Below, piece by piece: positions 1 to 64,000 of a stretch of 64,000 nt of DNA. Made by a program: the position numbers and the translations under genes. Within the stretch, counting starts at the first letter, position 1. The number at the start of each line of letters is the position of its first letter. The notes under the pieces were generated by a model. That model ran no database searches and was not told the origin of the DNA. It worked only from the letters and a program-made list of their open reading frames with translations. The stretch lies in NCBI GenBank assembly GCA_947459215.1, contig CANHCQ010000008.1, forward strand, positions 1 to 64,000, written 5' to 3'. The stretch is from Phycisphaerales bacterium. Lineage in GTDB: Bacteria > Planctomycetota > Phycisphaerae > Phycisphaerales > UBA1924.

Positions 1-399
1 ATCCTGTTCGTGCCCGCCGCCGGCAACAGCGACAACGACAACGTCTTCAGCGAGATGATGCCCACCGGCATCGACCTCCCCAACGTCATCACCATCGGCG
101 CCATCGACTCCTCCGGCAAGCCGACCTCCTTCACCACCTTCGGCAAGGGTGTGACGCTCTACGCCAACGGCTTCGAGGTCGAGAGCTACGTGCCCGGTGG
201 CAAGCGCTTCAAGTACAGCGGCACCTCGATGGCCGCCCCGAACGTGACCAACCTCGTCGGCAAGATGCTGGCGGTGAACCCGTCGCTGACCACCGCACAG
301 GTCATCGAAGCCCTCAAGGCCAACGCCGACCCGATGGCCGGCTACGACGGCCGCTACATCGTGAACCCGAAGAAGACGGTGGGAGCGGTGAAGAAGTGA
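1..399 (+). CDS. Subtilisin-like serine protease (S8), C-terminal part
   Basis: Partial gene cut by the left edge; the reading frame is open from base 1. It holds the end of a subtilase catalytic domain: an AAGNSDND block carrying the oxyanion-hole Asn, then GTSMAAPNV with the catalytic Ser (normally GTSMATPHV). The usual Asp and His blocks must lie upstream of the window. Only about 45 residues follow the Ser block, so nothing is appended after the catalytic domain. It is probably an exported protease, but the signal peptide is not visible. It ends just before a long inverted repeat that encloses a terminator. The family call is firm; substrate and full length are unknown. Confidence 0.9.
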   Translation: MLFVPAAGNSDNDNVFSEMMPTGIDLPNVITIGAIDSSGKPTSFTTFGKGVTLYANGFEVESYVPGGKRFKYSGTSMAAPNVTNLVGKMLAVNPSLTTAQVIEALKANADPMAGYDGRYIVNPKKTVGAVKK

Positions 400-404
400 T
401 GAGA

Positions 405-546
405 GAGAGACGGAGAGACTGAGAGACGAAGAGACGCAGTGAAGGAAGAGTCGTCGTCTCATCGCGTCCATGAAAAAGCCCGGGCCATGTGCCCGGGCTT
501 TTGACTTTTCACTCCGTCTCTTCGTCTCTCAGTCTCTCCGTCTCTT
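405..546. repeat. Purine-rich inverted repeat enclosing a terminator
   Basis: The 32-nt arm at 405-436 (GAGAGACGGAGAGACTGAGA...) recurs almost exactly as its reverse complement at 515-546. The arms face each other around the terminator at 473-503, so the transcript from either side could form a long nested hairpin. A related single arm lies at 3922-3958. Confidence 0.85.
473..503. terminator. Rho-independent terminator, bidirectional
   Basis: A 12-bp perfect stem (AAAAGCCCGGGC / GCCCGGGCTTTT) with a CATGT loop, flanked by A-run and T-run. It lies between the convergent protease and SYLF lipoprotein genes and can serve both. Confidence 0.88.
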
Positions 547-551
547 CTTCT

Positions 552-1121
552 TCAGTTCATCCCCTTCTCAGGCCAGAACTTCGTGCCCGCGAGGTTCGCG
601 GTGAGCGCGAAACCCGTGTCGGTGAGCTGATAGACGGTGATATCACGCGTCATCTTGCCGGCCTCTTCGTTCATGCCGCCGGACTTTTCGCCCTTGGCAC
701 CGGCCGAGGCGCTGGAGCCCCACTCGAAGGTTTCGCTGGTGAACTTGTCGAGCGTGGCCTTGTCCTTAAAGACCAGGACGAGCTTGGTCTCGGTGGCGGA
801 GACGCCCAGGTTCAGGCCGCCGCTGGCCATGCGCATGTACGTGCGCTTGCCGCTCTTGTCCTCGACCACGCCGTAGCCATTGGACCCGCCGACGACGGCG
901 CCCATGGCGATGGTGCTGAAGACGCCGTAGCCAGCGCCGGCGTCGATCGCCGCACGGGCCTCGGGCTTCTCCTTGTACAAGCGCGTCAGCGTCGTGTCGC
1001 GCATCGACAGCGTGCTGTTCTGCTTGTCCAGACTGGTGCTGCCCTCGGGCGTCGCGCACGCGGCGAGCGTGGCGGCGATTCCGACGGCGGCGATCAACTG
1101 CATGGTGCTACGAAACTTCAT
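552..1121 (-). CDS. SYLF/YSC84-domain lipoprotein
   Basis: A 189-residue exported lipoprotein. The start is set by a strong AAGGAGG five bases before the ATG. Residues 1-22 form a signal peptide ending in a lipobox (LAAC), so the mature protein should be lipid-anchored in the cell envelope. The rest fits the SYLF (YSC84) domain: an AGYGVFS block, the glycine-rich AVVGGSNGYGVV, a LNLGVSATETKLVLVF-type strand and the WGSSASAGAKGE stretch. In eukaryotes the domain binds phosphoinositides and actin; bacterial members are envelope proteins of unclear role. Single gene, convergent with the protease. Confidence 0.85.
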   Translation of the reverse strand: MKFRSTMQLIAAVGIAATLAACATPEGSTSLDKQNSTLSMRDTTLTRLYKEKPEARAAIDAGAGYGVFSTIAMGAVVGGSNGYGVVEDKSGKRTYMRMASGGLNLGVSATETKLVLVFKDKATLDKFTSETFEWGSSASAGAKGEKSGGMNEEAGKMTRDITVYQLTDTGFALTANLAGTKFWPEKGMN

Positions 1122-1360
1122 CGATGCCTCCTTAGTGGTCTCACGCGGCGGATTCCCGCACATCCCCACACCCCCGGTTCCCGGCACGCCGCGCAGTGCC
1201 GGGTTTCCCGCCTTCCCTCTCCCCTCTCTCACTCTACCCGAGGAAGCGTGCCCCGCGGGCGCCGCCTGCAACCCGCTCGAATCGCTGTAAGTCGAGCCAC
1301 GCTCGCGTCTTGCTGCCCACATACGAGCGGACTACGAACACAATCGTGCGCCCCACGCCC

Positions 1361-1822
1361 TCATTGCACCGCGCTGAGAGGTGGGCCCTCGAAGCGAACG
1401 GCGAACTTTGCGAACGCCGCCGCGAGGTGCTCCGGCGTCGGTTCGTGCAGCGCCGCCGTCTCGCGGAACGGCGATTCCAACCCCGGCGGCGTCGTGACTA
1501 TCAGAAGCCGCCCGGTGATCGTGCCGCTGTTGGTAAACGTGTGCTGCGAGCCCTTGGGCGCCGCGACGAATGCACCGGTGGGCGCGACGACGCGCGTGCC
1601 GTTGATCATGAATGTGAACTCGCCTTCGAGCACGAAGAAGTACTCGTCGTCGATGCCGTGACGATGCGGGGGCGGGCCGTGACCCGGTTGGCAGGTCTCC
1701 TCGAAGATGAACAGCCGTCCACCGGTCGCCGCCCCGTCGGCCAGCACCCGAACGGTGTCGGTGACCACCCGGATCATCTCTCCTTCACCGGGCTGCAACA
1801 CCCGAGCCTTCGCCTCTGACAT
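1361..1822 (-). CDS. Cupin-domain protein
   Basis: A 153-residue single-domain cupin, probably cytoplasmic because no signal peptide is seen. The first cupin motif is clear: GPPPHRHGIDDEYFFVLEGE, giving two His and one Glu metal ligands. The second motif (PKGSQHTFTN) supplies the fourth ligand His. The start at 1822 follows AAGGAG at seven bases; an in-frame ATG at 1852 lacks a site. Metal-dependent enzymes such as quercetin dioxygenase-like proteins share this layout, but nothing fixes the substrate. It is divergent from the amylase gene. Confidence 0.82.
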   Translation of the reverse strand: MSEAKARVLQPGEGEMIRVVTDTVRVLADGAATGGRLFIFEETCQPGHGPPPHRHGIDDEYFFVLEGEFTFMINGTRVVAPTGAFVAAPKGSQHTFTNSGTITGRLLIVTTPPGLESPFRETAALHEPTPEHLAAAFAKFAVRFEGPPLSAVQ

Positions 1823-1917
1823 GCCGTGACTCCTTGATGGATCCTTGATCAATCCTTGGATCCGCTCAGGGCGTGCGTCTGGCCGAATCTGCTACGCTGA
1901 TTGTCCCGGAGGTTCTC

Positions 1918-3609
1918 ATGTCTATCCGCGTTCTCGCATTGCTCGCCGGCACTGTTCTCACCGCGTCGTCGGTTCTGGGTCAGGCCACCACCAATCCCGC
2001 GACCGCCGCCAAGCCGCAGACCACCCTCAAGGACCGCAGCAGCGACCGCCTCGACAACTGGTGGAACGAAACCGTCTTCTATCAGGTCTTCGTCCGCTCC
2101 TTCAAGGACTCCGCGACCGGCCCACTCGCCAACGACGGCATCGGCGACTTCCAGGGCCTCATCGACTCTCTCGACTACCTCAACGACGGCAAGCCCGAAA
2201 CCACCACCGACCTGGGCATCACCGGCCTGTGGCTCATGCCCGTCTTCGAAGGCCCCTCCTACCACGGCTACGAAACCAGCGACTACTACAAGATTGAGTC
2301 CGAGCACGGCACCAACGACGACTTCAAACGCTTCATGGCCGAGTGCGACAAGCGCGGCATCAAGGTCATCCTCGACCTCGTCCTCAACCACACCTCCAAG
2401 AGCCACCCCTGGTTCAAGGACGCCTGGGACCCCAAGAACCCCAAGCACGACTGGTTCATCTGGTCCGACACCAAGCCCGACTGGAAAGGCCCGTGGGGCC
2501 AGCAGGTCTGGTTCGCGCCCGACGGCAGAAACACCGGCCCCTACTTCTACGGCATCTTCAGTTCCTACATGCCCGACCTCGACTACCGCAACCCCGACGT
2601 GACCAAGGAGATGAACAAGGTCACCGAGTACTGGATCAAGGACTACGGCGTCGCCGGCTACCGGCTCGACGCCATCCGCCATCTCATCGAAGACGGCCAA
2701 CTCCAGGAAAACACCAAGGCCACCCACCAGTGGCTCAAGGACTGGCACAAGTTCTACAAGAAGGTCAAGCCCGACGCCTTCACCATCGGCGAGGTCTGGT
2801 CCAGCACCGACGTCATCGCCTCCTACGTCCCCGACCAGATGGACACCTGTTTCGAGTTCGATGTCTCCTACGCCACCATCGACGCCGTCAACGACGCCGA
2901 CAAGAAGCGCATCGGCGAGGCGCTGAACAAGGCGTGGAAGGCCTATCCCCGCAACCAGTTCGGCTCGTTCCTCTCCAACCACGATCAGACCCGCGTGATG
3001 ACCCGCTTCGGCAACGACTTCTCGAAGATGAAGCTCGCCGCGTCGATGCTGCTCACCCAGCCGGGCATCCCCTTCCTCTACTACGGCGAAGAAATCGGCC
3101 ATCTCGGCGACAAGCCCGACGAGAACCTCCGTACGCCCATGCAGTGGAACAGCGAGCCAACCGTCGGCTTCACCAACGGCAAGCCGTGGCGCGAGGCGCA
3201 GCCGGATTACCCGAGCAAGAACGTGGCGGCCCAGAGCGCCGACAAGGACTCGCTGCTCAACCTCTACAAGAAGCTTGTGCGCCTGCGCACGTCCAACCCC
3301 GCCCTCACCAAGGGCGACTTCACGCTCGCCGAGACCAGCGCCGACGGCGTCTACGCCTTCGCCCGCAGCGAGGGCTCGCAGTCGATGCTGGTGATCGCGA
3401 ACCTCAGCGACAAGCCCGTCACCGACTGCCGCGTGAGTCTCGGCAGCGGCCCGTTCAAGAAGGCCGTCGCCCCGAAGGAACTGCTCCACGGCACGACCGC
3501 GACCACCGAAACCCCCAAACTCAACGGCCGCGGCGGTTTCGCGGACTACGCGCCGATCCAGACGCTGGAGCCGCGGACGCTGTACGTGCTCGATCTTTCC
3601 GCGAAGTGA
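1918..3609 (+). CDS. Secreted alpha-amylase family glycoside hydrolase (GH13)
   Basis: A 563-residue enzyme with an N-terminal signal peptide (about residues 1-21), so it should act outside the cytoplasm on alpha-glucans or malto-oligosaccharides. All four GH13 regions are present: region I DLVLNH (153-158), region II GYRLDAIRH with nucleophile Asp251, region III GEVW with acid/base Glu292, and region IV SNHDQ with transition-state Asp356. The block FLYYGEEIGH...RTPMQW resembles alpha-glucosidase and trehalose-synthase type GH13 members. The last ~110 residues form the usual beta-sandwich C domain. The start follows GGAGG. The exact subfamily cannot be decided by eye. Confidence 0.93.
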   Translation: MSIRVLALLAGTVLTASSVLGQATTNPATAAKPQTTLKDRSSDRLDNWWNETVFYQVFVRSFKDSATGPLANDGIGDFQGLIDSLDYLNDGKPETTTDLGITGLWLMPVFEGPSYHGYETSDYYKIESEHGTNDDFKRFMAECDKRGIKVILDLVLNHTSKSHPWFKDAWDPKNPKHDWFIWSDTKPDWKGPWGQQVWFAPDGRNTGPYFYGIFSSYMPDLDYRNPDVTKEMNKVTEYWIKDYGVAGYRLDAIRHLIEDGQLQENTKATHQWLKDWHKFYKKVKPDAFTIGEVWSSTDVIASYVPDQMDTCFEFDVSYATIDAVNDADKKRIGEALNKAWKAYPRNQFGSFLSNHDQTRVMTRFGNDFSKMKLAASMLLTQPGIPFLYYGEEIGHLGDKPDENLRTPMQWNSEPTVGFTNGKPWREAQPDYPSKNVAAQSADKDSLLNLYKKLVRLRTSNPALTKGDFTLAETSADGVYAFARSEGSQSMLVIANLSDKPVTDCRVSLGSGPFKKAVAPKELLHGTTATTETPKLNGRGGFADYAPIQTLEPRTLYVLDLSAK

Positions 3610-3652
3610 CGGGCGCGGCGCCTTCCTGAGAGCCTTCCTGGTTCATGGGAGC

Positions 3653-3669
3653 GGGGCCTTCCAGGCCCC
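3653..3669. repeat. GGGGCCTTCCAGGCCCC hairpin, copy 1
   Basis: A 7-bp GC stem with a 3-nt loop just after the amylase stop. The identical 17-mer follows the next gene at 5628-5644. Confidence 0.8.
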
Positions 3670-3698
3670 GGTGCCTCCGTCCCCAACCATCCCAAGCA

Positions 3699-3798
3699 CC
3701 AGTGGGACCGGCCTCCGGCCGGTCTTCCTACGCACCGATCCCGCGGCCCATGGGCGACGAACTCGCGCCCCCCGACCGGCCGGAGGCCGGTCCCACTG
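3699..3798. repeat. Facing pair of CCAGTGGGACCGGC palindromes
   Basis: A copy at 3699-3724 and its reverse complement at 3774-3798 are separated by about 50 nt. Each is itself a hairpin (GACCGGCC-TCC-GGCCGGTC type). The same family appears at 7087-7204, 34173-34198 and 60882-60984. Confidence 0.88.
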
Positions 3799-3921
3799 AG
3801 AAACCCGCGCGCCGCCGCTTTCCCAGCATCGCCCCCCGCACTTCCCGCGAATCCGAAGACTTACCATCCCTCCAGAGTTACAATCAGACCCGCGAGTCTT
3901 CAATTCCCGCGACCTCCCCCA

Positions 3922-3958
3922 CTTCGTCTCTTTTCTCTCCGTCTCTTCGTCTCTTCCC
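3922..3958. repeat. Single arm of the GTCTCTTCGTCTCT repeat
   Basis: A pyrimidine-rich stretch closely matching the arm at 515-546, here without a facing partner. It ends ten bases before the desaturase start codon, where a ribosome-binding site would normally lie. Confidence 0.7.
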
Positions 3959-3967
3959 CTCCTCACC

Positions 3968-5617
3968 ATGTCCACCACCAATCGTCACGTCATCGTCATC
4001 GGCGGCGGCCTCGCGGGCCTCGCCGCGGCCGCGGAACTCTCCACCGCGGGCATCAAGGTCACTCTCATCGAGGCCAACAACCACCTCGGCGGCAAGATGA
4101 ACCTGCTCCAAGAGAAGGGCTTCTCCTTCGACATGGGGCCGACGATCATCACCATCCCCGGCATCATCAGCGGCATCATCCGCCGCTCCGGCCGCAAGGT
4201 CGGCGACATGATCAAGTTCGTCGACCTCGACCCCCAGTGGCGCTGCCACTTCGAAGACGGCACCGTCATCAACCTCCGCAAAGACCCCGAGGTCTTCGCC
4301 AAGGAACTCGACGCCCAGTTCCCCAGCACCAAGCCCGGTGACGGCTACAAGAAGTTCATCGAGTACAGCCGCAAGCTGTACCGCCTCTCCGAAAAGGTCT
4401 TCTTCTACAAGGACCTCGGCGCCGCGACCGACCTCATGTTCAGCCCGCCCAAGGCCACCGGCATCGGCGGCGACCTGATGGCCATGGTCGGCACCATGCA
4501 CTCCACGGTCGGCAAGCAGATCACCAAGCACGTCCCCGAGCCGCACCTCTGCCAGGTGATGGAGCACTTCCTCCAGTACGTCGGCAGCAGCCCGTTCATG
4601 GCGCCGTCGATCCTCAGCCTGATCGCCGCCGCTCAGATCGACCACGGCTGCTGGTACACCATGGCGCCCGACGGCCAGTCCGGCGGCACCCGCTGCATGG
4701 CCCGCGCCCTCGAGAAGATCGGCCGCGAGCAGGGTGTCACCTACATCACCGGCCGCCGCGTGACCCGCATCGTCGAACGCGACAACCGCGTGATCGGTGT
4801 GGAGATCGACGCAGGGACCGGTGGGAGTGGGGGCGAGCGCCCCGAGTTCCTCGCCGCCGACGCCGTCGTCTCCAACTGTGACGTCCAGCGCACCAACCGC
4901 GACCTGCTCGACTCCCCCAAGGCCCGGGCCGAACAGCAGGCCATCGCCAAGAAGTACACCCCCGCCTGCAGCGGCGTCGTCCTCTACCTCGGTCTCGACA
5001 AGCAGTACGACCACGTCGCCCACCACAACTTCTTCTTCAGCAAGAACAGCCACGACGAGTTCCACGACATCTACAGCAAGGGCATCCCCGCCCGCGACCC
5101 CACCATGTACATCTGCGCCCCGTCGCGCAGCGACCCGACCCAGGCACCCCCCGGATGCGAGGCCCTCTACATCCTCGTCCACACGCCCTACATCCGCGGC
5201 AACCAGAAGTGGGACGGCCCCGGCGGCCTGATGGAGCAGTACAAGCCCGTCATCCTCGACAAGATGCGCCGCATGGGCTTCGCCGACATCGACAAGCACA
5301 TCGTCGTCGACCGCACCCTCAGCCCCGCCGGCATCGAGAAGATGTACAACGCCGAGGGCGGCGCGATCTACGGCCTGGCCTCCCACGGCCTCATGCACGG
5401 CGGTTTCAAGCCCAAGAACCGCAGCCGCGTCTATTCGAACCTGTACCTCGCCGGCGGTAGCGCCAACCCCGGTCCCGGCACGCCCATGGTGATCATGAGC
5501 GGCGTCACGGCAGCCACGTGCCTGCTCGAAGACTGGGACGTCCCGCTCCCCACCGAGAGCGGCCGCAGCGTACACGACCGCATCATCGAGCCCAAAACGG
5601 CGCCGGTGCTGGTCTAA
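3968..5617 (+). CDS. CrtI/CrtN-type carotenoid desaturase (FAD-dependent)
   Basis: A 549-residue flavoprotein. The N-terminus has a textbook dinucleotide-binding fold: VIVIGGGLAGLAAAAEL at residues 8-24, the acidic IEANNHLGGKMN turn, then a substrate-side block FDMGPTIITIPG. Near the C-terminus LYLAGGSANPGPGTPMV matches the second FAD signature of the phytoene/diapophytoene desaturase family. These enzymes introduce double bonds into C40 or C30 polyenes at the membrane. No synthase or cyclase gene is beside it, but an acyltransferase-glycosyltransferase pair lies 3.6 kb downstream. No clear Shine-Dalgarno is seen. It could instead be another member of the family, such as an isomerase or oxidase. 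Confidence 0.85.
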   Translation: MSTTNRHVIVIGGGLAGLAAAAELSTAGIKVTLIEANNHLGGKMNLLQEKGFSFDMGPTIITIPGIISGIIRRSGRKVGDMIKFVDLDPQWRCHFEDGTVINLRKDPEVFAKELDAQFPSTKPGDGYKKFIEYSRKLYRLSEKVFFYKDLGAATDLMFSPPKATGIGGDLMAMVGTMHSTVGKQITKHVPEPHLCQVMEHFLQYVGSSPFMAPSILSLIAAAQIDHGCWYTMAPDGQSGGTRCMARALEKIGREQGVTYITGRRVTRIVERDNRVIGVEIDAGTGGSGGERPEFLAADAVVSNCDVQRTNRDLLDSPKARAEQQAIAKKYTPACSGVVLYLGLDKQYDHVAHHNFFFSKNSHDEFHDIYSKGIPARDPTMYICAPSRSDPTQAPPGCEALYILVHTPYIRGNQKWDGPGGLMEQYKPVILDKMRRMGFADIDKHIVVDRTLSPAGIEKMYNAEGGAIYGLASHGLMHGGFKPKNRSRVYSNLYLAGGSANPGPGTPMVIMSGVTAATCLLEDWDVPLPTESGRSVHDRIIEPKTAPVLV

Positions 5618-5627
5618 GACCGGGGGC

Positions 5628-5644
5628 GGGGCCTTCCAGGCCCC
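5628..5644. repeat. GGGGCCTTCCAGGCCCC hairpin, copy 2
   Basis: Identical to 3653-3669 and, like it, a few bases after a rightward stop codon. Confidence 0.8.
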
Positions 5645-5659
5645 GAGCAAAGACTCAGT

Positions 5660-5686
5660 AGGACCGGCTTCCAGCCGGTCCTTTTC
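5660..5686 (+). terminator. Terminator after the desaturase gene
   Basis: A 9-bp stem GGACCGGCT / AGCCGGTCC with a TCC loop followed by TTTT. The stem is a truncated member of the GTGGGACCGG palindrome family, which suggests the repeats can act as terminators. Confidence 0.8.
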
Positions 5687-5701
5687 GTTGGGCAACCGAA
5701 T

Positions 5702-5731
5702 CAGAGCCGCAGGCTGAAGCTCGCGGCTCGG
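5702..5731. repeat. GAGCCGCGGGCTTCAGCCCGCGGCTC-type hairpin, diverged copy
   Basis: AGAGCCGCAGGCTGAAGCTCGCGGCTC is an imperfect palindrome related to the copies at 13021, 13310 and 58024. It lies next to the lectin gene stop codon. Confidence 0.7.
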
Positions 5732-5738
5732 AGCGCGA

Positions 5739-6935
5739 TCACGGACAGATCAACTGGTCGTAATACGGCAGGAACAACAAGAAGTCCGCATCATCCACTA
5801 CCCGATCGCCGTTCCAGTCGCACCGCTTGTCGGCGTCGGGAACAAGCAGCGCGTCGTACGACGGCAGGAAGAGCAGGAAGTCCGCGTCGTCCACGAATCC
5901 GTCATCGTTCAGATCACCCGGGCACCGGATGCCCACATCGATCGACCCGACGCCGTAGCCCCCACACGCGTTGCCCGACGCGAACTGATACGACCCGGCA
6001 TCAGCGGGGATGAACGGGTCGATGATCATGACCTCAGAGCGTGAACCCAGGATGCGGGTGTCGTCGTTGAGATCGATGTCTTGCTTCCGCCACACGTACG
6101 TCAGCGGCCCGGTGCCGTTGACCACCGAACGGAAGGTGACACGATCGCCGGTCTGAGGCGTGAAGCCGGGGCCGTTGAAGCCGTTGGATGTCGGGCCGAC
6201 ACACTCGACGACGTCGGACCAGTCGGTGAACGACCACGATTCAATCACCTGGTCGGCCGTCGCGCCGCCCGCACCGGCGGTGAAGCCGACCCAGGCACAA
6301 TCAGGAAAAAGCGCCGAGCCGCCATCGAGCATCGAAAGATCGAGCGGGCAGAAGAGGATCGGCTCGCCGTCGAGCCAGACATAGAGCACGCCAGGCGTGT
6401 ACTCGATCTTCACATCGTGGAATTCCCCGTCTGTGACGCTGTCGAGCAGGAAGGCGTGGGCGAGCGAGAACGCGTCGGCTTCGGAGTTGCCGCTGGGACC
6501 GTCGTTCTGCACACTGACGTGCATGCCCTGGAACTCGTCGCTGAAGAAGTACGTGTCGAACTCGATGGCGACGCTGCGCGGGATGCCCGCGTATCCGAGG
6601 CCCGAGCCGCCGGAACCAACCGTGTCGTTGGCGTCGTCCTGGATGACGAACGCGAAGCCGTCGGCTGTGCCGTTCTGGATGGCGAAGCGGAAGGACGTGC
6701 GGAACCCTCCATCGAACGTGGCCTTGCTCACGGCGTACCACGCCGCCCCCTCGCCGCCCAAGCCGGTTTGGGTGAGATGCAACCGATCGTCCACCACCAA
6801 CGCCTGACTGACCAGGTTCAGGTCCGTCACGCTGCTGAAGTTGGCAAAGTCGAAGGCTTGCCCGCACTGAGCTCGCGCTGCGCCTGCGGCCAACGCGACG
6901 CCCGCCAGAACCGACAGCAACACACCCGTTCGCAT
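5739..6935 (-). CDS. Exported legume-lectin-like protein with GC-type dockerin repeats
   Basis: A 398-residue secreted protein. The start follows GGGAGG, and residues 1-23 are a signal peptide ending in ARA-QC. The first ~240 residues fit the L-type (legume) lectin sandwich: FDFANFSSV opening, DGFAFVIQDD, an IEFDTYFF strand, and a VWLDGEPILF strand near the end. A short Ig-like stretch follows (about 255-325, GPLTYVWRKQ...AGSYQF). Two dockerin-like calcium loops close it (DLNDDGFVDDADFLLFLPSYD and DWNGDRVVDDADFLLFLPYYD), ending LICP. It probably binds glycans at the cell surface or in a secreted assembly; the dockerin partner is unknown. Confidence 0.85.
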   Translation of the reverse strand: MRTGVLLSVLAGVALAAGAARAQCGQAFDFANFSSVTDLNLVSQALVVDDRLHLTQTGLGGEGAAWYAVSKATFDGGFRTSFRFAIQNGTADGFAFVIQDDANDTVGSGGSGLGYAGIPRSVAIEFDTYFFSDEFQGMHVSVQNDGPSGNSEADAFSLAHAFLLDSVTDGEFHDVKIEYTPGVLYVWLDGEPILFCPLDLSMLDGGSALFPDCAWVGFTAGAGGATADQVIESWSFTDWSDVVECVGPTSNGFNGPGFTPQTGDRVTFRSVVNGTGPLTYVWRKQDIDLNDDTRILGSRSEVMIIDPFIPADAGSYQFASGNACGGYGVGSIDVGIRCPGDLNDDGFVDDADFLLFLPSYDALLVPDADKRCDWNGDRVVDDADFLLFLPYYDQLICP

Positions 6936-7086
6936 AGGCCCCTCCCGCGGCAACGCCGCGTTGAACGGACATCGTACCTGCAATGGCAACATCCACCAAG
7001 CACCATGTCTCGGGATCGGTACGCACCAGAAGTGCCCCAACCCACCAAACCCCCGAAAGCACCAGTGGCACCGGCTTCATTCATCA

Positions 7087-7204
7087 CCAGTGGGACCGGC
7101 TTCCAGCCGGTCGACGGGCGTCTCGAGATGGAACCCCATCGCGCACGGGCGAAAACACCCAGGCTCGCTGGTGCTTGAGACCGGCCGGAGGCCGGTCCCA
7201 CTGG
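7087..7204. repeat. Facing pair of CCAGTGGGACCGGC palindromes
   Basis: A copy at 7087-7112 and the inverted copy at 7179-7204, 66 nt apart. The arrangement is the same as at 3699-3798 and 60882-60984. Confidence 0.88.
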
Positions 7205-7210
7205 GCACTC

Positions 7211-7247
7211 TCGAAAAACAACGGACCCGGCCTTCGCCGGGTCCGTT
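7211..7247 (-). terminator. Terminator for the leftward exported-protein gene
   Basis: A 12-bp perfect stem (AACGGACCCGGC / GCCGGGTCCGTT) with a 4-nt loop. Read leftward it is followed by GTTTTTCG, so it ends the gene at 7296-8267. Confidence 0.88.
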
Positions 7248-7295
7248 GCTTGGTCCATCGAAAACGCAAATGGGAGGTGTGCACAAGACCGACGA

Positions 7296-8267
7296 TCACC
7301 ACGGGCAGACAAGATCGTTGTACTGACCCGCGAAGATCACGAAGTCCGCGTCATCGACGACGCCGTCGTCGTTGAGGTCGGCGTCGCAGAACGCCGGCAG
7401 GGCCGGGCAGAGCAGGTCGTTGTACGCACCCGCGAAGCTCACGAAATCGGCGTCATCGACCGCGTTGTCAAGGTTGATGTCGGCCGAGCACGGGTCCACG
7501 GCATACGCCTCGGTGTTCACGCCCTGGCCGACGCGAACCGTGCGGGTCTCGCCGGGGTTAAGCGTCCAAGTCCACTGATAGGCGAACGCGCCGTCGGTGG
7601 AGAAGGGACCGTTGTTGTTCGAGAGGTCGCCCGAGCCACTGGAGAGCAAGCCGCGGAGCGCAGCGCCCGAAGCGGTGTCGTGGCGCGATTGGGAGCCGTC
7701 GCTGGTGATCTTGGCGAACTCGAACGACGACGCTTCCGTGAAGGTGCCGGTGTTGCCGCTGAAGTTCTGGCTGTCGTCGGGCGCCGGATTGGGCACGCCG
7801 CCGGGCAGGTCCATGTCGCAGAGATGGAAGAAGTTGAAGACGCGTGCGGCGGCGTTGCCGGGATGCGAGCCGAGGGTGGCGCGGGTGAAGACGCGCGACT
7901 GACGCGGATTCGGGCCATCCTTGAGAACGATCACGAACTCACCGGTGAGGCGCTCGAAGCCGCTGACGCCGGCGCCGGTGTTGGTCCAGGTGAGGCGCAT
8001 CTTGTTGCCACTGACGAACGTCGTCGGCGAATCGAACTTGGCAAAGAGCGAGTTGGAGTTGTTGTTCTGCTGGCGCCAGTACCAGGTGTACTTGTACTGC
8101 CAGTCGGTGAAGTTGTTGTCCTGGTAGTAGAACGAGTCGCCGTTGGTCACGCTGAACGCGGGCGTGAGCATCTGAAACTTCGCGTTGCCCTGGGTGATCG
8201 TCTGAGCCGACGCCGTGCCTGCCACCATCGCGAGCCCGAGGAGGGCCGCCATCTTCGCTGTCTTCAT
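7296..8267 (-). CDS. Exported protein of unknown function with GC-type dockerin repeats
   Basis: A 323-residue secreted protein. Residues 1-21 (MKTAKMAALLGLAMVAGTASAQ-type) form a signal peptide. The ~210-residue middle, rich in aromatic and Asn residues (FYYQDNNF, WYWRQQNNN), matches no family I recognise. Two dockerin-like loops close it (DINLDNAVDDADFVSFAGAYN and DLNDDGVVDDADFVIFAGQYN), ending LVCPW. A second ATG four codons upstream (8279) is possible; GAGG six bases before 8267 favours the shorter form. It is a single gene with its own terminator and an inverted-symmetry site upstream. Confidence 0.82.
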   Translation of the reverse strand: MKTAKMAALLGLAMVAGTASAQTITQGNAKFQMLTPAFSVTNGDSFYYQDNNFTDWQYKYTWYWRQQNNNSNSLFAKFDSPTTFVSGNKMRLTWTNTGAGVSGFERLTGEFVIVLKDGPNPRQSRVFTRATLGSHPGNAAARVFNFFHLCDMDLPGGVPNPAPDDSQNFSGNTGTFTEASSFEFAKITSDGSQSRHDTASGAALRGLLSSGSGDLSNNNGPFSTDGAFAYQWTWTLNPGETRTVRVGQGVNTEAYAVDPCSADINLDNAVDDADFVSFAGAYNDLLCPALPAFCDADLNDDGVVDDADFVIFAGQYNDLVCPW

Positions 8268-8327
8268 GTGCAACCTCATTGTGAGAGTTCCCCGCGTGCC
8301 GCAGCCGCTCACCCGCCCCGTGCGGGT

Positions 8328-8344
8328 CGGACCGACTCGGTCCG
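8328..8344. promoter_or_regulatory. Perfect 8-bp palindrome upstream of exported-protein gene
   Basis: CGGACCGA-c-TCGGTCCG lies 61 bases before the start at 8267, a position suited to a regulator site or a 5' leader hairpin. No bound factor can be named. Confidence 0.3.
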
Positions 8345-8547
8345 CGCGCTCGACACCCAGAGTAAAGGATACCGATGGCGGAATTGCGGATACAGATATT
8401 TACCGATGAATTCGTGCGCGATTGAGTTCTCGGACGCTTGGACGCCCACCGGTTCTGGTGCTGCCCGAGCGGCGTGGCGTGAAACATGTTCCACCGCATC
8501 TCGCCGTCGCTCCGCAAGCCGCACCGCGCGATCCCCAACAAGCCAGC

Positions 8548-9162
8548 ATGGAGCTTCTCGCCGCGGCATGTCTTGGAGTCGGTCTTTCCGCCGCGGGCGG
8601 ACTGCGGATCTTCCTGCCGCTGCTGGTTGTCGGCATTGGTCAGCGCCTGGGCATGGTCGAACTCGGCTCCTCACTCGCATGGACCGGGGGCACCCCCGCG
8701 CTCATGGTGCTCGCGTTGCTGTGCGCCGCCGAGGGATTGGGCTATTGCATCCCCGCCGTCGATCACGCGCTCGATGCGGTGTCGGCGCCGGCATCGTGGA
8801 TCGCGGGCGCGCTCTTCGCGACCGGCGCAGTCGCGCTGCCCTTGCACGACATCACGGCTGCATTGCCGGACGGGCTTGGCTCGACACTCGCCTATGCCGC
8901 GGGCTTGGGCGGAGCGGCCGCGGCCGGTGCCGCAACCGCGGGCGTCACGCAGCTCACCGGTGCCTCGGGGCGCGTCGTCTCGACCACGACCACGCTGGGC
9001 ACCGCCAACCCGATCTATGCGACGCTCGAGAATCTCCTCGCGGGAGCGATGAGCATCCTGGCGATCCTCGCGCCCATCGCCTTGGGTGTTGTGCTCGTGC
9101 TCGCGACGTTTGGCGTGTGGATGGTCATTCGCAAGCTGCGTCCGCGGCGGGCGACCGCGTGA
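8548..9162 (+). CDS. DUF4126 integral membrane protein
   Basis: A 204-residue membrane protein with at least four hydrophobic segments (about residues 3-30, 48-66, 78-98 and 166-190). The opening LGVGLSAAGGLRIFLPLL and the PxxWIAGALFATGAV segment fit the DUF4126 family, whose function is unknown. Longer in-frame starts exist upstream but would add a hydrophilic tail; the ATG at 8548 places the first membrane segment at the N-terminus as in the family. It is 58 nt ahead of the acyltransferase on the same strand, so the three genes may form an operon. Confidence 0.75.
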   Translation: MELLAAACLGVGLSAAGGLRIFLPLLVVGIGQRLGMVELGSSLAWTGGTPALMVLALLCAAEGLGYCIPAVDHALDAVSAPASWIAGALFATGAVALPLHDITAALPDGLGSTLAYAAGLGGAAAAGAATAGVTQLTGASGRVVSTTTTLGTANPIYATLENLLAGAMSILAILAPIALGVVLVLATFGVWMVIRKLRPRRATA

Positions 9163-9220
9163 CACCGCTCGTCGGGCGGGCTCGAATTCCCGATTCGCCC
9201 AGCGTCCCAACGATGCACCG

Positions 9221-10081
9221 ATGTCCCCCTCGCCCCCACCACCCGATCCACGCTCGGATCTGCTCATCCCGGCGTCGTACTCGCCGACAATCACGAAGTA
9301 CTTCGCCCGCTGGGTGCGGCGGATGTTCAAGAAGTCCTTCCACGCCGTCCGGGTCGTGCCCGAGCACAGCGACGCGATCGCCACCCTGCAGCAATCCGAC
9401 ACGCCCGCGATCGTGCTGCTCTCGCACACCTCGTGGTGGGACCCGCTGATCAGCCTCACACTCCACGACCATCACGGCCCGGGGCGCGAGCCGCTGGCTC
9501 CGATGGACGCCAGCCAGCTCGTGAAGTTCGGCTTCTTCAAGAAGCTCGGCATCTTCGGCATCCAGCCCGACAACCCCGAGAGCCTCCAGGCCATGGGCGA
9601 GTACGTGCGTCGGCGCTTCGAGGCCAACCCGCGGGCGACGCTCTGGATCACGCCGCAGGGTCGGTTCGTCGATCCGCGCGATCCGATCGAGCTCCGCCCC
9701 GGTGCCGCGGCTCTCGCGGCGAAGACCCCGAACGTCCGCGTGCTGGCCCTCGCCATCGAGTACGCCTTCTGGACCGATCAGAAGCCAGAGGTTTTCCTGC
9801 GTTTCGAGCCCTGTGCGACGCCGGGCCGCCCCGACAGCACAACCGCCTGGCACCGGGAGTTCCTGCGGGCGATGGCGGAGAACAACGCCCGACTCGCCGA
9901 GGCCGTGCGTTCCCGCGATGCGGCCCGATTCCGTCCGGCCCTGGGCGAAATCGCCGCGGGGGGCGACTCTGACGCGGGACCGGCGACGAACTGGTTCTAC
10001 GACCTGTGGCTGCGGGTGCGCGGGCAGTCCGGCCGGGTCGAAGACCGTCGCTTCACCGGCGACCGCGGAGACCGCCGATGA
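9221..10081 (+). CDS. PlsC-family acyltransferase
   Basis: A 286-residue acyltransferase of the lysophospholipid (PlsC/LPLAT) superfamily. The catalytic H-x4-D box is HTSWWD, His69 to Asp74. The second box, normally FPEGTRS, is here TPQGRF, a variant seen in some pigment-modifying acyltransferases. No signal peptide; probably a peripheral membrane enzyme using acyl-CoA or acyl-ACP. Its stop codon overlaps the start of the glycosyltransferase (ATGA at 10078-10081), which implies coupled translation and a shared product. Such an acyl/glycosyl pair finishes staphyloxanthin (CrtO/CrtQ) and chlorobactene glucoside laurate (CruD/CruC), so glycosylated, acylated carotenoid or glycolipid synthesis is the inference. 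Confidence 0.85.
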   Translation: MSPSPPPPDPRSDLLIPASYSPTITKYFARWVRRMFKKSFHAVRVVPEHSDAIATLQQSDTPAIVLLSHTSWWDPLISLTLHDHHGPGREPLAPMDASQLVKFGFFKKLGIFGIQPDNPESLQAMGEYVRRRFEANPRATLWITPQGRFVDPRDPIELRPGAAALAAKTPNVRVLALAIEYAFWTDQKPEVFLRFEPCATPGRPDSTTAWHREFLRAMAENNARLAEAVRSRDAARFRPALGEIAAGGDSDAGPATNWFYDLWLRVRGQSGRVEDRRFTGDRGDRR

Positions 10082-11238
10082 CCCCCCTGGAGATCGTGCT
10101 GCTGATCGCGATGGCTCTTTGCGCGATCACGCTCACGATGACGGTCATCAATCTCGGGGTGTATCGAAGGCCCCTCTCCCCTCCCAGCGCTTCGGAGAGT
10201 GGAGCGACGATCACCGTCTGTGTCCCCGCCCGCAACGAACAAGCCAACCTCGAAGCCTGTGTCCGCTCGATCCTCGCCAGCACGAAGCGCGATATCGAAG
10301 TCCTGGTCTACGACGACCAGAGCACCGACGACACGCCCAACATCCTCGCCACGCTGATCGCTTCCGACCCGCGCGTGCGTGCAGCGCAAGTCACACCCCT
10401 GCCCTCGGGCTGGAACGGCAAGCAGCACGCCTGCTGGCGCATGTCCGAACAAGCCCGCGGCACCTGGCTCTGCTTTACCGACGCCGACGTGCGCTTCGAA
10501 CCCAACTGCCTCGCCGACGCACTCGCGTTCGCTCAAGCTCAGAAGGCCGACATGGTCTCGACCTTCCCGCGCCAGATCACCGGCTCGCTCGCCGAGCGGC
10601 TCGCCGTGCCGATGATCTTCTTCATCCTCTTCTCGTATCTGCCCATGCCGCGGATGCGCACCACCCGCGATCCCGCCGCCTCCGCCGCCTGCGGCCAGTT
10701 CATCCTCGTCAGCCGCACCGCCTACGACAAGGCCGGCGGGCATCAGGCGTTCAAGAACTCCATGCACGACGGCGTGAAGATGCCTCGCGAGGTCCGCAAA
10801 GCCGGCTTCCACACCGATCTCTTCGACGGCACCCATCTCCTCAGCGTCCGCATGTACCGCGGCCTGGCCCAGACCTGGCGCGGCTTCGCCAAGAACGCCT
10901 TCGAGGGCCTGGGCTCGGTCGGGCTCCTCGTGTTCATTACCGTGGTCCATCTCATGGCCCATGTCCTGCCCTGGCTGGTCGTCCCCTGGGCGATCGCCGG
11001 CCGTCTCGCACCCGACACCCTGACCGCGCCTACCGACCTGGCCGCGGTCTTTGCCCTCTCCTGCGTCGCCATGGCTGTTTTCCTGCGTTTCCTGCTCTCC
11101 CGCCGTTTTGGGCAAGGCCTGACCCCGGTGCTGCTGCACCCCTTGGGCGTCTTGATGATGACCGTCATCCAGTGGCACTCGCTCTACCTCGCCCTCACCG
11201 GCAAGCGGGCCTGGCGGGGGCGGGTGGCGACGGTGTGA
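10078..11238 (+). CDS. Membrane glycosyltransferase family 2, CrtQ/CruC-like
   Basis: A 386-residue membrane glycosyltransferase. An N-terminal anchor (about residues 4-24) precedes a GT-A domain: VCVPARNEQANLE, the nucleotide-binding VYDDQSTDDT, the metal-binding DAD in CFTDADVRFEP, and the acceptor-side GWNGKQHACW. Three or four hydrophobic segments follow near residues 180-200 and from 285 to the end. This layout, and coupling to an acyltransferase, match the carotenoid glucosyltransferases CrtQ and CruC. GGAG precedes the ATG, inside the acyltransferase end. The acceptor is not proven; hopanoid or lipid glycosylation is the main alternative. Confidence 0.83.
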   Translation: MTPLEIVLLIAMALCAITLTMTVINLGVYRRPLSPPSASESGATITVCVPARNEQANLEACVRSILASTKRDIEVLVYDDQSTDDTPNILATLIASDPRVRAAQVTPLPSGWNGKQHACWRMSEQARGTWLCFTDADVRFEPNCLADALAFAQAQKADMVSTFPRQITGSLAERLAVPMIFFILFSYLPMPRMRTTRDPAASAACGQFILVSRTAYDKAGGHQAFKNSMHDGVKMPREVRKAGFHTDLFDGTHLLSVRMYRGLAQTWRGFAKNAFEGLGSVGLLVFITVVHLMAHVLPWLVVPWAIAGRLAPDTLTAPTDLAAVFALSCVAMAVFLRFLLSRRFGQGLTPVLLHPLGVLMMTVIQWHSLYLALTGKRAWRGRVATV

Positions 11239-11400
11239 AGGCAGAACACGATCGCTGATCCCATTTCGCACCCCGATCACCACTTCGGCCGATCTACTAT
11301 TACTCGCCGTGGCCGGGGGTCCGGAGCGACCCCCTCTACCGTCGCCGCGGCGAACGCGACTTCTGTCGTTCTTCCACCGCATTTCACACGAGTACGAGCC

Positions 11401-13008
11401 ATGCACGATACCGATGGGACGGAGTCCCAGGTCCACCAGTCCGCTGATTCCAACCTGCCCGCCACCTCCGACGACGCCACAAGTCCCAGCCAGCCCGCCA
11501 CTTCCGGCCACGAGCTGCAGGACTCCATCACCGCCGCCAATCCGGTCGCGGAAGTGCACGGGATCGTCACCCACCACGACTTCAAGCCCGTCGCCCAGGA
11601 CAACGTCTTCGACGAGGCCGTCGACTTCACGTCCCTGGGCCTGCGCAACAGCGTGCTCAAGGGCCTCGCCGACATGGGCTTCCAGAAGCCCACGATGATC
11701 CAGGCCAAGATGATCCCCGTCGCCATCACCGGGCGCGACGTCCTGGGTCAGGCCAAGACCGGCACCGGCAAGACCGCCGCGTTCGGCCTGCCGCTCATCC
11801 ACATGTGCGGCAAGGACACGCAGTTCCAGGCGCTCATCCTCGCCCCCACCCGCGAACTGGCCATCCAGATCACCGACGAGATCAACGACCTCGCCAAGCA
11901 CACGCCGATCCGGGCCGTCACGCTCTACGGCGGTCAGTCCATCCAGGCCCAGACCCGCCAGCTGCAGACCGGCTCGCACATCGTCGTCGGCACGCCCGGC
12001 CGCGTGCTCGACATGATCCAGCGCGGCTACTTCCACCTGCAGAACATCCGCTTCGCCGTGCTCGATGAAGTCGACCGCATGTTCGACATCGGTTTCCGCG
12101 ACGACATCAAGCGGATCCTGAACATGTGCCCCGCGCCCGGCACGCCTCCGGAGGGCCGCCAGACGATCTTTGTGAGCGCGACGCTGAGCGAAGAGGTCGA
12201 GCGCCTCGCCCGCCAGCACATGCACGATCCGGTGAAGATCGTGACCACCGCCGGCTCGCTCACCGCCAGCCTCGTCAAGCAGTTCCACATCCCCGTCGCC
12301 CCGTGGGACAAGAAGCGCATGCTGCTGCACGTGCTCACCCACGAGGAGCCGGCGCTCACGCTCGTCTTCTGTCGCCTCAAGCGCACCGTCGATGAGCTCG
12401 CCAACGGCCTCTCGGCCCGCGGCATCCCGGCCCACGCCATGCACGGCGACATGAGCCAGGGCAAGCGCAACACCACCATGAAGCAGCTCAAGGACGGCAA
12501 GCTCGCCGTCGTGATCTGCTCCGACCTTGCCAGCCGCGGCATCGACGTCGAGGGCGTGTCGCACGTCATCAACTTCGACCTGCCGGACGACCCCGAGCTC
12601 TACATCCACCGCATCGGCCGCACGGCCCGCGCGGGCAAGGGTGGCCTCGCGTACTCGCTCGTCACTCCAGCACAGGGCGAACTGCTCACCAGCATCGAGA
12701 TGCTGATCAACGCCGAGATTCCCAAGATCGAATACCCCGACTTCGTCGGCAACCCGCCCCCGGCGGGCTGGCGCGACGACGGCCCGATGGGACGCCCGCA
12801 AGGCGGCCTGATGCTCGAACGCGCCGAGGGCGATGCGCCCCCACCGCCGCCCCCGCCGCCGCGCGTCAGCCGCATGGAGCAGTCCAAGCTCGAACTGCCC
12901 GCGTCCGAAGCCGGCAAGGTCGACGCGAGCAAGTTCCCCGGCGGCATCGTGCCGACGAAACTGCCGCCCAAGCGCATGTTCGGGAAGATGCCCGGACGCG
13001 GCCGCTAG
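11401..13008 (+). CDS. DEAD-box ATP-dependent RNA helicase
   Basis: A 535-residue RNA helicase. Residues 1-75 are a polar extension. The Q motif (GFQKPTMIQ), motif I (AKTGTGKT, from residue 118), Ia (PTRELAIQ), Ib (TPGR), III (SAT), V (ASRGIDVEGV) and VI (HRIGRTARAG) are all standard. Motif II reads DEVD (Asp222-Asp225) instead of DEAD; both acidic residues are kept. The C-terminal ~100 residues are low-complexity, with a run of eight prolines and a basic end, probably an RNA- or partner-binding tail. Such enzymes unwind structured RNA in ribosome assembly and mRNA decay. It stands alone. Confidence 0.95.
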   Translation: MHDTDGTESQVHQSADSNLPATSDDATSPSQPATSGHELQDSITAANPVAEVHGIVTHHDFKPVAQDNVFDEAVDFTSLGLRNSVLKGLADMGFQKPTMIQAKMIPVAITGRDVLGQAKTGTGKTAAFGLPLIHMCGKDTQFQALILAPTRELAIQITDEINDLAKHTPIRAVTLYGGQSIQAQTRQLQTGSHIVVGTPGRVLDMIQRGYFHLQNIRFAVLDEVDRMFDIGFRDDIKRILNMCPAPGTPPEGRQTIFVSATLSEEVERLARQHMHDPVKIVTTAGSLTASLVKQFHIPVAPWDKKRMLLHVLTHEEPALTLVFCRLKRTVDELANGLSARGIPAHAMHGDMSQGKRNTTMKQLKDGKLAVVICSDLASRGIDVEGVSHVINFDLPDDPELYIHRIGRTARAGKGGLAYSLVTPAQGELLTSIEMLINAEIPKIEYPDFVGNPPPAGWRDDGPMGRPQGGLMLERAEGDAPPPPPPPPRVSRMEQSKLELPASEAGKVDASKFPGGIVPTKLPPKRMFGKMPGRGR

Positions 13009-13020
13009 AAAGTCTCCATA

Positions 13021-13050
13021 CCGAGCCGCGGGCTTCAGCCCGCGGCTCTG
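13021..13050. repeat. GAGCCGCGGGCTTCAGCCCGCGGCTC hairpin
   Basis: A nearly perfect palindrome of about 11 bp per arm right after the helicase stop. It pairs with the inverted copy at 13310-13336; other copies lie at 5702 and 58024. Confidence 0.85.
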
Positions 13051-13056
13051 AAGCAG

Positions 13057-13122
13057 CGCCCCCTCTCCCCGCTTCAGCGGGGAGAGGTGATCGAGGCCCA
13101 ACAGGCCGAGATCGGTGAGGGG
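13057..13122 (+). repeat. Partial copy of the composite hairpin element
   Basis: It contains the first hairpin CCTCTCCCCGC-ttca-GCGGGGAGAGG, a second hairpin around GATCGAGGCC/GGCCGAGATC, and GGTGAGGGG. This matches the first half of the four full elements at 18051, 23709, 29471 and 44126. The last hairpin is absent. Confidence 0.75.
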
Positions 13123-13190
13123 CCGCACGCTCTCACATCTCGAATCTCGCGTGGTGCGCATCCACGGCTCGCTCGTGTTCTCAGTTGTTG

Positions 13191-13299
13191 CCATCAGTCC
13201 GCGGCTGCTCGGAGCCGCGCGACTGATGCGTCTGGAACAACGGCCGTCATTCTCGCCGCCGCATCAGTCGCGCCGCAGAGCCGGCGGACTGATGGCACC
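13191..13299 (-). repeat. REP-doublet-like element, copy 1
   Basis: Two hairpins, CCATCAGTCCGCGGCT...GACTGATGCG (13191-13230) and GCATCAGTCGCGCCGC...GACTGATGGCACC (13261-13299), face each other across 30 nt. The whole unit recurs in the opposite orientation at 23545-23657, including the GGAACA/TGTTCC spacer word. Confidence 0.85.
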
Positions 13300-13309
13300 C
13301 CAACAAGTC

Positions 13310-13336
13310 GCGCGGGCTGAAGCCCGCGGCTCTGAA
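13310..13336. repeat. GCCGCGGGCTTCAGCCCGCGGC hairpin, inverted copy
   Basis: The reverse complement of the hairpin at 13021-13050. It ends nine bases before the stop of the leftward cyclophilin gene. Confidence 0.82.
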
Positions 13337-13344
13337 TCGTCGCA

Positions 13345-14034
13345 TCATCGCGTGCCGACAACCCGCACCCGCTTCACCACCACCAACTCCAGCGGCACAT
13401 CCTTCATCATCTCGCCGTCGACGAGCTCGCCGTTCTTCCGAATCTTCTCCGCCCGCAAACCCGTGACGCCCGTGCGGATCTTCTCCACCGCGTCCCAGCC
13501 ATCAGTCACGCGGCCAAAGACCGCGTAGCCCGCGCCGCCGCTGACTTCGCGGGGCGTGTCGAGCTTGGGATTGTCCACGACGTTGATGTAGAACTCCCGG
13601 GTGCCCGAGTCCGGGTCGGTGTCGCGCCCCAGACCCACCGAGCCCTTCATGTTCTTCAGCCCGTTCTGCCACTCGTTCTTGATCGGCGTGTCGAGCCCCA
13701 GCGGCTCGCCGGGCTTGCGTGCCGCGGCATCCGACGCCGGCAGGTTCACCAACTCCGGCGTGTGCGACCCGCCCTGGATGACAAAGTTCGGGATGACGCG
13801 TTGGAAGACCGTGTTGTCGTAGTGTCCGGCGTTGGCGTGCCGCACGAAGTTGTCGACGCTCAGCGGCGCGTGCTCGCGATCAAGCTCAAGCGTGATGTCG
13901 CCGGCGGAGGTTTCGAGGATGGCGGTGAGAGTTGATGGCTGTGGCGTACCTGACACCGCCTCCTGCCGAGACGTCGCATGGCAACCCGCAAGCACCGAGA
14001 TCAGCCCAGCGATGACCGTCGTGCGTATGTGCAT
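13345..14034 (-). CDS. Cyclophilin-type peptidyl-prolyl isomerase, lipoprotein
   Basis: A 229-residue exported cyclophilin. Residues 1-17 form a lipoprotein signal with lipobox LAGC, so the enzyme should be membrane-anchored outside the cytoplasm and speed cis-trans proline isomerisation in folding proteins. Core motifs: APLSVDNFVRHA, the catalytic-Arg block FQRVIPNFVIQGG, the active-site strand REFYINVVDN and the YAVFGRVTDGWDAV block. The cyclophilin Phe-Arg pair (FQR) is intact. It is last in a leftward four-gene run, ten nt after the immunity-like gene. A second, unrelated-in-position cyclophilin is at 38019-39029. Confidence 0.92.
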   Translation of the reverse strand: MHIRTTVIAGLISVLAGCHATSRQEAVSGTPQPSTLTAILETSAGDITLELDREHAPLSVDNFVRHANAGHYDNTVFQRVIPNFVIQGGSHTPELVNLPASDAAARKPGEPLGLDTPIKNEWQNGLKNMKGSVGLGRDTDPDSGTREFYINVVDNPKLDTPREVSGGAGYAVFGRVTDGWDAVEKIRTGVTGLRAEKIRKNGELVDGEMMKDVPLELVVVKRVRVVGTR

Positions 14035-14044
14035 GGAACGCAGT

Positions 14045-15613
14045 CTACTGAACTTCGTCATCCCCGGCCCGCGGCGAAACGTCCGCCCTCTGTAGCAGGA
14101 ACGCCGCAAAGTCCCCGACGCTCGGCCATTCGTCGGCAACCGTCGTCGTCTCGTGATCCCAAAGAACAACCCGCGCATCTAGCGGCATGAGCGGATCGCT
14201 CGGCCGGATCGCGTACCAGTTCCCATCGCTCGTCGCTCCGATCACGATGTCGGTCTTGAGCGGTCGCTCGTCGGCTGGCCGATCGTCCGACGGGCTTGTC
14301 GTCCACAGATTCGGCTCAGGGGCATGAAAAAGAAACTCCAGCTCCTCGCCTTGCTCGTTGCGCGTACCGAGATCGATCGGCATCAAGGGAGCGATCTCCC
14401 GCCATCTCCGCGGACACTTCTTCCAAAGGCGTCCCGCCATCACCTCGGCATAGTCGGGATCCGAGGACGCCGGGTTCCAAGGCAGTGTCCCTGCGGTCTG
14501 GCGAGCCGTAAGTTCCGCATGAATCGTCTCGAACGGCACCTGCTCGCGCGGTCTGATCGAGACCCCATTCGCCGCCACGGGTGTTGCCCGCGCGGCCTCG
14601 ATCTCCTCCCGCGTCAAAGCCGGTGGCGGAAGTGGCACAGCGACCGTTCGATCGAGGATCTCGCTCTGGGCGTCCTCGGCCGCAACCACATCGACGGCGA
14701 TGAATCTGGACGGCTTCACGAGCCCCGCGTCGATCAACACCGAGCGTGCCTTGGCGTTGCAGTAGATGTCTCGAGACCGAAGGCCGCCCAATTCCTCATA
14801 AACGAGATCTCGTGTACCGCCCCACGCGTACGCGAAGTCCGTCGACGGGAGATGCTCGCGAACGTATCGTGGGACCTCAACGACCCGGAAGTATCCAAAT
14901 CGGGAACCACATATCGCGGTCAACTGTCGCACAAGATCGTCTTCACCGAATGCGTCGTCTCGCCAGAGTTGAAGCCACGCGCACGGTTCTCCTTTCCGAA
15001 GGGCCGGCGGGCACTCGATTCTCGTCATCTCCTCTCGCAACTTGTCCGGATCAATGATCGGATGATCGAGACCCCGCCCCAGGGGCTCGAACGCAATCGG
15101 TTGACACCAAGTCACTTCGCCGGACAACCGCGACTCCTCGATCGGAACAGCTTCGAGGCCGCGAAGGCCGTGCCGACGCATGACGTCAAGAAATCCAGTG
15201 GAAACAACTAGACCTCGTTTGCTCCAGCAATAGTGAACATCTTTCGGCGGGCGGGCGAACGACTTGATGCTCCGCGTATCAGGCGTGAAGCGAAACCACT
15301 CGGCTTTCTCTGCCGTCACGAGCGGAGGCTGCTCGATCCAGCACGACTTCAAGCACAGGTGCTCATTCTTTTCCTCTTGGCGAAGGGCCGCGAGCAACTC
15401 AGGCCATCGCTTGTCGCCGTATCGAAGCGTCGTGCAGTCAAACTCGTGAAAGCGCAGGCTGAACCGCTTCAGGAACGACTCGCTCTTGGAGTTCAACTCA
15501 ACCGCCGTCATGCCCTTCTGGTCTGGCACGCGGTGTAATGGGTAGTAAACTCCGTGAAACGAATCAAGCTTCACGAACACAGTCGATCGCGCCGGGACTT
15601 GATACCTGCTCAT
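14045..15613 (-). CDS. Putative immunity-type protein with Imm11-like repeats and a SUKH-like end
   Basis: A 522-residue soluble protein with no signal peptide. Two stretches share a pattern: HYCWSKRGLVVSTGFLDVM with GLRGLEAVPI (about residues 130-165), and IYCNAKARSVLIDAGLVKPS (about 285-310). Both recall the Imm11 (DUF1629) family of contact-toxin immunity proteins. The last ~75 residues (DIVIGATSDGNWYAI, then VVLWDHETTTV...DFAAFLL) look like a SUKH/SMI1-KNR4 domain, also common in immunity proteins. GGAG precedes the ATG. No toxin gene is adjacent. Both domain calls rest on pattern likeness only; a host regulatory role is possible. Confidence 0.55.
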   Translation of the reverse strand: MSRYQVPARSTVFVKLDSFHGVYYPLHRVPDQKGMTAVELNSKSESFLKRFSLRFHEFDCTTLRYGDKRWPELLAALRQEEKNEHLCLKSCWIEQPPLVTAEKAEWFRFTPDTRSIKSFARPPKDVHYCWSKRGLVVSTGFLDVMRRHGLRGLEAVPIEESRLSGEVTWCQPIAFEPLGRGLDHPIIDPDKLREEMTRIECPPALRKGEPCAWLQLWRDDAFGEDDLVRQLTAICGSRFGYFRVVEVPRYVREHLPSTDFAYAWGGTRDLVYEELGGLRSRDIYCNAKARSVLIDAGLVKPSRFIAVDVVAAEDAQSEILDRTVAVPLPPPALTREEIEAARATPVAANGVSIRPREQVPFETIHAELTARQTAGTLPWNPASSDPDYAEVMAGRLWKKCPRRWREIAPLMPIDLGTRNEQGEELEFLFHAPEPNLWTTSPSDDRPADERPLKTDIVIGATSDGNWYAIRPSDPLMPLDARVVLWDHETTTVADEWPSVGDFAAFLLQRADVSPRAGDDEVQ

Positions 15614-15637
15614 GGATCTCCACCTTGCAACGTAATC

Positions 15638-16501
15638 CTACAAGCCTCCCACCCCAAACACCGTCCCCTTCTCCACCTCCAGCCCGAAGCGCTCGCGCAG
15701 CACTTCCCGCAGCCTCTCCGGCGTCGTGATCGTCTCGCTCGCCAGCACCGCGCCGTCGCTCGAGCGTCGATGCGTGAAGTCGCCGTTGGCCAGCGAGAAG
15801 CGTGTGCCGTCCGGGTTCGCCAGCGACGCCATGATGTACTGCTTGAAGCGGCTGTTGGGGTTCGTGCTGGTGAACCAGTTGCCGACCTCGCGGTCGATGG
15901 CGTGCATCTCTTCGCCGTTGAACTCGCAGATGTCGATCCACGTCTCGACGCCGTCGCGCAGGATCCGAGCCTGATGGAACCACCGCGGCGCAGGCACGCC
16001 GGGCTCGCGCACCAGCCTCCGCACCTCATGCGGCGTCGGGTGCTCGGCGTTCTCCACCATCCGGAACGGCGCCGTCGGCGACATGCTGCCGACGCCGACA
16101 TCGACAAGCCAGTCGCCCGCGTTCACCGCACTACCAGCCTGCTCCGCGTTCAGTATCACCTTCACAAACACATGCGTCCGCGGCGGCACCATGTCCCGCG
16201 GCCGGTCCAGCCGCACCCGGGCCGACAGCGGCATCGCATCGAAGCCGATCTGCCGCAGCACGTGCAGCATCAGCCAGTTCTGCTCGAAGCAGTACCCGCC
16301 GCGACGATTCGTGATGAGCTTGGCCTGCACACTGCCCAGATCGAGCGCGATGCCACGACTGAGGAGGACGTCGAGGTTCTCAAAGGGGATCGAGCAGACA
16401 TGCCGCAGCTGGATCGCCCGCAGCACGTCGAGCGTGGGCGCGACCGGGCCGGTGTAACCGATGCGGGAGAAGTACGCGGCAAGGTTGATGCTGTCGCTCA
16501 T
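15638..16501 (-). CDS. nat: Arylamine N-acetyltransferase
   Basis: A 287-residue cytoplasmic enzyme that transfers acetyl from acetyl-CoA to arylamines and related amines. The cysteine-protease-like triad is visible: Cys71 in RGGYCFEQN, His110 in RTHVFVKV and Asp134 in DVGVGS. The opening (YFSRIGY, LRHVCSIPFENLDVLL) is also characteristic, and the length fits the family. The ATG at 16501 gives the normal N-terminus; the frame runs on upstream without further homology. It lies 13 nt after the upstream gene and 24 nt before the immunity-like gene in the same leftward run. The natural substrate is unknown. Confidence 0.93.
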   Translation of the reverse strand: MSDSINLAAYFSRIGYTGPVAPTLDVLRAIQLRHVCSIPFENLDVLLSRGIALDLGSVQAKLITNRRGGYCFEQNWLMLHVLRQIGFDAMPLSARVRLDRPRDMVPPRTHVFVKVILNAEQAGSAVNAGDWLVDVGVGSMSPTAPFRMVENAEHPTPHEVRRLVREPGVPAPRWFHQARILRDGVETWIDICEFNGEEMHAIDREVGNWFTSTNPNSRFKQYIMASLANPDGTRFSLANGDFTHRRSSDGAVLASETITTPERLREVLRERFGLEVEKGTVFGVGGL

Positions 16502-16514
16502 GCTTGTTCGAAGG

Positions 16515-17084
16515 CTAGTGTTCTTGGGACCATTCCGTCCATCTCCGTCGCTGCCCAAGCAGTTTGCGGATCGTTCCTCGGTCACGATGCCACTCTTCGC
16601 CAAATTGTCGGCTGCCCCAAGGGGACACTTCGCCTCGGGGCGCAGGAGGTGCGATCGCATCGAAGTGAGCCGCAATCGCGTCGGCGTGTTCGAGCACCGA
16701 TGAGGCGACTCGCTCGACCTCTCCAATCGCGCTTCGATCGACAACCACTCGACCTTTCCGATCCCTGAAAAAGTACCGAAACGCGGCACGACCCGCTTTC
16801 ATTGGCGTAGTTTCAACTTGGAAGTCGCCACTTGACTGTTCACGGCGAAGGGCCGCGATGACCGTCGTGAATACCGGCAACAAGATGCTGGAGCCGTACT
16901 CCCAGGTGTCGTTTGGCTCACGAATCAGCACACCGTTGATCCACCATTCAAGACCAACCTCGTCACGCCAGCGGTCGCCATGCGGCTTGAAGCTGCACAC
17001 CGGCCGTAGTTGACCGGTGTCGCGTCCGGGTCCCGTGTCCCGCGCGAACATTGTGATCTGGTATCGAGGTACCGCGTCGGTCAT
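16515..17084 (-). CDS. Protein of unknown function
   Basis: A 189-residue soluble protein, first in the leftward run that includes nat. No signal peptide or membrane segment is seen. It is rich in Trp, Arg and Glu (DRWRDEVGLEWWING, GSRQFGEEWHRD). I do not recognise a family. The start at 17084 (MTDAVPRY) is chosen because the next in-frame ATG, at 17117, would run into the rsmH start region; the two genes are divergent with 38 nt between starts. The small spacing to nat suggests co-transcription. Confidence 0.55.
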   Translation of the reverse strand: MTDAVPRYQITMFARDTGPGRDTGQLRPVCSFKPHGDRWRDEVGLEWWINGVLIREPNDTWEYGSSILLPVFTTVIAALRREQSSGDFQVETTPMKAGRAAFRYFFRDRKGRVVVDRSAIGEVERVASSVLEHADAIAAHFDAIAPPAPRGEVSPWGSRQFGEEWHRDRGTIRKLLGQRRRWTEWSQEH

Positions 17085-17122
17085 TGCCGGTAGACTCCCC
17101 ACCAAACAGTACGGCACTCGCG

Positions 17123-18049
17123 ATGAAACCCGACCCCCGCCACATCCCCGTTCTCCTGCGCCAGGTCCTTGAAGTCCTCGACCCCAAGCCCGGTCAGACC
17201 ATCGTCGATTGCACCCTCGGCCTCGGCGGGCACGCCAGCGCGATCCTCGAGCACCTCAAGCCCGACGGGCGGCTCATCGGCCTCGACCTCGACCCCGAGA
17301 ACCTCGCCGACGCCCGTGTGAAGCTCCAACGCGTGAAGGGCCGCGAGGGCACGGTGCGGTTCGATCTCTTCCATTCCAACTTCGCGGCGCTCGATCAGAT
17401 CCTTGAGCAGGCCGGCGTCGCCCCCGGCACCGTCGACGGCGTGCTCGCCGACATCGGCGTCGCCAGCACGCAGATCGACAACCCCGAGCGCGGCTTCTCG
17501 TACCGCCGTCCCGGGCCGCTCGACATGCGCATGGACCCGACCCGCGGCGAGCCCGCTTCGGCGCTGCTCGCCCGCATGACCGAGGACGAGATCATCGACG
17601 CCCTGCTCGAGTTCGGCGACGAGACCGACGCACCGAAGATCGCACGCCTCATCGTGCAGCGCCGCCGCAAGACGCCGATCGAGACTACGGAGCAGCTCAT
17701 GGCCCTCGTCTGCGAGGCCCGCGACTTCACCATCGAACGCGGCATGGGCGCCAAGCTGCACCCTGCCGCCCGCACGTTCCAGGCCCTGCGCATCCTCGTC
17801 AACCGCGAGCTGGCGAATCTCGACAAGCTGCTGCTCGACCTGCCGCAGATTCTGAAACCCGGCGGCATGGCCGCGATCATCACGTTCCACAGCGGCGAAG
17901 ACCGGCGCGTGAAACACGCGTTCCGCGATCAGTTCCGGTCTGGCATCTACAGCGCGGACGGCCGCGACCCCATCATCGCGGATGCCGCGGAGCAACGGGC
18001 CAATCCGCGCTCGACTTCGGCAAAGCTGCGCTGGGCCCGCAAAGCCTGA
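17123..18049 (+). CDS. rsmH: 16S rRNA (cytosine1402-N4)-methyltransferase RsmH (MraW)
   Basis: A 308-residue S-adenosylmethionine-dependent methyltransferase that modifies C1402 in the ribosomal P site with RsmI. Diagnostic blocks: RHIPVLLRQVLEVL at the start, the SAM loop DCTLGLGGHASAIL (about 31-44), GLDLDPENL, the family-specific ADIGVASTQID with RGFSYRRPGPLDMRMD, and RTFQALRILVNREL. The ATG at 17123 matches the usual N-terminus. In most bacteria rsmH heads the division and cell-wall cluster; here it stands alone between unrelated genes, as often in Planctomycetota. A composite repeat element follows immediately. Confidence 0.96.
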   Translation: MKPDPRHIPVLLRQVLEVLDPKPGQTIVDCTLGLGGHASAILEHLKPDGRLIGLDLDPENLADARVKLQRVKGREGTVRFDLFHSNFAALDQILEQAGVAPGTVDGVLADIGVASTQIDNPERGFSYRRPGPLDMRMDPTRGEPASALLARMTEDEIIDALLEFGDETDAPKIARLIVQRRRKTPIETTEQLMALVCEARDFTIERGMGAKLHPAARTFQALRILVNRELANLDKLLLDLPQILKPGGMAAIITFHSGEDRRVKHAFRDQFRSGIYSADGRDPIIADAAEQRANPRSTSAKLRWARKA

Positions 18050-18050
18050 A

Positions 18051-18220
18051 GCGCCTCCTCTCCCCGCCTGCGGGGAGAGGACGACTTGAGGCACCGCCTC
18101 AAGTCAGGTGAGGGGACTACGGGTACCTCAACACATCCGCGTCCGGATGCCCAACGCCCCTCCCCGGTCTCGCTGCGCTCGACCACCCCTCCCCGCTTCG
18201 CGGGGCGGGGAGGCGCGGGG
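18051..18220 (+). repeat. Composite multi-hairpin element with inverted ends, copy 1
   Basis: Order: GCGCCTCCTC end; hairpin CTCTCCCCGC-ct-GCGGGGAGAG; ACGACTTGAGGC-ac-GCCTCAAGT hairpin; GGTGAGGGGACT; GGTACCT; CCGGATGCCCAACG; then CCCCTCCCCGC-tt-GCGGGGCGGGGAGGCGC at the other end. The two ends are inverted (GCGCCTCC / GGAGGCGC). Copies 2-4 lie at 23709-23905, 29471-29611 and 44126-44264. It fills most of the rsmH-tetR gap. Confidence 0.88.
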
Positions 18221-18267
18221 CCTGAAACCACGCTGAAACCGCTTCGCCCGAGTGACATCCAACCACC

Positions 18268-18281
18268 AGACTGATCGGTCT
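18268..18281. promoter_or_regulatory. Candidate TetR-family operator
   Basis: AGACTGATCGGTCT is a 14-nt palindrome with one mismatched pair, 31 bases before the tetR start. It resembles the TAGACC-N4-GGTCTA boxes used by NemR-like TetR regulators, so autoregulation is the inference. Confidence 0.5.
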
Positions 18282-18312
18282 ATTCCCTCGGTCTCGACAC
18301 GTAGAATCCACC

Positions 18313-18918
18313 ATGCCCGCCGCCCGTTCCAAGTCCGCTTCTCCAAAAGCCCGCAATCGCGGGGCACGCGAGAAGCTCCTCGCCGCCGCGGGCGAGCTCT
18401 TTTACAAGCACGGCGTGAACGCCGTGGGCATCGATCGCGTCATCGCCAAGGCCGGCGTCGCGAAGATGTCGCTCTACCACCACTTTGATTCCAAGGACGA
18501 TCTCGTCGCCGCGTGGCTGCAGGAGAAGCACGCGGCGTGGATGTCCTGGCTCGTCGAGCGCGTGGAGCGTGTGCCAGTGAACAACCGACCCCGCGAGCTC
18601 TTTGCCGCGATGGACGAGTGGTTCCACACGCCCGACTTCAAGGGCTGCGCGTTCATCAACGCCGCGGCCGAGGCCAAGGACCCGCGCTCCAAGACGTTCC
18701 AGATCTGCACCGGTCACACCAGCGACCTGCACAACGCGATCAAGGGCTGGATCGCGGCGTCACATCCCGCTCTCGGCGCCGACTCTCTGGCCCTTGCCGC
18801 GCAGGACATCACCATGATCGTCGCCGGTGCAATCACCTGGGCGTGGATGCATGGTCCCGACGGCGTGGCCGAACGCGCACGCCACTCCGCCCTGCTGGTG
18901 CTGCACGAGGCGCGGTGA
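18313..18918 (+). CDS. TetR/AcrR-family transcriptional regulator
   Basis: A 201-residue repressor-type protein. A basic leader (residues 1-18) precedes the TetR helix-turn-helix: AREKLLAAAGELFYKHG, GIDRVIAKAGVAKMSLYHHF and SKDDLVAAWL. The recognition helix core (KMSLYHHF) is typical. The remaining ~135 residues are the helical ligand and dimer domain, with a CAFINAAAE stretch frequent in regulators of reductase or detoxification genes. A palindromic box 31 bases upstream is the likely operator. No target gene is adjacent on the same strand; the next gene is convergent, seven bases away. The ligand is unknown. Confidence 0.9.
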   Translation: MPAARSKSASPKARNRGAREKLLAAAGELFYKHGVNAVGIDRVIAKAGVAKMSLYHHFDSKDDLVAAWLQEKHAAWMSWLVERVERVPVNNRPRELFAAMDEWFHTPDFKGCAFINAAAEAKDPRSKTFQICTGHTSDLHNAIKGWIAASHPALGADSLALAAQDITMIVAGAITWAWMHGPDGVAERARHSALLVLHEAR

Positions 18919-18925
18919 GTAACCG

Positions 18926-20494
18926 CTATTTGCCTTCGAGCCTGTTCATCCGCTCCTCGAGCTGGCGCAGCCGTGCATCCCGCTCGGCCAATTCTTTCTT
19001 GAGCGTCTCGTTCTCGCTCTTGAGAGCCTTGATCGCCTCCACCGTGAGCGGCACGACGCGCGAGTAATCCATCGCCACCGGCTTGCCGTCCTGCGTGCTC
19101 ACGATCTCGGGCAGCACCTTTGCCACTTCTTCGGCGATAAAGCCGACATCGTGCGCACCGCTCGCGGTCCAGTCGAACGACACGCCGCGGAGCTTGTTCA
19201 GTGTTGCCAGCGGATCGTGCAGCGTCTGGATGTTGCTCTTCCACTGGGCCGACGAGTACGTATCCCAACGGTTGGCGCGGCCGCGGCCGGAGTTGTCGTT
19301 GTTGTTCGGAAGCTCGAGGCCGTAGTCGCTGAACGCATTGGTGTTGATGCTCACCGTGCCCGTGAGCACGAAGTTGCGGACGCCGGTGGACATCTCCAGC
19401 CGCGGCGATCCGGTGAACACCGTATTGCGGATCTGGAAGTTGTTGCTGCTCCCCTGCAGGACCCACGTCGAGACGTTGCTTCCGGTCGTCGTCTGCAGGC
19501 CGATGCTCGCACCAGAGAATCCAGTGACGTGCACGGTGTAGTTTGGGTTGTCGGTGTTGATGCCCAGCCGCGACTGGCTGCCGCCGGAGAGGACGATGTT
19601 GCCGCCGGTTTCGTTCTGGAGGCGGAACGTGTTGTCGCCGGGGATTCCGTAGCCCAGCCACGCCGCCCGACCGCCGAAGTTGCTGAGGTACCACTCGGCG
19701 TATGCGTGATCCGTCGCGCTGAAGCGCAGCATCGGTCCGTTGGACAGGATGTCGAGCTTGCTCTGCGGGAGCTGCGTTCCGACTCCGACGTTGCCATTGC
19801 TCATCACGTTCAAGTGCGCGCCGTTGTTCCACACGCCCCAGCGATCACCGTCGAACTCGGTCCATGCCGAGGTCTGCACCGTGGTCCCGTGCGAGTACCC
19901 GATGAACGACAACCCGCCGTCATTCGCCTGCCGTACATACATGCCGAAGTAGAACGGCGTGTTGCCCTCGATCGAGAACTTGTCCGCGCCCGTGATCGGC
20001 GTCGAACGGCCGATACCCACGAAGCTGCCGTTGAACGAGATGTTCTGGAAGGTCGTGTCGCTCGCGACCCACGGCAGCAAACTCGCCGCGCTCCACATCG
20101 ACTTGGGCGCGATCCCCAGCGGCGTCCGCGGCGTGATCGGCACAAAGTTCCCGACGCCCGACGGCGTACGCACCTCGATCTGAATGAACGGATTGAGAAT
20201 CGGGTTGAACGCGATGTCCTGGATGCTGATCGTCGGCGACACGGTGAAGACGCCGTCGGCCACCGCAACGTTGGTGAACGTCTGCGCGGTGCCGATCGCC
20301 TGCCCGCCCGACGCGAGCGTCCACAGCTGCAGCCGCACATCCGCCGTGCCGTTGTACGGCGCGTTGTTCTCCTTCAGCACGCCCTGGTAGTTCCACGTCT
20401 GCGCCTGGGCCACGACCGGAAGAGCCGCCGAGCCGCAGACCCCAAGCACCGCGGCGAGCGAGACAGAACGGAGCATGTTCGAGACAGCACGCAT
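18926..20494 (-). CDS. Exported fibre-like protein with C-terminal S74 intramolecular chaperone
   Basis: A 522-residue protein with a signal peptide (about residues 1-32) and a start fixed by GGAGG six bases upstream. The middle (30-400) is a repetitive beta-rich stretch with recurring short motifs such as VGVGTQLPQSKLDI and LGINTDNPNYTVHV, as in trimeric fibres. Residues ~410-490 form a peptidase S74 domain: YSSAQWKSNI holds the Ser414/Lys419 pair spaced like the catalytic dyad of phage endosialidase chaperones, followed by GVSFDWTASGAHDVGFIAEEV. A coiled coil (about 490-520) ends it. The chaperone probably helps a trimer fold and then cuts itself off. There are no phage genes around it. Confidence 0.82.
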   Translation of the reverse strand: MRAVSNMLRSVSLAAVLGVCGSAALPVVAQAQTWNYQGVLKENNAPYNGTADVRLQLWTLASGGQAIGTAQTFTNVAVADGVFTVSPTISIQDIAFNPILNPFIQIEVRTPSGVGNFVPITPRTPLGIAPKSMWSAASLLPWVASDTTFQNISFNGSFVGIGRSTPITGADKFSIEGNTPFYFGMYVRQANDGGLSFIGYSHGTTVQTSAWTEFDGDRWGVWNNGAHLNVMSNGNVGVGTQLPQSKLDILSNGPMLRFSATDHAYAEWYLSNFGGRAAWLGYGIPGDNTFRLQNETGGNIVLSGGSQSRLGINTDNPNYTVHVTGFSGASIGLQTTTGSNVSTWVLQGSSNNFQIRNTVFTGSPRLEMSTGVRNFVLTGTVSINTNAFSDYGLELPNNNDNSGRGRANRWDTYSSAQWKSNIQTLHDPLATLNKLRGVSFDWTASGAHDVGFIAEEVAKVLPEIVSTQDGKPVAMDYSRVVPLTVEAIKALKSENETLKKELAERDARLRQLEERMNRLEGK

Positions 20495-20757
20495 GATGAA
20501 CCTCCAGATAGACGGGACCAGACTGGGCACCCCACTTCGCGACGGCGCCACCCCACGACGGGCGACAATTCCGAGAACGCATGGTCCAAGAACAAAGTAC
20601 GGAAATTGCCCCGATGACGCAACGAAAATCACGCATTGTCCGAGAGAATCAGCCATGATTCGCTCCAGCCATTCACAGAAACGCCGCCGTGCCTCCCAAC
20701 GCAGGCACCAATGACCGCGGCACCGTCCGAGAAGTCGGACTCGCGCTAGGGTCTGCC

Positions 20758-21330
20758 ATGGCCCCGGAAGCATCAACGTCGACCGTCGTCGCCGCCTTCG
20801 CCGCCGAATTCCGCCGCTACCGCTCGCTCGCCGAGAAGGCGACGGCACAGATCTCGTGGGACGATCTCCGCGTGCCCCTCGATCGCGAGACCAACTCGAT
20901 CGCCGTCATCATGAAGCACGTCGGCGGCAACCTCAAGAGCCGCTGGACCGACGCGCTGACGACCGACGGCGAGAAGCCCTGGCGCGATCGCGACCGCGAG
21001 TTCATCGACGACTTCGCCGACGATCACACTGGCCGCGAGCAACTGGCGCAGGCGTGGGCCGCGGGTTGGAGCGTGCTGGAATCCCAACTCGCGACGTTCA
21101 CCGACGCCGACTTGGCCCGCACGCTCACCATCCGCGGCGAGCCGCACACGCTGGCCCTGGCGCTCGCCCGCTCGCTCTCGCACACCGCGTATCACTGCGG
21201 CCAGATCGTGCAGATCAGCCGCGTGCTGGCGTCGCGCGCAGGGACACAGTGGAAGACACTCACTGTGCCGCGGGGCGGGACGAAGGAGTTCAATCGGGGG
21301 ATGGGGTACGAGCCGGGTTCGGGTTCGTGA
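20758..21330 (+). CDS. DinB-superfamily protein (DUF1572-like)
   Basis: A 190-residue four-helix-bundle protein of the DinB/YfiT superfamily. The expected metal-site residues are in place: His in IMKHVGGN (about residue 60) and the paired His of LSHTAYHCGQIV (about 142-146). The YRSLAEKA and RPLD-like LRVPLD stretches also fit. Members are metal-dependent thiol transferases or stress proteins, but this branch is uncharacterised. No signal peptide is seen. The ATG at 20758 is chosen because it begins the conserved part; one at 20689 is possible. Single gene, followed by a hairpin pair. Confidence 0.8.
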   Translation: MAPEASTSTVVAAFAAEFRRYRSLAEKATAQISWDDLRVPLDRETNSIAVIMKHVGGNLKSRWTDALTTDGEKPWRDRDREFIDDFADDHTGREQLAQAWAAGWSVLESQLATFTDADLARTLTIRGEPHTLALALARSLSHTAYHCGQIVQISRVLASRAGTQWKTLTVPRGGTKEFNRGMGYEPGSGS

Positions 21331-21349
21331 TCGTCCGCACCGATAGAGC

Positions 21350-21413
21350 CTCTCGCGTCAGCGAGAGGTCCACAACGCTCGGCACAGTGGTTTCCTCCCG
21401 CTGACGCGAGAGA
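21350..21413. repeat. Facing CTCTCGCGTCAGCGAGAG hairpins
   Basis: The palindrome at 21350-21367 and the diverged inverted copy at 21395-21413 lie between the convergent dinB and kinase genes. They could act as a factor-independent stop for both, though there is no strong T-run. Confidence 0.6.
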
Positions 21414-21472
21414 CTCCATCGAATCCTGATTCCTGAAGCTTTGGGCCCAACGCGCCGGCGGCTGTTGCCGCA

Positions 21473-23305
21473 TCATCCCCGCGTCATCAGCAACACCACA
21501 TTGAACCCCACGCTCAGCACGAGGCTGATGATGAGCCCCCACACCAGCATCGGGTTGGGCCCGCGTCCGGCCGACATGCGGTCTTCCGCGATCTCCGAAG
21601 TCGCCGATGCTTCCGCGGCCGCGAGCGCCGCGAGGTCTTCCTGCGGCAGGATGTCCTTGTGCGCCAGCGGCGGGGTCTCGCCCTTGCGCACCGCACGCAG
21701 ATCAATCAACAGGTCCTTGCAGCTCTTGTAGCGAGCCTTCGGGTCCTTGGCCATCATCATCTCGATGACCTCGGAGATCCCCGCGGAGAGCTTCGGGTTC
21801 ACATGATCCGGCGGCACCAATTCCGCCTTCAGGTGCTTGTGCATCACCGCCGACGGGTTCTTCCCGTCGAACGGCACGTTGCCCGTCACCATGTGGTACA
21901 GCGTCGCACCCAGCGAGTAGATGTCCGCCGCCGGCGTGATGTTCACCTCGCCGCGGATCTGCTCGGGGCTGATGTAGTACGGCGTACCGAACGCCTTGCC
22001 CGCCTCGGCCTCGGCCATTTCCTTGTCGTTCATCGCCCGAGCCAAACCCATGTCGGCCAGCTTCGCCATGCCCTCTTTCGTGAGCATGAGGTTCTTGGGC
22101 TTCACGTCGCGATGGATCAGACCCTTCTCGTGGGCGTGCTGCAACGCCTCGGCGATCTGGATGATGATGTCGATCGCGTCTTTTTCGTTGTACCGCTTGT
22201 GCTTGGCGATGTCGTCGTAGACCGAGCGCCCGTCCACGAACTCCATGACGAAGTAGTGGAACTCGCCCGACTTGCCGACGTCGTACGCCTGCACGATGTT
22301 CGGATGGTTCAGCGCCGCCGCCGCACGGCCCTCGGCGTAGAAGCGCTCGATGAACTGCGGGTTGCTGCTGAACTTCCGCGGCAGGATCTTGATCGCGACC
22401 GTGCGGTCCAGGCTCATCTGCTTGGCCTTGTGCACCGTCGCCATCGCGCCCGCGCCCAACTTGCCCAGGAACTTGTACCCGGCGATCTTCTGCCCGCTCC
22501 GCTCGGCCTCGAGCTGCTGCTTCAGACGGGCGAGCTGCCGCTCCGTCGCGTAACGGTTGTTGACCAGGATGTGCATCAGCGACTGCTGATTCTGCTCCTC
22601 GGTGATGTTCTGCCGCGCCAGCGCCAGGCAGTGCTCGACTTCTTCGTTGGTCGCCAGGCCCGCGTCCACGACCATCCGCGCGACCAGCGTGTCAACGTTC
22701 GTGCCGCCCTTGGCGACTTCCTGCAGCTCGGTCTCGATGCTCTGCACGCTCGGCGCGGGGCCGGGCTCGCGCACCGTGATCGGCGGCGTATCGCCGGGAT
22801 CGCCCTCGCCGCCTCCCATCTTCGAGCCCATCCGAGCCGTGTCGCCCGGGGTCGCACCCGTCGGCGCACCGGACCCGCCCGGCGAACCGTTCGGCGGACC
22901 ACCGATCGGATTGGTATCCGCCGGGTCTTTCTTCAAGGGAATGCCATCGTCGCCGTTCACTCGTGTTGGCCCATTCCGACCCGGCGGCACATGCCCGCCG
23001 AGGCTGCTTCCTGCATGTCCGTTCGCCGCCGGAACCCCGACCGACGAACCCCCACCACCCCCACCAACCCCACTACCCCCACTGCCGCCCCCACCATTCA
23101 ACCCCACGCCGCGACCCCCGGCAATCGCCGGAACCCTCGCAGCGTTATCGGCCTGAACCATAGCGGGGTTTGGCGGCGTTGCCGATTTCCGTTCGATGCT
23201 CAAACCGCCACCATCGACCCCACCGGAGGCGACCCCACCCGAGGCAACACCGCGTCCCGCCTCGTCGAATCGCTTCTCAGCCGCGTTTCCGTGCGCTGGG
23301 ACCAT
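21473..23305 (-). CDS. Ser/Thr protein kinase, membrane-anchored at the C-terminus
   Basis: About 610 residues. A Gly/Pro/Ser-rich N-terminus is followed by a helical stretch (DTLVARMVVDAGLATNEEVE..., HILVNNRYATERQLARL) that recalls the N-terminal domain of GspE-type proteins. The Hanks kinase domain comes next: GKLGAGAMATVHKA P-loop, VAIK lysine, HRDVKPKNLML catalytic loop, and a DMG in place of DFG near residue 416. GTPYYISPEQ replaces the usual APE box. A single C-terminal membrane segment (VWGLIISLVLSVGFNVVLL) puts the kinase in the cytoplasm. The start is uncertain (23305, or 23161 giving 562 residues); the Gly-rich pattern extends upstream of 23161, so the longer form is preferred. Confidence 0.88.
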   Translation of the reverse strand: MVPAHGNAAEKRFDEAGRGVASGGVASGGVDGGGLSIERKSATPPNPAMVQADNAARVPAIAGGRGVGLNGGGGSGGSGVGGGGGGSSVGVPAANGHAGSSLGGHVPPGRNGPTRVNGDDGIPLKKDPADTNPIGGPPNGSPGGSGAPTGATPGDTARMGSKMGGGEGDPGDTPPITVREPGPAPSVQSIETELQEVAKGGTNVDTLVARMVVDAGLATNEEVEHCLALARQNITEEQNQQSLMHILVNNRYATERQLARLKQQLEAERSGQKIAGYKFLGKLGAGAMATVHKAKQMSLDRTVAIKILPRKFSSNPQFIERFYAEGRAAAALNHPNIVQAYDVGKSGEFHYFVMEFVDGRSVYDDIAKHKRYNEKDAIDIIIQIAEALQHAHEKGLIHRDVKPKNLMLTKEGMAKLADMGLARAMNDKEMAEAEAGKAFGTPYYISPEQIRGEVNITPAADIYSLGATLYHMVTGNVPFDGKNPSAVMHKHLKAELVPPDHVNPKLSAGISEVIEMMMAKDPKARYKSCKDLLIDLRAVRKGETPPLAHKDILPQEDLAALAAAEASATSEIAEDRMSAGRGPNPMLVWGLIISLVLSVGFNVVLLMTRG

Positions 23306-23478
23306 AACAACCCCCGGCAGGCGAGCTCGAAACCACATTCCGAACAAACATCGATCCGGCATCACGCCGCAAGTCGTTCCCGCTGCCAGCGTTCTGTACG
23401 CACGCCGCCCGTCCGGGTTTCCCGGAAGCCGGACCCCGACACCACCGCCAAACGGTCCGGGAACACCCCCTCGGGTGC

Positions 23479-23510
23479 CACTGCCCAACCGGCTCGGCGG
23501 TTGGGCAGTG
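23479..23510. repeat. Perfect 13-bp hairpin CACTGCCCAACCG/CGGTTGGGCAGTG
   Basis: The stem is perfect with a 6-nt loop. It is flanked by smaller palindromes around 23405-23440. There is no T-run on either side, so it is not a classical terminator. Confidence 0.8.
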
Positions 23511-23544
23511 TGAGGACGTGCAATCCCGCGGCACACCGCTGTCT

Positions 23545-23657
23545 CGGTGCCATCAGTCCGCCGACTTTGCGGCGCGACTGATGCGGAGTGGCAGTGACGC
23601 GCATGTTCCAGCCGCATCAGTCGCGCGGCTCAGAGCAGCCGCGGAGTGATGGCACCG
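23545..23657 (+). repeat. REP-doublet-like element, copy 2
   Basis: Hairpins TGCCATCAGTCCGCCGAC...GCGACTGATGCGG (23548-23586) and GCCGCATCAGTCGCGCGGCT...GTGATGGCAC (23612-23657) face each other. Reverse-complementing the element at 13191-13299 gives the same order, including the GTTCCA word in the spacer. Confidence 0.85.
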
Positions 23658-23708
23658 CTGAAACACCTCACGGCCGGATGCAGCGGTCCGGTACACAAAG
23701 TCGCAGTC

Positions 23709-23905
23709 TCCGCGCCTCCTCGCCCAGCCCCCACGAGCATGGCAGCGGGGAGGGGTGGTCGAGGCTTGGGTGGGGGGTGGGGGGGCGAGACCGGGGAGGG
23801 GCCTTGCGTCACCGGAAGTCGTCGCGTGCAGGTACGCGCAGTCCCCTCACCTGCTTCGCCTCTGGCGAAGCGGTGCTCTCCCCGCTCGCGGGGAGAGGAG
23901 GCGCG
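23709..23905 (-). repeat. Composite multi-hairpin element with inverted ends, copy 2
   Basis: The leftward copy of the 18051-18220 element, with the longest spacing. Its ends are GCGCCTCCTC and GAGGAGGCGC. It keeps the CTCTCCCCGC/GCGGGGAG hairpin, a CTTCGCC/GGCGAAG hairpin in place of the ACTTGAGG one, AGTCCCCTCACC, GGTACGCG, and the GACCGGGGAGGGGC block. Confidence 0.85.
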
Positions 23906-23928
23906 TCGGCCAACCGAACTCGCGTGAC

Positions 23929-24774
23929 TTACCGCATCTTCATCAACGCCCGCACCCGCGCCTCGGTCGGCGGGTGGGTGGCGAACATGCTGAGCAGCGA
24001 GTTGCCGCAGAGCGGCTCGATGATGAACAGGTTGTTCTGCGCCGGGTTGGGGTTGTTCATCGGGATCTGCTTGCCGTAGTGCTCGAGCTTCTGCAGGGCG
24101 CTGATCAGGCCCATGGGCGAGCCCGCGATCACCGCGCCGTCGTGGTCGGCGACGAACTCGCGGCTGCGGCTGATCATGGCCTTGATGAGGGCCGCGCCCA
24201 CCGCCGCGATGATGATCGCGAAGATGCCGACGAGCGGATTGCCGCCCTCGCGGTTGTTGCCGCCCCCACCACCGCCCAGCATGAAGCCCCACTGGGCGAA
24301 GAAGGCGAGCACGCCGCTGACGGTGGCGGCGATCGTGCTCGTCAGCGTGTCGCGGTTCTTGATGTGGGCCAGCTCGTGGCCGATCACGCCTTCCATCTCT
24401 TCGTGGTTGAGGAGCTGCAGCGCGCCCTGGGTGACGGCCACGGCGGCCTTGCTGGGGCTGCGCCCGGTGGCGAAGGCGTTGGGCGCTTCCTGCGGACAGA
24501 TGTAAACACGGGGCATGGGCATCTGGGCCCGCTGGCTCAGACGCTCGACCATGGCGTAGAGCTCCCCGCCGTTGGCGCGGGTGACCTCACGCCCCTGCAT
24601 CGCCTTGATGGCGATGGTGTCGGAGAAGAACCAGGCGCCGAAGTTGGTGATGATGCCGAAGACCAATCCCAGCACCATGCCCTGCGTGCCGTAGAGCGAG
24701 CCGGCAAAGACGAACAAGGCCATGAGCGCGGCGAGCAGCATCGCGGTCTTGAAGTTGTTGATCGTGCGGACCAT
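23929..24774 (-). CDS. htpX: HtpX-type membrane zinc metalloprotease (M48)
   Basis: A 281-residue integral membrane protease for quality control of damaged membrane proteins. Two membrane segments near the N-terminus (about 10-28 and 32-52) precede the zinc site: HELAH with His133, Glu134 and His137, and the third ligand Glu in SREFVADHDGA. A further hydrophobic pair (about 147-165 and 184-203) and the C-terminal FATHPPTEARVRAL block complete the HtpX pattern. GGGAG six bases upstream fixes the start. A long inverted repeat lies just before the gene. Length fits the family. Confidence 0.94.
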   Translation of the reverse strand: MVRTINNFKTAMLLAALMALFVFAGSLYGTQGMVLGLVFGIITNFGAWFFSDTIAIKAMQGREVTRANGGELYAMVERLSQRAQMPMPRVYICPQEAPNAFATGRSPSKAAVAVTQGALQLLNHEEMEGVIGHELAHIKNRDTLTSTIAATVSGVLAFFAQWGFMLGGGGGGNNREGGNPLVGIFAIIIAAVGAALIKAMISRSREFVADHDGAVIAGSPMGLISALQKLEHYGKQIPMNNPNPAQNNLFIIEPLCGNSLLSMFATHPPTEARVRALMKMR

Positions 24775-25408
24775 TGAAAACTCCCGTGTGCAAGAAGAGA
24801 GAACGCGGAGAGGCGGAGGTTGCGGAGGCGCGCGGAGGGGAGACCTGTCGGAGTGTCGCTGGCGGAGGGTCGAACCGAGAAAAGCCTTGAACCCAATCTT
24901 CCCTCCGCGAAACTCCGCCCTCTCCGCCTCTCCGCGTTCTCTCCTTCTTTTCAACCCAACCCCGCTGCATACGGCGTTCCAATCTCCCAGTTCGGGGTGG
25001 GCCCTGATTCATTAGGTTGTTTGCCCTAGGCGGTTTCAGGCGGGGCGTTTCGAGCCCCCCTGAGGCCCCGTCGCGGGAGGACAGGAACGTTCGCTGCGAT
25101 TCCTGCGCGGCGGTCCCCTGACAATGTACAAACTTACGCTGTCATTCCGACATTCCCGGACACTCCCACCCGGAACCACGCACCCAATAGACCGAAAGAC
25201 CAGCAGGCTCGGCGTCCCCGCGGGCCCGTCTTCAGGAAGGTCCAATAACTTTTCGACCGGGGCGTGGTGTTGGTGTATCGTTGATACAAGCCGCGGCGTG
25301 GTTGGTGCTTACAAACGGCACCGCCACGACGGATCTCCGCGGCGTCGGGCGTTTCGGTGACGAGACGACGACACAGAACTTCGGGCCGGAGGCCCTCGGA
25401 ACCTCCTT
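24775..25408. other. Intergenic region between divergent htpX and 3D-domain genes
   Basis: No convincing gene. The left part holds the inverted repeat 24792-24950. The right part (about 25110-25300) is lower in GC and is probably where the promoters for the rightward gene lie, but I cannot single one out. Confidence 0.65.
24792..24950. repeat. Inverted repeat of AGAGAACGCGGAGAGGCGGAG arms
   Basis: The left arm from 24792 (AAGAAGAGAGAACGCGGAGA...) and the right arm ending at 24950 are reverse complements over about 45 nt with small differences, separated by about 60 nt. They belong to the same purine-rich family as 405-546, 26302-26445 and 32078-32123. Confidence 0.85.
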
Positions 25409-26179
25409 GTGCTCATTCAACCGAAGACTCGCAATGACTCCCGCATCCAGCGCCTTTCGGCGGCTGGAGTTCTCGGATGGCGCGTCACCGCCCGCTACGC
25501 CATCACGGCGGGCATGGCCACGGCTCTCGTCGGCCTGACGGTTGCCTCGGCGATCCTCGCCAAGGAAGCTCGCTCGGTCCAGCCCCTCGCCGCCATCGAG
25601 ACGATCCACATCGGGCCGAGCAACGAGTCTTCTGAAGAAGCGGAATCTCTCGCCTCCTCCCTACAGGATCGTGCGACGGATTCCACCCTGACGGCTCATG
25701 AAAACTTCCAGGTTTCCCAGATCTCGGCCCCCATGGTTTCCGAGCCGGCCCCGGTCGCCATTCAGGACAACGGCAAGAAGGTCTACCCCGCCGGCACCAA
25801 GTTCTTCGACGGCCGCCCGGTCCGGGTCGCCAAGACCATCGAGATGCTCGTCACCGCCTACAGCCCCGACGCCCGCTCGTGCGCCGGCAGCGACGACGAC
25901 CTGACCGCCACCCTCCACCACGTCACCACCAACGGCTTCAAGCTGGTGGCCGCGGATCCCCGCGTGCTCGGCTACGGCTCGATGCTCAGCATCCCCGGCT
26001 ACGACCAGGGCCGCATCGTCCCGGTGCTCGACTGTGGCGGCAAGATCAAGGGCAACCGCCTCGACGTGCTCTTCCCGACCCACGAGGAAGCCGTGAAGTG
26101 GGGCGTGAAGCGGATGAAGGTCACCGTCTACGAATACGCCGACGGCAAGCCGAAGACGAACCCCCGCAAGGTGCGATAA
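25409..26179 (+). CDS. Membrane-anchored 3D-domain protein
   Basis: A 256-residue protein with one N-terminal membrane segment (about residues 32-51), a polar linker, and a C-terminal 3D domain (about 142-245), a double-psi beta-barrel named for three conserved Asp residues. The blocks MLVTAYSPDARSC, VAADPRVLGYGSML, VLDCGGKIKGNRLDVLF and EEAVKWGVKRMKVTVYEY match the family; Cys replaces the usual Thr in D-T-G-G. Such domains occur in peptidoglycan-active enzymes such as MltA-like and YocH proteins, so a cell-wall role outside the membrane is inferred. The start is a GTG with no clear ribosome site. A terminator follows. Confidence 0.82.
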   Translation: MLIQPKTRNDSRIQRLSAAGVLGWRVTARYAITAGMATALVGLTVASAILAKEARSVQPLAAIETIHIGPSNESSEEAESLASSLQDRATDSTLTAHENFQVSQISAPMVSEPAPVAIQDNGKKVYPAGTKFFDGRPVRVAKTIEMLVTAYSPDARSCAGSDDDLTATLHHVTTNGFKLVAADPRVLGYGSMLSIPGYDQGRIVPVLDCGGKIKGNRLDVLFPTHEEAVKWGVKRMKVTVYEYADGKPKTNPRKVR

Positions 26180-26220
26180 GCCGCGACCAGGGGCATCCAC
26201 GAACGAACTCAACCGACCTC

Positions 26221-26250
26221 GAACCGGGACCATGCGTCCCGGTTTTTCGT
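26221..26250 (+). terminator. Terminator after the 3D-domain gene
   Basis: A 9-bp stem AACCGGGAC / GTCCCGGTT with a CATGC loop followed by TTTCG. It starts 43 nt after the stop codon. Confidence 0.88.
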
Positions 26251-26301
26251 TTCGGATCTGCACCGCGGAGGACGCCGAGAACGCGGAGAGGACCAAGGCA
26301 G

Positions 26302-26445
26302 TTCACCACGGAGATCACGGAGATCACGGAGAGGAGACAGGAGAGATTGGACTTGGGAGAGACGGCGATGCGGAGCGCGAGCGACGTTGTCTGTCGCCGT
26401 TGCTCAATGCCTTTCTCCGTGTTCTCCGTGATCTCTGTGGTGAAC
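26302..26445. repeat. Inverted repeat of CACGGAGATCACGGAGA arms
   Basis: The left arm at 26302-26334 (TTCACCACGGAGATCACGGA...) and the right arm at 26410-26445 are reverse complements with few changes. An extra GCGGAGGACGCCGAGAACGCGGAGAG stretch precedes them at 26265. The ACGGAGA unit is repeated within each arm. Confidence 0.85.
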
Positions 26446-26475
26446 GGTCTTTTCTGCCGCGGGCTGGGCGGCTTC

Positions 26476-27099
26476 TCACGGACAACTCAGAGCGTCGTAC
26501 GCCGCGGCGAAGAGGACGAAATCGGCGTCATCGACCGAGCCGTCGGCGCTCATGTCGGCGGAGCAGCCGCCGGGCATGATCGGGCTGGCGCATTCGAGGA
26601 TCTCGTACGCGGTTGCGAAACGGACGAAGTCGCTGTCATCGACCATGCCATCGCAGGTGAAGTCGGCGTGGCAGACGGAGAAGCTGGCGGGCTCGCTGGT
26701 GACCGTGCCGCAGGGATTGGTGACGACGCAGCGGAAGCGGACGATGCTGCGGCCGTAGTACGCCAAGGCGGCGGGCCCGGCGAGGGCACGGACGCGGAGG
26801 GTGTTGGTGCCGCCGCCGGAAACGTTGGCGATGGGCTTGTCGAGGTCGTGGATGAGGATCTCCTCCCAGTCGTTCCACAAGCCGCCGTCGTTCGAGCGGC
26901 CGAGGGTGTACTGCCACTGGTACGAGGCGCTCGAACCGCTCGCGGCGACGGTGAAGGTGGCGACCAGATTGCACGCCGCGGTGCTCACCGGCTGACCAGC
27001 CGGCGGGATCGAGGGAGGTTCGCAGGGGCCGGCGGCGAGGGCGGCGACGCAGGTTCCGACCGAGCAGGCCAGCAGGGGCGCGAGAGTGCGGGAAATCAT
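26476..27099 (-). CDS. Exported protein with GC-type dockerin repeats
   Basis: A 207-residue secreted protein: a signal peptide (about 1-23), an Ig-like or fibronectin-like stretch (about 35-140, with SYQWQYTLGRSN and RFRCVVTNPCGTV), and two dockerin-like loops (DFTCDGMVDDSDFVRFATAYE, DMSADGSVDDADFVLFAAAYD) ending LSCP. The first loop starts with Phe-Thr-Cys, a variant of the D-x-N-x-D calcium loop. The ATG at 27099 gives a clean signal peptide; an upstream start at 27165 is less likely. Function is unknown; it is possibly a surface or matrix component. Confidence 0.78.
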   Translation of the reverse strand: MISRTLAPLLACSVGTCVAALAAGPCEPPSIPPAGQPVSTAACNLVATFTVAASGSSASYQWQYTLGRSNDGGLWNDWEEILIHDLDKPIANVSGGGTNTLRVRALAGPAALAYYGRSIVRFRCVVTNPCGTVTSEPASFSVCHADFTCDGMVDDSDFVRFATAYEILECASPIMPGGCSADMSADGSVDDADFVLFAAAYDALSCP

Positions 27100-27219
27100 G
27101 ACGCCAGTGTCGCAGAACGTCCCGTCGCATGCAAGAGCAATGTGCTCTGCCACGGATGCCAGCACTCGGCTGTGGGAGCGTGCGGATGGCGGTTGGTGTG
27201 CGAGCCGCAGGGAGGCGGG

Positions 27220-28236
27220 TTACCGCAGCATCCCGCCGCGGCGGAGCGAATCGACCAGCAGGCGATCGATGGGGGTGTCGGTGGGCACGAGGAAATGGGC
27301 CACGCCGCGGGAGCGGCAGGTGACGCGCGCATCTTCCACGAACGCGGCGAGGCGCTGGCGGTAGCGGGCGATCGACGCGGGCGTGATGGTCATCTCGAGG
27401 CCAAGGAGTGATTCAACGTCGGTGAGCCGCAGATCGCCGACGAGGCCCTGGGTGCGGCTTGGATCAATCTCGCTGGGCGCGAGCGTGTGCAGGATGTAGG
27501 CATCGAGCGCCGCCCCACCTCCACCGCCCCCACTTCCACCAAGCGCGAGGCTGCGTGCGGTCGCGTCGATTTCGCTCGCGGGCGCGAGCAGATCGGAGAC
27601 GAACACGATGATGCCGCGGCCGGAGAGGCGGCGGACCACATCGCGCACGCTCTCGCCCAGCGGCACGCCCGAGCGCGTGCCGACGCCGGCGACGGATTCG
27701 ACGAGGAAATCAGAGACGCGGCGGAGGCTGGTGCGCCCGCGCACCGGCAGCAGGCGGCGGACGCCCGCATTGCCCGTGCCGCCGACGCTGGCAACCGAGA
27801 CGCGGTTGTTGCGGACCAGACCGATGTACGCCAGCGCCATCGCGAGCTGGTGGGCGTAGACGGCTTTGCTCGGGATCGGACCGCCGGAAGAGAAGGCTTC
27901 GCGCGGCGTTTCCTCGCCCGCCGCCATCGAGGGCGAGGCGTCGACGATCACGTGCACGCCCATGTCCTCCTCCTCGCGGAAGAGCTTGACGACCAATCGA
28001 TCGAAGCGGGCGAAGATGTTCCAGTCGATGTGCCGCAGATCGTCGCCCATCGCGTAATTGCGGAAGTCATCGAACTCGACGCTGCGCCCGCGGCGCTTGC
28101 TGCGGCGTTCGCCGGGGAGTTTGCCCGCAAAGACCTTGCGGCTGAAAACGTCGAGGCGATCGATCTTCGCCGCCAGGGCGGGCGGGAGCAGCTCGTCGAG
28201 CGAGCGGGGCGGCTTGGAGATCGGCGAAACGAGCAC
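27220..28236 (-). CDS. DUF58 protein with von Willebrand A-like fold
   Basis: About 338 residues, cytoplasmic. The DUF58 core DDLRHIDWNIFARFDRLVVKLFREEED is textbook and is followed by DASPSM, the metal-site (MIDAS) motif of a von Willebrand A-like domain. A short Gly-rich insert occurs near residue 240. DUF58 proteins usually work with a MoxR-type ATPase and are encoded beside it; none is visible here. The GTG at 28236 is a tentative start: there is no ATG between the divergent epimerase start (28453) and the conserved region. It lies 120 nt from the dockerin gene, probably a separate unit. Confidence 0.82.
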   Translation of the reverse strand: MLVSPISKPPRSLDELLPPALAAKIDRLDVFSRKVFAGKLPGERRSKRRGRSVEFDDFRNYAMGDDLRHIDWNIFARFDRLVVKLFREEEDMGVHVIVDASPSMAAGEETPREAFSSGGPIPSKAVYAHQLAMALAYIGLVRNNRVSVASVGGTGNAGVRRLLPVRGRTSLRRVSDFLVESVAGVGTRSGVPLGESVRDVVRRLSGRGIIVFVSDLLAPASEIDATARSLALGGSGGGGGGAALDAYILHTLAPSEIDPSRTQGLVGDLRLTDVESLLGLEMTITPASIARYRQRLAAFVEDARVTCRSRGVAHFLVPTDTPIDRLLVDSLRRGGMLR

Positions 28237-28333
28237 GGGGGAGGGTACGGGAGGAAGGTGGGACGGGGTGCAGGGGATTGCAGAAGCGAGCGGCGGCGGT
28301 GTGCGTGAGCGTCTGTGTGCACCGCCGCTCCTG

Positions 28334-28356
28334 CGCCGGGGTGAGGACGCCCCGGC
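28334..28356. repeat. GCCGGGG-TGAGGAC-GCCCCGGC hairpin, copy 1
   Basis: A GC-rich palindrome between the divergent DUF58 and epimerase genes. An inverted copy (GCCGGGGCGTCCTCGCCCCG) is at 32178-32200. Confidence 0.7.
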
Positions 28357-28452
28357 TCGCGAACGCGCCCCGTCCGCGCGCGAAGCTTCGCACTCCCCCA
28401 CTCCCCCACTCCCGCACTCCCCCGCCGCCCCACTGCCCGTCAATGATTCCCC

Positions 28453-29451
28453 GTGACTGCTCGTCCTGTTCTGCTTACCGGCGCGGCCGGGTTCATCGGA
28501 TCGCACACCGCCGAGGCGCTGCTCCGCGCCGGGCGGCGGGTTGTCGGCATCGACAACTTCGATCCTTTCTATAGCGATGCACTCAAACGCGCCAATGTCG
28601 CGGCTATCGAAGCCACGGCACGGCGCTGCGTGGATGGGCGCTTCGAGTTCATCGATACCGACATCACCGATCGCGCCTCGATGAAGGCGCTCTTCGAACG
28701 CGTCAACCCGGAGGGGATGATCCACCTCGCCGCCAAGGCGGGCGTGCGGCCCAGCATCGCCGATCCGGCCGCGTACTCCCACGTCAACGTCACCGGCACC
28801 AGCGTGCTGCTCGATCAGTGTGCCGCGATGAAGGGTGACATGCAGCGCATCGTCATCGCGTCATCAAGTTCGGTCTACGGCACAATCGGCGCGGGCGAGA
28901 CGCCCAAGCCCTTCAGCGAAGACCAGAGCGTGGAGCGTCCCATCAGCCCCTACGCCGCCACCAAGCGGGCGTGCGAGTTGATCGGCTTCACACACCATCA
29001 CCTGACGAAACAGCCGGTCGCCATGCTGCGGTTCTTCACCGTCTTTGGCCCACGCCAGCGCCCAGACCTGGCGATCCGGCTGTTCATGACGAAGATCGCC
29101 AAGGGCGAGCCGATCCAGCTCTTTGGCGAAGGCTCGACCAGCCGCGACTACACGTTCATTGATGACATCGTCGGCGGCGTGCTGGCGGCGTACGACCGCG
29201 TGCCCGGCTTTGGCTATCGCGTGTGGAACATGGGCAACAGCCACCCCATCACGCTCGATGCGATGGTGGAGACGATCGCGAAGGTCGTGGGCAAGGCGCC
29301 AAACGCCACAAGAGCGGCGGCGCAGGCGGGCGATGTGCGCGCGACCTGGGCCGACCCGACCCGAAGCGCGGCGGAGCTGGAGTTCCGCGCCAAGACGAGC
29401 TTTGAAGAGGGCGTGCGCAAGCAGTGGGAATGGCTGCGCGAACGCCTGTGA
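28453..29451 (+). CDS. NAD-dependent epimerase, UDP-glucuronate 4-epimerase-like
   Basis: A 332-residue short-chain dehydrogenase of the extended type. GAAGFIGSH (10-18) is the NAD loop, IDNFDPFY the ribose-binding turn, ASSSSVYG carries the catalytic Ser, and YAATK the Tyr/Lys pair. HLAAKAGVRPS, FFTVFGPRQRPDLAI and STSRDYTFIDDIV are typical of UDP-glucuronate 4-epimerases, which make UDP-galacturonate for surface polysaccharide. The start is GTG. No sugar-pathway neighbours are present, so another nucleotide-sugar epimerase remains possible. A composite repeat follows it. Confidence 0.88.
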   Translation: MTARPVLLTGAAGFIGSHTAEALLRAGRRVVGIDNFDPFYSDALKRANVAAIEATARRCVDGRFEFIDTDITDRASMKALFERVNPEGMIHLAAKAGVRPSIADPAAYSHVNVTGTSVLLDQCAAMKGDMQRIVIASSSSVYGTIGAGETPKPFSEDQSVERPISPYAATKRACELIGFTHHHLTKQPVAMLRFFTVFGPRQRPDLAIRLFMTKIAKGEPIQLFGEGSTSRDYTFIDDIVGGVLAAYDRVPGFGYRVWNMGNSHPITLDAMVETIAKVVGKAPNATRAAAQAGDVRATWADPTRSAAELEFRAKTSFEEGVRKQWEWLRERL

Positions 29452-29470
29452 GCGCGAATCAGGTGCCGTG

Positions 29471-29611
29471 GCGAGCCTCCTCGCCCGCGCGGCGGGGAGG
29501 GGTGATTCGGGTTCGGGTGTTCGTTGCGTTCAGGAACCCGCAATCCCCTCACCTGACTTGAGGCTTCGCCTCAAGTCGTCCTTTCCCCGCAGGCGGGGAG
29601 AGGAGGCGCGG
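29471..29611 (-). repeat. Composite multi-hairpin element with inverted ends, copy 3
   Basis: The leftward copy: GAGCCTCCTCGCCC end, GGCGGGGAGGGG, AATCCCCTCACCTG, the ACTTGAGGC-ttc-GCCTCAAGT hairpin, and CCCCGC-ag-GCGGGGAGAGGAGGCGC at the other end. It lies between the convergent epimerase and ohr genes, twenty bases from each. Confidence 0.87.
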
Positions 29612-29631
29612 GAAGCGTGCTCGCATTGCGT

Positions 29632-30054
29632 TTACACCACTGTGCTGAGCTTCACGTCGATGTTGTTGCGAGTCGCGTGCGAATACGGGCAAACCTGGTG
29701 AGCCGCGGCGACGAGCGACTCGGCGACGGACTTGTCCTGGCCCGGGATTCCGACGATGAGCTCGACACCGAGGCGAAAGCCGCCGTCGTCGCGCTGCAGC
29801 AGCGAGACCTTGGCGCTCACGCTGGCACCGGGGATCGCGACCTTCTTCTGGCTGGCGACATAGTCGAGCGCGCTGCCGAAGCACGCGGAGTAGCCGACGG
29901 CAAAGAGATGTTCCGGCGTGGTGGTGCCGGGTCGGCCCGGGCCGCCCATCGACTTGGGAATGGAGAGCTCGACGGCGACGCTTTTGTCGCTGGCTTCGGA
30001 ATGGCCGTTGCGCCCGCCGACGGCCTTGGCTTCTGCGACTGCGAGAACTTTCAT
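29632..30054 (-). CDS. ohr: Organic hydroperoxide resistance protein (Ohr)
   Basis: A 140-residue thiol peroxidase of the Ohr/OsmC superfamily, the normal length. The two catalytic cysteines are present: Cys58 in YSACFGSAL and Cys122 in QVCPYSHATRNN; the ATRNNI ending marks Ohr rather than OsmC. The opening (GRNGHSEASD, TTPEHLFAVG) also fits. It reduces organic and lipid hydroperoxides using lipoyl thiols. GGGAG precedes the ATG at 30054. Single gene, with no OhrR-type regulator next to it. Confidence 0.95.
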   Translation of the reverse strand: MKVLAVAEAKAVGGRNGHSEASDKSVAVELSIPKSMGGPGRPGTTTPEHLFAVGYSACFGSALDYVASQKKVAIPGASVSAKVSLLQRDDGGFRLGVELIVGIPGQDKSVAESLVAAAHQVCPYSHATRNNIDVKLSTVV

Positions 30055-30121
30055 GGGTGTCTCCCGTTGCGAGGTGCGATGCACCCGCGAAGGGGACGAT
30101 ACGCCAATGTTCCGTGTCGCT

Positions 30122-31183
30122 TCAGTGCAGCACCTGCGGCAGCGTCCTCTCCAGCACATCCAACGCCGCGGAGAGGTACTTGGGATGCCCCTCGCGGTCC
30201 ATGAAGGCGGGCGAGACGGCGGCCATAAAGACACGGCGAAGGTTCGCGTACTCGGGATAGTCCGAATCGACCGGCATCCCGCGTTCGCGGCGGAGGTTGG
30301 CCATGGCGATGACGGGGCGCACGCCGTGGAGATACTGCGGGGCGGCCCAGTACTGGCGTTCGAGATACACCGCGTCTTCGATCCAGTGGCCGGCGTGGAC
30401 CATGCCCAGATCGATGAGCACGCAGGTATGGCTGGGGTCGCGCGGGGTGACGAGGCGCATGACGTTGCCGGGGTGCAGATCGCCGTGGCACCAGCAGTTG
30501 AGCGGGCGGCTCTCCCAGCGGGACATGAGCTTGGGCAGGAACTTGGTGACCTGTTTGATCGCCTCGTTCCAGCGCTGGCTGTCGGCGATGGCGTTGGCGC
30601 GGCAGACCTCGCGGGCTTTTTGCAGCGTGCCGACCCAGTCGAGCGGCTTGTGCTTGTCCGGGTTGGGGTGGACCCGGATGGTGGCGGCGTGGAAGTCGGC
30701 GGCGACGCGGAGCACGTCGAGCGCGTCGCCCTCCTTCATGCGACCCCTGAGGGCATCGCCCTTTACGCGTTCTTCGACGATCCAGGCAAAGTCGTAGTGA
30801 GCAAGCTCGACATCGCTGGCAAACACGCGTGGCGTCGGGGCGCCGATCGCGGGGTCGCCCAGGCGTGTGGTCCAGGTGAACTCGGCGGGGCCGAGCGGGA
30901 GTTTCACGATCACGTCCACAGGGCGGCCCTCGCCGTGCCAGACGGCCGAACCGGTGGCGCTGCCGCTGTTGGACCAGGCGGCCTGGAACCAGGTGATCTC
31001 GGAGAGGTGTCCCTTGCAGTGATCGCGGAGCGCGGGTTCGAGGAGGTGGGCCAACGACGAGGCGTCGGCGGAGGGTTCGGCGCGGCGGGCCTGTGGATCG
31101 AGGTAGCTCAATCGAGAGTGCTCTGGGAGCGCGACAGCGATCGTTCGCTCAAGATACCGCGCCGGTTCGCCCGCCGCCAGCAT
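30122..31183 (-). CDS. Aminoglycoside-phosphotransferase-fold protein
   Basis: A 353-residue protein-kinase-like enzyme of the APH/choline-kinase superfamily. The catalytic loop CHGDLHPGNVMRL (about 240-252) and the metal-binding IDLGMVHAGHW are clear; the N-lobe includes DVIVKLPLG with the probable ATP lysine. The substrate cannot be told; family members phosphorylate sugars, amino sugars or homoserine, and only some give antibiotic resistance. The ATG at 31183 overlaps the end of rsmA by 35 nt on the same strand, so translation is likely coupled. There is no signal peptide or membrane segment. Confidence 0.82.
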   Translation of the reverse strand: MLAAGEPARYLERTIAVALPEHSRLSYLDPQARRAEPSADASSLAHLLEPALRDHCKGHLSEITWFQAAWSNSGSATGSAVWHGEGRPVDVIVKLPLGPAEFTWTTRLGDPAIGAPTPRVFASDVELAHYDFAWIVEERVKGDALRGRMKEGDALDVLRVAADFHAATIRVHPNPDKHKPLDWVGTLQKAREVCRANAIADSQRWNEAIKQVTKFLPKLMSRWESRPLNCWCHGDLHPGNVMRLVTPRDPSHTCVLIDLGMVHAGHWIEDAVYLERQYWAAPQYLHGVRPVIAMANLRRERGMPVDSDYPEYANLRRVFMAAVSPAFMDREGHPKYLSAALDVLERTLPQVLH

Positions 31184-32024
31184 CGACCGCCAGAAGTAGC
31201 GCAAGCAATTGTGGCGCCGAGAGATTCTCGGCCCGTGTTTTCGAGTCCATCCCGTCCGGATATGCGAATGGCTCGCGAACATCGAACCGGTCGCGGAGCA
31301 CGCCCCCGATCTGCTTGCGGCGTTGCTCGAACAGCGACTGGACGAAATCGGCCAGGGCGTGAACGTTGGGCGTCAGGGGCGTGGCCAGCCGCGTCGCCGA
31401 ACACATGGCGCTGGTGACATCGGGCCGCGGCCAGAAGCACTCGGGGGGAAGCTTGGCGATGGGCTTCACGCTCGCGGTGGCAGAAGCGATGATCGAGAGC
31501 GGGCCGTAGTCCTTGCTGCCGGGCTTGGCGCCCAGCCGATCGGCAACTTCCTTCTGCACGGTGACGAAGAGGCCGGAGCAGTTGGGGTAGTCGAGGAGCA
31601 GGTTGGTCATCAGCGGCGTGGCGCAGCCGTAGGGCAGGTTGGCGACGAGCTTGAACGCCGAGAGCGGGAGCAGAATTTCGCGGAGCGTGGGGTTGAGGGC
31701 CCGCTTGCCGTCGAGACAGTCGCCCTTGATGAGGCGGAAGTGGCCGGACTGCTTGGCGTCGGCGAGACGTTCGTCGAGCAGGGCGGCGAGGCCGTCGTCG
31801 AGCTCGCAGGCGATGACGCGCACGCCGCGGGAAAGCAATTCGTCGGTGAGCACGCCGGTGCCGGGACCGATCTCAAGGACGACATCGCCCTGCTTGAGCT
31901 CGGCGGCGTCGGCGAGCTTCTTCACGAGGTTGTGATCGACAAGGAAGTTCTGGCCGAGCGACTTCTTCGGGGCCAGGCCACGGGAGGCGAGAAGGTCCTT
32001 GATGGAGGTGAGCGTTTGACGCAC
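31149..32024 (-). CDS. rsmA: 16S rRNA dimethyladenosine transferase RsmA (KsgA)
   Basis: A 291-residue SAM-dependent methyltransferase that dimethylates A1518 and A1519 in 16S rRNA late in small-subunit assembly. Markers: KKSLGQNFLVDHNL near residue 18, the SAM loop VVLEIGPGTGVLTDELL, IACELDDG, the catalytic NLPY in LVANLPYGCATPL, and FWPRPDVTSAM. The frame runs on upstream into repeat-rich DNA without homology; a GTG at 32024 gives the standard N-terminus but lacks a clear ribosome site. It is followed by the overlapping phosphotransferase gene. Confidence 0.94.
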   Translation of the reverse strand: MRQTLTSIKDLLASRGLAPKKSLGQNFLVDHNLVKKLADAAELKQGDVVLEIGPGTGVLTDELLSRGVRVIACELDDGLAALLDERLADAKQSGHFRLIKGDCLDGKRALNPTLREILLPLSAFKLVANLPYGCATPLMTNLLLDYPNCSGLFVTVQKEVADRLGAKPGSKDYGPLSIIASATASVKPIAKLPPECFWPRPDVTSAMCSATRLATPLTPNVHALADFVQSLFEQRRKQIGGVLRDRFDVREPFAYPDGMDSKTRAENLSAPQLLALLLAVDAGGGRTGAVS

Positions 32025-32077
32025 GCGGGGAAGAAGATAGGGCGGTGGCCCTCGTCGTCGCGTGGCGGGTGTGGCGC

Positions 32078-32123
32078 GAGAGAACGCAGAGTTGCGGAGG
32101 GTGCGGAGATGCGCGGAGAAGGA
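32078..32123. repeat. Single purine-rich repeat arm (GAGAGAACGCAGAGTTGCGGAG)
   Basis: Closely resembles the arms at 24792-24840 but has no facing partner in this gap. Confidence 0.7.
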
Positions 32124-32177
32124 AATCGGCTTGTGTCCACGCGATCCGAGCAGCACTGCGATTCCCAACCCGCAAGC

Positions 32178-32200
32178 GAGCCGGGGCGTCCTCGCCCCGT
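32178..32200. repeat. GCCGGGGC-type hairpin, copy 2
   Basis: GAGCCGGGGCGTCCTCGCCCCG is the inverted counterpart of 28334-28356. Confidence 0.68.
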
Positions 32201-32476
32201 GCGCCGGGATCTGCAAGATCGCTTTGGAAATGGTGGGCGGTGGTTTTCGGTTGCCAAAGGAACTCTCGCAACGGCGCAGCGGCGGAGGCGGGGGCGGGGA
32301 CGGGGGTGCCCCGGCTCGAGGGGAGAATGCCGGAATCCCCGAAATCACTCAATCTTTGCAAAAGTCGGGTAGAACCCTCTTCCCAAGAGGCCGATCTGTT
32401 CGGTATGCTGCGTTCGACGAATCGTGCGGGGCAGGAACGCTCCGCGGACGAGAGACCTCCAGGGATGGAGAGATCC

Positions 32477-34165
32477 ATGTCGAAGTTGTTGACGCGCGCG
32501 AACGGAACGACCGGCACGCACGAACAGAAGACCGACGCTGTCGCTCCCGACAGCCGCTCGATCGAGAACAAGACCAAGCCACCTGTGCCAAGCAAGACAA
32601 CCGAATCAGACCCGTCCGCCCGAGGCCCCGCTCCCAGCGAGGGCAATGCAGCAAGCACGGGCGGCGCTGGTAAGTCCTCCCGCAAAAACGCCCAGAACGG
32701 GCATCAGGGCGCGACGCAGCCGCAGCGCGCCGAAGCCCCCGACACCGCCGTCAAGACGTTCGTGCTCGACACCAACATCCTGCTGCACAACCCAAGCGCG
32801 CTGTTCGTGTTCCAGGAGCACCACGTCGTCATCCCGTTCGCGGTGATCAGCGAGCTGGACAAGATGAAGCGCAAGGAGGATGACCTTGGGCGCAACGCCC
32901 GCGAGTGCATCCGTCACCTGGATCGCCTGCGTGCCGCCGGTCGCCTGCTCGACGGCGTGAACTGGGGCGAGCTTGCGCCCAAGGCCGGGACCGCGGCCAG
33001 CACCGGGATCAACGGCAAGACCGGCACCATCCGCATCGACATCATCGATCACTCCCGCCCCGAGGCGATCAAGGAGGACATGCCCGACAACCGCATCATC
33101 GCGGTCGCGCTGTCGCTCCACCGGGCCGGCACCAAGACCGTCTTCGTCTCCAAGGACCTCGCGGCACGCATCAAGGCCGACAGCCTCGGCGTCAAGACCG
33201 AGGACTTCGCCAACCAGCGCATCGACGCCGATCGGCTCTACACCGGCTTTGTGAACGCCGAGGTCGAAGGCTCGCTCATCGATGAGCTGTACAAGGACCG
33301 CCTGCTCGAGATCCCGCGGCTGCAGCCCAACCTCCTCGCCACCGACGAGATGGGCAACCAGTACGAGCGCGAGCTCCTCGCCAACCAGTTCGTGGTGCTC
33401 AAGGACGAGGCCGACGAGAACCACACGGGGCTTGGACGGCGGCTTGGCGATACCGATCACATCATCCCCGTCACCGGCCCACGGAAGCCCGTGTTCGGCA
33501 TCATGGCCCGCAACGTGCAGCAGACCATGGCGCTCGATCTCCTCATGGACGACGAGATCCGCATGGTCACGCTGCTCGGCAGTGCCGGCACCGGCAAGAC
33601 GTTGCTCGCCCTCGCCGCGGGCATGGCGAAGGTCTTCAACGAAGAACGCTACGACAAACTGCTGGTCGCCCGCCCGATCATGCCCATGGGCCGCGACATC
33701 GGCTACCTGCCCGGCGACAAGGACGAGAAGCTGGGCGCGTGGATGCAGCCGATCTTCGACAACTTGTCGTACCTCTTGAGCACTCGCGGCGCGACGATGC
33801 ATCAGGCCGCCGACAGCCACTCCCCCGAGCAGCGCATCCAGAAGCTCATGGCCGACGGCAAGCTGGTGCTGGAGCCGCTGACGTACATCCGCGGCCGCTC
33901 GATCCCGCATCAGTTCATGATCGTGGACGAGGCCCAGAACCTGACGCCGCACGAGGTGAAGACGATCGCGTCGCGCGTCGGCGAGGGCACGAAGTTGATT
34001 CTGACCGGCGACATCGGGCAGATTGATAATCCGTATTTGGATCAGTCGAGCAACGGCTTGTCGTACGCCGCGGAGAAGATGAAGGGCGTGGGGCTGTTCG
34101 GGCATGTCGTGCTGGCGAAGAGCGAGCGGAGCGAGCTGGCGAGCCTGGCGGCGAGCAGGCTGTAA
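32477..34165 (+). CDS. PIN-PhoH fusion protein (PhoH2-type RNA helicase/nuclease)
   Basis: A 562-residue cytoplasmic protein. After a polar low-complexity leader (1-90) comes a PIN nuclease domain opened by FVLDTNILLHN, with further acidic residues in ISELDKMK and VFVSKDLAARIKA. The second half is a PhoH ATPase: Walker A GSAGTGKT (368-375), RPIMPMGRDIGYLPGD, and Walker B FMIVDEAQN with Asp484. PIN-PhoH fusions are ATP-dependent RNA-unwinding ribonucleases, often in toxin-antitoxin-like or phosphate contexts. The ATG at 32477 follows GGAG at six bases, better than the ATG twelve bases upstream. Single gene with no antitoxin beside it. Confidence 0.93.
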   Translation: MSKLLTRANGTTGTHEQKTDAVAPDSRSIENKTKPPVPSKTTESDPSARGPAPSEGNAASTGGAGKSSRKNAQNGHQGATQPQRAEAPDTAVKTFVLDTNILLHNPSALFVFQEHHVVIPFAVISELDKMKRKEDDLGRNARECIRHLDRLRAAGRLLDGVNWGELAPKAGTAASTGINGKTGTIRIDIIDHSRPEAIKEDMPDNRIIAVALSLHRAGTKTVFVSKDLAARIKADSLGVKTEDFANQRIDADRLYTGFVNAEVEGSLIDELYKDRLLEIPRLQPNLLATDEMGNQYERELLANQFVVLKDEADENHTGLGRRLGDTDHIIPVTGPRKPVFGIMARNVQQTMALDLLMDDEIRMVTLLGSAGTGKTLLALAAGMAKVFNEERYDKLLVARPIMPMGRDIGYLPGDKDEKLGAWMQPIFDNLSYLLSTRGATMHQAADSHSPEQRIQKLMADGKLVLEPLTYIRGRSIPHQFMIVDEAQNLTPHEVKTIASRVGEGTKLILTGDIGQIDNPYLDQSSNGLSYAAEKMKGVGLFGHVVLAKSERSELASLAASRL

Positions 34166-34172
34166 CATCACA

Positions 34173-34198
34173 CCAGTGGGACCGGCTTCCGGCCGGTC
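34173..34198. repeat. CCAGTGGGACCGGC palindrome, solitary
   Basis: Full-length copy seven bases after the phoH-type stop, with no facing partner. It may help end transcription. Confidence 0.82.
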
Positions 34199-34344
34199 GA
34201 CGAGCAAGCCTGCTGCGCGGTTGCGGCGTCCCGGGCACGCGTGGAGCCAACAGTCCTCTGGCTCTCGGCGCGACCGATCCGGCAAATAGAGGCGTTCAAA
34301 CCTCAGCCGCAATATGCCATTGCGACCCGCCTCCATCTGGCCGC

Positions 34345-35385
34345 TCATCGAAAGGCCGGGCGCGACCGCCAATACCACATCAGGGCGCCGAAAACAATCA
34401 AAGAAACGACGGCAACCGCAATGATCCGGAGCCGATTCGGCCACGAGGATGCGGAGGACGTTTGCGAACCAACCCCTGTCGGTTTGCTCGCGGATTGGCC
34501 CGGGAACACCCGCACTTGGTTCGACGAAACCGACTTCGGGATGGGAAGCGAAAAAAGATCTGGCCGAGTCTCCAGAACGGATGTCACACTGAGGTATCGA
34601 GCGCTCCCGCTTCGCCACTCGGGCATTTTGGGATCCTTGGGATCGGCGACGTCGAGCGCTCGCATGCGAAAATCGCGGCGAAACGGTACCGCAAACGGCA
34701 ATCCGGCCACCGTACGAAAATCGGAAAACGTATCGGCACGGCTCAGCGTTCCATCCCGTCCGAGCTCCCGGACAGTAGCGAGCCGAAGTTCGCCGCCGGG
34801 TGTCTGCTCGAACACCAACTGCATTCTCTCTTGTGTGAACGACAACGCGATCGCCCCTTCTTCACGCGTGAGGGCGACGTTCTGAACACCGATCGCCCGG
34901 ATGAACCGTGCGGCAAGCCACGGAGTAATCCGGAACCACCTCGGAGACCCTTCGGAAAGACTCCACGGCCCTTCGATCACCGTGTACCCCGCCGGACCAT
35001 GCGACACGCGCTTGCCGTCGTTCTCGATAACAGACTCCAGAACCGTTGCCCGAGCCTCATCGACTTCGGGCCAGACCGCGAGGCCCTGAAACGGTGCCGC
35101 AAGCGGCGGCTCGACTGTCGTCTGAAGTACGACCCTATGCATGGCGTCCGGCCAGCGAAACGACCACGTCTGACGCTCAAGAAGCGTCCACGCATCGATG
35201 CGCCCGACCGGCGACTCGAACAGTTCAACCAGCGTCACGTGGAGCGTTCCGGTGGCGGCGTGCAACTCAACCCAACGCTTGACCGCGTCGAGATCACCCC
35301 CTTTCTGCTGGCTTCCCGCTCCCGCGGCAGCGGAGATGCAGATTGACGTCGCCCATGTCGCAGAGAGCCAGCAGAAGTTAGTCAT
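34345..35385 (-). CDS. Exported or membrane-anchored protein of unknown function
   Basis: A 346-residue protein with a short hydrophobic N-terminus (about 5-22, probable signal) and one C-terminal membrane segment (about 318-338, RIIAVAVVSLIVFGALMWYW) followed by a basic tail. The middle is predicted mostly beta (HAATGTLHVTLVELF, HRVVLQTTVEPPLA, RMQLVFEQTPGGELRLATVRE). I recognise no family. Its start overlaps the stop of the upstream gene by eight bases, so the two are almost certainly translated together. The bulk probably lies outside the cytoplasm. Confidence 0.6.
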   Translation of the reverse strand: MTNFCWLSATWATSICISAAAGAGSQQKGGDLDAVKRWVELHAATGTLHVTLVELFESPVGRIDAWTLLERQTWSFRWPDAMHRVVLQTTVEPPLAAPFQGLAVWPEVDEARATVLESVIENDGKRVSHGPAGYTVIEGPWSLSEGSPRWFRITPWLAARFIRAIGVQNVALTREEGAIALSFTQERMQLVFEQTPGGELRLATVRELGRDGTLSRADTFSDFRTVAGLPFAVPFRRDFRMRALDVADPKDPKMPEWRSGSARYLSVTSVLETRPDLFSLPIPKSVSSNQVRVFPGQSASKPTGVGSQTSSASSWPNRLRIIAVAVVSLIVFGALMWYWRSRPAFR

Positions 35386-35857
35386 GGTCGCAGCCAGGCC
35401 CGGGTGGCGGGCACTTAATCACATTGGAATAGCGAACGACGGCGATCAACGGATGCTCCGCGGTCGGTGCGGCTGGCAAGTCAAGCTCCACTTCCTCGCA
35501 AACCGAAAGCCCCATGGCATATTCGTGGCATCGTCGCGAGACTATCCGCCATGCAGTCGGCGGGCTTGGATTGTCCTGAGGGCCACAACTTTGAATGTCT
35601 CCGTTTTGCTCAAATCCCGTGAGGGCGCGGCAGGGCTGGTCTATTGGCCGCAAGAATTCAATACATCCCGGGCATACTCCCGGCGTCACCGGAGGGTCAA
35701 AGCCTTCTCCGTCCAACTTATAATTGCAGTTCGGCCCGCTGCCACCGGGCTCACCGCATGGCGGATCGGAATACACTGGTTGACCACCGACACGAGAGAC
35801 GCATATGCCAAGAAATGCGGCACAGAGCGCTGATGTGACAAGACCGGCAGAACTCAT
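35378..35857 (-). CDS. Exported cysteine-rich protein of unknown function
   Basis: A 159-residue protein with a signal peptide (about 1-25, ending RVGGQ-PVY). The mature part is rich in Cys, Pro and Gly (PPCGEPGGSGPNCNY, GVCPGCIEF, CPPPGPGCDHD), with ten cysteines that could form disulphides or bind metal. No family is recognised. It overlaps the next gene on the same strand by eight bases. It is divergent from the prepilin-like gene: the two starts are only 16 bases apart, so their promoters must overlap the opposing reading frames. Confidence 0.58.
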   Translation of the reverse strand: MSSAGLVTSALCAAFLGICVSRVGGQPVYSDPPCGEPGGSGPNCNYKLDGEGFDPPVTPGVCPGCIEFLRPIDQPCRALTGFEQNGDIQSCGPQDNPSPPTAWRIVSRRCHEYAMGLSVCEEVELDLPAAPTAEHPLIAVVRYSNVIKCPPPGPGCDHD

Positions 35858-35873
35858 TTCAACTGCCTCCTAC

Positions 35874-36695
35874 ATGCGGCCAATAGCCTGGTATTCGAAC
35901 AACAGAAAGAGCGTACCGTCGGACACAAATTCTGTCAAGGCATTTTCTCTACTTGAGATATGCGTCGCGATCGCGATCCTCGCGATCCTGCTCGCGTTGG
36001 TCGTCGCGTCGGCGCGCCGAACGCGCGAAGGCGCGCAGGCCACCATCTGCCAATCCCACCTCCGGCAACTCGGCGGTCTCTTGACCTTGTACACCAACGA
36101 TTTTCGCGGCTACTACCCGACATATGTCGCCGATAGCGTCCAAGTTGTGGCGGATCCGCGGTGGTGGGCGGCCTATACCGGCCAGAGTCGCCGAATATTC
36201 GCCACACAAGGTTGGTTTCGGTACACAGGAATGGAGCTACAGAATCCCGTGTATCGGTGCCCGGCGAACCAGCTCCAGAAAAGCACTCTCATTGCCGCGT
36301 CGGACTACCTTGGCGTTCAAGTGATGCATGGCGACCCAAGTTTTTTCGACCCCGCGCTTCCCAAAGCCGAATGGCGATCACGGCTCGCCGCCAAACCTCA
36401 GTTGGTGGAAAACGTACTGTTTCCGGGCGAAAAAACGGGGCTCTGGGAGCTTTCGGTGTGGCATGGATGGCGCGGCACATGGACTCCGGGGCACGCTATT
36501 TCGGGTTTGTCGTACACCGAGTCCGTTCGCCCGTCCAGCATGTGGTTTTTCGACGGACACGTTGAAGGGCTGACGTTCGATGCAATCGAGAATGGCGTTG
36601 ACCGGCGCCCCGTATGGGCATCAGGGAAGTTGCTCACAACTCCCGATGGTGCTCGCGGCCGCGATGTCGTACGCGGATCGAAGATGAAGCAGTGA
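35874..36695 (+). CDS. Type II secretion/type IV pilin-like prepilin protein
   Basis: About 273 residues. The prepilin leader and first helix are visible at 25-46: KAFSLLEICVAIAILAILLALV, where Phe-Ser-Leu-Leu-Glu matches the FTLIE core and Glu5 is kept, but Ala replaces the usual Gly before the cleavage site. The rest follows the planctomycete pattern of RxCQxHLRQLGGLLTLYTND, YRCPAN, and a closing MWFFDGHVEGL (the F-x-DGHV block). Such proteins are numerous in Planctomycetota and may form pseudopili. The start codon is uncertain: ATG at 35874, with one at 35805 also in frame. The base composition looks less GC-rich than its surroundings. Confidence 0.72.
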   Translation: MRPIAWYSNNRKSVPSDTNSVKAFSLLEICVAIAILAILLALVVASARRTREGAQATICQSHLRQLGGLLTLYTNDFRGYYPTYVADSVQVVADPRWWAAYTGQSRRIFATQGWFRYTGMELQNPVYRCPANQLQKSTLIAASDYLGVQVMHGDPSFFDPALPKAEWRSRLAAKPQLVENVLFPGEKTGLWELSVWHGWRGTWTPGHAISGLSYTESVRPSSMWFFDGHVEGLTFDAIENGVDRRPVWASGKLLTTPDGARGRDVVRGSKMKQ

Positions 36696-36833
36696 TATGC
36701 TTGTTGCCCACAAGGGCTCCGACCCGATTGAATTCACCCCAGCTTGTGCTGCGGGCAGGTGGTGTGCTCACTCAGCGACCTATCAGGCCACTTGACTTCG
36801 GCCGGGTCTTCATACGCGTAACACCATCCATCT

Positions 36834-37517
36834 TCACTTCACCCGCATCCACTCCATCACCCAATTCTGTTCCCATGTCTTCCCGTCATCCCACGACACC
36901 GCCTGCCACCAGCGGCACGAGTTCGGCGTGATCTGGTCCCACACGCCCTTCACCTTGATCGGTTTGTCGCCATCCATGTCGTCGGCGCCGAACGTGCCGA
37001 CGCCGTTCTCGAAGCCGCCGGTCTGACCGGGCGTCGTCAGCACGCCGCTTTTGGCGTTGACCCAGAAGTCGTTCCAGACTTTGTTCTCGACGTCGAGCAG
37101 GCGGAGGCCCATGCCGGAGAAGCCGCGGCTGGGGATGCGGAGTTCTTCGACGCTGCCGACGCCGGCGAGGATCGTGAAGCACGTCGCTTCGCCCTCGAAC
37201 TCGTCCCATTCCTTCGTGGCCGCACTCGGGCCGGGGGTCTTGAGGCGCCGGTGCTTGATCTTCCACTCACCCGCGAGGAAGTCGAACTCGCCGGGCTTGC
37301 CGGTGCCGGGGGTAACGCTGGCGGGCTTCGCACCCCCGGGTGCGGCGGCCTCGGGCTGGGACTTGTCATCGCTGGCTGTGGTCTTGGTGCTCATGTGATT
37401 CTCCTGTGCGAGTGCGGCAAGTGCAGCGAACACCGGCGCGGCGGCGAACACGCACACGCCGAGACCCGCGCCGGACTTGAGCACGTCTCGCCGAGCAATC
37501 GCTTCTTCGCTGGCCAT
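36834..37517 (-). CDS. Exported DUF1579-like protein with a possible Tat signal
   Basis: A 227-residue protein. The N-terminus ARRDVLKSGAGLGVCVFAAAPVFAAL has twin arginines and a hydrophobic run, consistent with a Tat signal. After a Pro/Ala-rich linker, the domain from about residue 75 reads EFDFLAGEWKIKHRRL, WDEFEGEATCFTILAGVGSVEE and GKTWEQNWVMEW. This recalls DUF1579-type lipocalin-like proteins of unknown function. GGAG six bases ahead supports the start at 37517. Single gene. The Tat call depends on the RRDVLK motif alone. Confidence 0.65.
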   Translation of the reverse strand: MASEEAIARRDVLKSGAGLGVCVFAAAPVFAALAALAQENHMSTKTTASDDKSQPEAAAPGGAKPASVTPGTGKPGEFDFLAGEWKIKHRRLKTPGPSAATKEWDEFEGEATCFTILAGVGSVEELRIPSRGFSGMGLRLLDVENKVWNDFWVNAKSGVLTTPGQTGGFENGVGTFGADDMDGDKPIKVKGVWDQITPNSCRWWQAVSWDDGKTWEQNWVMEWMRVK

Positions 37518-38018
37518 ATCGCGTCTCCGTCTCGTGCGTCGAACGGTCGCACGCGAACGTCGTGCAACCCGCGACTATGGACACTTGATCCACGCCCCGG
37601 TTCCGGGTTTCTCGCAACGTTCCCGCGACTTGGCGCGGCAGCGGCGCGATGCGCGCGGAGGTGCCGACAAACCTTCGCCGCGCCCACGCGCTACGCGGGC
37701 GCGTGACCCCACGCCGCCGCGCGATCCGTGCCGCCACGTCGATGATTGCCGAGTGCGCCGACCGCTCCGTCCGGCGCGACGATTCATCGAGGATGTCCAT
37801 GCCGCTCAAGCGGCGCACGCCAGAAACGAAGATTTGTCGCCCGCACGAGCTTGAGGCACGCGTGTCGTTGCGCTGGATCGGTCAGCAACTCGACGCGGCG
37901 AAGGATCATCGCGCCGGCACGCGGCCCGAGAGCCGCCACGAGACGCTCCGCGACGACGCCGAAGGATCGTCGATGAGAAATTTTCGTGCTCCACGCGCCG
38001 CAAAGGCGCCGGCAAGCC
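37518..38018. other. 500-bp stretch without a supported gene
   Basis: Several open frames cross it, but all are Arg-rich, lack ribosome sites and show no domain. No clear hairpin, promoter or repeat family stands out. It may be a degraded gene or the 5' region of the leftward DUF1579-like gene. Confidence 0.5.
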
Positions 38019-39029
38019 TCACCGCTCCGCTGGCGTGTTGGTCTCGATCGCGTCCTTCTTGACGCCCGCGTCGGTCATCTTGATCGCGCCCGCGAACGGC
38101 GGGGCGTCGATGAGTTTGGCGGCCTTGATCTTGGGCATCGGGTCCAGCGGCTTATCGCCGGCACCGGTGGGCGACGCCGCGATGGCGCGGATCACGTCGC
38201 CGCCACGGACGGCCTGGGCGAACGAGGTGTACTGCCCGTCGAGGAATGAGGTGCCGTTGCGGCTGAGGCACACGAACACCTGCGAGCCGTTGGAGTTCGG
38301 GTCGCCGCTGCGAGCATTGCTGAGGACGCCAAAGTCATGCGGCAGCGCGCTCTGCTCGAGATCGACCTGGTAGCCCGGCCCGCCCATGCCGGTGCCGGTG
38401 GGATCGCCGACCTGGATGACGAAGGGCTCGCCGTTGGGCAGCTTGGGGACGATGCGGTGGAAGATGATGTCGGTGTAGAACCCGCCCTCGACGAGGTGGC
38501 GGAAGTTGAACGCGGTGTTGGGGGCCGCGTCGGGGCGGAGTTGGAACTCCATCTCGCCCTTGTCGGTTTCAAAGACCACGTGCTTGTCGACATAGATCCG
38601 CAGGCCCGAGTAGGTGTTGGGCCCGTCCACGAAGCGGACGCCCCCGCCACCACCCTGCGCACTCTTGGGCGAGACCAGCGGCTGGAGCACCAGGGCGGGC
38701 CCGATCTTCTCGCCACCAACCGAGAGCTGGGCGTAGAGCAGCGTCGGGGTCTTGGTGTTCCAGAGGTTGGGGAACAGGGTGGCCAGATTGACCTTGCCGG
38801 GCAGGACCGACGCGCTGCCGGCCTTCTCGGCAGTGATGGGGCGGAGCAGCTCGATGACGGCTTCGCCTTCTTTGCCTTCGGGCACCTTCACGTCGATCGG
38901 GATCTCCCGGTTGACGCCGAAGTAGAGCCGCGAGGGCGCGAGCTGGGCGTGAGCGAGCGACGAGAGTGCGGCCGAGACGAGTGCGGCGGCGACGATGGCG
39001 GCGGGGGTGACGAATGCGCGGTTGGTCAT
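38019..39029 (-). CDS. Exported cyclophilin-type peptidyl-prolyl isomerase
   Basis: A 336-residue protein with a signal peptide (1-28, cleavage after AHA). Residues ~30-135 form an extra N-terminal beta domain (LYFGVNREIPIDVKVPEGKEG...) not usual in cyclophilins. The cyclophilin core follows: TDKGEMEFQLRPDAAPNTAFNF, catalytic FHRIVPKLPNGEPFVIQVGDP, GSQVFVCLSRNG, and DGQYTSFAQAV. The catalytic Phe-His-Arg block is intact. It should act outside the cytoplasm on folding proteins. No ribosome site is visible. The added domain may bind substrates or the envelope. Confidence 0.88.
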   Translation of the reverse strand: MTNRAFVTPAAIVAAALVSAALSSLAHAQLAPSRLYFGVNREIPIDVKVPEGKEGEAVIELLRPITAEKAGSASVLPGKVNLATLFPNLWNTKTPTLLYAQLSVGGEKIGPALVLQPLVSPKSAQGGGGGVRFVDGPNTYSGLRIYVDKHVVFETDKGEMEFQLRPDAAPNTAFNFRHLVEGGFYTDIIFHRIVPKLPNGEPFVIQVGDPTGTGMGGPGYQVDLEQSALPHDFGVLSNARSGDPNSNGSQVFVCLSRNGTSFLDGQYTSFAQAVRGGDVIRAIAASPTGAGDKPLDPMPKIKAAKLIDAPPFAGAIKMTDAGVKKDAIETNTPAER

Positions 39030-39090
39030 GCCGCAGGGTATGCGAGCGCATGAAAACGCCGTCGTAAAACGACCGGGCGCCAGCCGCGGC

Positions 39091-39894
39091 TTACTTGTTC
39101 TCGTAGAAGCCCAGAGCCTGATCCATGATGGGCCAGGCGTCGTCGACGATCCTGTCGCGATTTCCAGCCTTGCTGATCTGGGCGATGATCTTCTTCTCGC
39201 TGTCCTCGAGCCAGCTCACCGACAGATCGCCGCGCATGACGTTCAGGCCGGTCTTGTGGCTGAACTCGGCGACGGAGACGAGCGAATCAGAGATGAGGGC
39301 ACCCATCGCGAACTCGTTCTGAGTGTTGAGGATGCGCGAGCCGTCGGCCATCGTGCCGCGGAACTGGAAGTTGCCGTTGATGACGCCCGCCTTGCCGGCC
39401 CACTGCGGAGCGAACTTGGCAAAGGTGTTCTGCCCGGCGTTCGACGGGCAATAGAAAACCTTGGGTGCGTTGATGTATTCGCGGGCGAACAGGCGGCCGA
39501 GGCCGTCGTAGTCCGAAGCCCGGGGCGCCCTGGTGCCGCCCGATTCGTCGAAACGCATGAGAACCGTGGACGCGGCCCTGCCGCCCCTGCCGCTGGAGGT
39601 CACGAACTGCGACCGCGGGAGGAACTGGCTGTTGTCCTGTGCGTACATCGAGACGCCGATGGAGACCTGACGCATGTTCGAGCGGCAGATCACCCGTCGT
39701 GTGGTCTCGTTGATCTTCGAGATCGAGGGCAGCAACAACCCGATCAGCACGGCGATGATGGTGATCGACACCATCAGGTCCATGAGTGTGAAGCCGCGCC
39801 CCTTCAGAGAGCGACCACCGCGCGGCGCGCACGTGGGCGCGCTCGGGTGCATCGACCTTGGATGTGCCGAGCGAGATCGCACGATCACCTCCAC
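39091..39894 (-). CDS. Prepilin-type protein with Asp at position 5
   Basis: About 267 residues. The prepilin motif is RGFTLMDLMVSITIIAVLIGLLLPS (about 33-57): Gly precedes the cleavage site and the hydrophobic helix is complete, but the usual Glu5 is Asp. The following part is typical of planctomycete prepilin-like proteins: CRSNMRQVSIGVSMYAQDN, FYCPSN, then a variable C-terminal half. The leader is unusually long (32 residues) if translation starts at 39894; an internal ATG at residue 15 would shorten it. Single gene, divergent from the sigma-factor operon. Confidence 0.8.
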   Translation of the reverse strand: MEVIVRSRSAHPRSMHPSAPTCAPRGGRSLKGRGFTLMDLMVSITIIAVLIGLLLPSISKINETTRRVICRSNMRQVSIGVSMYAQDNSQFLPRSQFVTSSGRGGRAASTVLMRFDESGGTRAPRASDYDGLGRLFAREYINAPKVFYCPSNAGQNTFAKFAPQWAGKAGVINGNFQFRGTMADGSRILNTQNEFAMGALISDSLVSVAEFSHKTGLNVMRGDLSVSWLEDSEKKIIAQISKAGNRDRIVDDAWPIMDQALGFYENK

Positions 39895-40258
39895 CGCGAA
39901 GCCTCCGCTCCGCTGTCACTCGTACGCTAACACAATCGTCATAGAACCGCAAGGGGTTTTCGGGTTCTGGGACTTCCTGTGGACAATAAGGGTTCTAGGA
40001 CTAAAACAAAACACGAACTTGTCTTTATGAGATTTCTGGAAACGAAGTCGGCTTATGCCCTTGCGAATCGGACGGAAATACGCGATTCTGGCATCCCGGA
40101 ACGCATGCTCCACGTATCAGGTGGCACGAGCCGATCTTCTTGGTTCGTGTTTCGGGGTTGATGTATCGGGGTTCGTCCTCAGGGCTTTCTTCGGTGGGTC
40201 GGTGGGCGGCGTTCCGTTCCGGTTGGGGTCTCCAGCCGATTTTCGACGGGATTCGACC
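39895..40258. other. Lower-GC intergenic region between divergent prepilin and sigma-factor genes
   Basis: No gene is supported. The stretch 39935-40045 is unusually AT-rich for this window. It contains AGAACC...GGTTCT words (near 39943 and 39965) and a repeated GGGTTCT, which could be regulator or sigma-factor sites. Both divergent promoters should be here. Confidence 0.55.
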
Positions 40259-40843
40259 ATGGCGGATCGACGGGTCAATCGTGATCAGGCGGCAATCGAC
40301 GTTGCTTTGATGCAACGCGTGGCCGCCGGTGACGAAAGAGCTGTCGCCGAGCTGTACGACCGGTTTGCGAGTCTCGTCTACAAAATGGCTTTCCAGTCCA
40401 TGCCAACCCGGGCCGAATCTGAGGACGCTGTCCAAGAGATCTTCATTCGCCTCTGGCGAACGGCCGATCGTTACGACCCGGAACGGGCGGCACTTGTGAC
40501 ATGGGTGATGCTCATCGCCCGGCGCCAACTGGTGGACCGCATGCGTCGCATGCGGGCACGGATCAAGCCAGGGGTTTTGGACGAGTCGACACCGGTTTCG
40601 GCTGCTTTGCCGGAAGACTCGCGAGGCCAATCCGAACGTGAAGAGAACATGAAAGAGATGATGCGCCGCATCGATTCGTTGCCCGAGCTGCAACGGACGG
40701 TTGTGAAGCGGGCATACCTGGGTGGGCAAACGTTGCGACAGATCGGTGAGGAGCTGAACACCCCCTTGGGGACGGTGAAGTCAGCTCTGAGCCGAGCGCT
40801 CACGCGGTTGCGCGAGCGGGGAAGTGAGGAATACGCGGTATGA
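40259..40843 (+). CDS. ECF RNA polymerase sigma factor
   Basis: A 194-residue extracytoplasmic-function sigma factor. Region 2 is clear: DVALMQRVAAGDERAVAELYDRFASLVY, then SEDAVQEIFIRLWRTADRYDPER. Region 4 reads LPELQRTVVKRAYLGGQTLRQIGEELNTPLGTVKSALSRALTRLRE with its helix-turn-helix. The frame is open far upstream, but the ATG at 40259 gives the normal length. Its end overlaps the next gene (ATGA at 40840-40843), which encodes its probable anti-sigma factor. It directs polymerase to a stress or envelope regulon that cannot be named. Confidence 0.95.
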   Translation: MADRRVNRDQAAIDVALMQRVAAGDERAVAELYDRFASLVYKMAFQSMPTRAESEDAVQEIFIRLWRTADRYDPERAALVTWVMLIARRQLVDRMRRMRARIKPGVLDESTPVSAALPEDSRGQSEREENMKEMMRRIDSLPELQRTVVKRAYLGGQTLRQIGEELNTPLGTVKSALSRALTRLRERGSEEYAV

Positions 40844-41661
40844 AGACGCACGAACTATTTGAAGCGGCCCAATTGGACGCGATGGGATTGCTGGACGGGC
40901 AGGAGCAGGCGGACTTTGAAGCCGCGCTCATGGCCGCCAGCCCTGCGCTGCGAGCCCAGATCCGTGAGGAGCAGGCCCGCTTCGCCAAGCCGGAGCGTCT
41001 GCCCGCGGGTGTCGAGCCTGCCGCGGATCTGCGCACCCGCGTGCTGTCGGCCGTGAAGGCGGACATCGCATCGGTGCTGGGCGCGGCGAAACCCCGTGCG
41101 AGCATGCCGCACCCGGCGGGCCGCATGATGCCGGCCGCACTCCCGGCCCGTCGCGGCACCACGAACGTCTGGCGGGCGCTGACCCTGGCGTGCCTTACCG
41201 CTGCGGTGGTGCTGGGCGTGGTGGTGTCGCAGCAGAACGCAACCCTGAAGAACCTCGCCGCGGCGAGCAGCTCGGACAACTCGCTCAACAAGCTCGCCAG
41301 CGCGTTCGGCACGACCGACGTGATGGACGTTGTCTTCGCCCCGAACACCAAGCAGGTCGCGTTCGTCCCGGTCGAGAAGGACAGCAAGGCTCAGGCGGCG
41401 ATCTGGTACAACAACGACCGCAGCTCGGCCCACCTGCTCTGCCGCGATCTGCCGATCAGTGACAAAGAGACCCTCCGCCTCGTCTCGCTCGACGACGCGG
41501 GCAACGTCGTCGGCGAACTCGCCGAGCTCGCCTCAGACGGTCGCTTCGTCAGCCAGAAGTTCGAGGCCTCGAACATCAATCCCAAGCAGATCGCGATCTA
41601 CGCCGCCGCCCGCGGCGCCAAGGCCGCCTCCGGCCGCCTGCTCATGGTCGCCAGCGTCTGA
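40840..41661 (+). CDS. Membrane anti-sigma factor (RskA-like)
   Basis: A 273-residue single-pass membrane protein coupled to the sigma factor by an ATGA overlap. The N-terminal ~100 residues form the sigma-binding anti-sigma domain (LFEAAQLDAMGLLDGQEQADFEAALM), with no His-x3-Cys-x2-Cys zinc motif. The membrane segment is at about 108-126 (ALTLACLTAAVVLGVVVSQ). The external part (130-273) fits the RskA C-terminal domain, ending RGAKAASGRLLMVASV. The sigma factor is presumably released when the outer domain is degraded. A terminator follows. Confidence 0.88.
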   Translation: MKTHELFEAAQLDAMGLLDGQEQADFEAALMAASPALRAQIREEQARFAKPERLPAGVEPAADLRTRVLSAVKADIASVLGAAKPRASMPHPAGRMMPAALPARRGTTNVWRALTLACLTAAVVLGVVVSQQNATLKNLAAASSSDNSLNKLASAFGTTDVMDVVFAPNTKQVAFVPVEKDSKAQAAIWYNNDRSSAHLLCRDLPISDKETLRLVSLDDAGNVVGELAELASDGRFVSQKFEASNINPKQIAIYAAARGAKAASGRLLMVASV

Positions 41662-41688
41662 ACCGACACAACACGATTTTCAACGCAG

Positions 41689-41720
41689 ACAAGCCGCGGC
41701 AATCCGCGGCTTGTGTGTTT
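41689..41720 (+). terminator. Terminator after the sigma/anti-sigma operon
   Basis: An 11-bp perfect stem ACAAGCCGCGG / CCGCGGCTTGT with a 4-nt loop, followed by GTGTTT. It lies between convergent genes. Confidence 0.82.
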
Positions 41721-41743
41721 CAAGCGGCGATCGTTTCCGACGC

Positions 41744-44110
41744 TCACTCTTCCATCGACTCGAAGATCAGCGTGTTGAACGTGCCGGCGCTCTGGGGCGA
41801 GTCGGGCTCGGCGTCTTCCCTGGGCGTGCGCAGTTCGTAGGTTCCGTCGGGACGCAAGTCCCAGGCGTTGCGATGATCCTGCAGCGAGACCTCGATGATC
41901 CGCTGGAGCTTCCGCCGCGCATCGGTGTCGCGGATCGGCACCGCGACCTCGACGCGATTGGAAAGGTTGCGGTACATCCAGTCGGCGCTGCTGATGATCC
42001 ACTCGCCGTCGATCGGGTCCTCGAACCCGCTGCGGAAGTGGAAGATGCGGGAGTGCTCGAGGAAGCGCCCGATGACGCTGACGACCTTGATGTTCTCTGA
42101 CAAGCCGGGCACGCCGGGGCGGACGCAGCAGAAGCCGCGGACGATCAGCGTGACCGGCACGCCGGCCTGCGACGCCTGGTAGAGCTTCTCGGCGACTTCG
42201 CGATCCTCGACGGCGTTCATCTTGGCGGTGATGCCGCTGGGCAGCCCACGCCGCGCATTCTCGATCTCGCGATCGATCAAATAGCCGAAGCGCTGACGCA
42301 TCGTGAACGGCGCGACGAGCAGGTGCTCGTAGTGCGGCGGGGCCGACAGGCCGGTCAGGAAGTTGAACAGTGTCACCAGGTCGGCCGTGATGCCCGGATC
42401 GCTGGTGAACAGCCCGACGTCGGTGTAGAGCTGCGCCGTCTTGGGGTGGTAGTTGCCGGTGCCCAGGTGGGCGTAGCAGCGCAGGCCGGTGCGCTCGCGG
42501 CGGACGACCAGCGAGGTCTTGCAATGGGTCTTGAGACCCGCGACGCCGTACGCGACGTGCACGCCGGCCTTCTCGAGCTGACGCGCGAACCGCACGTTGC
42601 GGCCTTCGTCGAAGCGGGCGCGGAGTTCCACCAGGCACGCCACCTGCTTGCCGCTCTCGGCGGCCCGGATCAGGTTCTCGACAAAGGGCGAGTCGGGCGT
42701 GGTGCGGTAGAGCGTCTGCTTGATCGCCATCACGTCAGGATCGACCGCGGCGGCGGCGATGAAGCGCTCCACCGAGTGCTTGAAGCTCTCGTAGGGATGG
42801 TGCACCAAGACGTCCTGCTTGCGGATGGTCGCGAAGAAGTTCGCGCCCTTGGCCGGGTCGACCCCCGGGGCACCAACGTGCGCGAAACGCTGCGGGACGA
42901 CGGCCCGGTACGGACGCTCCTTCAGGTCCGGGCGATCGATCTCCGCGACTTCGAAGAGGGCGGCGTAGTCAATCGGCGGATGGTCGTACACGTCCTGCGG
43001 CACAAGGTTCAGCTTGTCCAGGAGCCACTGACGCATCTCCTGGCTGGCACCGTCCTCCAGTTCCAGTCGCACGGCTTTGGCGAAGCGCCGCTGCTTGAGA
43101 TCTTCCTCGACGGTGCGCATGAGCGAGCCGGTGCCCGCCTCGATGATGTCGTCGCGCTGCACGCCCGCCGAGCGGGTGACGCGGAACGCCGCCTGCTCGC
43201 TGATCTTGACACCCGGGAAGAGGTCGGCGATGTTGTGACGGATGACTTCGAGCAGCGGGACGAAGCGGTCGAGCCGCCTGCCCTTGCGCTCGCCCGGACG
43301 CGTGGGCAGCGGGATGAAGCGGCGCACGCCGGTGCCGACGGGGATCTTGACGCGCGCGAAGCGCGGCTCATCGAGATCACCCATAGCCGCCTTGGTGCGC
43401 GGGTTCAGCGACCGCGGCGGCATCGCCAGCACCGCGATGTTGTCCGACAGGTTCGAGATGAACGGGAACTTGTGCCCCTGATCAACCGCCAGAGGAGTAA
43501 GCGACGCGAAGATATGCGCCCGGTACCACTCGTCGACGTAGCGACGATCACGCTGTGAGAGCTCGGCGTAGCCCACCACGTGGATGTCCGCCGCGACCAG
43601 CGCAGGCTGGATGTCCCTCGTAAAGATGCGGGCCTGCTCGTCCACCAGTTCGTTGACGGCGGCGCGGATGGCCACAAGCTGCTGACGCGGCGTCATGCCG
43701 TCGTGGCTCAGCGAATTCGGATCGGTATGGATCAGCCGACGCAGCAGGCCGACCCGCTTCATGAAGAACTCGTCGAGGTTGCTCGTGAAGATGGCAAGGA
43801 ACTTCACCCGCTCCAAGAGCGGCACGCGGGTGTCCGCCGCCTGCCACAGCACGCGTCGGTTGAACTCGAGCCACGAGAGATCGCGGTTGAAGAAGCGCGG
43901 GCCATCGTCGATCTCCGCGGGTCGGGGTTCCGGCGCCGGCGGCAAGGACTGCGGCGCAGCCCCGCTTTCGGCGTGGCGCCCGGGCGCGGCGTCGCCGTTC
44001 ACCTCGCCGGCCGCTGCGGGGCCGGACCGGGGCGTGTTACGCGAACGACTCTCAGACTCCGGGACACTCACAAAAGACTCCGTTCCTTGCGATCGATCCA
44101 GTTCCGTCAA
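41744..44110 (-). CDS. ppk1: Polyphosphate kinase 1
   Basis: A 788-residue enzyme that reversibly makes polyphosphate from ATP. A polar N-terminal extension (1-70) is followed by the PPK N domain (RFFNRDLSWLEFNRRVLWQA, FLAIFTSNLDEFFMKRV), the middle domain, and two phospholipase-D-like C domains. The two catalytic His are His529 in LKTHCKT (the autophosphorylated one) and His686 in FLEHSRIF. The blocks HHPYESFKHSVERFI, AHLGTGNYH and SSADWMYRNLSNRVEV are diagnostic. Length is about 100 more than E. coli PPK, mostly from the N-terminal extension. Single gene. Its product could serve as phosphate store or stress polymer. Confidence 0.96.
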   Translation of the reverse strand: MTELDRSQGTESFVSVPESESRSRNTPRSGPAAAGEVNGDAAPGRHAESGAAPQSLPPAPEPRPAEIDDGPRFFNRDLSWLEFNRRVLWQAADTRVPLLERVKFLAIFTSNLDEFFMKRVGLLRRLIHTDPNSLSHDGMTPRQQLVAIRAAVNELVDEQARIFTRDIQPALVAADIHVVGYAELSQRDRRYVDEWYRAHIFASLTPLAVDQGHKFPFISNLSDNIAVLAMPPRSLNPRTKAAMGDLDEPRFARVKIPVGTGVRRFIPLPTRPGERKGRRLDRFVPLLEVIRHNIADLFPGVKISEQAAFRVTRSAGVQRDDIIEAGTGSLMRTVEEDLKQRRFAKAVRLELEDGASQEMRQWLLDKLNLVPQDVYDHPPIDYAALFEVAEIDRPDLKERPYRAVVPQRFAHVGAPGVDPAKGANFFATIRKQDVLVHHPYESFKHSVERFIAAAAVDPDVMAIKQTLYRTTPDSPFVENLIRAAESGKQVACLVELRARFDEGRNVRFARQLEKAGVHVAYGVAGLKTHCKTSLVVRRERTGLRCYAHLGTGNYHPKTAQLYTDVGLFTSDPGITADLVTLFNFLTGLSAPPHYEHLLVAPFTMRQRFGYLIDREIENARRGLPSGITAKMNAVEDREVAEKLYQASQAGVPVTLIVRGFCCVRPGVPGLSENIKVVSVIGRFLEHSRIFHFRSGFEDPIDGEWIISSADWMYRNLSNRVEVAVPIRDTDARRKLQRIIEVSLQDHRNAWDLRPDGTYELRTPREDAEPDSPQSAGTFNTLIFESMEE

Positions 44111-44125
44111 CTTCGATTCCGTGCC

Positions 44126-44264
44126 GCGCCTCCTCTCCCCGCACGCGGCGAGAGGACGACTTGATGCGAAGCATCAAGTCAGATGAGGCGATTGCGTGTA
44201 CCTCGAGACCTTGGCATCCGGGCATCCAACGCCCCTCCCCGCTTCGCGGGGCGGGGAGGCGCGG
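44126..44264 (+). repeat. Composite multi-hairpin element with inverted ends, copy 4
   Basis: Order as in copy 1: GCGCCTCCTC, CTCTCCCCGC-ac-GCGGCGAGAG, ACGACTTGATGC-gaa-GCATCAAGT hairpin, AGATGAGGCGATT, GTACCTCGA, GGCATCCAACG, and CCCCTCCCCGC-tt-GCGGGGCGGGGAGGCGC. The second hairpin has compensating changes on both arms compared with copy 1 (TTGAGGC/GCCTCAA to TTGATGC/GCATCAA). Confidence 0.88.
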
Positions 44265-44292
44265 TACGCCGCGCTCTGCTTGATCGCACCCC

Positions 44293-44688
44293 TCATCCCT
44301 CACCCCTTCCCACGCGCATGTACTTCGCCACACAACCCGGGGCCTCGGTCACGCTCACGCTGGCGACCCGTGCGTGCGGCCGCAGAGCCTCGTCCAGACG
44401 CTCGGCCAGTTCGTCGGCGATGTGCTTGGCCACCAGTTCCGCGCTGGGATTCGTCCCCTTGCTGAAAGGCTCACAGGCGTTCAGGTTGTTGTTGTCGAAG
44501 GGCGAGACGATTTCCTTCAGCACGTCCTCGGCGGTGTGGAAGTCGCAAAGCAGGCCGTCGGCATCGAGGGTGGTACCGGCGATGACGGCGGTCACCTTCC
44601 AATTGTGGCCGTGCACGGGCTCACGCTGGCCCGAGATCATCAGGGCGTGGGCGGCACAGAACTCGCAATGGACGGCAATCTCGTACAT
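44293..44688 (-). CDS. 6-pyruvoyltetrahydropterin synthase family protein, PTPS-III-like
   Basis: A 131-residue enzyme of the QueD/PTPS fold. The zinc ligands are His14 (CAAHAL), His26 and His28 (VHGHNW). The catalytic Cys normally a few residues before HGH is absent; the site reads Gln-Arg-Glu-Pro-Val-His, with Glu23. A Glu in this place marks PTPS-III, which makes 6-hydroxymethyl-dihydropterin for folate and can replace FolB, instead of the queuosine precursor. The block CDFHTAEDVLKEIV and the TEAPGCVAKY end are standard. No folate or queuosine gene lies beside it. A database name of 6-carboxytetrahydropterin synthase would fit the fold but perhaps not the reaction. Confidence 0.85.
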   Translation of the reverse strand: MYEIAVHCEFCAAHALMISGQREPVHGHNWKVTAVIAGTTLDADGLLCDFHTAEDVLKEIVSPFDNNNLNACEPFSKGTNPSAELVAKHIADELAERLDEALRPHARVASVSVTEAPGCVAKYMRVGRGEG

Positions 44689-45039
44689 CCGGCGATCCTA
44701 AGTCAGGCTCCTGTGGCATCCCGGTGATATGAACCGGGGATTCCAGATACTGCGCCACACATCGCCGGGATCGTCCAGACATCGATCCCGCCGAAGCAAA
44801 GCCGATGGAGCAGGCCAAGGTTTTCGGAACTTGAAGTCCTGTTCGTACGGCGTTTGGTTTTATTCTTGCGCGATGCCCCTGACGAGCCTCCCCGTGCCTT
44901 CACGCGCCTCGAGCCTGAACGCGTGGGCGCAACTCGCTCTGGACTCCAAGCGACCCGCTCGCTCGAGGCTCGCCAAAGTCATTCCGGTTCGACGCCGGGG
45001 GTTTCGCCTGCGACAATCATCCTTCTCTCTGGAGACGCG
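44689..45039. other. Intergenic region without a supported gene
   Basis: Separates the divergent PTPS and phosphohexomutase genes. No repeat family or stable hairpin is evident. A TTGAAG at 44831 and TATTCT at 44861 are too far apart to make a convincing promoter. Confidence 0.5.
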
Positions 45040-46515
45040 ATGAGTTCCAACGCTCCTCTTATGTTGTCCGTCAGCGGCTGCCGCGGCATCGTCGGTCGCT
45101 CGCTCACGCCCGATGTCGCCGCCCGGTTCGCCGGGTGCTTCGGCCATTTCCTCCGGGAGCGTGCGGGACGCGACGCGGGCAAGCCGATCGTGGTGCTCGG
45201 TCGCGATGGTCGCGCTGGCAACCAGATGCTGCACCACGCCGCCATCGCGGGGCTGGTGGGCTCGGGTGTTGATGTCGTTGATGTCGGCGTCGCGATGACG
45301 CCGACGGTCGCGACCGCCACCGACGCCCTGGGCGTGCGCAGCAAGCAGATGGTCGCGGGCATGGTGCTCACCGCCAGCCACAACCCTCAGGAGTGGAACG
45401 GCCTCAAGTGCCTGCTCGCCGAGGGTCGTGATCGTTTCGCCTCGGCCGCGTGCGCGCCCGAGGCGTCGCTGGCGACGTCCATCGTCGAGCGCTTCAAGAC
45501 CAACGTACACACCGGCGTGGCGTGGAACGAAATCGGCGCGGTGTGCCATGACGACGCAGCGACGCCGACCCATGTCGCTCGCGTGCTCGGCGCCGTCGAA
45601 GACGCGGGCATCTGCGAGGACGCGTCGGTCTTGGGCGAGGGCTTCAAGATCGCCGCGGATTCGGTCAACGCCAGCGGCGTCGCCGGATGCATCAACGCCG
45701 CGGAATCGCTGGGCGTTGACGAGTTCTTCCACCTCGGCAACAACACCAGCGGCCTGTTCCCGCACCCGCCCGAACCGACGCTCGACAACCTTTCCGCGCC
45801 CGGCGGCCTGTGCGACAGCGTGCGCAGCAACAACTGCGTCGCCGGCTTCGCACAGGACCCCGATGCCGACCGCCTCGCGCTCATCGACGAAACCGGCGCC
45901 TACATCGGCGAGGAGTACACGCTCGTGCTCTCCACCCTCGCGATCCTCGAGGCGATGAAGCGCCGAGGGGAGTCGACCAAGGGTCTCACGCTCGCGGCGA
46001 ACCTCTCCACCAGCCGCATGCTCGACGATTTGGCGGCCCGCTACGGCTGCACCGTGCTCCGCACCGCCGTCGGCGAGGCCAACGTCGTCAGCGCGATGAA
46101 GTCGCACCAGTCGCTTGTCGGCGGCGAAGGCAACGGCGGCGTGATCTGGCCCCGCATCACCTACGTCCGCGATTCGATCGCCGCCATCGCTCTCACACTC
46201 GGCTTGCTCAAGATGTTCAAGAAGCCGCTGTCAACGATCGTGCACGACATGCCGGCGTATGCAATCGTGAAGCGCAAGGTGGACCTCACGGATACGTCCC
46301 AGGCGAAGGTCGCCTCGGAAAAGATCGCCAAGCACTTCGCGAGCGAGCGCCTCGATCGACAGGACGGCGTGCGCGTCGATATCGAAAGCAAGCGGGCCTG
46401 GCTGCACGTCCGCGGCAGCAACACCGAGCCGATCATGCGACTCATCGCCGAGGCTCCGACAACCCAGGTCGCCAACGCACTCCTGGACGAGGCGGCCCGA
46501 GTCATCAACGCCTGA
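45040..46515 (+). CDS. Phosphoglucosamine mutase / phosphomannomutase family protein
   Basis: A 491-residue alpha-D-phosphohexomutase. All four active-site parts are seen: SGCRGIVG at the start, the phosphoserine loop TASHNP with Ser113, the Mg-binding DPDADR (about 287-292), the sugar-recognition GGEGNGGVIW, and the phosphate-binding RGSNTEPIMR near the end. The GEGNGG loop is closer to archaeal-type phosphoglucosamine/phosphomannomutases than to the GEQSGH of classical GlmM. It interconverts hexose 1- and 6-phosphates for cell-surface sugar synthesis. GGAGACGCG precedes the ATG. Which sugar it prefers is undecided. Confidence 0.9.
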   Translation: MSSNAPLMLSVSGCRGIVGRSLTPDVAARFAGCFGHFLRERAGRDAGKPIVVLGRDGRAGNQMLHHAAIAGLVGSGVDVVDVGVAMTPTVATATDALGVRSKQMVAGMVLTASHNPQEWNGLKCLLAEGRDRFASAACAPEASLATSIVERFKTNVHTGVAWNEIGAVCHDDAATPTHVARVLGAVEDAGICEDASVLGEGFKIAADSVNASGVAGCINAAESLGVDEFFHLGNNTSGLFPHPPEPTLDNLSAPGGLCDSVRSNNCVAGFAQDPDADRLALIDETGAYIGEEYTLVLSTLAILEAMKRRGESTKGLTLAANLSTSRMLDDLAARYGCTVLRTAVGEANVVSAMKSHQSLVGGEGNGGVIWPRITYVRDSIAAIALTLGLLKMFKKPLSTIVHDMPAYAIVKRKVDLTDTSQAKVASEKIAKHFASERLDRQDGVRVDIESKRAWLHVRGSNTEPIMRLIAEAPTTQVANALLDEAARVINA

Positions 46516-46522
46516 CCCCTCA

Positions 46523-46558
46523 CCCCAGTCGATACCCCAGTCCATACCCCAGTCGATC
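46523..46558. repeat. Three tandem 12-bp repeats
   Basis: CCCCAGTCGATA, CCCCAGTCCATA and CCCCAGTCGATC follow directly on each other just after the phosphohexomutase stop codon. No function is evident. Confidence 0.85.
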
Positions 46559-46680
46559 GTGGGGCCCGCCGGCTCGGCAAAGACACTGGTTCTCACCCGC
46601 GAACCCGGATTGTTCCGATTCGTACCAGCAATGCCGCCCGCGCCCATCCCAATGATGCCGCGCACCTTGGAGTCCCACCC

Positions 46681-47289
46681 ATGCACGCCGCGCTCCGACT
46701 TGCCGCCCTGATGTCCCTCCCGCTCCTGCCGCTGGTGGCCTCCTGCGGCGAGCAGTCGCCCGCAAGCAAACCGGCCCCGGCCCCAACCTCCCCCATCGAG
46801 GCCACACCCGAGGCCCCCACCACCTCGGCGCCGATTGCAGCGCCCACAGCAGCACCCACAGCAGCGCCCGAGGTGAAGCCCGAAGCCAAGCCCGAGACAC
46901 CCGCCGCGCCCGCCAATCCGACCTACACCACCCGAGGCGAGGTCGTCACGCTGCCGGGCATCGACGGCGACGCGCTCAAACTCCACCACGAGCGCATCCC
47001 GACGTTTGCGAACAAGAGCGGCACCATCGGCAAGGACTCCCAGGGCAAGCCCGGGATGAAGCCGATGGTCATGCCCTTTGGCAAAGCGCCGAGCGTGTCG
47101 TACGAAGGACTGAAGGTCGGTGACAAGGTCTCGGTCGTGTTCGAGGTCAACTGGGCCGCGGAACGCCCCGACCAGCGGATCGTCATCACCAAGATCGACA
47201 AGCTGCCCAACGACACCGCCCTGGACTTTGAGGGACAGCCGTCGATTAACGCGCCGAAGCCGACGTCGGCACCCAAAGAGCCGAAGTGA
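46681..47289 (+). CDS. CusF-like copper-binding lipoprotein
   Basis: A 202-residue lipoprotein: a signal peptide with lipobox VASC (about 19-22), a long Pro/Ala/Thr linker with repeated TAAP units (25-75), then a small beta-barrel (about 80-185). The barrel reads GEVVTLPGIDGDALKLHHERIP, GMKPMVMPFG and LKVGDKVSVVFEVNW, the order found in CusF and related domains that bind Cu(I)/Ag(I) with His and Met ligands. It would sit in the periplasm on a flexible tether. There is no efflux pump beside it. The metal call is by likeness; copper handling is an inference. Confidence 0.72.
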   Translation: MHAALRLAALMSLPLLPLVASCGEQSPASKPAPAPTSPIEATPEAPTTSAPIAAPTAAPTAAPEVKPEAKPETPAAPANPTYTTRGEVVTLPGIDGDALKLHHERIPTFANKSGTIGKDSQGKPGMKPMVMPFGKAPSVSYEGLKVGDKVSVVFEVNWAAERPDQRIVITKIDKLPNDTALDFEGQPSINAPKPTSAPKEPK

Positions 47290-47395
47290 CGCACCGCGCG
47301 GTCCGAGAATGCCGCAGGTAGCCGCCCGGCGCCGCCTCGTGCCGTACGTGCGGCCGCTGGCTCCCTGATCTCAGCCGACTCCCGGAAGTCCGCCC

Positions 47396-47470
47396 ATGCG
47401 ACCGCGTGATCTGGCCGACGCGTTCATCCGACGCGCCTCGCGCGCCCGTTCGCAGCGATCGGAGGGCTGA
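47396..47470 (+). CDS. Possible 24-residue leader peptide
   Basis: ATG at 47396 opens a short basic frame (MRPRDLADAFIRRASRARSQ...) whose TGA overlaps the ATG of the CBS-domain gene by one base (TGATG). GGAGGG, the ribosome site for the CBS gene, lies inside its end. The arrangement allows coupled translation, but the peptide has no recognisable homologue and weak initiation signals. Confidence 0.25.
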   Translation: MRPRDLADAFIRRASRARSQRSEG

Positions 47471-47895
47471 TGGCGATCGAGCACATCATGTCGCGGCATG
47501 TCGTCACCGTGCAGCTCGACGACACGCTCAAGCAGGTCCGCGATCTCTTCGCCGCGTTCCGCTTCCATCACCTGCTTGTGCTCGAACACGGCAAGCTTGT
47601 CGGCATCGTGTCGGATCGCGACCTGCTCGCGAACCTGAGCCCGTTCATCGGTAAGATGCAGGAAAAGCCGATCGACGTCGCGAGCCTGCAGAAGCATGTG
47701 CACCAGATCATGTCGCGCCACGTCATCACCGTCACGCCTTCGACCGCGCTGCAGGACGCCGCCAAGCTCATGCTCGACCGTGGCATCTCGTGTCTGCCGG
47801 TCGTTGATGCCGCGGACCGCGTCGTCGGCATCGTGACGTGGCGCGATCTGCTCCGCGGCGCGTATGGCATCGAGCCCGCGAAAAGCGCGGCGTAG
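47470..47895 (+). CDS. CBS-domain pair protein
   Basis: A 141-residue cytoplasmic protein made only of two CBS motifs: IMSRHVVTVQLDDTLKQVRDLF...GIVSDRDLL (about 5-58) and IMSRHVITVTPSTALQDAAKLM...GIVTWRDLL (about 80-132). Such Bateman modules bind adenine nucleotides and sense energy state or regulate partners. GGAGGG sits at a good distance from the ATG. It has no attached catalytic domain, so it must act on another protein. The genes around it (copper lipoprotein, FapA) suggest no partner. Confidence 0.93.
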   Translation: MAIEHIMSRHVVTVQLDDTLKQVRDLFAAFRFHHLLVLEHGKLVGIVSDRDLLANLSPFIGKMQEKPIDVASLQKHVHQIMSRHVITVTPSTALQDAAKLMLDRGISCLPVVDAADRVVGIVTWRDLLRGAYGIEPAKSAA

Positions 47896-48081
47896 CGACA
47901 CGAACGCGCGGCAGCGCGACGATCGTCGCCCACGCTTGCCCAGCTTGCCACCCTCGAAACTTGGGCAATGGGTAACCCCTGATCCGGCGTCTTGTTCGCC
48001 ATTGCACGCTCGGCTCCACGTCATGTCGCAGTCGTCCGGAACGTCCGCCGATGCTTCAACGACGCGCCGCCGCGTCGTTCG

Positions 48082-49509
48082 ATGGAACGCCCCGCGTCCA
48101 TCTCGATTCAGATCAGCCCCGACGCCGCCGAGGCCGTGGCACACTTCCCAGGTGGACCCCTGGACGCCGAATCGCTCCGCGCGGCAGCCACGAAGGCTGG
48201 CGTTGATCTGAACCCCGACGTTCTCGCAGCGATCGAGTCGCTTGCTGCGGCACACGTCACGGACGCCCCGGTATCGGCGGTAATCGCGCGGGCAACTCTG
48301 CCGCACCACGGCGAAAACGGTCGCGTCGAGTGGGCGGCGAACATGAACCCGCGGGCCGAGCGAGCACCCGACACCGGCAAGACCGATCACTACACCGGCG
48401 CCCGCTACGTGCGCGTCGCCCAGGGCGCCACCATCGCGACGCTGGTTCCGCCCACCGGCGGCACGCCGGGAAAAGACGTGCGTGGGCAGACCATCGCGCC
48501 GACGCACGGCAAGCCCGCCGTGCTCCGCGCCGGCGAAGGTGTCATGCTCGGCACCGAGTCACGCCTCGTCGCCAAGCGTCCCGGCATTGTCATCCTGCAC
48601 GAAGACGAACTCCGCGTCTCCGACACGCTCGAGATCAACGGCGGCGTGGACTTCGCCGTCGGACACATCGACTTCGAAGGACACGTCCACATCGCCAAAG
48701 GCATCGGGCCCGGGTTCCGCGTCCGCGCCCGCGGCGATATCCGCGTCGGCGATCTCGTCGAACCCTGCGACATTCTCTGCGGCGGATCGCTGGAGTGCCG
48801 CAGCGGGATCGCCGGCCACGGCCGCGGCACCATCTCCATCGCACGCTCGGCCCGGGCGGGGCACATGGAGCAGGTCAAGGGCGTGGTCCGCGAAGACCTC
48901 GTCGTCGACCGCGAAATCATCGACTGCAATCTCATCGTCGGGCGCGATCTGAACAGCCCCAGCGCCACCGTCCTCGGCGGCTCGATCGAGGTCACCGGCT
49001 CGGTGCGCATTGCCACCCTCGGCTCCGAGCGGTCACCGGTCACGGTCCTGTGCGTGGGCGACGCGCCGCTGCTCCGCGGGGCGCGGCTGGAAGCCAAGAA
49101 CGCCGTCGCCAAGTTCCAAGCGCAGCTCGACACGCTCACCGAGCAACGACGCATGATCCAGCTCAACGCCAAACCATCGGCGGCCGAGCGCGAACGGATG
49201 TGCGAGCTCGAGTACGAGCTCAACGCCGCCGAGAAGGGCCACGCCGACGCCTCGGCACGCCTCGCCGATCTCGACGCCCGCTTCAATGCTCAAGCGAAGG
49301 TCGACATCCACATCGGCAAGATGATCCATCCCGGCGTGCGGCTCAAGATCGGTGACCGCACGGCGAGCTTCACCAAGCCCGTCCGCGGCCCGCTGGCGAT
49401 CTGCTGGAACGAGCAACCCCAACTGGTGATCATGCCCTCGGGCGGGACGCCGCAGGAGCTGTCACGCGTCGCGCGGGTGGAGCGCTTCGCGCCGGCAGCG
49501 GCGGCGTAA
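48082..49509 (+). CDS. FapA-family (DUF342) protein
   Basis: A 475-residue soluble protein of the DUF342/FapA family. An N-terminal domain (1-130) leads to the conserved beta-helix core: VPPTGGTPGKDVRGQTI, then many short strands each turning at Gly (VNGGVDFAVGHIDFEGHVHI, GIGPGFRVRARGDIRVGDLV, IAGHGRGTISI), and IDCNLIVGRDLNSPSATVLGG. A helical coiled coil (about 335-410) and a short end strand close it. Family members are linked to flagellar and surface polymers, but their action is poorly known. The ATG at 48082 gives the family N-terminus. No flagellar gene is adjacent. Confidence 0.88.
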   Translation: MERPASISIQISPDAAEAVAHFPGGPLDAESLRAAATKAGVDLNPDVLAAIESLAAAHVTDAPVSAVIARATLPHHGENGRVEWAANMNPRAERAPDTGKTDHYTGARYVRVAQGATIATLVPPTGGTPGKDVRGQTIAPTHGKPAVLRAGEGVMLGTESRLVAKRPGIVILHEDELRVSDTLEINGGVDFAVGHIDFEGHVHIAKGIGPGFRVRARGDIRVGDLVEPCDILCGGSLECRSGIAGHGRGTISIARSARAGHMEQVKGVVREDLVVDREIIDCNLIVGRDLNSPSATVLGGSIEVTGSVRIATLGSERSPVTVLCVGDAPLLRGARLEAKNAVAKFQAQLDTLTEQRRMIQLNAKPSAAERERMCELEYELNAAEKGHADASARLADLDARFNAQAKVDIHIGKMIHPGVRLKIGDRTASFTKPVRGPLAICWNEQPQLVIMPSGGTPQELSRVARVERFAPAAAA

Positions 49510-49510
49510 C

Positions 49511-49557
49511 GAAAAAAGCCCCGGCGCCGCGAGCATTCACTCGTGTGCGCCGGGTCT
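49511..49557 (-). terminator. Possible leftward terminator
   Basis: An imperfect long stem CCCGGCGCCGCGAG...CTCGTGTGCGCCGGG; read leftward it ends in GCTTTTTTCG. It lies 240 nt beyond the uracil-DNA glycosylase stop, so it may end that leftward transcript. Confidence 0.5.
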
Positions 49558-49799
49558 CGTGGGGGTCATGGCATGTCGATCGTCGCGGCGAACGCGCATC
49601 ACAGTTGAAGAGCGACCAAACGCCGCCCGCCCCGGATCCCCGCGCCGATCCGTGAGCAGTGACCGATACGGGCAGCGCAACCCTCGGTTCCGGCGGGGTT
49701 CCGCAAATCTGCACAAATCTGAACCCGCCCATCCGGATCTACCCAACCGCCCGTGGGAATGGGCCGCCGCGGCCTCCCAACCACTCGCACGCGGCCTGC

Positions 49800-50690
49800 T
49801 CAGCCTGTTTTCTCACTCGCCGCAAGTCCAATCCGGACCATGACTTGCTGCAAGTCCGACCACACCTTCGCCCGGTTCTCGGGCGTGTAGTCCCGCAGCA
49901 GATACGCAGGGTGGTAGGTCGGCATCACCGCCACCTCGACGCTTGCATGATCCTGCCCGAGTGCCTCTTCAACGGAACCGTGCAGCACGCCCTCGGCTCC
50001 GTCGAACCGTGCGGGCGTGAACTTGCCGCGCAGTCGTCCCATCGACTCCTCGCTCCGCAGGATCGTCCGCGACGCGGGCAGGCCCAGGGTCACGATCACC
50101 TCGGGCTTGATGATGCGCACCTGGTCGATCAAGTACGGCCTGCACAGCTCCGCTTCGCGGCTCGTCGGCGTCACGTTGCCGGGCGGGCGCGTCTTCAGCA
50201 CGTTGCAGATGTACACCTGCTCGCGCGACAGGCCCATCGCCACGATCATCTTCTCGAGCAGTTGTCCGGCCTTGCCCACGAACGGCCGGCCGGTGCGGTC
50301 CTCGTCGGCGCCCGGCGCTTCGCCGATGAAGACCAGCCGCGCACACGGATCGCCCTCGCCGAAGACGATCGAGTGGTGATCGGTGACAAAGTGCTGATGC
50401 GGCGCATCGGCCTCGTAACGCTCGCGCAGGGCGTCGAGCATGCGCTGCGAGATCGCGCGGTCGCGTCCGCCGGTCGCGGGGGCGAGCGCCGCGGCTTCCC
50501 GCGGCGTGGCGGCCTGCTTGCTCGCGGGTGTCACCGTGGTCACAATCAGCGGCTCGCGATCGAGCTCGGAAGGCTTGCCGCGACCGACGCTGCCACCGCC
50601 ATCGCGATTTCGGATCGGCACGACATCCACGCCGAACATCGCGGCGGTGCGGGCGCTGACAGCGGCGTAACGACGGGTCGCGTCATCCAT
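49800..50690 (-). CDS. Type-4-like uracil-DNA glycosylase without the N-terminal Fe-S cysteines
   Basis: A 296-residue DNA repair enzyme that removes uracil. Motif A is GEAPGADED (with GRPFVGKAGQLLEKMI) and motif B is HPAYLL near the C-terminus; both are typical of family 4. In that family a 4Fe-4S cluster is held by a C-x2-C pair before VVFGEG and two later Cys. Here the later pair exists (CNVLKTRPPGN and CRPYL), but the stretch before IVFGEGD reads HQHFVTDHHS, with no Cys. The cluster is therefore either lost or differently bound. Residues 1-80 are a variable extension. An ATG at 50690 is preferred over a TTG two codons earlier. Confidence 0.9.
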   Translation of the reverse strand: MDDATRRYAAVSARTAAMFGVDVVPIRNRDGGGSVGRGKPSELDREPLIVTTVTPASKQAATPREAAALAPATGGRDRAISQRMLDALRERYEADAPHQHFVTDHHSIVFGEGDPCARLVFIGEAPGADEDRTGRPFVGKAGQLLEKMIVAMGLSREQVYICNVLKTRPPGNVTPTSREAELCRPYLIDQVRIIKPEVIVTLGLPASRTILRSEESMGRLRGKFTPARFDGAEGVLHGSVEEALGQDHASVEVAVMPTYHPAYLLRDYTPENRAKVWSDLQQVMVRIGLAASEKTG

Positions 50691-50723
50691 GCCCAACGGT
50701 ACACCGGCTGCAGCCGTCCACGC

Positions 50724-52199
50724 CTACTTGGCTTCGAGCGCCTTGTCGATCGCCTGGCCCAGGTTGCTCTCGAGGTATTCCAGGGCAGCGCTTCCGCCGC
50801 CGGGCGGCGTGGGAATCTGCTGCCCGCCCCAGACCAGCCGCTGGTCCTTGCCGAAGACATAGATCGTCGGCCAGCTCTTGACCCGGTAGTTGCCGGTGAT
50901 TGTTTCGGCCTTCAGCACATTCGGGAACGCGATGCCGTTGTCGGAGAGGAATTTGCGGGGGTCGGCGGTGGGGTTCGACTCTGAGTTCAGCCCCAGGAAC
51001 GAGACGCCCTTGCCCTGGTACTTGGCGAACACCCGCTGCACCGCCGGCAGCGCGCTCTTCGCCTGTTCGCTCCAGGTGCCCCAGAAGACCATCACGGTCG
51101 TCTTGCCGGCAAAGTCCGCGAGCTTCACCGCCTTGCCGTCCACATCCTTGAGCTCGAACGCCGGCGCCATCGTGCCCGTGTTCATCAGGTTCCGATCCGA
51201 CGGCAGCAGCGGCCACTTGTACGTGGTCGGCGTCGACGGCGTCCCGCTCGGCGCCGGGGTGACGGGCGCCGCCGGCGTCTTCTCGGCGGGCTTCACGTCG
51301 GCCGGGGTTTCAGACTTGGGACTCCGAGCGCGGCGCTTGCCATCGCCGTCGGTCACCTTGTACCCGTCGGGTGTTTCGATCGTGAAACTCTTCCCGCTGA
51401 GCTCGGACTTGAGCGCGAGGCCCGTCAGGGTGAGCGTCCGCGTCGGTTCGCCCCGCTTGTCGGCCGGAAGGCTCGCGGTCGCCGGGCGGTAAATCTCGAA
51501 ACGGCGCGGAATGCCGTCGCGCTTGGCAAAGTAGATCTTGCTGGGCACGACCGCCGATTCGTGCACGATGCCGCTGGCGCTCTTGGCCTTGGGTGGGACA
51601 AACCACACGACATCGCATTCCAATCCGTCCACGGTCTGCGGCGACTCGAGCTCGGCCTTGATCGCGACATCGCAGCCGTTCAGAGGCTTGTCGCCGAAGA
51701 GCTCCCACGCGACACTGGTCGCGGCGCTGCCCTGGTTCATCGTGACGCGAACGACCTCGAGCTCCTTGGTGTCCTGGAGTCGCAAGAGCCGCCGCCGCGA
51801 GTCAACAACCGCGACCTCGGCGCCGTCGTACGAGGCTTTCACATCCAGCTCGCTCTCGCGCTTGCCACCGGTCTTGGCCTCGATCGCGAAGTTGCCCTCG
51901 ACGAGGAACTTCCACGACCCCTCCTGCTCGCCGCGCTCCGCGACGACCGCGCTCTTCACGATCGATTGGCGATTGCCATCGGGCATGACGCCGATGACCT
52001 CGGCGTTGTAGGTCATGCTCTGCACATCGTTCATGACAGCGCGTGCACGCTGCAACAGCTCGGTGACTTTGGTGTCGATCGCGGCCGGAGCCGCGGGCTT
52101 GCCGCCCGGGCCGGTTCCCTGAGCCGCGGCCGGCAAGGCTGCGACGCTTCCCGAGACAAGCACAGCGAGCAGGGCAAAGGAACAGCGAAGGTGGTTCAT
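50724..52199 (-). CDS. Exported thioredoxin-fold protein with a LolA-like N-terminal domain and no CxxC
   Basis: A 491-residue secreted protein; GGAGA precedes the ATG, and residues 1-26 form a signal peptide. The first domain (about 40-280) is built of long beta strands and recalls LolA/DUF2092 lipoprotein-carrier folds. After a Pro/Thr linker (about 300-335), residues ~345-490 form a TlpA/AhpC-type thioredoxin fold: APAFELKDVDGKAVKLADFAGKTTVMVFWGTW, then SWPTIYVFGKDQRLVW with the cis-Pro. The redox motif WCxxC is replaced by Ser377-Glu-Gln-Ala380, so it cannot do dithiol exchange. A binding or chaperone role is more likely. Confidence 0.82.
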   Translation of the reverse strand: MNHLRCSFALLAVLVSGSVAALPAAAQGTGPGGKPAAPAAIDTKVTELLQRARAVMNDVQSMTYNAEVIGVMPDGNRQSIVKSAVVAERGEQEGSWKFLVEGNFAIEAKTGGKRESELDVKASYDGAEVAVVDSRRRLLRLQDTKELEVVRVTMNQGSAATSVAWELFGDKPLNGCDVAIKAELESPQTVDGLECDVVWFVPPKAKSASGIVHESAVVPSKIYFAKRDGIPRRFEIYRPATASLPADKRGEPTRTLTLTGLALKSELSGKSFTIETPDGYKVTDGDGKRRARSPKSETPADVKPAEKTPAAPVTPAPSGTPSTPTTYKWPLLPSDRNLMNTGTMAPAFELKDVDGKAVKLADFAGKTTVMVFWGTWSEQAKSALPAVQRVFAKYQGKGVSFLGLNSESNPTADPRKFLSDNGIAFPNVLKAETITGNYRVKSWPTIYVFGKDQRLVWGGQQIPTPPGGGSAALEYLESNLGQAIDKALEAK

Positions 52200-52508
52200 G
52201 TCGATTCTCCGGATGCGGCGGTCCTGTGGAGTCGCCGCAAGTTTGCGCGGTCGGATCAAGGCTTGCGTCCGTTCATCGTGTCCCGGTGATTGTTGGTTGC
52301 AGCTTTCGACGCATGCAGAGCGGTTTCCGCGCTTCTCCATGCAGCGCCGGCCGTGCCCCGCTGGTTCGCGGCGTTTGTTTGGAAGGTGCACGGGGAGCGG
52401 ATTTTTCCTCGAATTCTCGTTCGTTTTGCGGGAGTTTTCCGCTATAGAAGCGAGGTCGTGCCACACCATTGTCGCCCCGCCCCCAAGCGGTGCACGGAAG
52501 AGGGCTGT
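52200..52508. other. Intergenic region between divergent exported-protein genes
   Basis: No gene is supported. The right part (52395-52450) is AT-richer and contains TATAGA at 52443, a fair -10 candidate for the rightward gene, but no matching -35 at 17 bases. Confidence 0.5.
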
Positions 52509-54233
52509 ATGAACAGGAACGTTCTTTTTCTCTGCGTCGCCTGGGCGACGACGCACGGGCTGTCCGCGGCTCGCGGTGACACCGCACCCATCGATGTCCT
52601 GCTCCGCTCCGGCACCCAGGCCCCCAACACCGAGAGCGGCGCTCTCTTCGCCAACTTCAGCGCGCCCGTCACCAACGACCCCGGCATCTACGCCTTCGCC
52701 GCCACCCTCTCCACCACCAGCGCCAACAAGACCGGCATCTGGATCGGCACCCCGGGCAACTGGCGGCTGCTGGTCCGCGAAGGCCAGGCCATGCCATCCA
52801 ACCTCGGCGCATTGCAGCGCGTCGATCGGGCCGCCATCGCGCTCAGCAACGGCGATGTTGTCACGTTCGCCGCCCGCGCCGGCACCGGCGCGGGCAAACT
52901 CGCCATCTTCCGCGTCACCCGAGCCGGAGCCGTGACCGTCGTCGCGTTCACCGGACAGCAAGCACCCGGATTGCCCGCCGGCGTCATCTTCCGCGATCTG
53001 GGCGAACCGGTCATCAACGCTTCCGGACAGATCGCCTTCAACGCCTCGCTGCAGGGTACCGGAATCACCGACGCCAACCAGGGCAGTGCGTGGCTCTACA
53101 GCGGCGGCATCCTCCGCACCGTTGTGAAGGGCGGCGACGGCCTCATCGTCTCCCAGCCCTCCACCACCGTCCGCGATCTGCTCTCCCCCATCCTGAACAA
53201 CAACTCCCGCCTCGCCTTCGGAGGCGTCGTGCAGGGCCCGCTCGTCAGCCCCTGGAACGACAGCGCCCGTTGGATCGCCACCAACTGGACCCCCAGCATC
53301 CAGACCTTCGGCGGCACGCTCGTCGGTATCCCCGGCGAGGGTGGTGACCAGACCACCCTTCAGATTCGCCGCGTGCTGCCCAGCATGCACCGCATGAACT
53401 CCTCGGGCACCATCGCCTTCTTCGCCGACCACGAAGATTGGCTGTCGCCCTCCAAGTTCACCCACGGCATCTGGACCACCACCACCAGCGGCATCAAGCC
53501 CGTCGCCCACAAGCGCATCCCGGTTACCGCGCTCGGCGAGCCCGTCACCTTCGCGAGCTTCTCGTCGGTTGTCATCGACGCCGTCAACCAGGTCCATTTC
53601 AAGGCCACCATCGTCGGCTCCAACGTCACGGCGCGGAATGACCACGCGTTCTTCACCGCCCGCACCAACGGCACGATCGTCCAACGCGTCCGGGGCAACG
53701 ATGCTGCCCCCGGTGTTCCGTTGCGACGCATGCGCGAGATCGCGCCCGCCGCCGCCTGCGGCCCCAACGGGGAACTCTTCCTCGTCGCCCCAATGGCCGC
53801 CGCCACCCCCGGCCTCACGTTCGAACGCGTCCTCTTCACAAGCTACCCCACCGGCGAAATGAGCAAGGTCGTCGCGACCGGCGACACCATGACCGTCGCG
53901 CCCGGCATCTCTCGCGTCGTCGCCGGCATTCCCAACTTCTGGGCCGGGACCAACCAGGACGGCCAGCCCAGCGCCATCAACGCTTCCGGCTCGTTCGTCT
54001 TCCGAATCGAGTTCTCCGACGGCACATCGGCCCTGTGCCGAAACGTGCTCCGGCCTGTCTGCCCCGGCGATTTCGATGGCAGCCGCATCGTCGACGACTT
54101 CGACTTCACCCGCTTTGCCGAATACTTCGAGTCCCTCGCTCCCGGCCCGGGCGATCTCGACCGCAACGGCGTGACCGACGATGGGGACTTTGTCATCTTC
54201 GCCGGCGCGTACTCCAAACTCACCTGCCCGTAG
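52509..54233 (+). CDS. Exported NxxGxxAF-repeat protein with GC-type dockerin end
   Basis: A 574-residue secreted protein with a signal peptide (1-22). The body (about 25-500) is a repeated beta-propeller-like array in which each unit carries an N-x2-G-x2-AF motif: INASGQIAFNA, MNSSGTIAFFA, INASGSFVF and the diverged LNNNSRLAFGG are visible. This is the pattern of the choice-of-anchor tandem-repeat proteins of Planctomycetota. Two dockerin-like loops end it (DFDGSRIVDDFDFTRFAEYFE, DLDRNGVTDDGDFVIFAGAYS), closing LTCP. AGAGGG lies just ahead of the ATG. Ligand and function are unknown. It is 20 nt from the arginase-family gene. Confidence 0.85.
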   Translation: MNRNVLFLCVAWATTHGLSAARGDTAPIDVLLRSGTQAPNTESGALFANFSAPVTNDPGIYAFAATLSTTSANKTGIWIGTPGNWRLLVREGQAMPSNLGALQRVDRAAIALSNGDVVTFAARAGTGAGKLAIFRVTRAGAVTVVAFTGQQAPGLPAGVIFRDLGEPVINASGQIAFNASLQGTGITDANQGSAWLYSGGILRTVVKGGDGLIVSQPSTTVRDLLSPILNNNSRLAFGGVVQGPLVSPWNDSARWIATNWTPSIQTFGGTLVGIPGEGGDQTTLQIRRVLPSMHRMNSSGTIAFFADHEDWLSPSKFTHGIWTTTTSGIKPVAHKRIPVTALGEPVTFASFSSVVIDAVNQVHFKATIVGSNVTARNDHAFFTARTNGTIVQRVRGNDAAPGVPLRRMREIAPAAACGPNGELFLVAPMAAATPGLTFERVLFTSYPTGEMSKVVATGDTMTVAPGISRVVAGIPNFWAGTNQDGQPSAINASGSFVFRIEFSDGTSALCRNVLRPVCPGDFDGSRIVDDFDFTRFAEYFESLAPGPGDLDRNGVTDDGDFVIFAGAYSKLTCP

Positions 54234-54253
54234 GCGTCGGATACGCTGGCGAC

Positions 54254-55177
54254 ATGATCCCCCACTGCACGCCGGTCCGCTACACGGCTCCCGATTCCCG
54301 GCTCGCCGCCCACATCCGCACCGACACGCCCGATGGCTGCACGGTCGCCATCCTCGGCATGCCCGATGACACCGGCGTGCGTCTCAACAACGGCCGCCCC
54401 GGGGCGAAGGATGGCCCCGGCGCATTCCGCGCCGCGCTCGCTCGCTACGGCGTGGCGACGCCACCGGAGTACGACCTGCCCCGCGTCTTCGACGCCGGCG
54501 ATGTCGCGCCGCCCGCCTGCACACCCGGACACGAAGCCGCCGCACTCACCGAGATGCACCGCCGCGTCAGCGAGGCCGCCGAGTCACTCGCTTCCCGCGG
54601 CATGACCGTCGTCGGCATCGGCGGCGGGCACGATCTCACCTACGCCCTCGTCCGCGGCGTCGCCCGCGCCCACGCAGGCAAGAAACTGCTCGGCCTCTAC
54701 TACGACGCACACCTCGACGTCCGCGACACCATCGGCAGCGGCATGGGCTTCCGCAGGCTGCTCGAAGAGAACATCGCCGCCAGCCTCCGCATCGTCGGCT
54801 TCTCCCCCGAAGTGAACAGCCGCGAGCACACACAGTGGTTCATCCGCAACCGCGGCTCGCTGGGTTCGACCGCCGCCCCTCGCATCGGCGGGCTGCCCGA
54901 CGACAAAAACTCCAAAGGCTTCGTCAGCGTCGATCTCGACGCCATCGACATGAGCAGCGCGCCCGGCGTCAGCGCGCCCAACCCGGCCGGCCTTGCCGCA
55001 CGCGACGTGGCGGCGGACCTGAAACAGATCGGGTTCGCGATGGAACTGGCGTGCCTCGACTTCATGGAGCTCTGCCCGCCCCACGACGAGGGTGGCCGCA
55101 CCGCACGCATCGCGGCCCACCTCTTCGTCAGTTATCTCCACGGCATCGGATTGCGCAAGCCGCTGCCGCTGGTCTGA
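54254..55177 (+). CDS. Arginase/agmatinase/formimidoylglutamase-family hydrolase
   Basis: A 307-residue binuclear-manganese ureohydrolase. Metal ligands are all present: His126 (GGGHDL), Asp151, His153 and Asp155 (DAHLD), Asp227 and Asp229 (SVDLDAID). The layout GGGHDLTYA and the late ELCPPHDEGGRTARIAAHLF are closer to formimidoylglutamase (histidine breakdown) than to classical arginase. No hut, speB or arginine genes are adjacent, so the substrate is unresolved. It follows the dockerin protein gene at 20 nt, possibly co-transcribed, and precedes the peroxidase by 120 nt. Cytoplasmic. Confidence 0.88.
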   Translation: MIPHCTPVRYTAPDSRLAAHIRTDTPDGCTVAILGMPDDTGVRLNNGRPGAKDGPGAFRAALARYGVATPPEYDLPRVFDAGDVAPPACTPGHEAAALTEMHRRVSEAAESLASRGMTVVGIGGGHDLTYALVRGVARAHAGKKLLGLYYDAHLDVRDTIGSGMGFRRLLEENIAASLRIVGFSPEVNSREHTQWFIRNRGSLGSTAAPRIGGLPDDKNSKGFVSVDLDAIDMSSAPGVSAPNPAGLAARDVAADLKQIGFAMELACLDFMELCPPHDEGGRTARIAAHLFVSYLHGIGLRKPLPLV

Positions 55178-55297
55178 GCCAGAGCAGCCGCGATGTCTTT
55201 TTGTCTCGTTCGACCGCCGAGCGTTGACGGAAATCTGCGAGATCCCGCAATAAACCGCGTTCGCGTGCGTGTTCCTCTTCACAATCAGGAGGCACAC

Positions 55298-57244
55298 ATG
55301 CACGAGATGACCTTGGCGGGGCGGGGAACTGGATCGCTGCGCAATCGCTCGATCCGCTCGCTGTCGTCTCGTTTTTCTCGGACGCTCTCCGGCGCTGTGC
55401 TGGCTCTGCCGCTGCTCGCCGGCGGCATGCTGACCCACCAGGCTCACGCGGCGCTGCCCCTGGTACCCGCGCCGCCGGAAAACCCCATCACCGAAAACAA
55501 GCGGGTGCTGGGCAAGATTCTGTTCTTTGACGAGCAGCTCTCCACCGCCAATGTCGTCTCGTGCGCCTCGTGCCACGTCAACGCCAACGCCGGTGCCGAT
55601 CCGCGGCTCGCCCGCCACCCCGGGCCCGACAACGTGCTCAACACGCCCGACGACATCCTCGGCTCCCCGGGCGTCATCAAGTCTGACGATTTCAACAACT
55701 TCGACGTGAGCGCCATCTTCGGCCTGCGCCCGCAGATCACCGACCGTGCCGCCAACTCCAACATCAACGCGATGTACGCGCCCGATCTCTTCTGGGACGG
55801 CCGCGCCCGCAGCCAGTTCATCGACCCCGAGACCGGGCAGGTCGCGATCCGGAACGGCGGCGCACTCGAATCCCAGGCCGCCGGCCCACCGGTCAACGAC
55901 ATCGAGATGGCGCACGCCAACATGAACTGGCCCGAACTCACCGAGAAGCTGGCGCGGGTCCGGGCGCTGGATCTCTCCACCAACATCCCCGCCGATGTCG
56001 CGAACGTCTTGAACACGACGCGTTCGTACCGCGAACTCTTCCGTCGCGCCTTCGGCGACCAGGCGATCACCGCCCGCCGCATCGCCTTCGCGCTGGCGAC
56101 CTACCAGCGCACGCTCGTCTCCGACCAGACCCCGTGGGACGCGTTCCAGGCCGGCAACACCAACGCGCTCACCGCCAACCAGCAGGCGGGTCTGCAGGCG
56201 TTCCTCGCCGCGGGTCCCAACACCGCGAGCTGCGCCGTCTGCCACACCCCGCCGCTGTTCGCAAACACCGTCAACAACCCCAATGTGCCTTCGATGTTCC
56301 GCAACCTGGGCCTGCGTCCCAACAACGAGGACATCGGGCGCCAGGCCGTCACCGGCGTGCCCGGCGACATCGGTCGCTTCAAGGTGCCCAGCCTGCGCAA
56401 CGCCAGCCTGAAGCGTTCCTTCATGCACAACGGCCAGTTCGCCAACATCGGCCAGGTGCTGGGCTTCTACGCCAACGCTCGCAATGTCCAGCCCCCGCCG
56501 CCCAACCGCGACCCGGTGCTCAACGGCATCGCGCTCCCGCCCAACGTCGCGGGACAGATCAACGACTTCATCAGCAACGGCCTGCTCGACCCGCGCGTGC
56601 GTGACCAGACCTTCCCCTTCGACCGCGCCACGCTCTTCACCAACCGCCCCGCCGATCAGTCCACCATCGTCCCCAACACCGGCGTCGCCGGCAGTGGCGG
56701 CGTGGTCCCCCGAGTCGTCGTGCAGGCCCCGCCCATGATCGGCAACCGCGAGTTCCGCGTCGGCCTCGACGGCGCGCTCGGCGGCAGCACCGCACGCCTG
56801 GGTGTCTCTACTCTGCCGCCCGTCAACGGCCGCATCACGCCGCAGCAACTCTTCAGCGTGCAGGACATCGAAGGCGCCGGCAACGGCGTCGGCTTCGCCA
56901 CGCTGCACTGGCCCCTGCTGCCCAGCCTGGTCAGCCCCGGACAGGTGCTGTTCGTGCAGTGGTTCGTCGACGATCCCGCCGCCGCCGGCGGTCAGGCCGC
57001 ATCGCAGGTCGGTCGTCTCCCGATCTTCTGCGGCAGCAGCGGCTGCCCGAGCGTCTGCAGCATGTCGGACTTCGATGGAAACGATCTGGTCGACGATGCG
57101 GACTTCGTGCAGTTCGCCGAGGCCTACAACGCCACCATCGTGCCCGAAGCCCGCCCGCTCTACGACCTCAACGCGGATCAGATGGTGGACGATGCGGACT
57201 TCGCACTCTTCGCCACCAATTACGACCAGATGATCTGTCCCTGA
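55298..57244 (+). CDS. Exported di-haem cytochrome c peroxidase with C-terminal GC-type dockerin
   Basis: A 648-residue secreted protein. AGGAGG is ideally placed before the ATG. The signal peptide is long (about 1-50, ending HQAHA). Residues ~60-440 are a CcpA/MauG-type di-haem peroxidase: the first haem site CASCH at 89-93, the second CAVCH at 312-316, with GKILFFDEQLS, LFWDGRARS and FKVPSLRNASLKRSFMHNGQF as family blocks. About 150 residues of beta-rich unknown sequence follow. Two dockerin-like loops close it (DFDGNDLVDDADFVQFAEAYN, DLNADQMVDDADFALFATNYD), ending MICP. The fusion suggests a redox enzyme held on an external scaffold. A terminator follows. Confidence 0.92.
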   Translation: MHEMTLAGRGTGSLRNRSIRSLSSRFSRTLSGAVLALPLLAGGMLTHQAHAALPLVPAPPENPITENKRVLGKILFFDEQLSTANVVSCASCHVNANAGADPRLARHPGPDNVLNTPDDILGSPGVIKSDDFNNFDVSAIFGLRPQITDRAANSNINAMYAPDLFWDGRARSQFIDPETGQVAIRNGGALESQAAGPPVNDIEMAHANMNWPELTEKLARVRALDLSTNIPADVANVLNTTRSYRELFRRAFGDQAITARRIAFALATYQRTLVSDQTPWDAFQAGNTNALTANQQAGLQAFLAAGPNTASCAVCHTPPLFANTVNNPNVPSMFRNLGLRPNNEDIGRQAVTGVPGDIGRFKVPSLRNASLKRSFMHNGQFANIGQVLGFYANARNVQPPPPNRDPVLNGIALPPNVAGQINDFISNGLLDPRVRDQTFPFDRATLFTNRPADQSTIVPNTGVAGSGGVVPRVVVQAPPMIGNREFRVGLDGALGGSTARLGVSTLPPVNGRITPQQLFSVQDIEGAGNGVGFATLHWPLLPSLVSPGQVLFVQWFVDDPAAAGGQAASQVGRLPIFCGSSGCPSVCSMSDFDGNDLVDDADFVQFAEAYNATIVPEARPLYDLNADQMVDDADFALFATNYDQMICP

Positions 57245-57267
57245 GTCGGCCCAACGCGTCACAAGTC

Positions 57268-57306
57268 AACAGGGGCGAAGCCATCTCGGCTTCGCCCCTG
57301 TTTCTT
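57268..57306 (+). terminator. Strong terminator after the peroxidase gene
   Basis: A 15-bp stem AACAGGGGCGAAGCC / GGCTTCGCCCCTGTT with an ATCTC loop, then TCTTTC. It lies between convergent genes and may serve both. Confidence 0.92.
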
Positions 57307-57322
57307 TCTGGTGAACGAGACT

Positions 57323-57946
57323 TCAGCGCCGACGCCGCGCCGCGAGCAGGCCGCCCAGACCCAAGAGCGCGATCGGACCGGGCGTCGGCACCTGCGTGAA
57401 GACGCGGATCTGGGCCACCTCGCCGACCGACGACAACGCCGCGAGATTGAAGTGGATGGTGTTGCCGTTGATCGAGAAGAACGAGGGCTGAAGCGTGTTG
57501 GTGCCGCGGGGGAAGTAGGTCGTGGGATAGACCGTTCCGAACGCGCCAACAAGCGGATCGGTCGCGTCGAGCGTGGTGTTGACGAACGCAACGCCGACGA
57601 TGGTGCCGTTGAAAGTGACGTTGCCCTGAGCGCTGATGACGCCGGGAATGCCCTCGAAGTGGATGAAGTGGCTGTCGTAGCTGCCGTTGAGCAGGCCGGG
57701 AATCGGGCTGCCCATGTTGCCGGGGTTGTTCGTCATGTCCACAAAAGTGTTGGTCAACGCGACGTTCTGCTGCTCGTCCCAGGCATGGGCGTTGAACCCG
57801 GTGAGCGTGCCGGCGGTGCACGACGCGGGCGGCAGCAACAGCCAGTTCGTCTGGCCGCTGACGCCGGTGATGGCGGCCGAGGCGTCGTGAGCGGCAAGGG
57901 TCGAAGCAGCGGCGACGAGCAGGAGAGCGGCGGTGCGGGTGTTCAT
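57323..57946 (-). CDS. PEP-CTERM exported protein, paralogue A
   Basis: A 207-residue secreted protein: a signal peptide (1-24, ending DASA), a beta-rich body beginning ITGVSGQTNWLLLPPASC, and a C-terminal sorting signal VPTPGPIALLGLGGLLAARRRR (Pro-x-Pro, hydrophobic run, Arg end). PEP-CTERM tails are cut by an exosortase and are linked to export into biofilm matrix. The body matches the next gene through LTGxNxxxWDE, F/WxDMTNNP, IPGxxxGxxDSHF and similar blocks, so the two are tandem duplicates. The ligand is unknown. It reads leftward with a repeat hairpin between the two. Confidence 0.85.
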   Translation of the reverse strand: MNTRTAALLLVAAASTLAAHDASAAITGVSGQTNWLLLPPASCTAGTLTGFNAHAWDEQQNVALTNTFVDMTNNPGNMGSPIPGLLNGSYDSHFIHFEGIPGVISAQGNVTFNGTIVGVAFVNTTLDATDPLVGAFGTVYPTTYFPRGTNTLQPSFFSINGNTIHFNLAALSSVGEVAQIRVFTQVPTPGPIALLGLGGLLAARRRR

Positions 57947-58023
57947 GGTGGAGTCCTGAGTGAGTGTGCGAGTGGGGAGGAGAACGGAGAATCAGGAGAA
58001 ACGCGGAGCGAGGAGTTGCGATT

Positions 58024-58050
58024 CCGAGCCGCGGGCTTCAGCCCGCGCGG
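58024..58050. repeat. GAGCCGCGGGCTTCAGCCCGCG hairpin
   Basis: Same family as 13021-13050; it lies between the two PEP-CTERM genes, about 20 bases after the stop of paralogue B. Confidence 0.8.
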
Positions 58051-58070
58051 GATGCGTGCCCAAAGTCACT

Positions 58071-58688
58071 TCAACGCCGCCGACGGCGTGCCGCGAAGAG
58101 GCCCGCGAGTCCGAGCGTCGCCGCCGCCCCGGGCGTGGGCACGCTGTACGTCAGCACTCGCAGCTCGATCATCTCGGCGGTGGGCGCCATCGCCGTGAGA
58201 TTGAACTTGAGCAGGTTGTTGCTGATGCTGAACATCGACGCGGCGTTCAGGCCGCGGAGCGGGTAGAACGTGTCGTACGTCGTGCTGTTGTTGCCGAAGA
58301 GTGCGTCCGTGTTGTCGAGGTTCACAGCCCGGAAGAACACGGCGACGATGTTGCTGCTGAACGTCACGCTGCCGCTGGTGCCGAAGAAGCCGTTGGGGTT
58401 ATCCAGATGCAGGAAATGGCTGTCGAAGGTGCCGACAACCACGCCGGGAATCGCGCTCGACTCGCTCGCCGGGTTGTTGGTCATGTCGGCCCACACGCCG
58501 GTGGTGGTGATGTTGGTCTTCTCGTCCCAGCAGTAGACATTGGGCCCTGTCAGTGACCCAAACGTGGCCGAGGGGGGATTCACGTTCAGGAATGTCGCCT
58601 GCCCCGAAACGCTCGTGATCGCGGCAAGACTCGTTCCCGTCGAGACGACGGCGAGCGAAGACAGAGTGATAGCGGTCAGGCGAAGCAT
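58071..58688 (-). CDS. PEP-CTERM exported protein, paralogue B
   Basis: A 205-residue paralogue of the previous protein. AAGGAG seven bases ahead sets the start. Signal peptide 1-22; body ITSVSGQATFLNVNPPSATFG, NVYCWDEKTN, VWADMTNNPASE, GTFDSHFLHLDN; C-terminal sorting tail VPTPGAAATLGLAGLFAARRRRR. It lies 124 nt before paralogue A in the direction of transcription. The shared W-D-E and D-M-T-N-N-P blocks are probably structural. Function is unknown. Confidence 0.85.
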   Translation of the reverse strand: MLRLTAITLSSLAVVSTGTSLAAITSVSGQATFLNVNPPSATFGSLTGPNVYCWDEKTNITTTGVWADMTNNPASESSAIPGVVVGTFDSHFLHLDNPNGFFGTSGSVTFSSNIVAVFFRAVNLDNTDALFGNNSTTYDTFYPLRGLNAASMFSISNNLLKFNLTAMAPTAEMIELRVLTYSVPTPGAAATLGLAGLFAARRRRR

Positions 58689-59076
58689 GATGCGGCTCCT
58701 TCGGGGTGCAACCGGTTGGCGCCCGGTGTGCGATTGGTGTGTCTTGTCCCTCGATCCCCCGCCGCACTTCTTGAGTGACGCGGCGTGCCGGATCGGCTCT
58801 CATCAACAACGGTCATTCCAGACCGGTCTGCGGCGAGCGGAAACCCGCCGCGGACACAAGGACTTGCCCGCCGCCCGAGAAACCTTGCACCGCTCGTTCA
58901 TAATTCTGAAACGACGCGAGAAGCGGAAGACCAGGGGCGCACAGGACACTGCCCCTCCCCAGACGCCAAGGCTGAGGAGGCCCTGCAACGAAGCCTCGGC
59001 TTCTGTCGGTGGGCACGCTCGGACGGCCGAACCGTTCCGCACGCACCCCTTCCCGCTCACCACTTCACACTTCCCA
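58689..59076. other. Intergenic stretch without a supported gene
   Basis: Lies ahead of the leftward PEP-CTERM gene and behind the CDGSH gene. Open frames in it lack any domain or ribosome site. No repeat family copy is recognised. Confidence 0.5.
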
Positions 59077-59310
59077 TCACCCTTCCTGCGTCGCGTCGAG
59101 AATCGCCTTGGTCACCGGGTCGTAGCGGTACACCTTGCCCGGCTCTTCGCCCTTGCAGCCCTTGTGGGCCCCGTCGCAGAAGGGGAACTTGGACGAAATG
59201 CCGCAGGCGCAGATCGAGATCACCTTCAGGTTCCCCTGCTCGTCCCTGGGCCAGGTCGCCGGGTCGATCTTGATCGGTGCGGTTTGTTCGTGTCGAACCA
59301 AGCGTGCCAT
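59077..59310 (-). CDS. CDGSH-type iron-sulfur protein
   Basis: A 77-residue protein with one CDGSH 2Fe-2S site: CACGISSKFPFCDGAHKG, giving three Cys and one His ligand, exactly the C-x-C-x2-(S/T)-x3-P-x-C-D-G-x-H pattern. Ala replaces Ser before His, which is common. AGGAGG five bases upstream fixes the ATG at 59310. The family carries or senses redox and iron-sulfur status; the role in bacteria is poorly defined. The rest is short and polar with no membrane anchor. Single gene. Confidence 0.93.
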   Translation of the reverse strand: MARLVRHEQTAPIKIDPATWPRDEQGNLKVISICACGISSKFPFCDGAHKGCKGEEPGKVYRYDPVTKAILDATQEG

Positions 59311-59443
59311 CACAACCTCCTGAAGCCAGACTCTACACGCCCCGACCGCTCCAGCCGGTGCGTTTCTGCTTCCTTCACACCCTCTGGTACACTCTGACCG
59401 AAGAAACACCGCGGAAACCACCCGCGCCGGAGCCGAGACCGCT

Positions 59444-60409
59444 TTGTCCGACTCGTTCGATCCAACCCAGACCGCCTACACCCACGAGCCCGGCGAAGCT
59501 GCTCCGCTACTTGCCCGGGAACTCACCGGCGACTTGCTCTGCGCCCGCTGCCGCTACAACCTCCGCGGGCTTTCCGTCCGAGGCCGCTGCCCCGAATGCG
59601 GCATGTCGGTCCGCGGCACCATCCTCGCCAAGGTCGATCCCGCCGCCTCCGAACTCCAGCCCATCACCTTCCCGACCGTCGTCGGCATCGGCCTTCTCGT
59701 CTGGCCCCTGGGCGCCCTGCTCGCCGCGTTCTGCATCTGGTGGCTTCGCACGGCGGAGATGTTCGGCCTGCACAATCCCGAGTGGCTGCCCCTCGGTGTC
59801 GTCGCCGGGGTCCTCGCCTCCGCCGTCGGGGCCTGCGTGCTCGTCCGCCCGCACGCCAACATCCCGCTCGACGGCACGCTCCGCGCGGTCGTTGGCGTCT
59901 TCCTCTATCTCCCCCTCGCGCTTGGCCTCCACGTGCTCTTCACCCGACTTGATCCTCTGGGTGCCACACCCTTCATGCCCAACGGCATCGCCAACCCCGA
60001 ACGCTCCGGCCTCCGCCTTGCCCTCTGCCTCATCCTCGCCGTCGTCCTCGCCTGCCTCCGCCCCAACGCCCGCCTTTTCGTCCACCGATCCATGCTCCTC
60101 CGCTCCGGACGCGTCGATCGCCAGACCATGCTCGCGATGGTCGGCGCACTCGGCGTCATCTCCCTCGGCGACCTGGCTCAACTGCTCGCGTCCATGCTGG
60201 GCACGGGCGCAGCACAGTCCGCGCTGCTCGTCGGCACCATCCTCATCGCCGTGGGCTCGATGTTCTTCACCGTCGGCATCCTCAGCGTGCTGGTCGATTG
60301 CATCCGCATCGTCCCCTCCGTGCTCAGCCGACCCATCTCGCTCGAGTCCATCACCGGCGCGGGCGATCACACCGGGGCCATGTTCAACCCCGAATCACGC
60401 GCCGGCTGA
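59444..60409 (+). CDS. Zinc-ribbon multi-pass membrane protein of unknown function
   Basis: About 321 residues. The N-terminal tail has a zinc ribbon (CARCRYNLRGLSVRGRCPECG, residues 33-53) and is followed by six hydrophobic segments (about 76-97, 113-132, 145-162, 187-202, 225-243 and 255-280). The CRYNLRGL block before the ribbon is common in planctomycete membrane proteins of unknown function. The start appears to be TTG at 59444. The gene ends 25 nt before the metallopeptidase gene, so the pair may form an operon. Confidence 0.72.
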   Translation: MSDSFDPTQTAYTHEPGEAAPLLARELTGDLLCARCRYNLRGLSVRGRCPECGMSVRGTILAKVDPAASELQPITFPTVVGIGLLVWPLGALLAAFCIWWLRTAEMFGLHNPEWLPLGVVAGVLASAVGACVLVRPHANIPLDGTLRAVVGVFLYLPLALGLHVLFTRLDPLGATPFMPNGIANPERSGLRLALCLILAVVLACLRPNARLFVHRSMLLRSGRVDRQTMLAMVGALGVISLGDLAQLLASMLGTGAAQSALLVGTILIAVGSMFFTVGILSVLVDCIRIVPSVLSRPISLESITGAGDHTGAMFNPESRAG

Positions 60410-60434
60410 ACGACCGTCGAAGGGAGGTGGATCC

Positions 60435-60848
60435 ATGCTCGATCAAGCCACCCGCGACCGCTTCGACGCCCTGCTCGAAGAAGCCATCGAACAGCTCCCC
60501 CCGCCCGTCCGCGCCCTGCTCGACGAGGTCCCCGTCGTCGCTCTCGACCGCCCCACGCCCCAGATGCTCCGCGAGCTCGGCGTTGACCCAGGCGACGAAG
60601 AAGCCGCCCTCGAGCTCTGCGGCCTGCACACCGGCGTCGCCGCCACCGAACGCCCCATCGACCGCTCCGGCGAACTCCCCTCCGAGATCCACCTCTTCCG
60701 CGAAGGCATCCTCGACCTCGCCGGCGGCTTCGACCAACCCGACGCCGACGATGTCGTCTACGAAGAAATCATGGTCACGCTGCTCCACGAGATCGGCCAC
60801 GAGTTCGGCCTCTCTGAAGAAGACCTCGACCAACTCGGCTACTCGTGA
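60435..60848 (+). CDS. Zincin-like metallopeptidase (DUF1025-type)
   Basis: A 137-residue small cytoplasmic protein. The zinc motif HEIGHEFG lies near the C-terminus (about 119-126), followed by LSEEDLDQLGY, the arrangement of the minimal zincin-like family PF06262. The start FDALLEEAIEQLPPPVRALLDEVPVV is also typical. GGGAGGTGG precedes the ATG. Catalytic activity has rarely been shown in the family; it may be a regulatory zinc protease. It lies 25 nt after the membrane protein gene. Confidence 0.88.
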   Translation: MLDQATRDRFDALLEEAIEQLPPPVRALLDEVPVVALDRPTPQMLRELGVDPGDEEAALELCGLHTGVAATERPIDRSGELPSEIHLFREGILDLAGGFDQPDADDVVYEEIMVTLLHEIGHEFGLSEEDLDQLGYS

Positions 60849-60881
60849 TCGCACATGCGCAACCTTTCAGGCCCGTTCGCG

Positions 60882-60984
60882 CCAGTGGGACCGCCCTCCC
60901 GGCCGGTCGACAGACGCGCGGACTGCAACAGCACCCCAAAACCGACCAAAGCACAACGCAGACCGGCCTGAGGCCGGTCCCACT
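60882..60984. repeat. Facing pair of CCAGTGGGACCGGC palindromes
   Basis: A copy at 60882-60908 (CCAGTGGGACCGCCCTCCCG...) and an inverted copy at 60961-60984, about 50 nt apart, between convergent genes. This is the third facing pair in the window. Confidence 0.86.
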
Positions 60985-61004
60985 GTCCTGATCGCAGCTC
61001 CGAT

Positions 61005-62351
61005 CTACTTCTCTTCGCCCCGCACCAGCGCCTGATCCGCCACGATCTGGATCGGGATGATCGCTTCCGACTTCGCGCCCGTCACTCGATCGCGCAGCAC
61101 GACCTTCAGCGAGTACGGCCCGATCGTCAGCGTCCGCGGCAACTCCACCATCTGCGTGATGAAGAAGTCCCGCCGCTTGTTCCGCGACGGCTCCACCACC
61201 GTCTGCTCCGGCCGACGCCACGCCAGCATGCTGCCGTCGCCGGTGTAGAGCTGCAGTTCCTGCCCCAGTTCCACCGCCCATCGCTGCCCGTTCTTGGCAT
61301 CCTCGCCCAGATCGCGATACCCGAAGTTCGCCGCCTCGGTGTAGATGATCACCCGGTGCGCCTGCCCGGCCAGAAACGCATTGGTCTCAAACGGCGTGAA
61401 CCGTCCGAACGCCTCGACCTTGCGGCACAGTTCCGCCCGCGCCACCCGCACGCTCTGTGCACTCGCCAGCGCATCCATGCTCTTGGCCAGCATCTGCGCC
61501 ACCCGCGACGGATCACTCGCCGCCGCCGGATCCCGCGCCAGCCCGTCGATCAAGTCTCGCACCGACTGCACCGCCTGCCGCTCGCGATCGCTCAAGTTCG
61601 CCATCGGCGGCGAACCCGCTCCGTTCTCCTGCGACGAGAGCATCTCCAGCATCGCCATCGCCAGCGCGCTCGACACCGATGATTCGGGGTCGCCCACCTG
61701 CTGATTGATCAGCGAACGCAGCTCCGCCGTCAACGCCCGCACCCGATCCTGCGGCGTCGGCGCCGGGGTCACGGCCGGCGCCGGCGTGGTCGCCGCACCA
61801 GCCGGCGTTTCAGTCCCAGCCAGCGCCGTCAGCGATGAGTTCGGCGCGGTCTCCGGGTTCGTCGGCGCGCCGGCCCCGTTCGCCGCGACATCCGGGAGAA
61901 CGGCCGCGGGCTTCTCGTCCGGCACCTTGAGATTCGCCTGCGCCAAACGACGACGCCGCTCTTCCTGCACCGCCTTCAAGTCCTCGATATCCGTCGCCGC
62001 CCGCTCGATGAACTGGTGCAGCTCCTCCGGCGTCGGCCGATCATCACTCGCCAGCGCGTTGAGCCCGGCGTTGACGTCCCGAGGCCGATTCGCGGAGAGT
62101 CCGCCGCTCCCGCCGCCGCCCGCACCACCACCCGCGCAACCGACCAGCCCGACCGCAGCCACCACCGCCAACCCCGCGGCCCGCGTCAAACCACCAGCAA
62201 GAGGGCCAACACGGGGGCCAACACCGGGGCCAGCCATCGCCTCGCCCGCGGCCTCGGTCAACCCATCCATCCGAGCATCCAACCACGCGAGCTGACACGC
62301 GTTCGGAACGGCCTGGTGTCCAGCAATGTGATCCCAACTCTCGGCGCGCAC
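61005..62351 (-). CDS. Putative lipoprotein of unknown function
   Basis: About 448 residues. CGGAGG ahead of a GTG at 62351 supports that start, although it puts the hydrophobic signal stretch unusually late (about 55-72, GLAVVAAVGLVGCAGG, with lipobox VGC). A later start near 62270 would give a normal lipoprotein signal. A Gly/Ser run, a helical part with a likely coiled coil (about 105-150), a Pro/Ala linker and a C-terminal beta domain (about 300-445; AHRVIIYTEAANFGY, LQLYTGDGSMLAWRRPEQ) follow. I recognise no family. It is the upstream neighbour of the kinase on the same strand. Confidence 0.72.
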   Translation of the reverse strand: MRAESWDHIAGHQAVPNACQLAWLDARMDGLTEAAGEAMAGPGVGPRVGPLAGGLTRAAGLAVVAAVGLVGCAGGGAGGGGSGGLSANRPRDVNAGLNALASDDRPTPEELHQFIERAATDIEDLKAVQEERRRRLAQANLKVPDEKPAAVLPDVAANGAGAPTNPETAPNSSLTALAGTETPAGAATTPAPAVTPAPTPQDRVRALTAELRSLINQQVGDPESSVSSALAMAMLEMLSSQENGAGSPPMANLSDRERQAVQSVRDLIDGLARDPAAASDPSRVAQMLAKSMDALASAQSVRVARAELCRKVEAFGRFTPFETNAFLAGQAHRVIIYTEAANFGYRDLGEDAKNGQRWAVELGQELQLYTGDGSMLAWRRPEQTVVEPSRNKRRDFFITQMVELPRTLTIGPYSLKVVLRDRVTGAKSEAIIPIQIVADQALVRGEEK

Positions 62352-62437
62352 GACAACCTCCGGGACAGAACCGACAGGAGGGAATATCGGCGAATTGTGC
62401 GCGAAAGGATGAGCGTGCGCTCATCGCGGCGTCTCAT

Positions 62438-64000
62438 CTACTTCTTCGCGTCTCGATCGGCCTGCAACACCGCTTCAACCCGCGGGGCAGCATCCTCCGG
62501 CGAGACTCGCCGCAGATGCTCCAGGTACTCCGCCGCACGCTGCGGCCGACCCGCATCGACCCACGCCCGCGCCAGTTCCATCCACAGTTCCGTGCTCAGC
62601 AGTGGCCCGATCGGACGATCCACCCATGTCCGCCGATCCACCTCCTCTGCTTCGACCATCCGTCCCGTCCGCAGATACATGCGCAGCAGTGCTGCATCCA
62701 CCCAATTCGCCCACCCGCTCACAGCGCCGTGCTTGCGGACCACCAGGCCATACACCTCGAGCAGAATTGGTTCCGCTTCGGCATAAGCCTTCTTGTCGAC
62801 CAGCATGCTTCCCAAGTTGTAGCGGGCGACAAAGACCGGATGGGCCAGCGGGCCCAGTGTTTGGGTCGCATGTGGCAGACGATCGCGCAGGAGTGCGATC
62901 GCCGCGTCCGTACCTTCGACCGACGCCAGCGCCCACGACTCAGTCGCCAGTCCGAGCTCGGTCTCCGGATCATCCGGGCCGTACGCCTCGATCGCCCGCC
63001 GCCGCGCTTCCCTAAGAGCGCTCAGAGCCCATGCTGCATTGTCGGTGCGCTGTCGGGCGGCGCGACGTAGCACCATAAGCGTCAGCCGATCGGCCTTTCC
63101 CAGCGACTGCTCCGCCTCAGCGATCAGTGCCTCGTACGCCGCGATGGTCCGTTCACGTGACGTCTCGCTGCCCATCAGCGCCACCGCCATCGCCCTGAGC
63201 CGAGCCCGCGAACCTTTCGGCAGCATCCGGGTCGCCCGGTCCTGCAACTCTCGCGTCATGGGAACCAGCCAGTCCATTGACACTGCATCGACATTCGCGT
63301 TCTTGGCCTCGATCAACATCCGCAGCGCGTCGATCGCGCGTGGATCATCCGGCCCATACAACTGTCGCGTCAGGTCGAACGAGCGCTGTGCAAATGGGTA
63401 CGCCTTGGTGAACTCCCCGACCACGAAGTACGAGCCCGCCAGCACGCCCACTAGTCGCGCCTCAACCTCCAACGCCATCGCGGTGTTCTTCAGGCTCGCA
63501 CTCGCCTGATCGATGGCCAACGTCAACAGCGTCCGATCACGCCCCTGCGCCACCACCGGATCCAGCCCGGCGAAGATTGAGTTCAGGAAGTCCACCACCT
63601 GCTCGGCGCTCTGACGCGCATCCCGCTCCCGAAACGCCATCACCGTCGACACCGAAGCACCGGCGATCAGCGTGAGCAGCACCGCCGCCGCACCGATCGC
63701 GAGCCCCCGATGATGCTTCAGCCACGACAGTGCGCGATAGACCCGGTCCGGTGGCCCTGCCTCCACCGCCCGCCCATCCAAGCACCGCTCCAGATCCGCC
63801 GCGAGCGCGTCGGCTGTCGGATAGCGCCGCTCCGGATCCTTCTCCAGACTCCGCATCACCACCCAGTCCAGTTCCCGCCGCACATCCCAATTGCCCGTCC
63901 GCGACGGCGGCGTCACCACGTGATCCGCCACCACCCCCGCGATCCCGCGCGATCCCGCCGCACGAAGCGCCTCGGTCGGCACCGGCGCCCGCCCGGTGAG
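62438..64000 (-). CDS. Ser/Thr protein kinase with TPR region, C-terminal part
   Basis: Partial gene cut by the right edge; the frame is open to base 64000. The visible N-terminal part is the end of a Hanks kinase domain (LTGRAPVP..., ELDWVVMRSLEKDPERRYPTADALAADLERCL). One membrane segment follows (GLAIGAAAVLLTLIAGASVSTVM), then about 390 residues of helical tetratricopeptide-like repeats (for example EGTDAAIALLRDRLP, YAEAEPILLEVYGLVV, PQRAAEYLEHLRRV). This kinase-membrane-TPR layout is common in Planctomycetota and suggests signalling with an external sensor. The catalytic loop lies outside the window. Confidence 0.9.
   Translation of the reverse strand, partial: LTGRAPVPTEALRAAGSRGIAGVVADHVVTPPSRTGNWDVRRELDWVVMRSLEKDPERRYPTADALAADLERCLDGRAVEAGPPDRVYRALSWLKHHRGLAIGAAAVLLTLIAGASVSTVMAFRERDARQSAEQVVDFLNSIFAGLDPVVAQGRDRTLLTLAIDQASASLKNTAMALEVEARLVGVLAGSYFVVGEFTKAYPFAQRSFDLTRQLYGPDDPRAIDALRMLIEAKNANVDAVSMDWLVPMTRELQDRATRMLPKGSRARLRAMAVALMGSETSRERTIAAYEALIAEAEQSLGKADRLTLMVLRRAARQRTDNAAWALSALREARRRAIEAYGPDDPETELGLATESWALASVEGTDAAIALLRDRLPHATQTLGPLAHPVFVARYNLGSMLVDKKAYAEAEPILLEVYGLVVRKHGAVSGWANWVDAALLRMYLRTGRMVEAEEVDRRTWVDRPIGPLLSTELWMELARAWVDAGRPQRAAEYLEHLRRVSPEDAAPRVEAVLQADRDAKK

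Follow-up and report, generated by a model that had tools for sequence, protein, structure and literature searches.

Four intergenic loci of a planctomycete genome carry the same ordered series of hairpins between inverted ends. Are they a small mobile element, a functional RNA, or something else? The window analysed here is a stretch of 64,000 nt (G000:C8:1-64000) from the genome G000, an assembly of 3.66 Mb in 47 contigs. Our preferred answer, to which we give a probability of roughly 0.7, is that two different BoxC/PIT-type units, set tail to tail, form a dispersed and non-autonomous repeat, and that each unit would fold as class II triplex DNA.

Architecture of the composite element

All four copies named in the original prediction are found again with one common plan, far beyond chance. 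The covariance model R1 recognizes them with E values from 4.5e-49 to 7.9e-24; its alignment, A2, contained copy 1 and L036, the ortholog of copy 4 in the genome G001 of the same genus, with copies 2 and 3 lying outside it. Two copies point rightward and two leftward, the inverted ends GCGCCTC and GAGGCGC are present, and the change on both arms of one hairpin (TTGAGGC/GCCTCAA versus TTGATGC/GCATCAA) is real, all as had been described. The count of four holds for composites, with a further solo unit to be added. The features are as follows.

18051-18216, + strand: copy 1, full composite of 166 nt (left unit, 41-nt spacer, right unit).
18051-18115, + strand: left unit of copy 1, from the sequence and with its block order compared to excerpts of PMC4666352; terminus GCGCCTC, Y stem CCTCTCCCC at 18057-18065, R stem GGGGAGAGG at 18072-18080, loop-2 hairpin at 18083-18105, third strand GGTGAGGGG at 18107-18115.
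18157-18216, - strand: right unit of copy 1, from the sequence and unit counts; terminus GCGCCT, Y stem CCCCGCCCC, R stem GGGGAGGGG, loop-2 hairpin GGTCGAGC..GCGAGACC, third strand GGGGAGGGG.
23712-23904, - strand: copy 2, composite of 193 nt with expanded right-unit hairpins.
29473-29609, - strand: copy 3, composite of 137 nt without the right-unit loop-2 hairpin.
44126-44262, + strand: copy 4, composite of 137 nt without the right-unit loop-2 hairpin.
13056-13122, + strand: fifth locus, solo unit with the loop-2 hairpin TGATCGAGGCCCAACAGGCCGAGATC.

The less conserved centre of the earlier description exists, but copies 1 and 2 have a fourth hairpin there, GGTCTCGC..GCTCGACC or an expanded form of it, which is missing from copies 3 and 4. 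The extra length of copy 2 comes from insertions in its two right-hand hairpins. L036 is full length (168 nt), and the gap of copy 4 in the alignment with it sits between two CCCCTCCCC-like repeats. The G001 site orthologous to copy 1 is also filled, with a 300-nt left flank of 92% identity.

Each composite is formed by two different units arranged tail to tail. Read 5' to 3' on its own strand, each unit has a C-rich stem (Y), a G-rich stem (R) and a second G-rich strand (R'), in blocks of 9 nt in left and right units. The left unit runs GCGCCTC, CCTCTCCCC, GGGGAGAGG, a variable hairpin and then GGTGAGGGGA. The right unit follows the same order on the other strand with GCGCCTC, CCCCGCCCC, GGGGAGGGG, the hairpin GGTCGAGC..GCGAGACC with variants, and GGGGAGGGG again. 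Loop 2 is thus itself a hairpin of about 19-27 nt, measuring 19-25 nt in 83 left units and at least 19 nt in the right units listed. It occurs in several versions in the left unit, for example GACTTGAGGC/GCCTCAAGTC, GACTCGACGC/GCGTCGAGTC and GCTTCGCC/GGCGAAGC (3 of the 83 left hairpins, of odd length, were excluded from the pair counts). The third strand of the left unit is a conserved block without a Watson-Crick partner. Of 81 left units, 73 have it in exact form, compared with 72 for the Y stem and 65 for the R stem. In 70 of 85 right units the Y stem carries a G that faces A.

The third strands of the two units face one another across a spacer, which is 41-42 nt long in 55 of 58 measured copies and diverse in sequence (pairwise alignment score 0.57 versus 0.33 after shuffling). 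Under strict patterns all 50 close pairs join a left to a right unit, tail to tail; no strict partner was matched for 33 left and 26 right units, many of which have a degenerate one. Of the 106 places used, 75 in G000 and 31 in G001, loose patterns give both units at 79, the left alone at 16 and the right alone at 11; this set excludes weaker matches, opposite-strand matches of the same place and one G001 stretch that was present twice (L147). By eye, solo right units begin sharply at CCCCTCCCCGG, and the halves are therefore units in themselves.

Kinship with BoxC and distribution

The closest known counterpart is BoxC/PIT/TM-ECO of E. coli, for which we draw on excerpts of PMC4666352. Its consensus is given there as CCCTCNCCCN3-6GGGNGAGGGN3GGGNGAGGG, in which a C-rich stem precedes two G-rich strands; our units have the same order, with near-identical blocks. 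Both families are intergenic without strand bias and occur in close inverted pairs of two types, and both have the G facing A in the Y stem, as in the E. coli 'mm' type CCCTCGCCCC. Each of the five close inverted pairs reported for E. coli joins one type A to one type B unit (PMC4666352); by our own reading of Table 1 of that paper, four stand tail to tail and one head to head. The main difference is loop 2, 3 nt in E. coli and a hairpin of about 19-27 nt here, so that on loop length our units fall outside the E. coli type. The elements described here also occur mostly as pairs with a spacer of 41-42 nt and inverted ends, live in a planctomycete and serve as an IS110 target. The triplex search excerpted from PMC4666352 limited loops to 1-6 nt; a search of this kind would therefore miss hairpin-looped units. 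Among the open PMC papers listed, none joins BoxC with a hairpin in loop 2. RIME1 of Sinorhizobium may be similar to these elements; the papers listed include none on it.

In both units a Y stem, a complementary R stem and a purine-motif third strand follow one another as in a potential intrastrand triplex of class II. Whenever the unit strand is single, in replication, repair or transcription, it would form a hairpin, and the second purine strand would bind to the purine arm of that hairpin. The third strand would be brought back by the loop-2 hairpin, with a sequence free to vary as long as pairing is kept. Such folding in the cell is our inference from the block order; for E. coli, the excerpts of PMC4666352 report that no stable triplex was seen in vivo. 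Changes in the triplex strands are too few to support or reject the triplex: across 76 left units (684 triplet cells), co-occurring changes of R stem and third strand were found once (expected 0.18), and the other two strand combinations gave none (expected 0.18 and 0.09). The G-rich blocks could instead be conserved for a quadruplex or as a protein site. Judged on sequence, the assignment as a hairpin-looped, typically paired BoxC relative is well supported.

The original prediction had proposed a search of the whole genome for more than four copies, and this search finds the family in dozens of copies in G000 and likewise in G001. BLAST with copy 1, in which the best 40 of 124 candidates were scored, gave at least 67 matches in G000; at least 40 of these, copy 1 among them, reach 120 nt. 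A covariance model built on 26 copies gave, at E<=1, at least 149 matches in G000 and 101 in G001 (best 150 candidates per genome scored); these numbers, like the 176 matches with R1, include solo halves, opposite-strand and weaker matches. One of the seven same-genus genomes searched by BLAST, G001, has full copies, and the six others (G002-G007) gave no match among the best 20 of 23-29 candidates scored in each. G008, of the same family, has at least 20 right-unit-type matches (best 20 of 59 candidates scored).

Exact Y-R-R' matches with a loop 2 of 2-30 nt occur in 10 of 101 genomes of the order, G000 included, and among the matches listed most of those outside G000 have short loops as in E. 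coli. G134 and G210 hold one close inverted pair each, with short loops that differ between the partners; in G303 a hairpin-loop unit and a short-loop unit stand tail to tail with gaps of 66-80 nt. Across the phylum, an R stem and third strand with 10-40 nt between them were matched in 16 of 294 genomes, several of which are by eye not hairpin units. The right-unit core is present in 19 named stretches, for example from Sphingomonas, Asticcacaulis, Beijerinckiaceae, a Hyphomicrobiales MAG and a Phycisphaerales MAG. Reading 21 loci with this core gave, at 12 of them, 15 close inverted pairs in which both units are clear, and the loops of the partners differ in 15 of 15. Eleven pairs are tail to tail (L224, twice, L225, L227, L233, L235 and G303). 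The other four, on Beijerinckiaceae and Hyphomicrobiales contigs (L222, L228, L231, L234), are head-to-head pairs of mixed-type, BoxC-type hairpin-loop units, so that the tail-to-tail arrangement is not universal. L232 and L248 have one more pair each with a doubtful partner, and L226, L229, L236, L237, L238 and L251 have no close pair. By the loci read, mixed unit type is the general rule seen across carriers and pair orientation is not.

It is tempting, though in our estimate rather unlikely, to see the E. coli BoxC, the planctomycete composites and the sphingomonad and Beijerinckiaceae pairs as one old cross-phylum family. Its true unit would be a hetero-pair of triplex-forming single-strand folds. 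The two-type rule would come from the way in which an enzyme or a replication process copies the pair, orientation and spacing would be set by the clade, and loop 2, as 3 nt or as a hairpin, would vary and set the type identity.

Pairing, movement and the competing explanations

The compensatory changes, whose count had been proposed as a check, support pairing in part. In alignment A2, 94.1% of cells are paired, compared with 47-52% when the partner is slid. Cells changed on both sides number 27 versus 8.5 in shuffles (0 of 500 as high), and 5 pairs versus 2.1 have a two-sided change (6 of 500), with shuffles that ignore relatedness; under the same shuffles the number of further pair types in A2 is not above chance (191 of 500). 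Four of the five pairs with two-sided change fall in left hairpin 2, and this hairpin has G.T wobbles in 15 variants and A.C in 3 (p=0.0075; 20 versus 3 copies), a sign that it is the own strand of the left unit on which pairing counts. Left hairpin 1 has no wobble bias (8 versus 8 cells), and in the right unit the own-strand wobble bias is not significant (17 versus 11 variants, p=0.34), which speaks against a general rule. The structural selection originally proposed is thus supported for left hairpin 2, by covariation and G.T bias.

The paired changes may also have a mutational origin, in template switching within quasi-palindromes or in gene conversion that copies an arm or a whole hairpin. 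We consider this somewhat unlikely, and it is compatible with our preferred answer. Orthologs can indeed differ by a whole hairpin, GACTTGAGGC at window position 18051 and CGCTTCGCC at L140. L023 and L066 have identical left units and unrelated-looking spacers (24 of 43 positions shared) between flanks of 87-90% identity, and the hairpin class is hardly linked to the spacer (0.580 versus 0.566). Between orthologs, divergence of the interior can greatly exceed that of the flanks, while the spacer of L107/L068 shares 38 of 41 positions. Template switching, however, predicts no G.T excess over A.C of the kind seen in left hairpin 2.

The proposal of a small mobile element is upheld by dispersal, that is, by copy number and by filled versus empty or half-filled sites, but the elements show no significant target duplication, and no linked transposase was found at the nine Y1 loci read. 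The comparison of syntenic gaps, likewise suggested at the outset, gives presence and absence between sister genomes. Many element sites are common to G000 and G001. The element L103 is absent from the corresponding G001 site, and L016 is a full pair where G001 has the right unit only; the same holds for L029/L150, with a further difference in the left flank. Two IS-interrupted G000 copies have flanks that match G001 sites with the right unit only (L154, L151). At the L107/L068 site, alignment found no unit in G002, G003 and G007, where the intergenic DNA has diverged. As for the window, G001 synteny breaks at copy 3, and for copy 2 no synteny was found in the stretches compared. Target-site duplications of 3-9 bp in 48 copies are not in significant excess over shuffled flanks; the closest case, 4 bp, was observed 7 times versus 3.7 expected and was reached by 22 of 300 shuffles.

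Some elements lie at synteny breakpoints or beside inverted genes, with rearranged or inverted flanks at L011/L064, L108/L070 and L121/L058, a comparison confined to element sites; E. coli BoxC loci are reported in the excerpts of PMC4666352 as more rearranged than control intergenic sites. At L002 (G000:C12:34522 and 35105) two composites about 580 nt apart have near-identical interiors, as if the intervening block had been duplicated, and similar cases are L034 (G001) and L012 (G000:C29). In one gene, the composite at L016:1469 (+ strand, G000) and the solo right unit at L155:1478 (- strand, G001) would form an in-frame N-terminal extension of a prepilin-like protein (..FTLIELLIV).

An inverted pair of this kind recalls REPINs, which RAYTs move; here too a RAYT (a Y1 HUH transposase) would mobilize the pair, acting on single-stranded DNA. 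Like REPINs and BIMEs, the elements have short palindromic units inverted around a spacer of near-fixed length, in many copies, intergenic and patchily distributed. A folded single strand would agree with the wobble bias, G000 has 3 Y1_Tnp matches and G001 has 6, and an excerpt of PMC6006769 describes rare class 3 Y1 genes of Planctomycetes that are flanked by atypical high-copy structures. The palindromic dimers of GTAG- or CGTC-tagged REPs and of TIRYT TIR repeats are also alike, the TIR motif GGGGWSAS fitting GGGGAGAG (excerpt of PMC3733652). Compared with REPINs and BIMEs, our units have two hairpins and an extra purine strand each, and they end with GCGCCTC and GGTGAGGGG in place of a terminal GTAG tag. 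None of the nine Y1 loci is flanked by units (strict pattern, about 1.5 kb on each side), on which ground the RAYT link was dropped. One locus, L032, has a single composite some 1.3 kb off, and the palindromes beside another, L033, belong to a different family. G008, with its right-unit-type matches, gave no Y1_Tnp match. Mobilization by a RAYT therefore seems improbable to us.

Two further palindrome families were seen on the way. At L033 (G000:C6:159478-162654) a gene of the Ham1/RdgB type (790-2112, + strand) contains an in-frame Y1 transposase domain, and its 441-aa frame matches PF01725 (6.7e-51) and PF01797 (1.2e-5); the gene is flanked by CAGTGGGACCGGCC..GGCCGGTCCCACTG palindromes. Copies of the CAGTGGGACCGGC palindrome, as flanking this transposase, lie in the window at 3700, 3774, 5656, 7088, 7179, 34174 and 60961 and are perhaps the REP family of the L033 enzyme. 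The other family (ATCAGTCCGCGGCTGCTCGGAGCCGCGCGACTGATG) forms inverted clusters at 13189-13299 and 23546-23654 of the window and adjoins solo right units in L138 and L154.

Were the element a MITE derived from an ordinary DDE-type insertion sequence, this would account for presence and absence between species and for the inverted ends, which a flanking C in 39 of 48 copies and a flanking G in 42 of 48 extend to C-GCGCCTC..GAGGCGC-G. Sharp-ended solo halves are unneeded by a MITE, and together with the lack of a significant excess of target duplications they make this origin very unlikely.

The functional RNA of the original prediction, for instance a terminator, riboregulator or mRNA stabilizer at gene ends, is dropped as highly improbable: covariation and G.T tolerance in left hairpin 2 would suit it, as would the 98 gene ends facing an element at a median distance of 24 nt (82 within 60 nt), but the structures of the two units lie on opposite strands, Rfam gave no match in the window at the gathering threshold, co-directional genes are evenly split, the lone conserved block is explained by the DNA triplex motif, and in E. 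coli PIT motifs acted neither as terminators nor as promoters, according to the excerpts of PMC4666352. The orientation count covers 73 places (18 ++, 18 --, 26 convergent and 11 divergent), with genes called by a simple codon model and orthologous G000/G001 sites counted twice; 14 places overlapping a called gene and places lacking a gene call on one side were excluded. Because the purine-type triplex is reported in the same excerpts not to form in RNA, and because gene orientation is even, we favour an element that would act as a DNA fold and not as RNA.

An IS110-type element targeting the left unit

The left unit is also the site of an insertion sequence. At six G000 contig ends the left unit, starting from GACGA, is fused to one sequence; at four others the part of the unit that runs up to GCGGGGAGAG is fused to a second sequence. 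Taken together, the two sets mark both ends of a single IS, inserted at one point of the left unit, with the target GTCGTC-CT-CTCCCC and a CT core. For one case (C9 start and C26 end), the allele without the insertion is L040 in G001. The IS ends encode an N-terminal VGIDVSK, which we take to be IS110-like, together with a C-terminus that matches it. No assembled copy of the IS is present in G000, where searches of the contigs with PF01548 and PF02371 were empty and Pfam gave no family for the 40-aa C-terminal fragment. Its relative L260 matches both families, the DEDD_Tnp_IS110/Transposase_20 pair (PF01548, 2e-26; PF02371, 4.5e-20), and shares with it the terminal AAGACAGTCG and 25 of 35 C-terminal residues.

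The non-coding end of the G000 IS contains TCGTCCT and, 24 nt on, GGGAGAG, the expected guides for both target halves in the bridge-RNA architecture excerpted from PMC11208160. Both guides in this order were met in 1 of 20000 shuffles, a test devised once the guides had been noticed. The second guide of L260 and L261 is GGGGGAG and the target CTCCCCC; predicted guide and target thus change together in these relatives, with a first guide that fits less well through a mismatch at the core. The predicted bridge RNA region folds no better than shuffles (z -0.30).

Targeting of REPs by IS110 elements has been described (excerpt of PMC1525189). The present case resembles the REP-inserting ISPpu9, ISPpu10, ISPa11, ISRm19 and IS621 in the site-exact insertion into a repeated palindrome with a CT core and in two guide-like stretches of the non-coding left end. 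It differs in that the target is a BoxC-type unit and not a known REP, the IS is unassembled and no donor loop was identified for it. From these junctions, an IS110-type element uses the left unit as an exact insertion site, with predicted bridge-RNA guides. At L140 and L142 (G001:C1 and C11), contig ends inside the right-unit hairpin share the sequence GTGTACAGACCGGAGACATGGG, which is perhaps a second IS with an exact site in the element.

BoxC has been known since the 1990s, with neither its mechanism of spread nor its function established (PMC4666352). For the BoxC-type pair we propose that it would spread as one unit by means of an enzyme and may serve as a site for recombination and IS landing rather than as RNA. 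The planctomycete family is an elaborated form of BoxC with near-constant pairs, sister genomes with and without it, and relatives with simple and mixed forms. The moving unit, the action of the fold as DNA or as RNA and the reason for two types would thereby become testable, and the IS110 case with its predicted bridge RNA would allow the targeting of a structured DNA site by bridge RNA to be examined in a natural setting.
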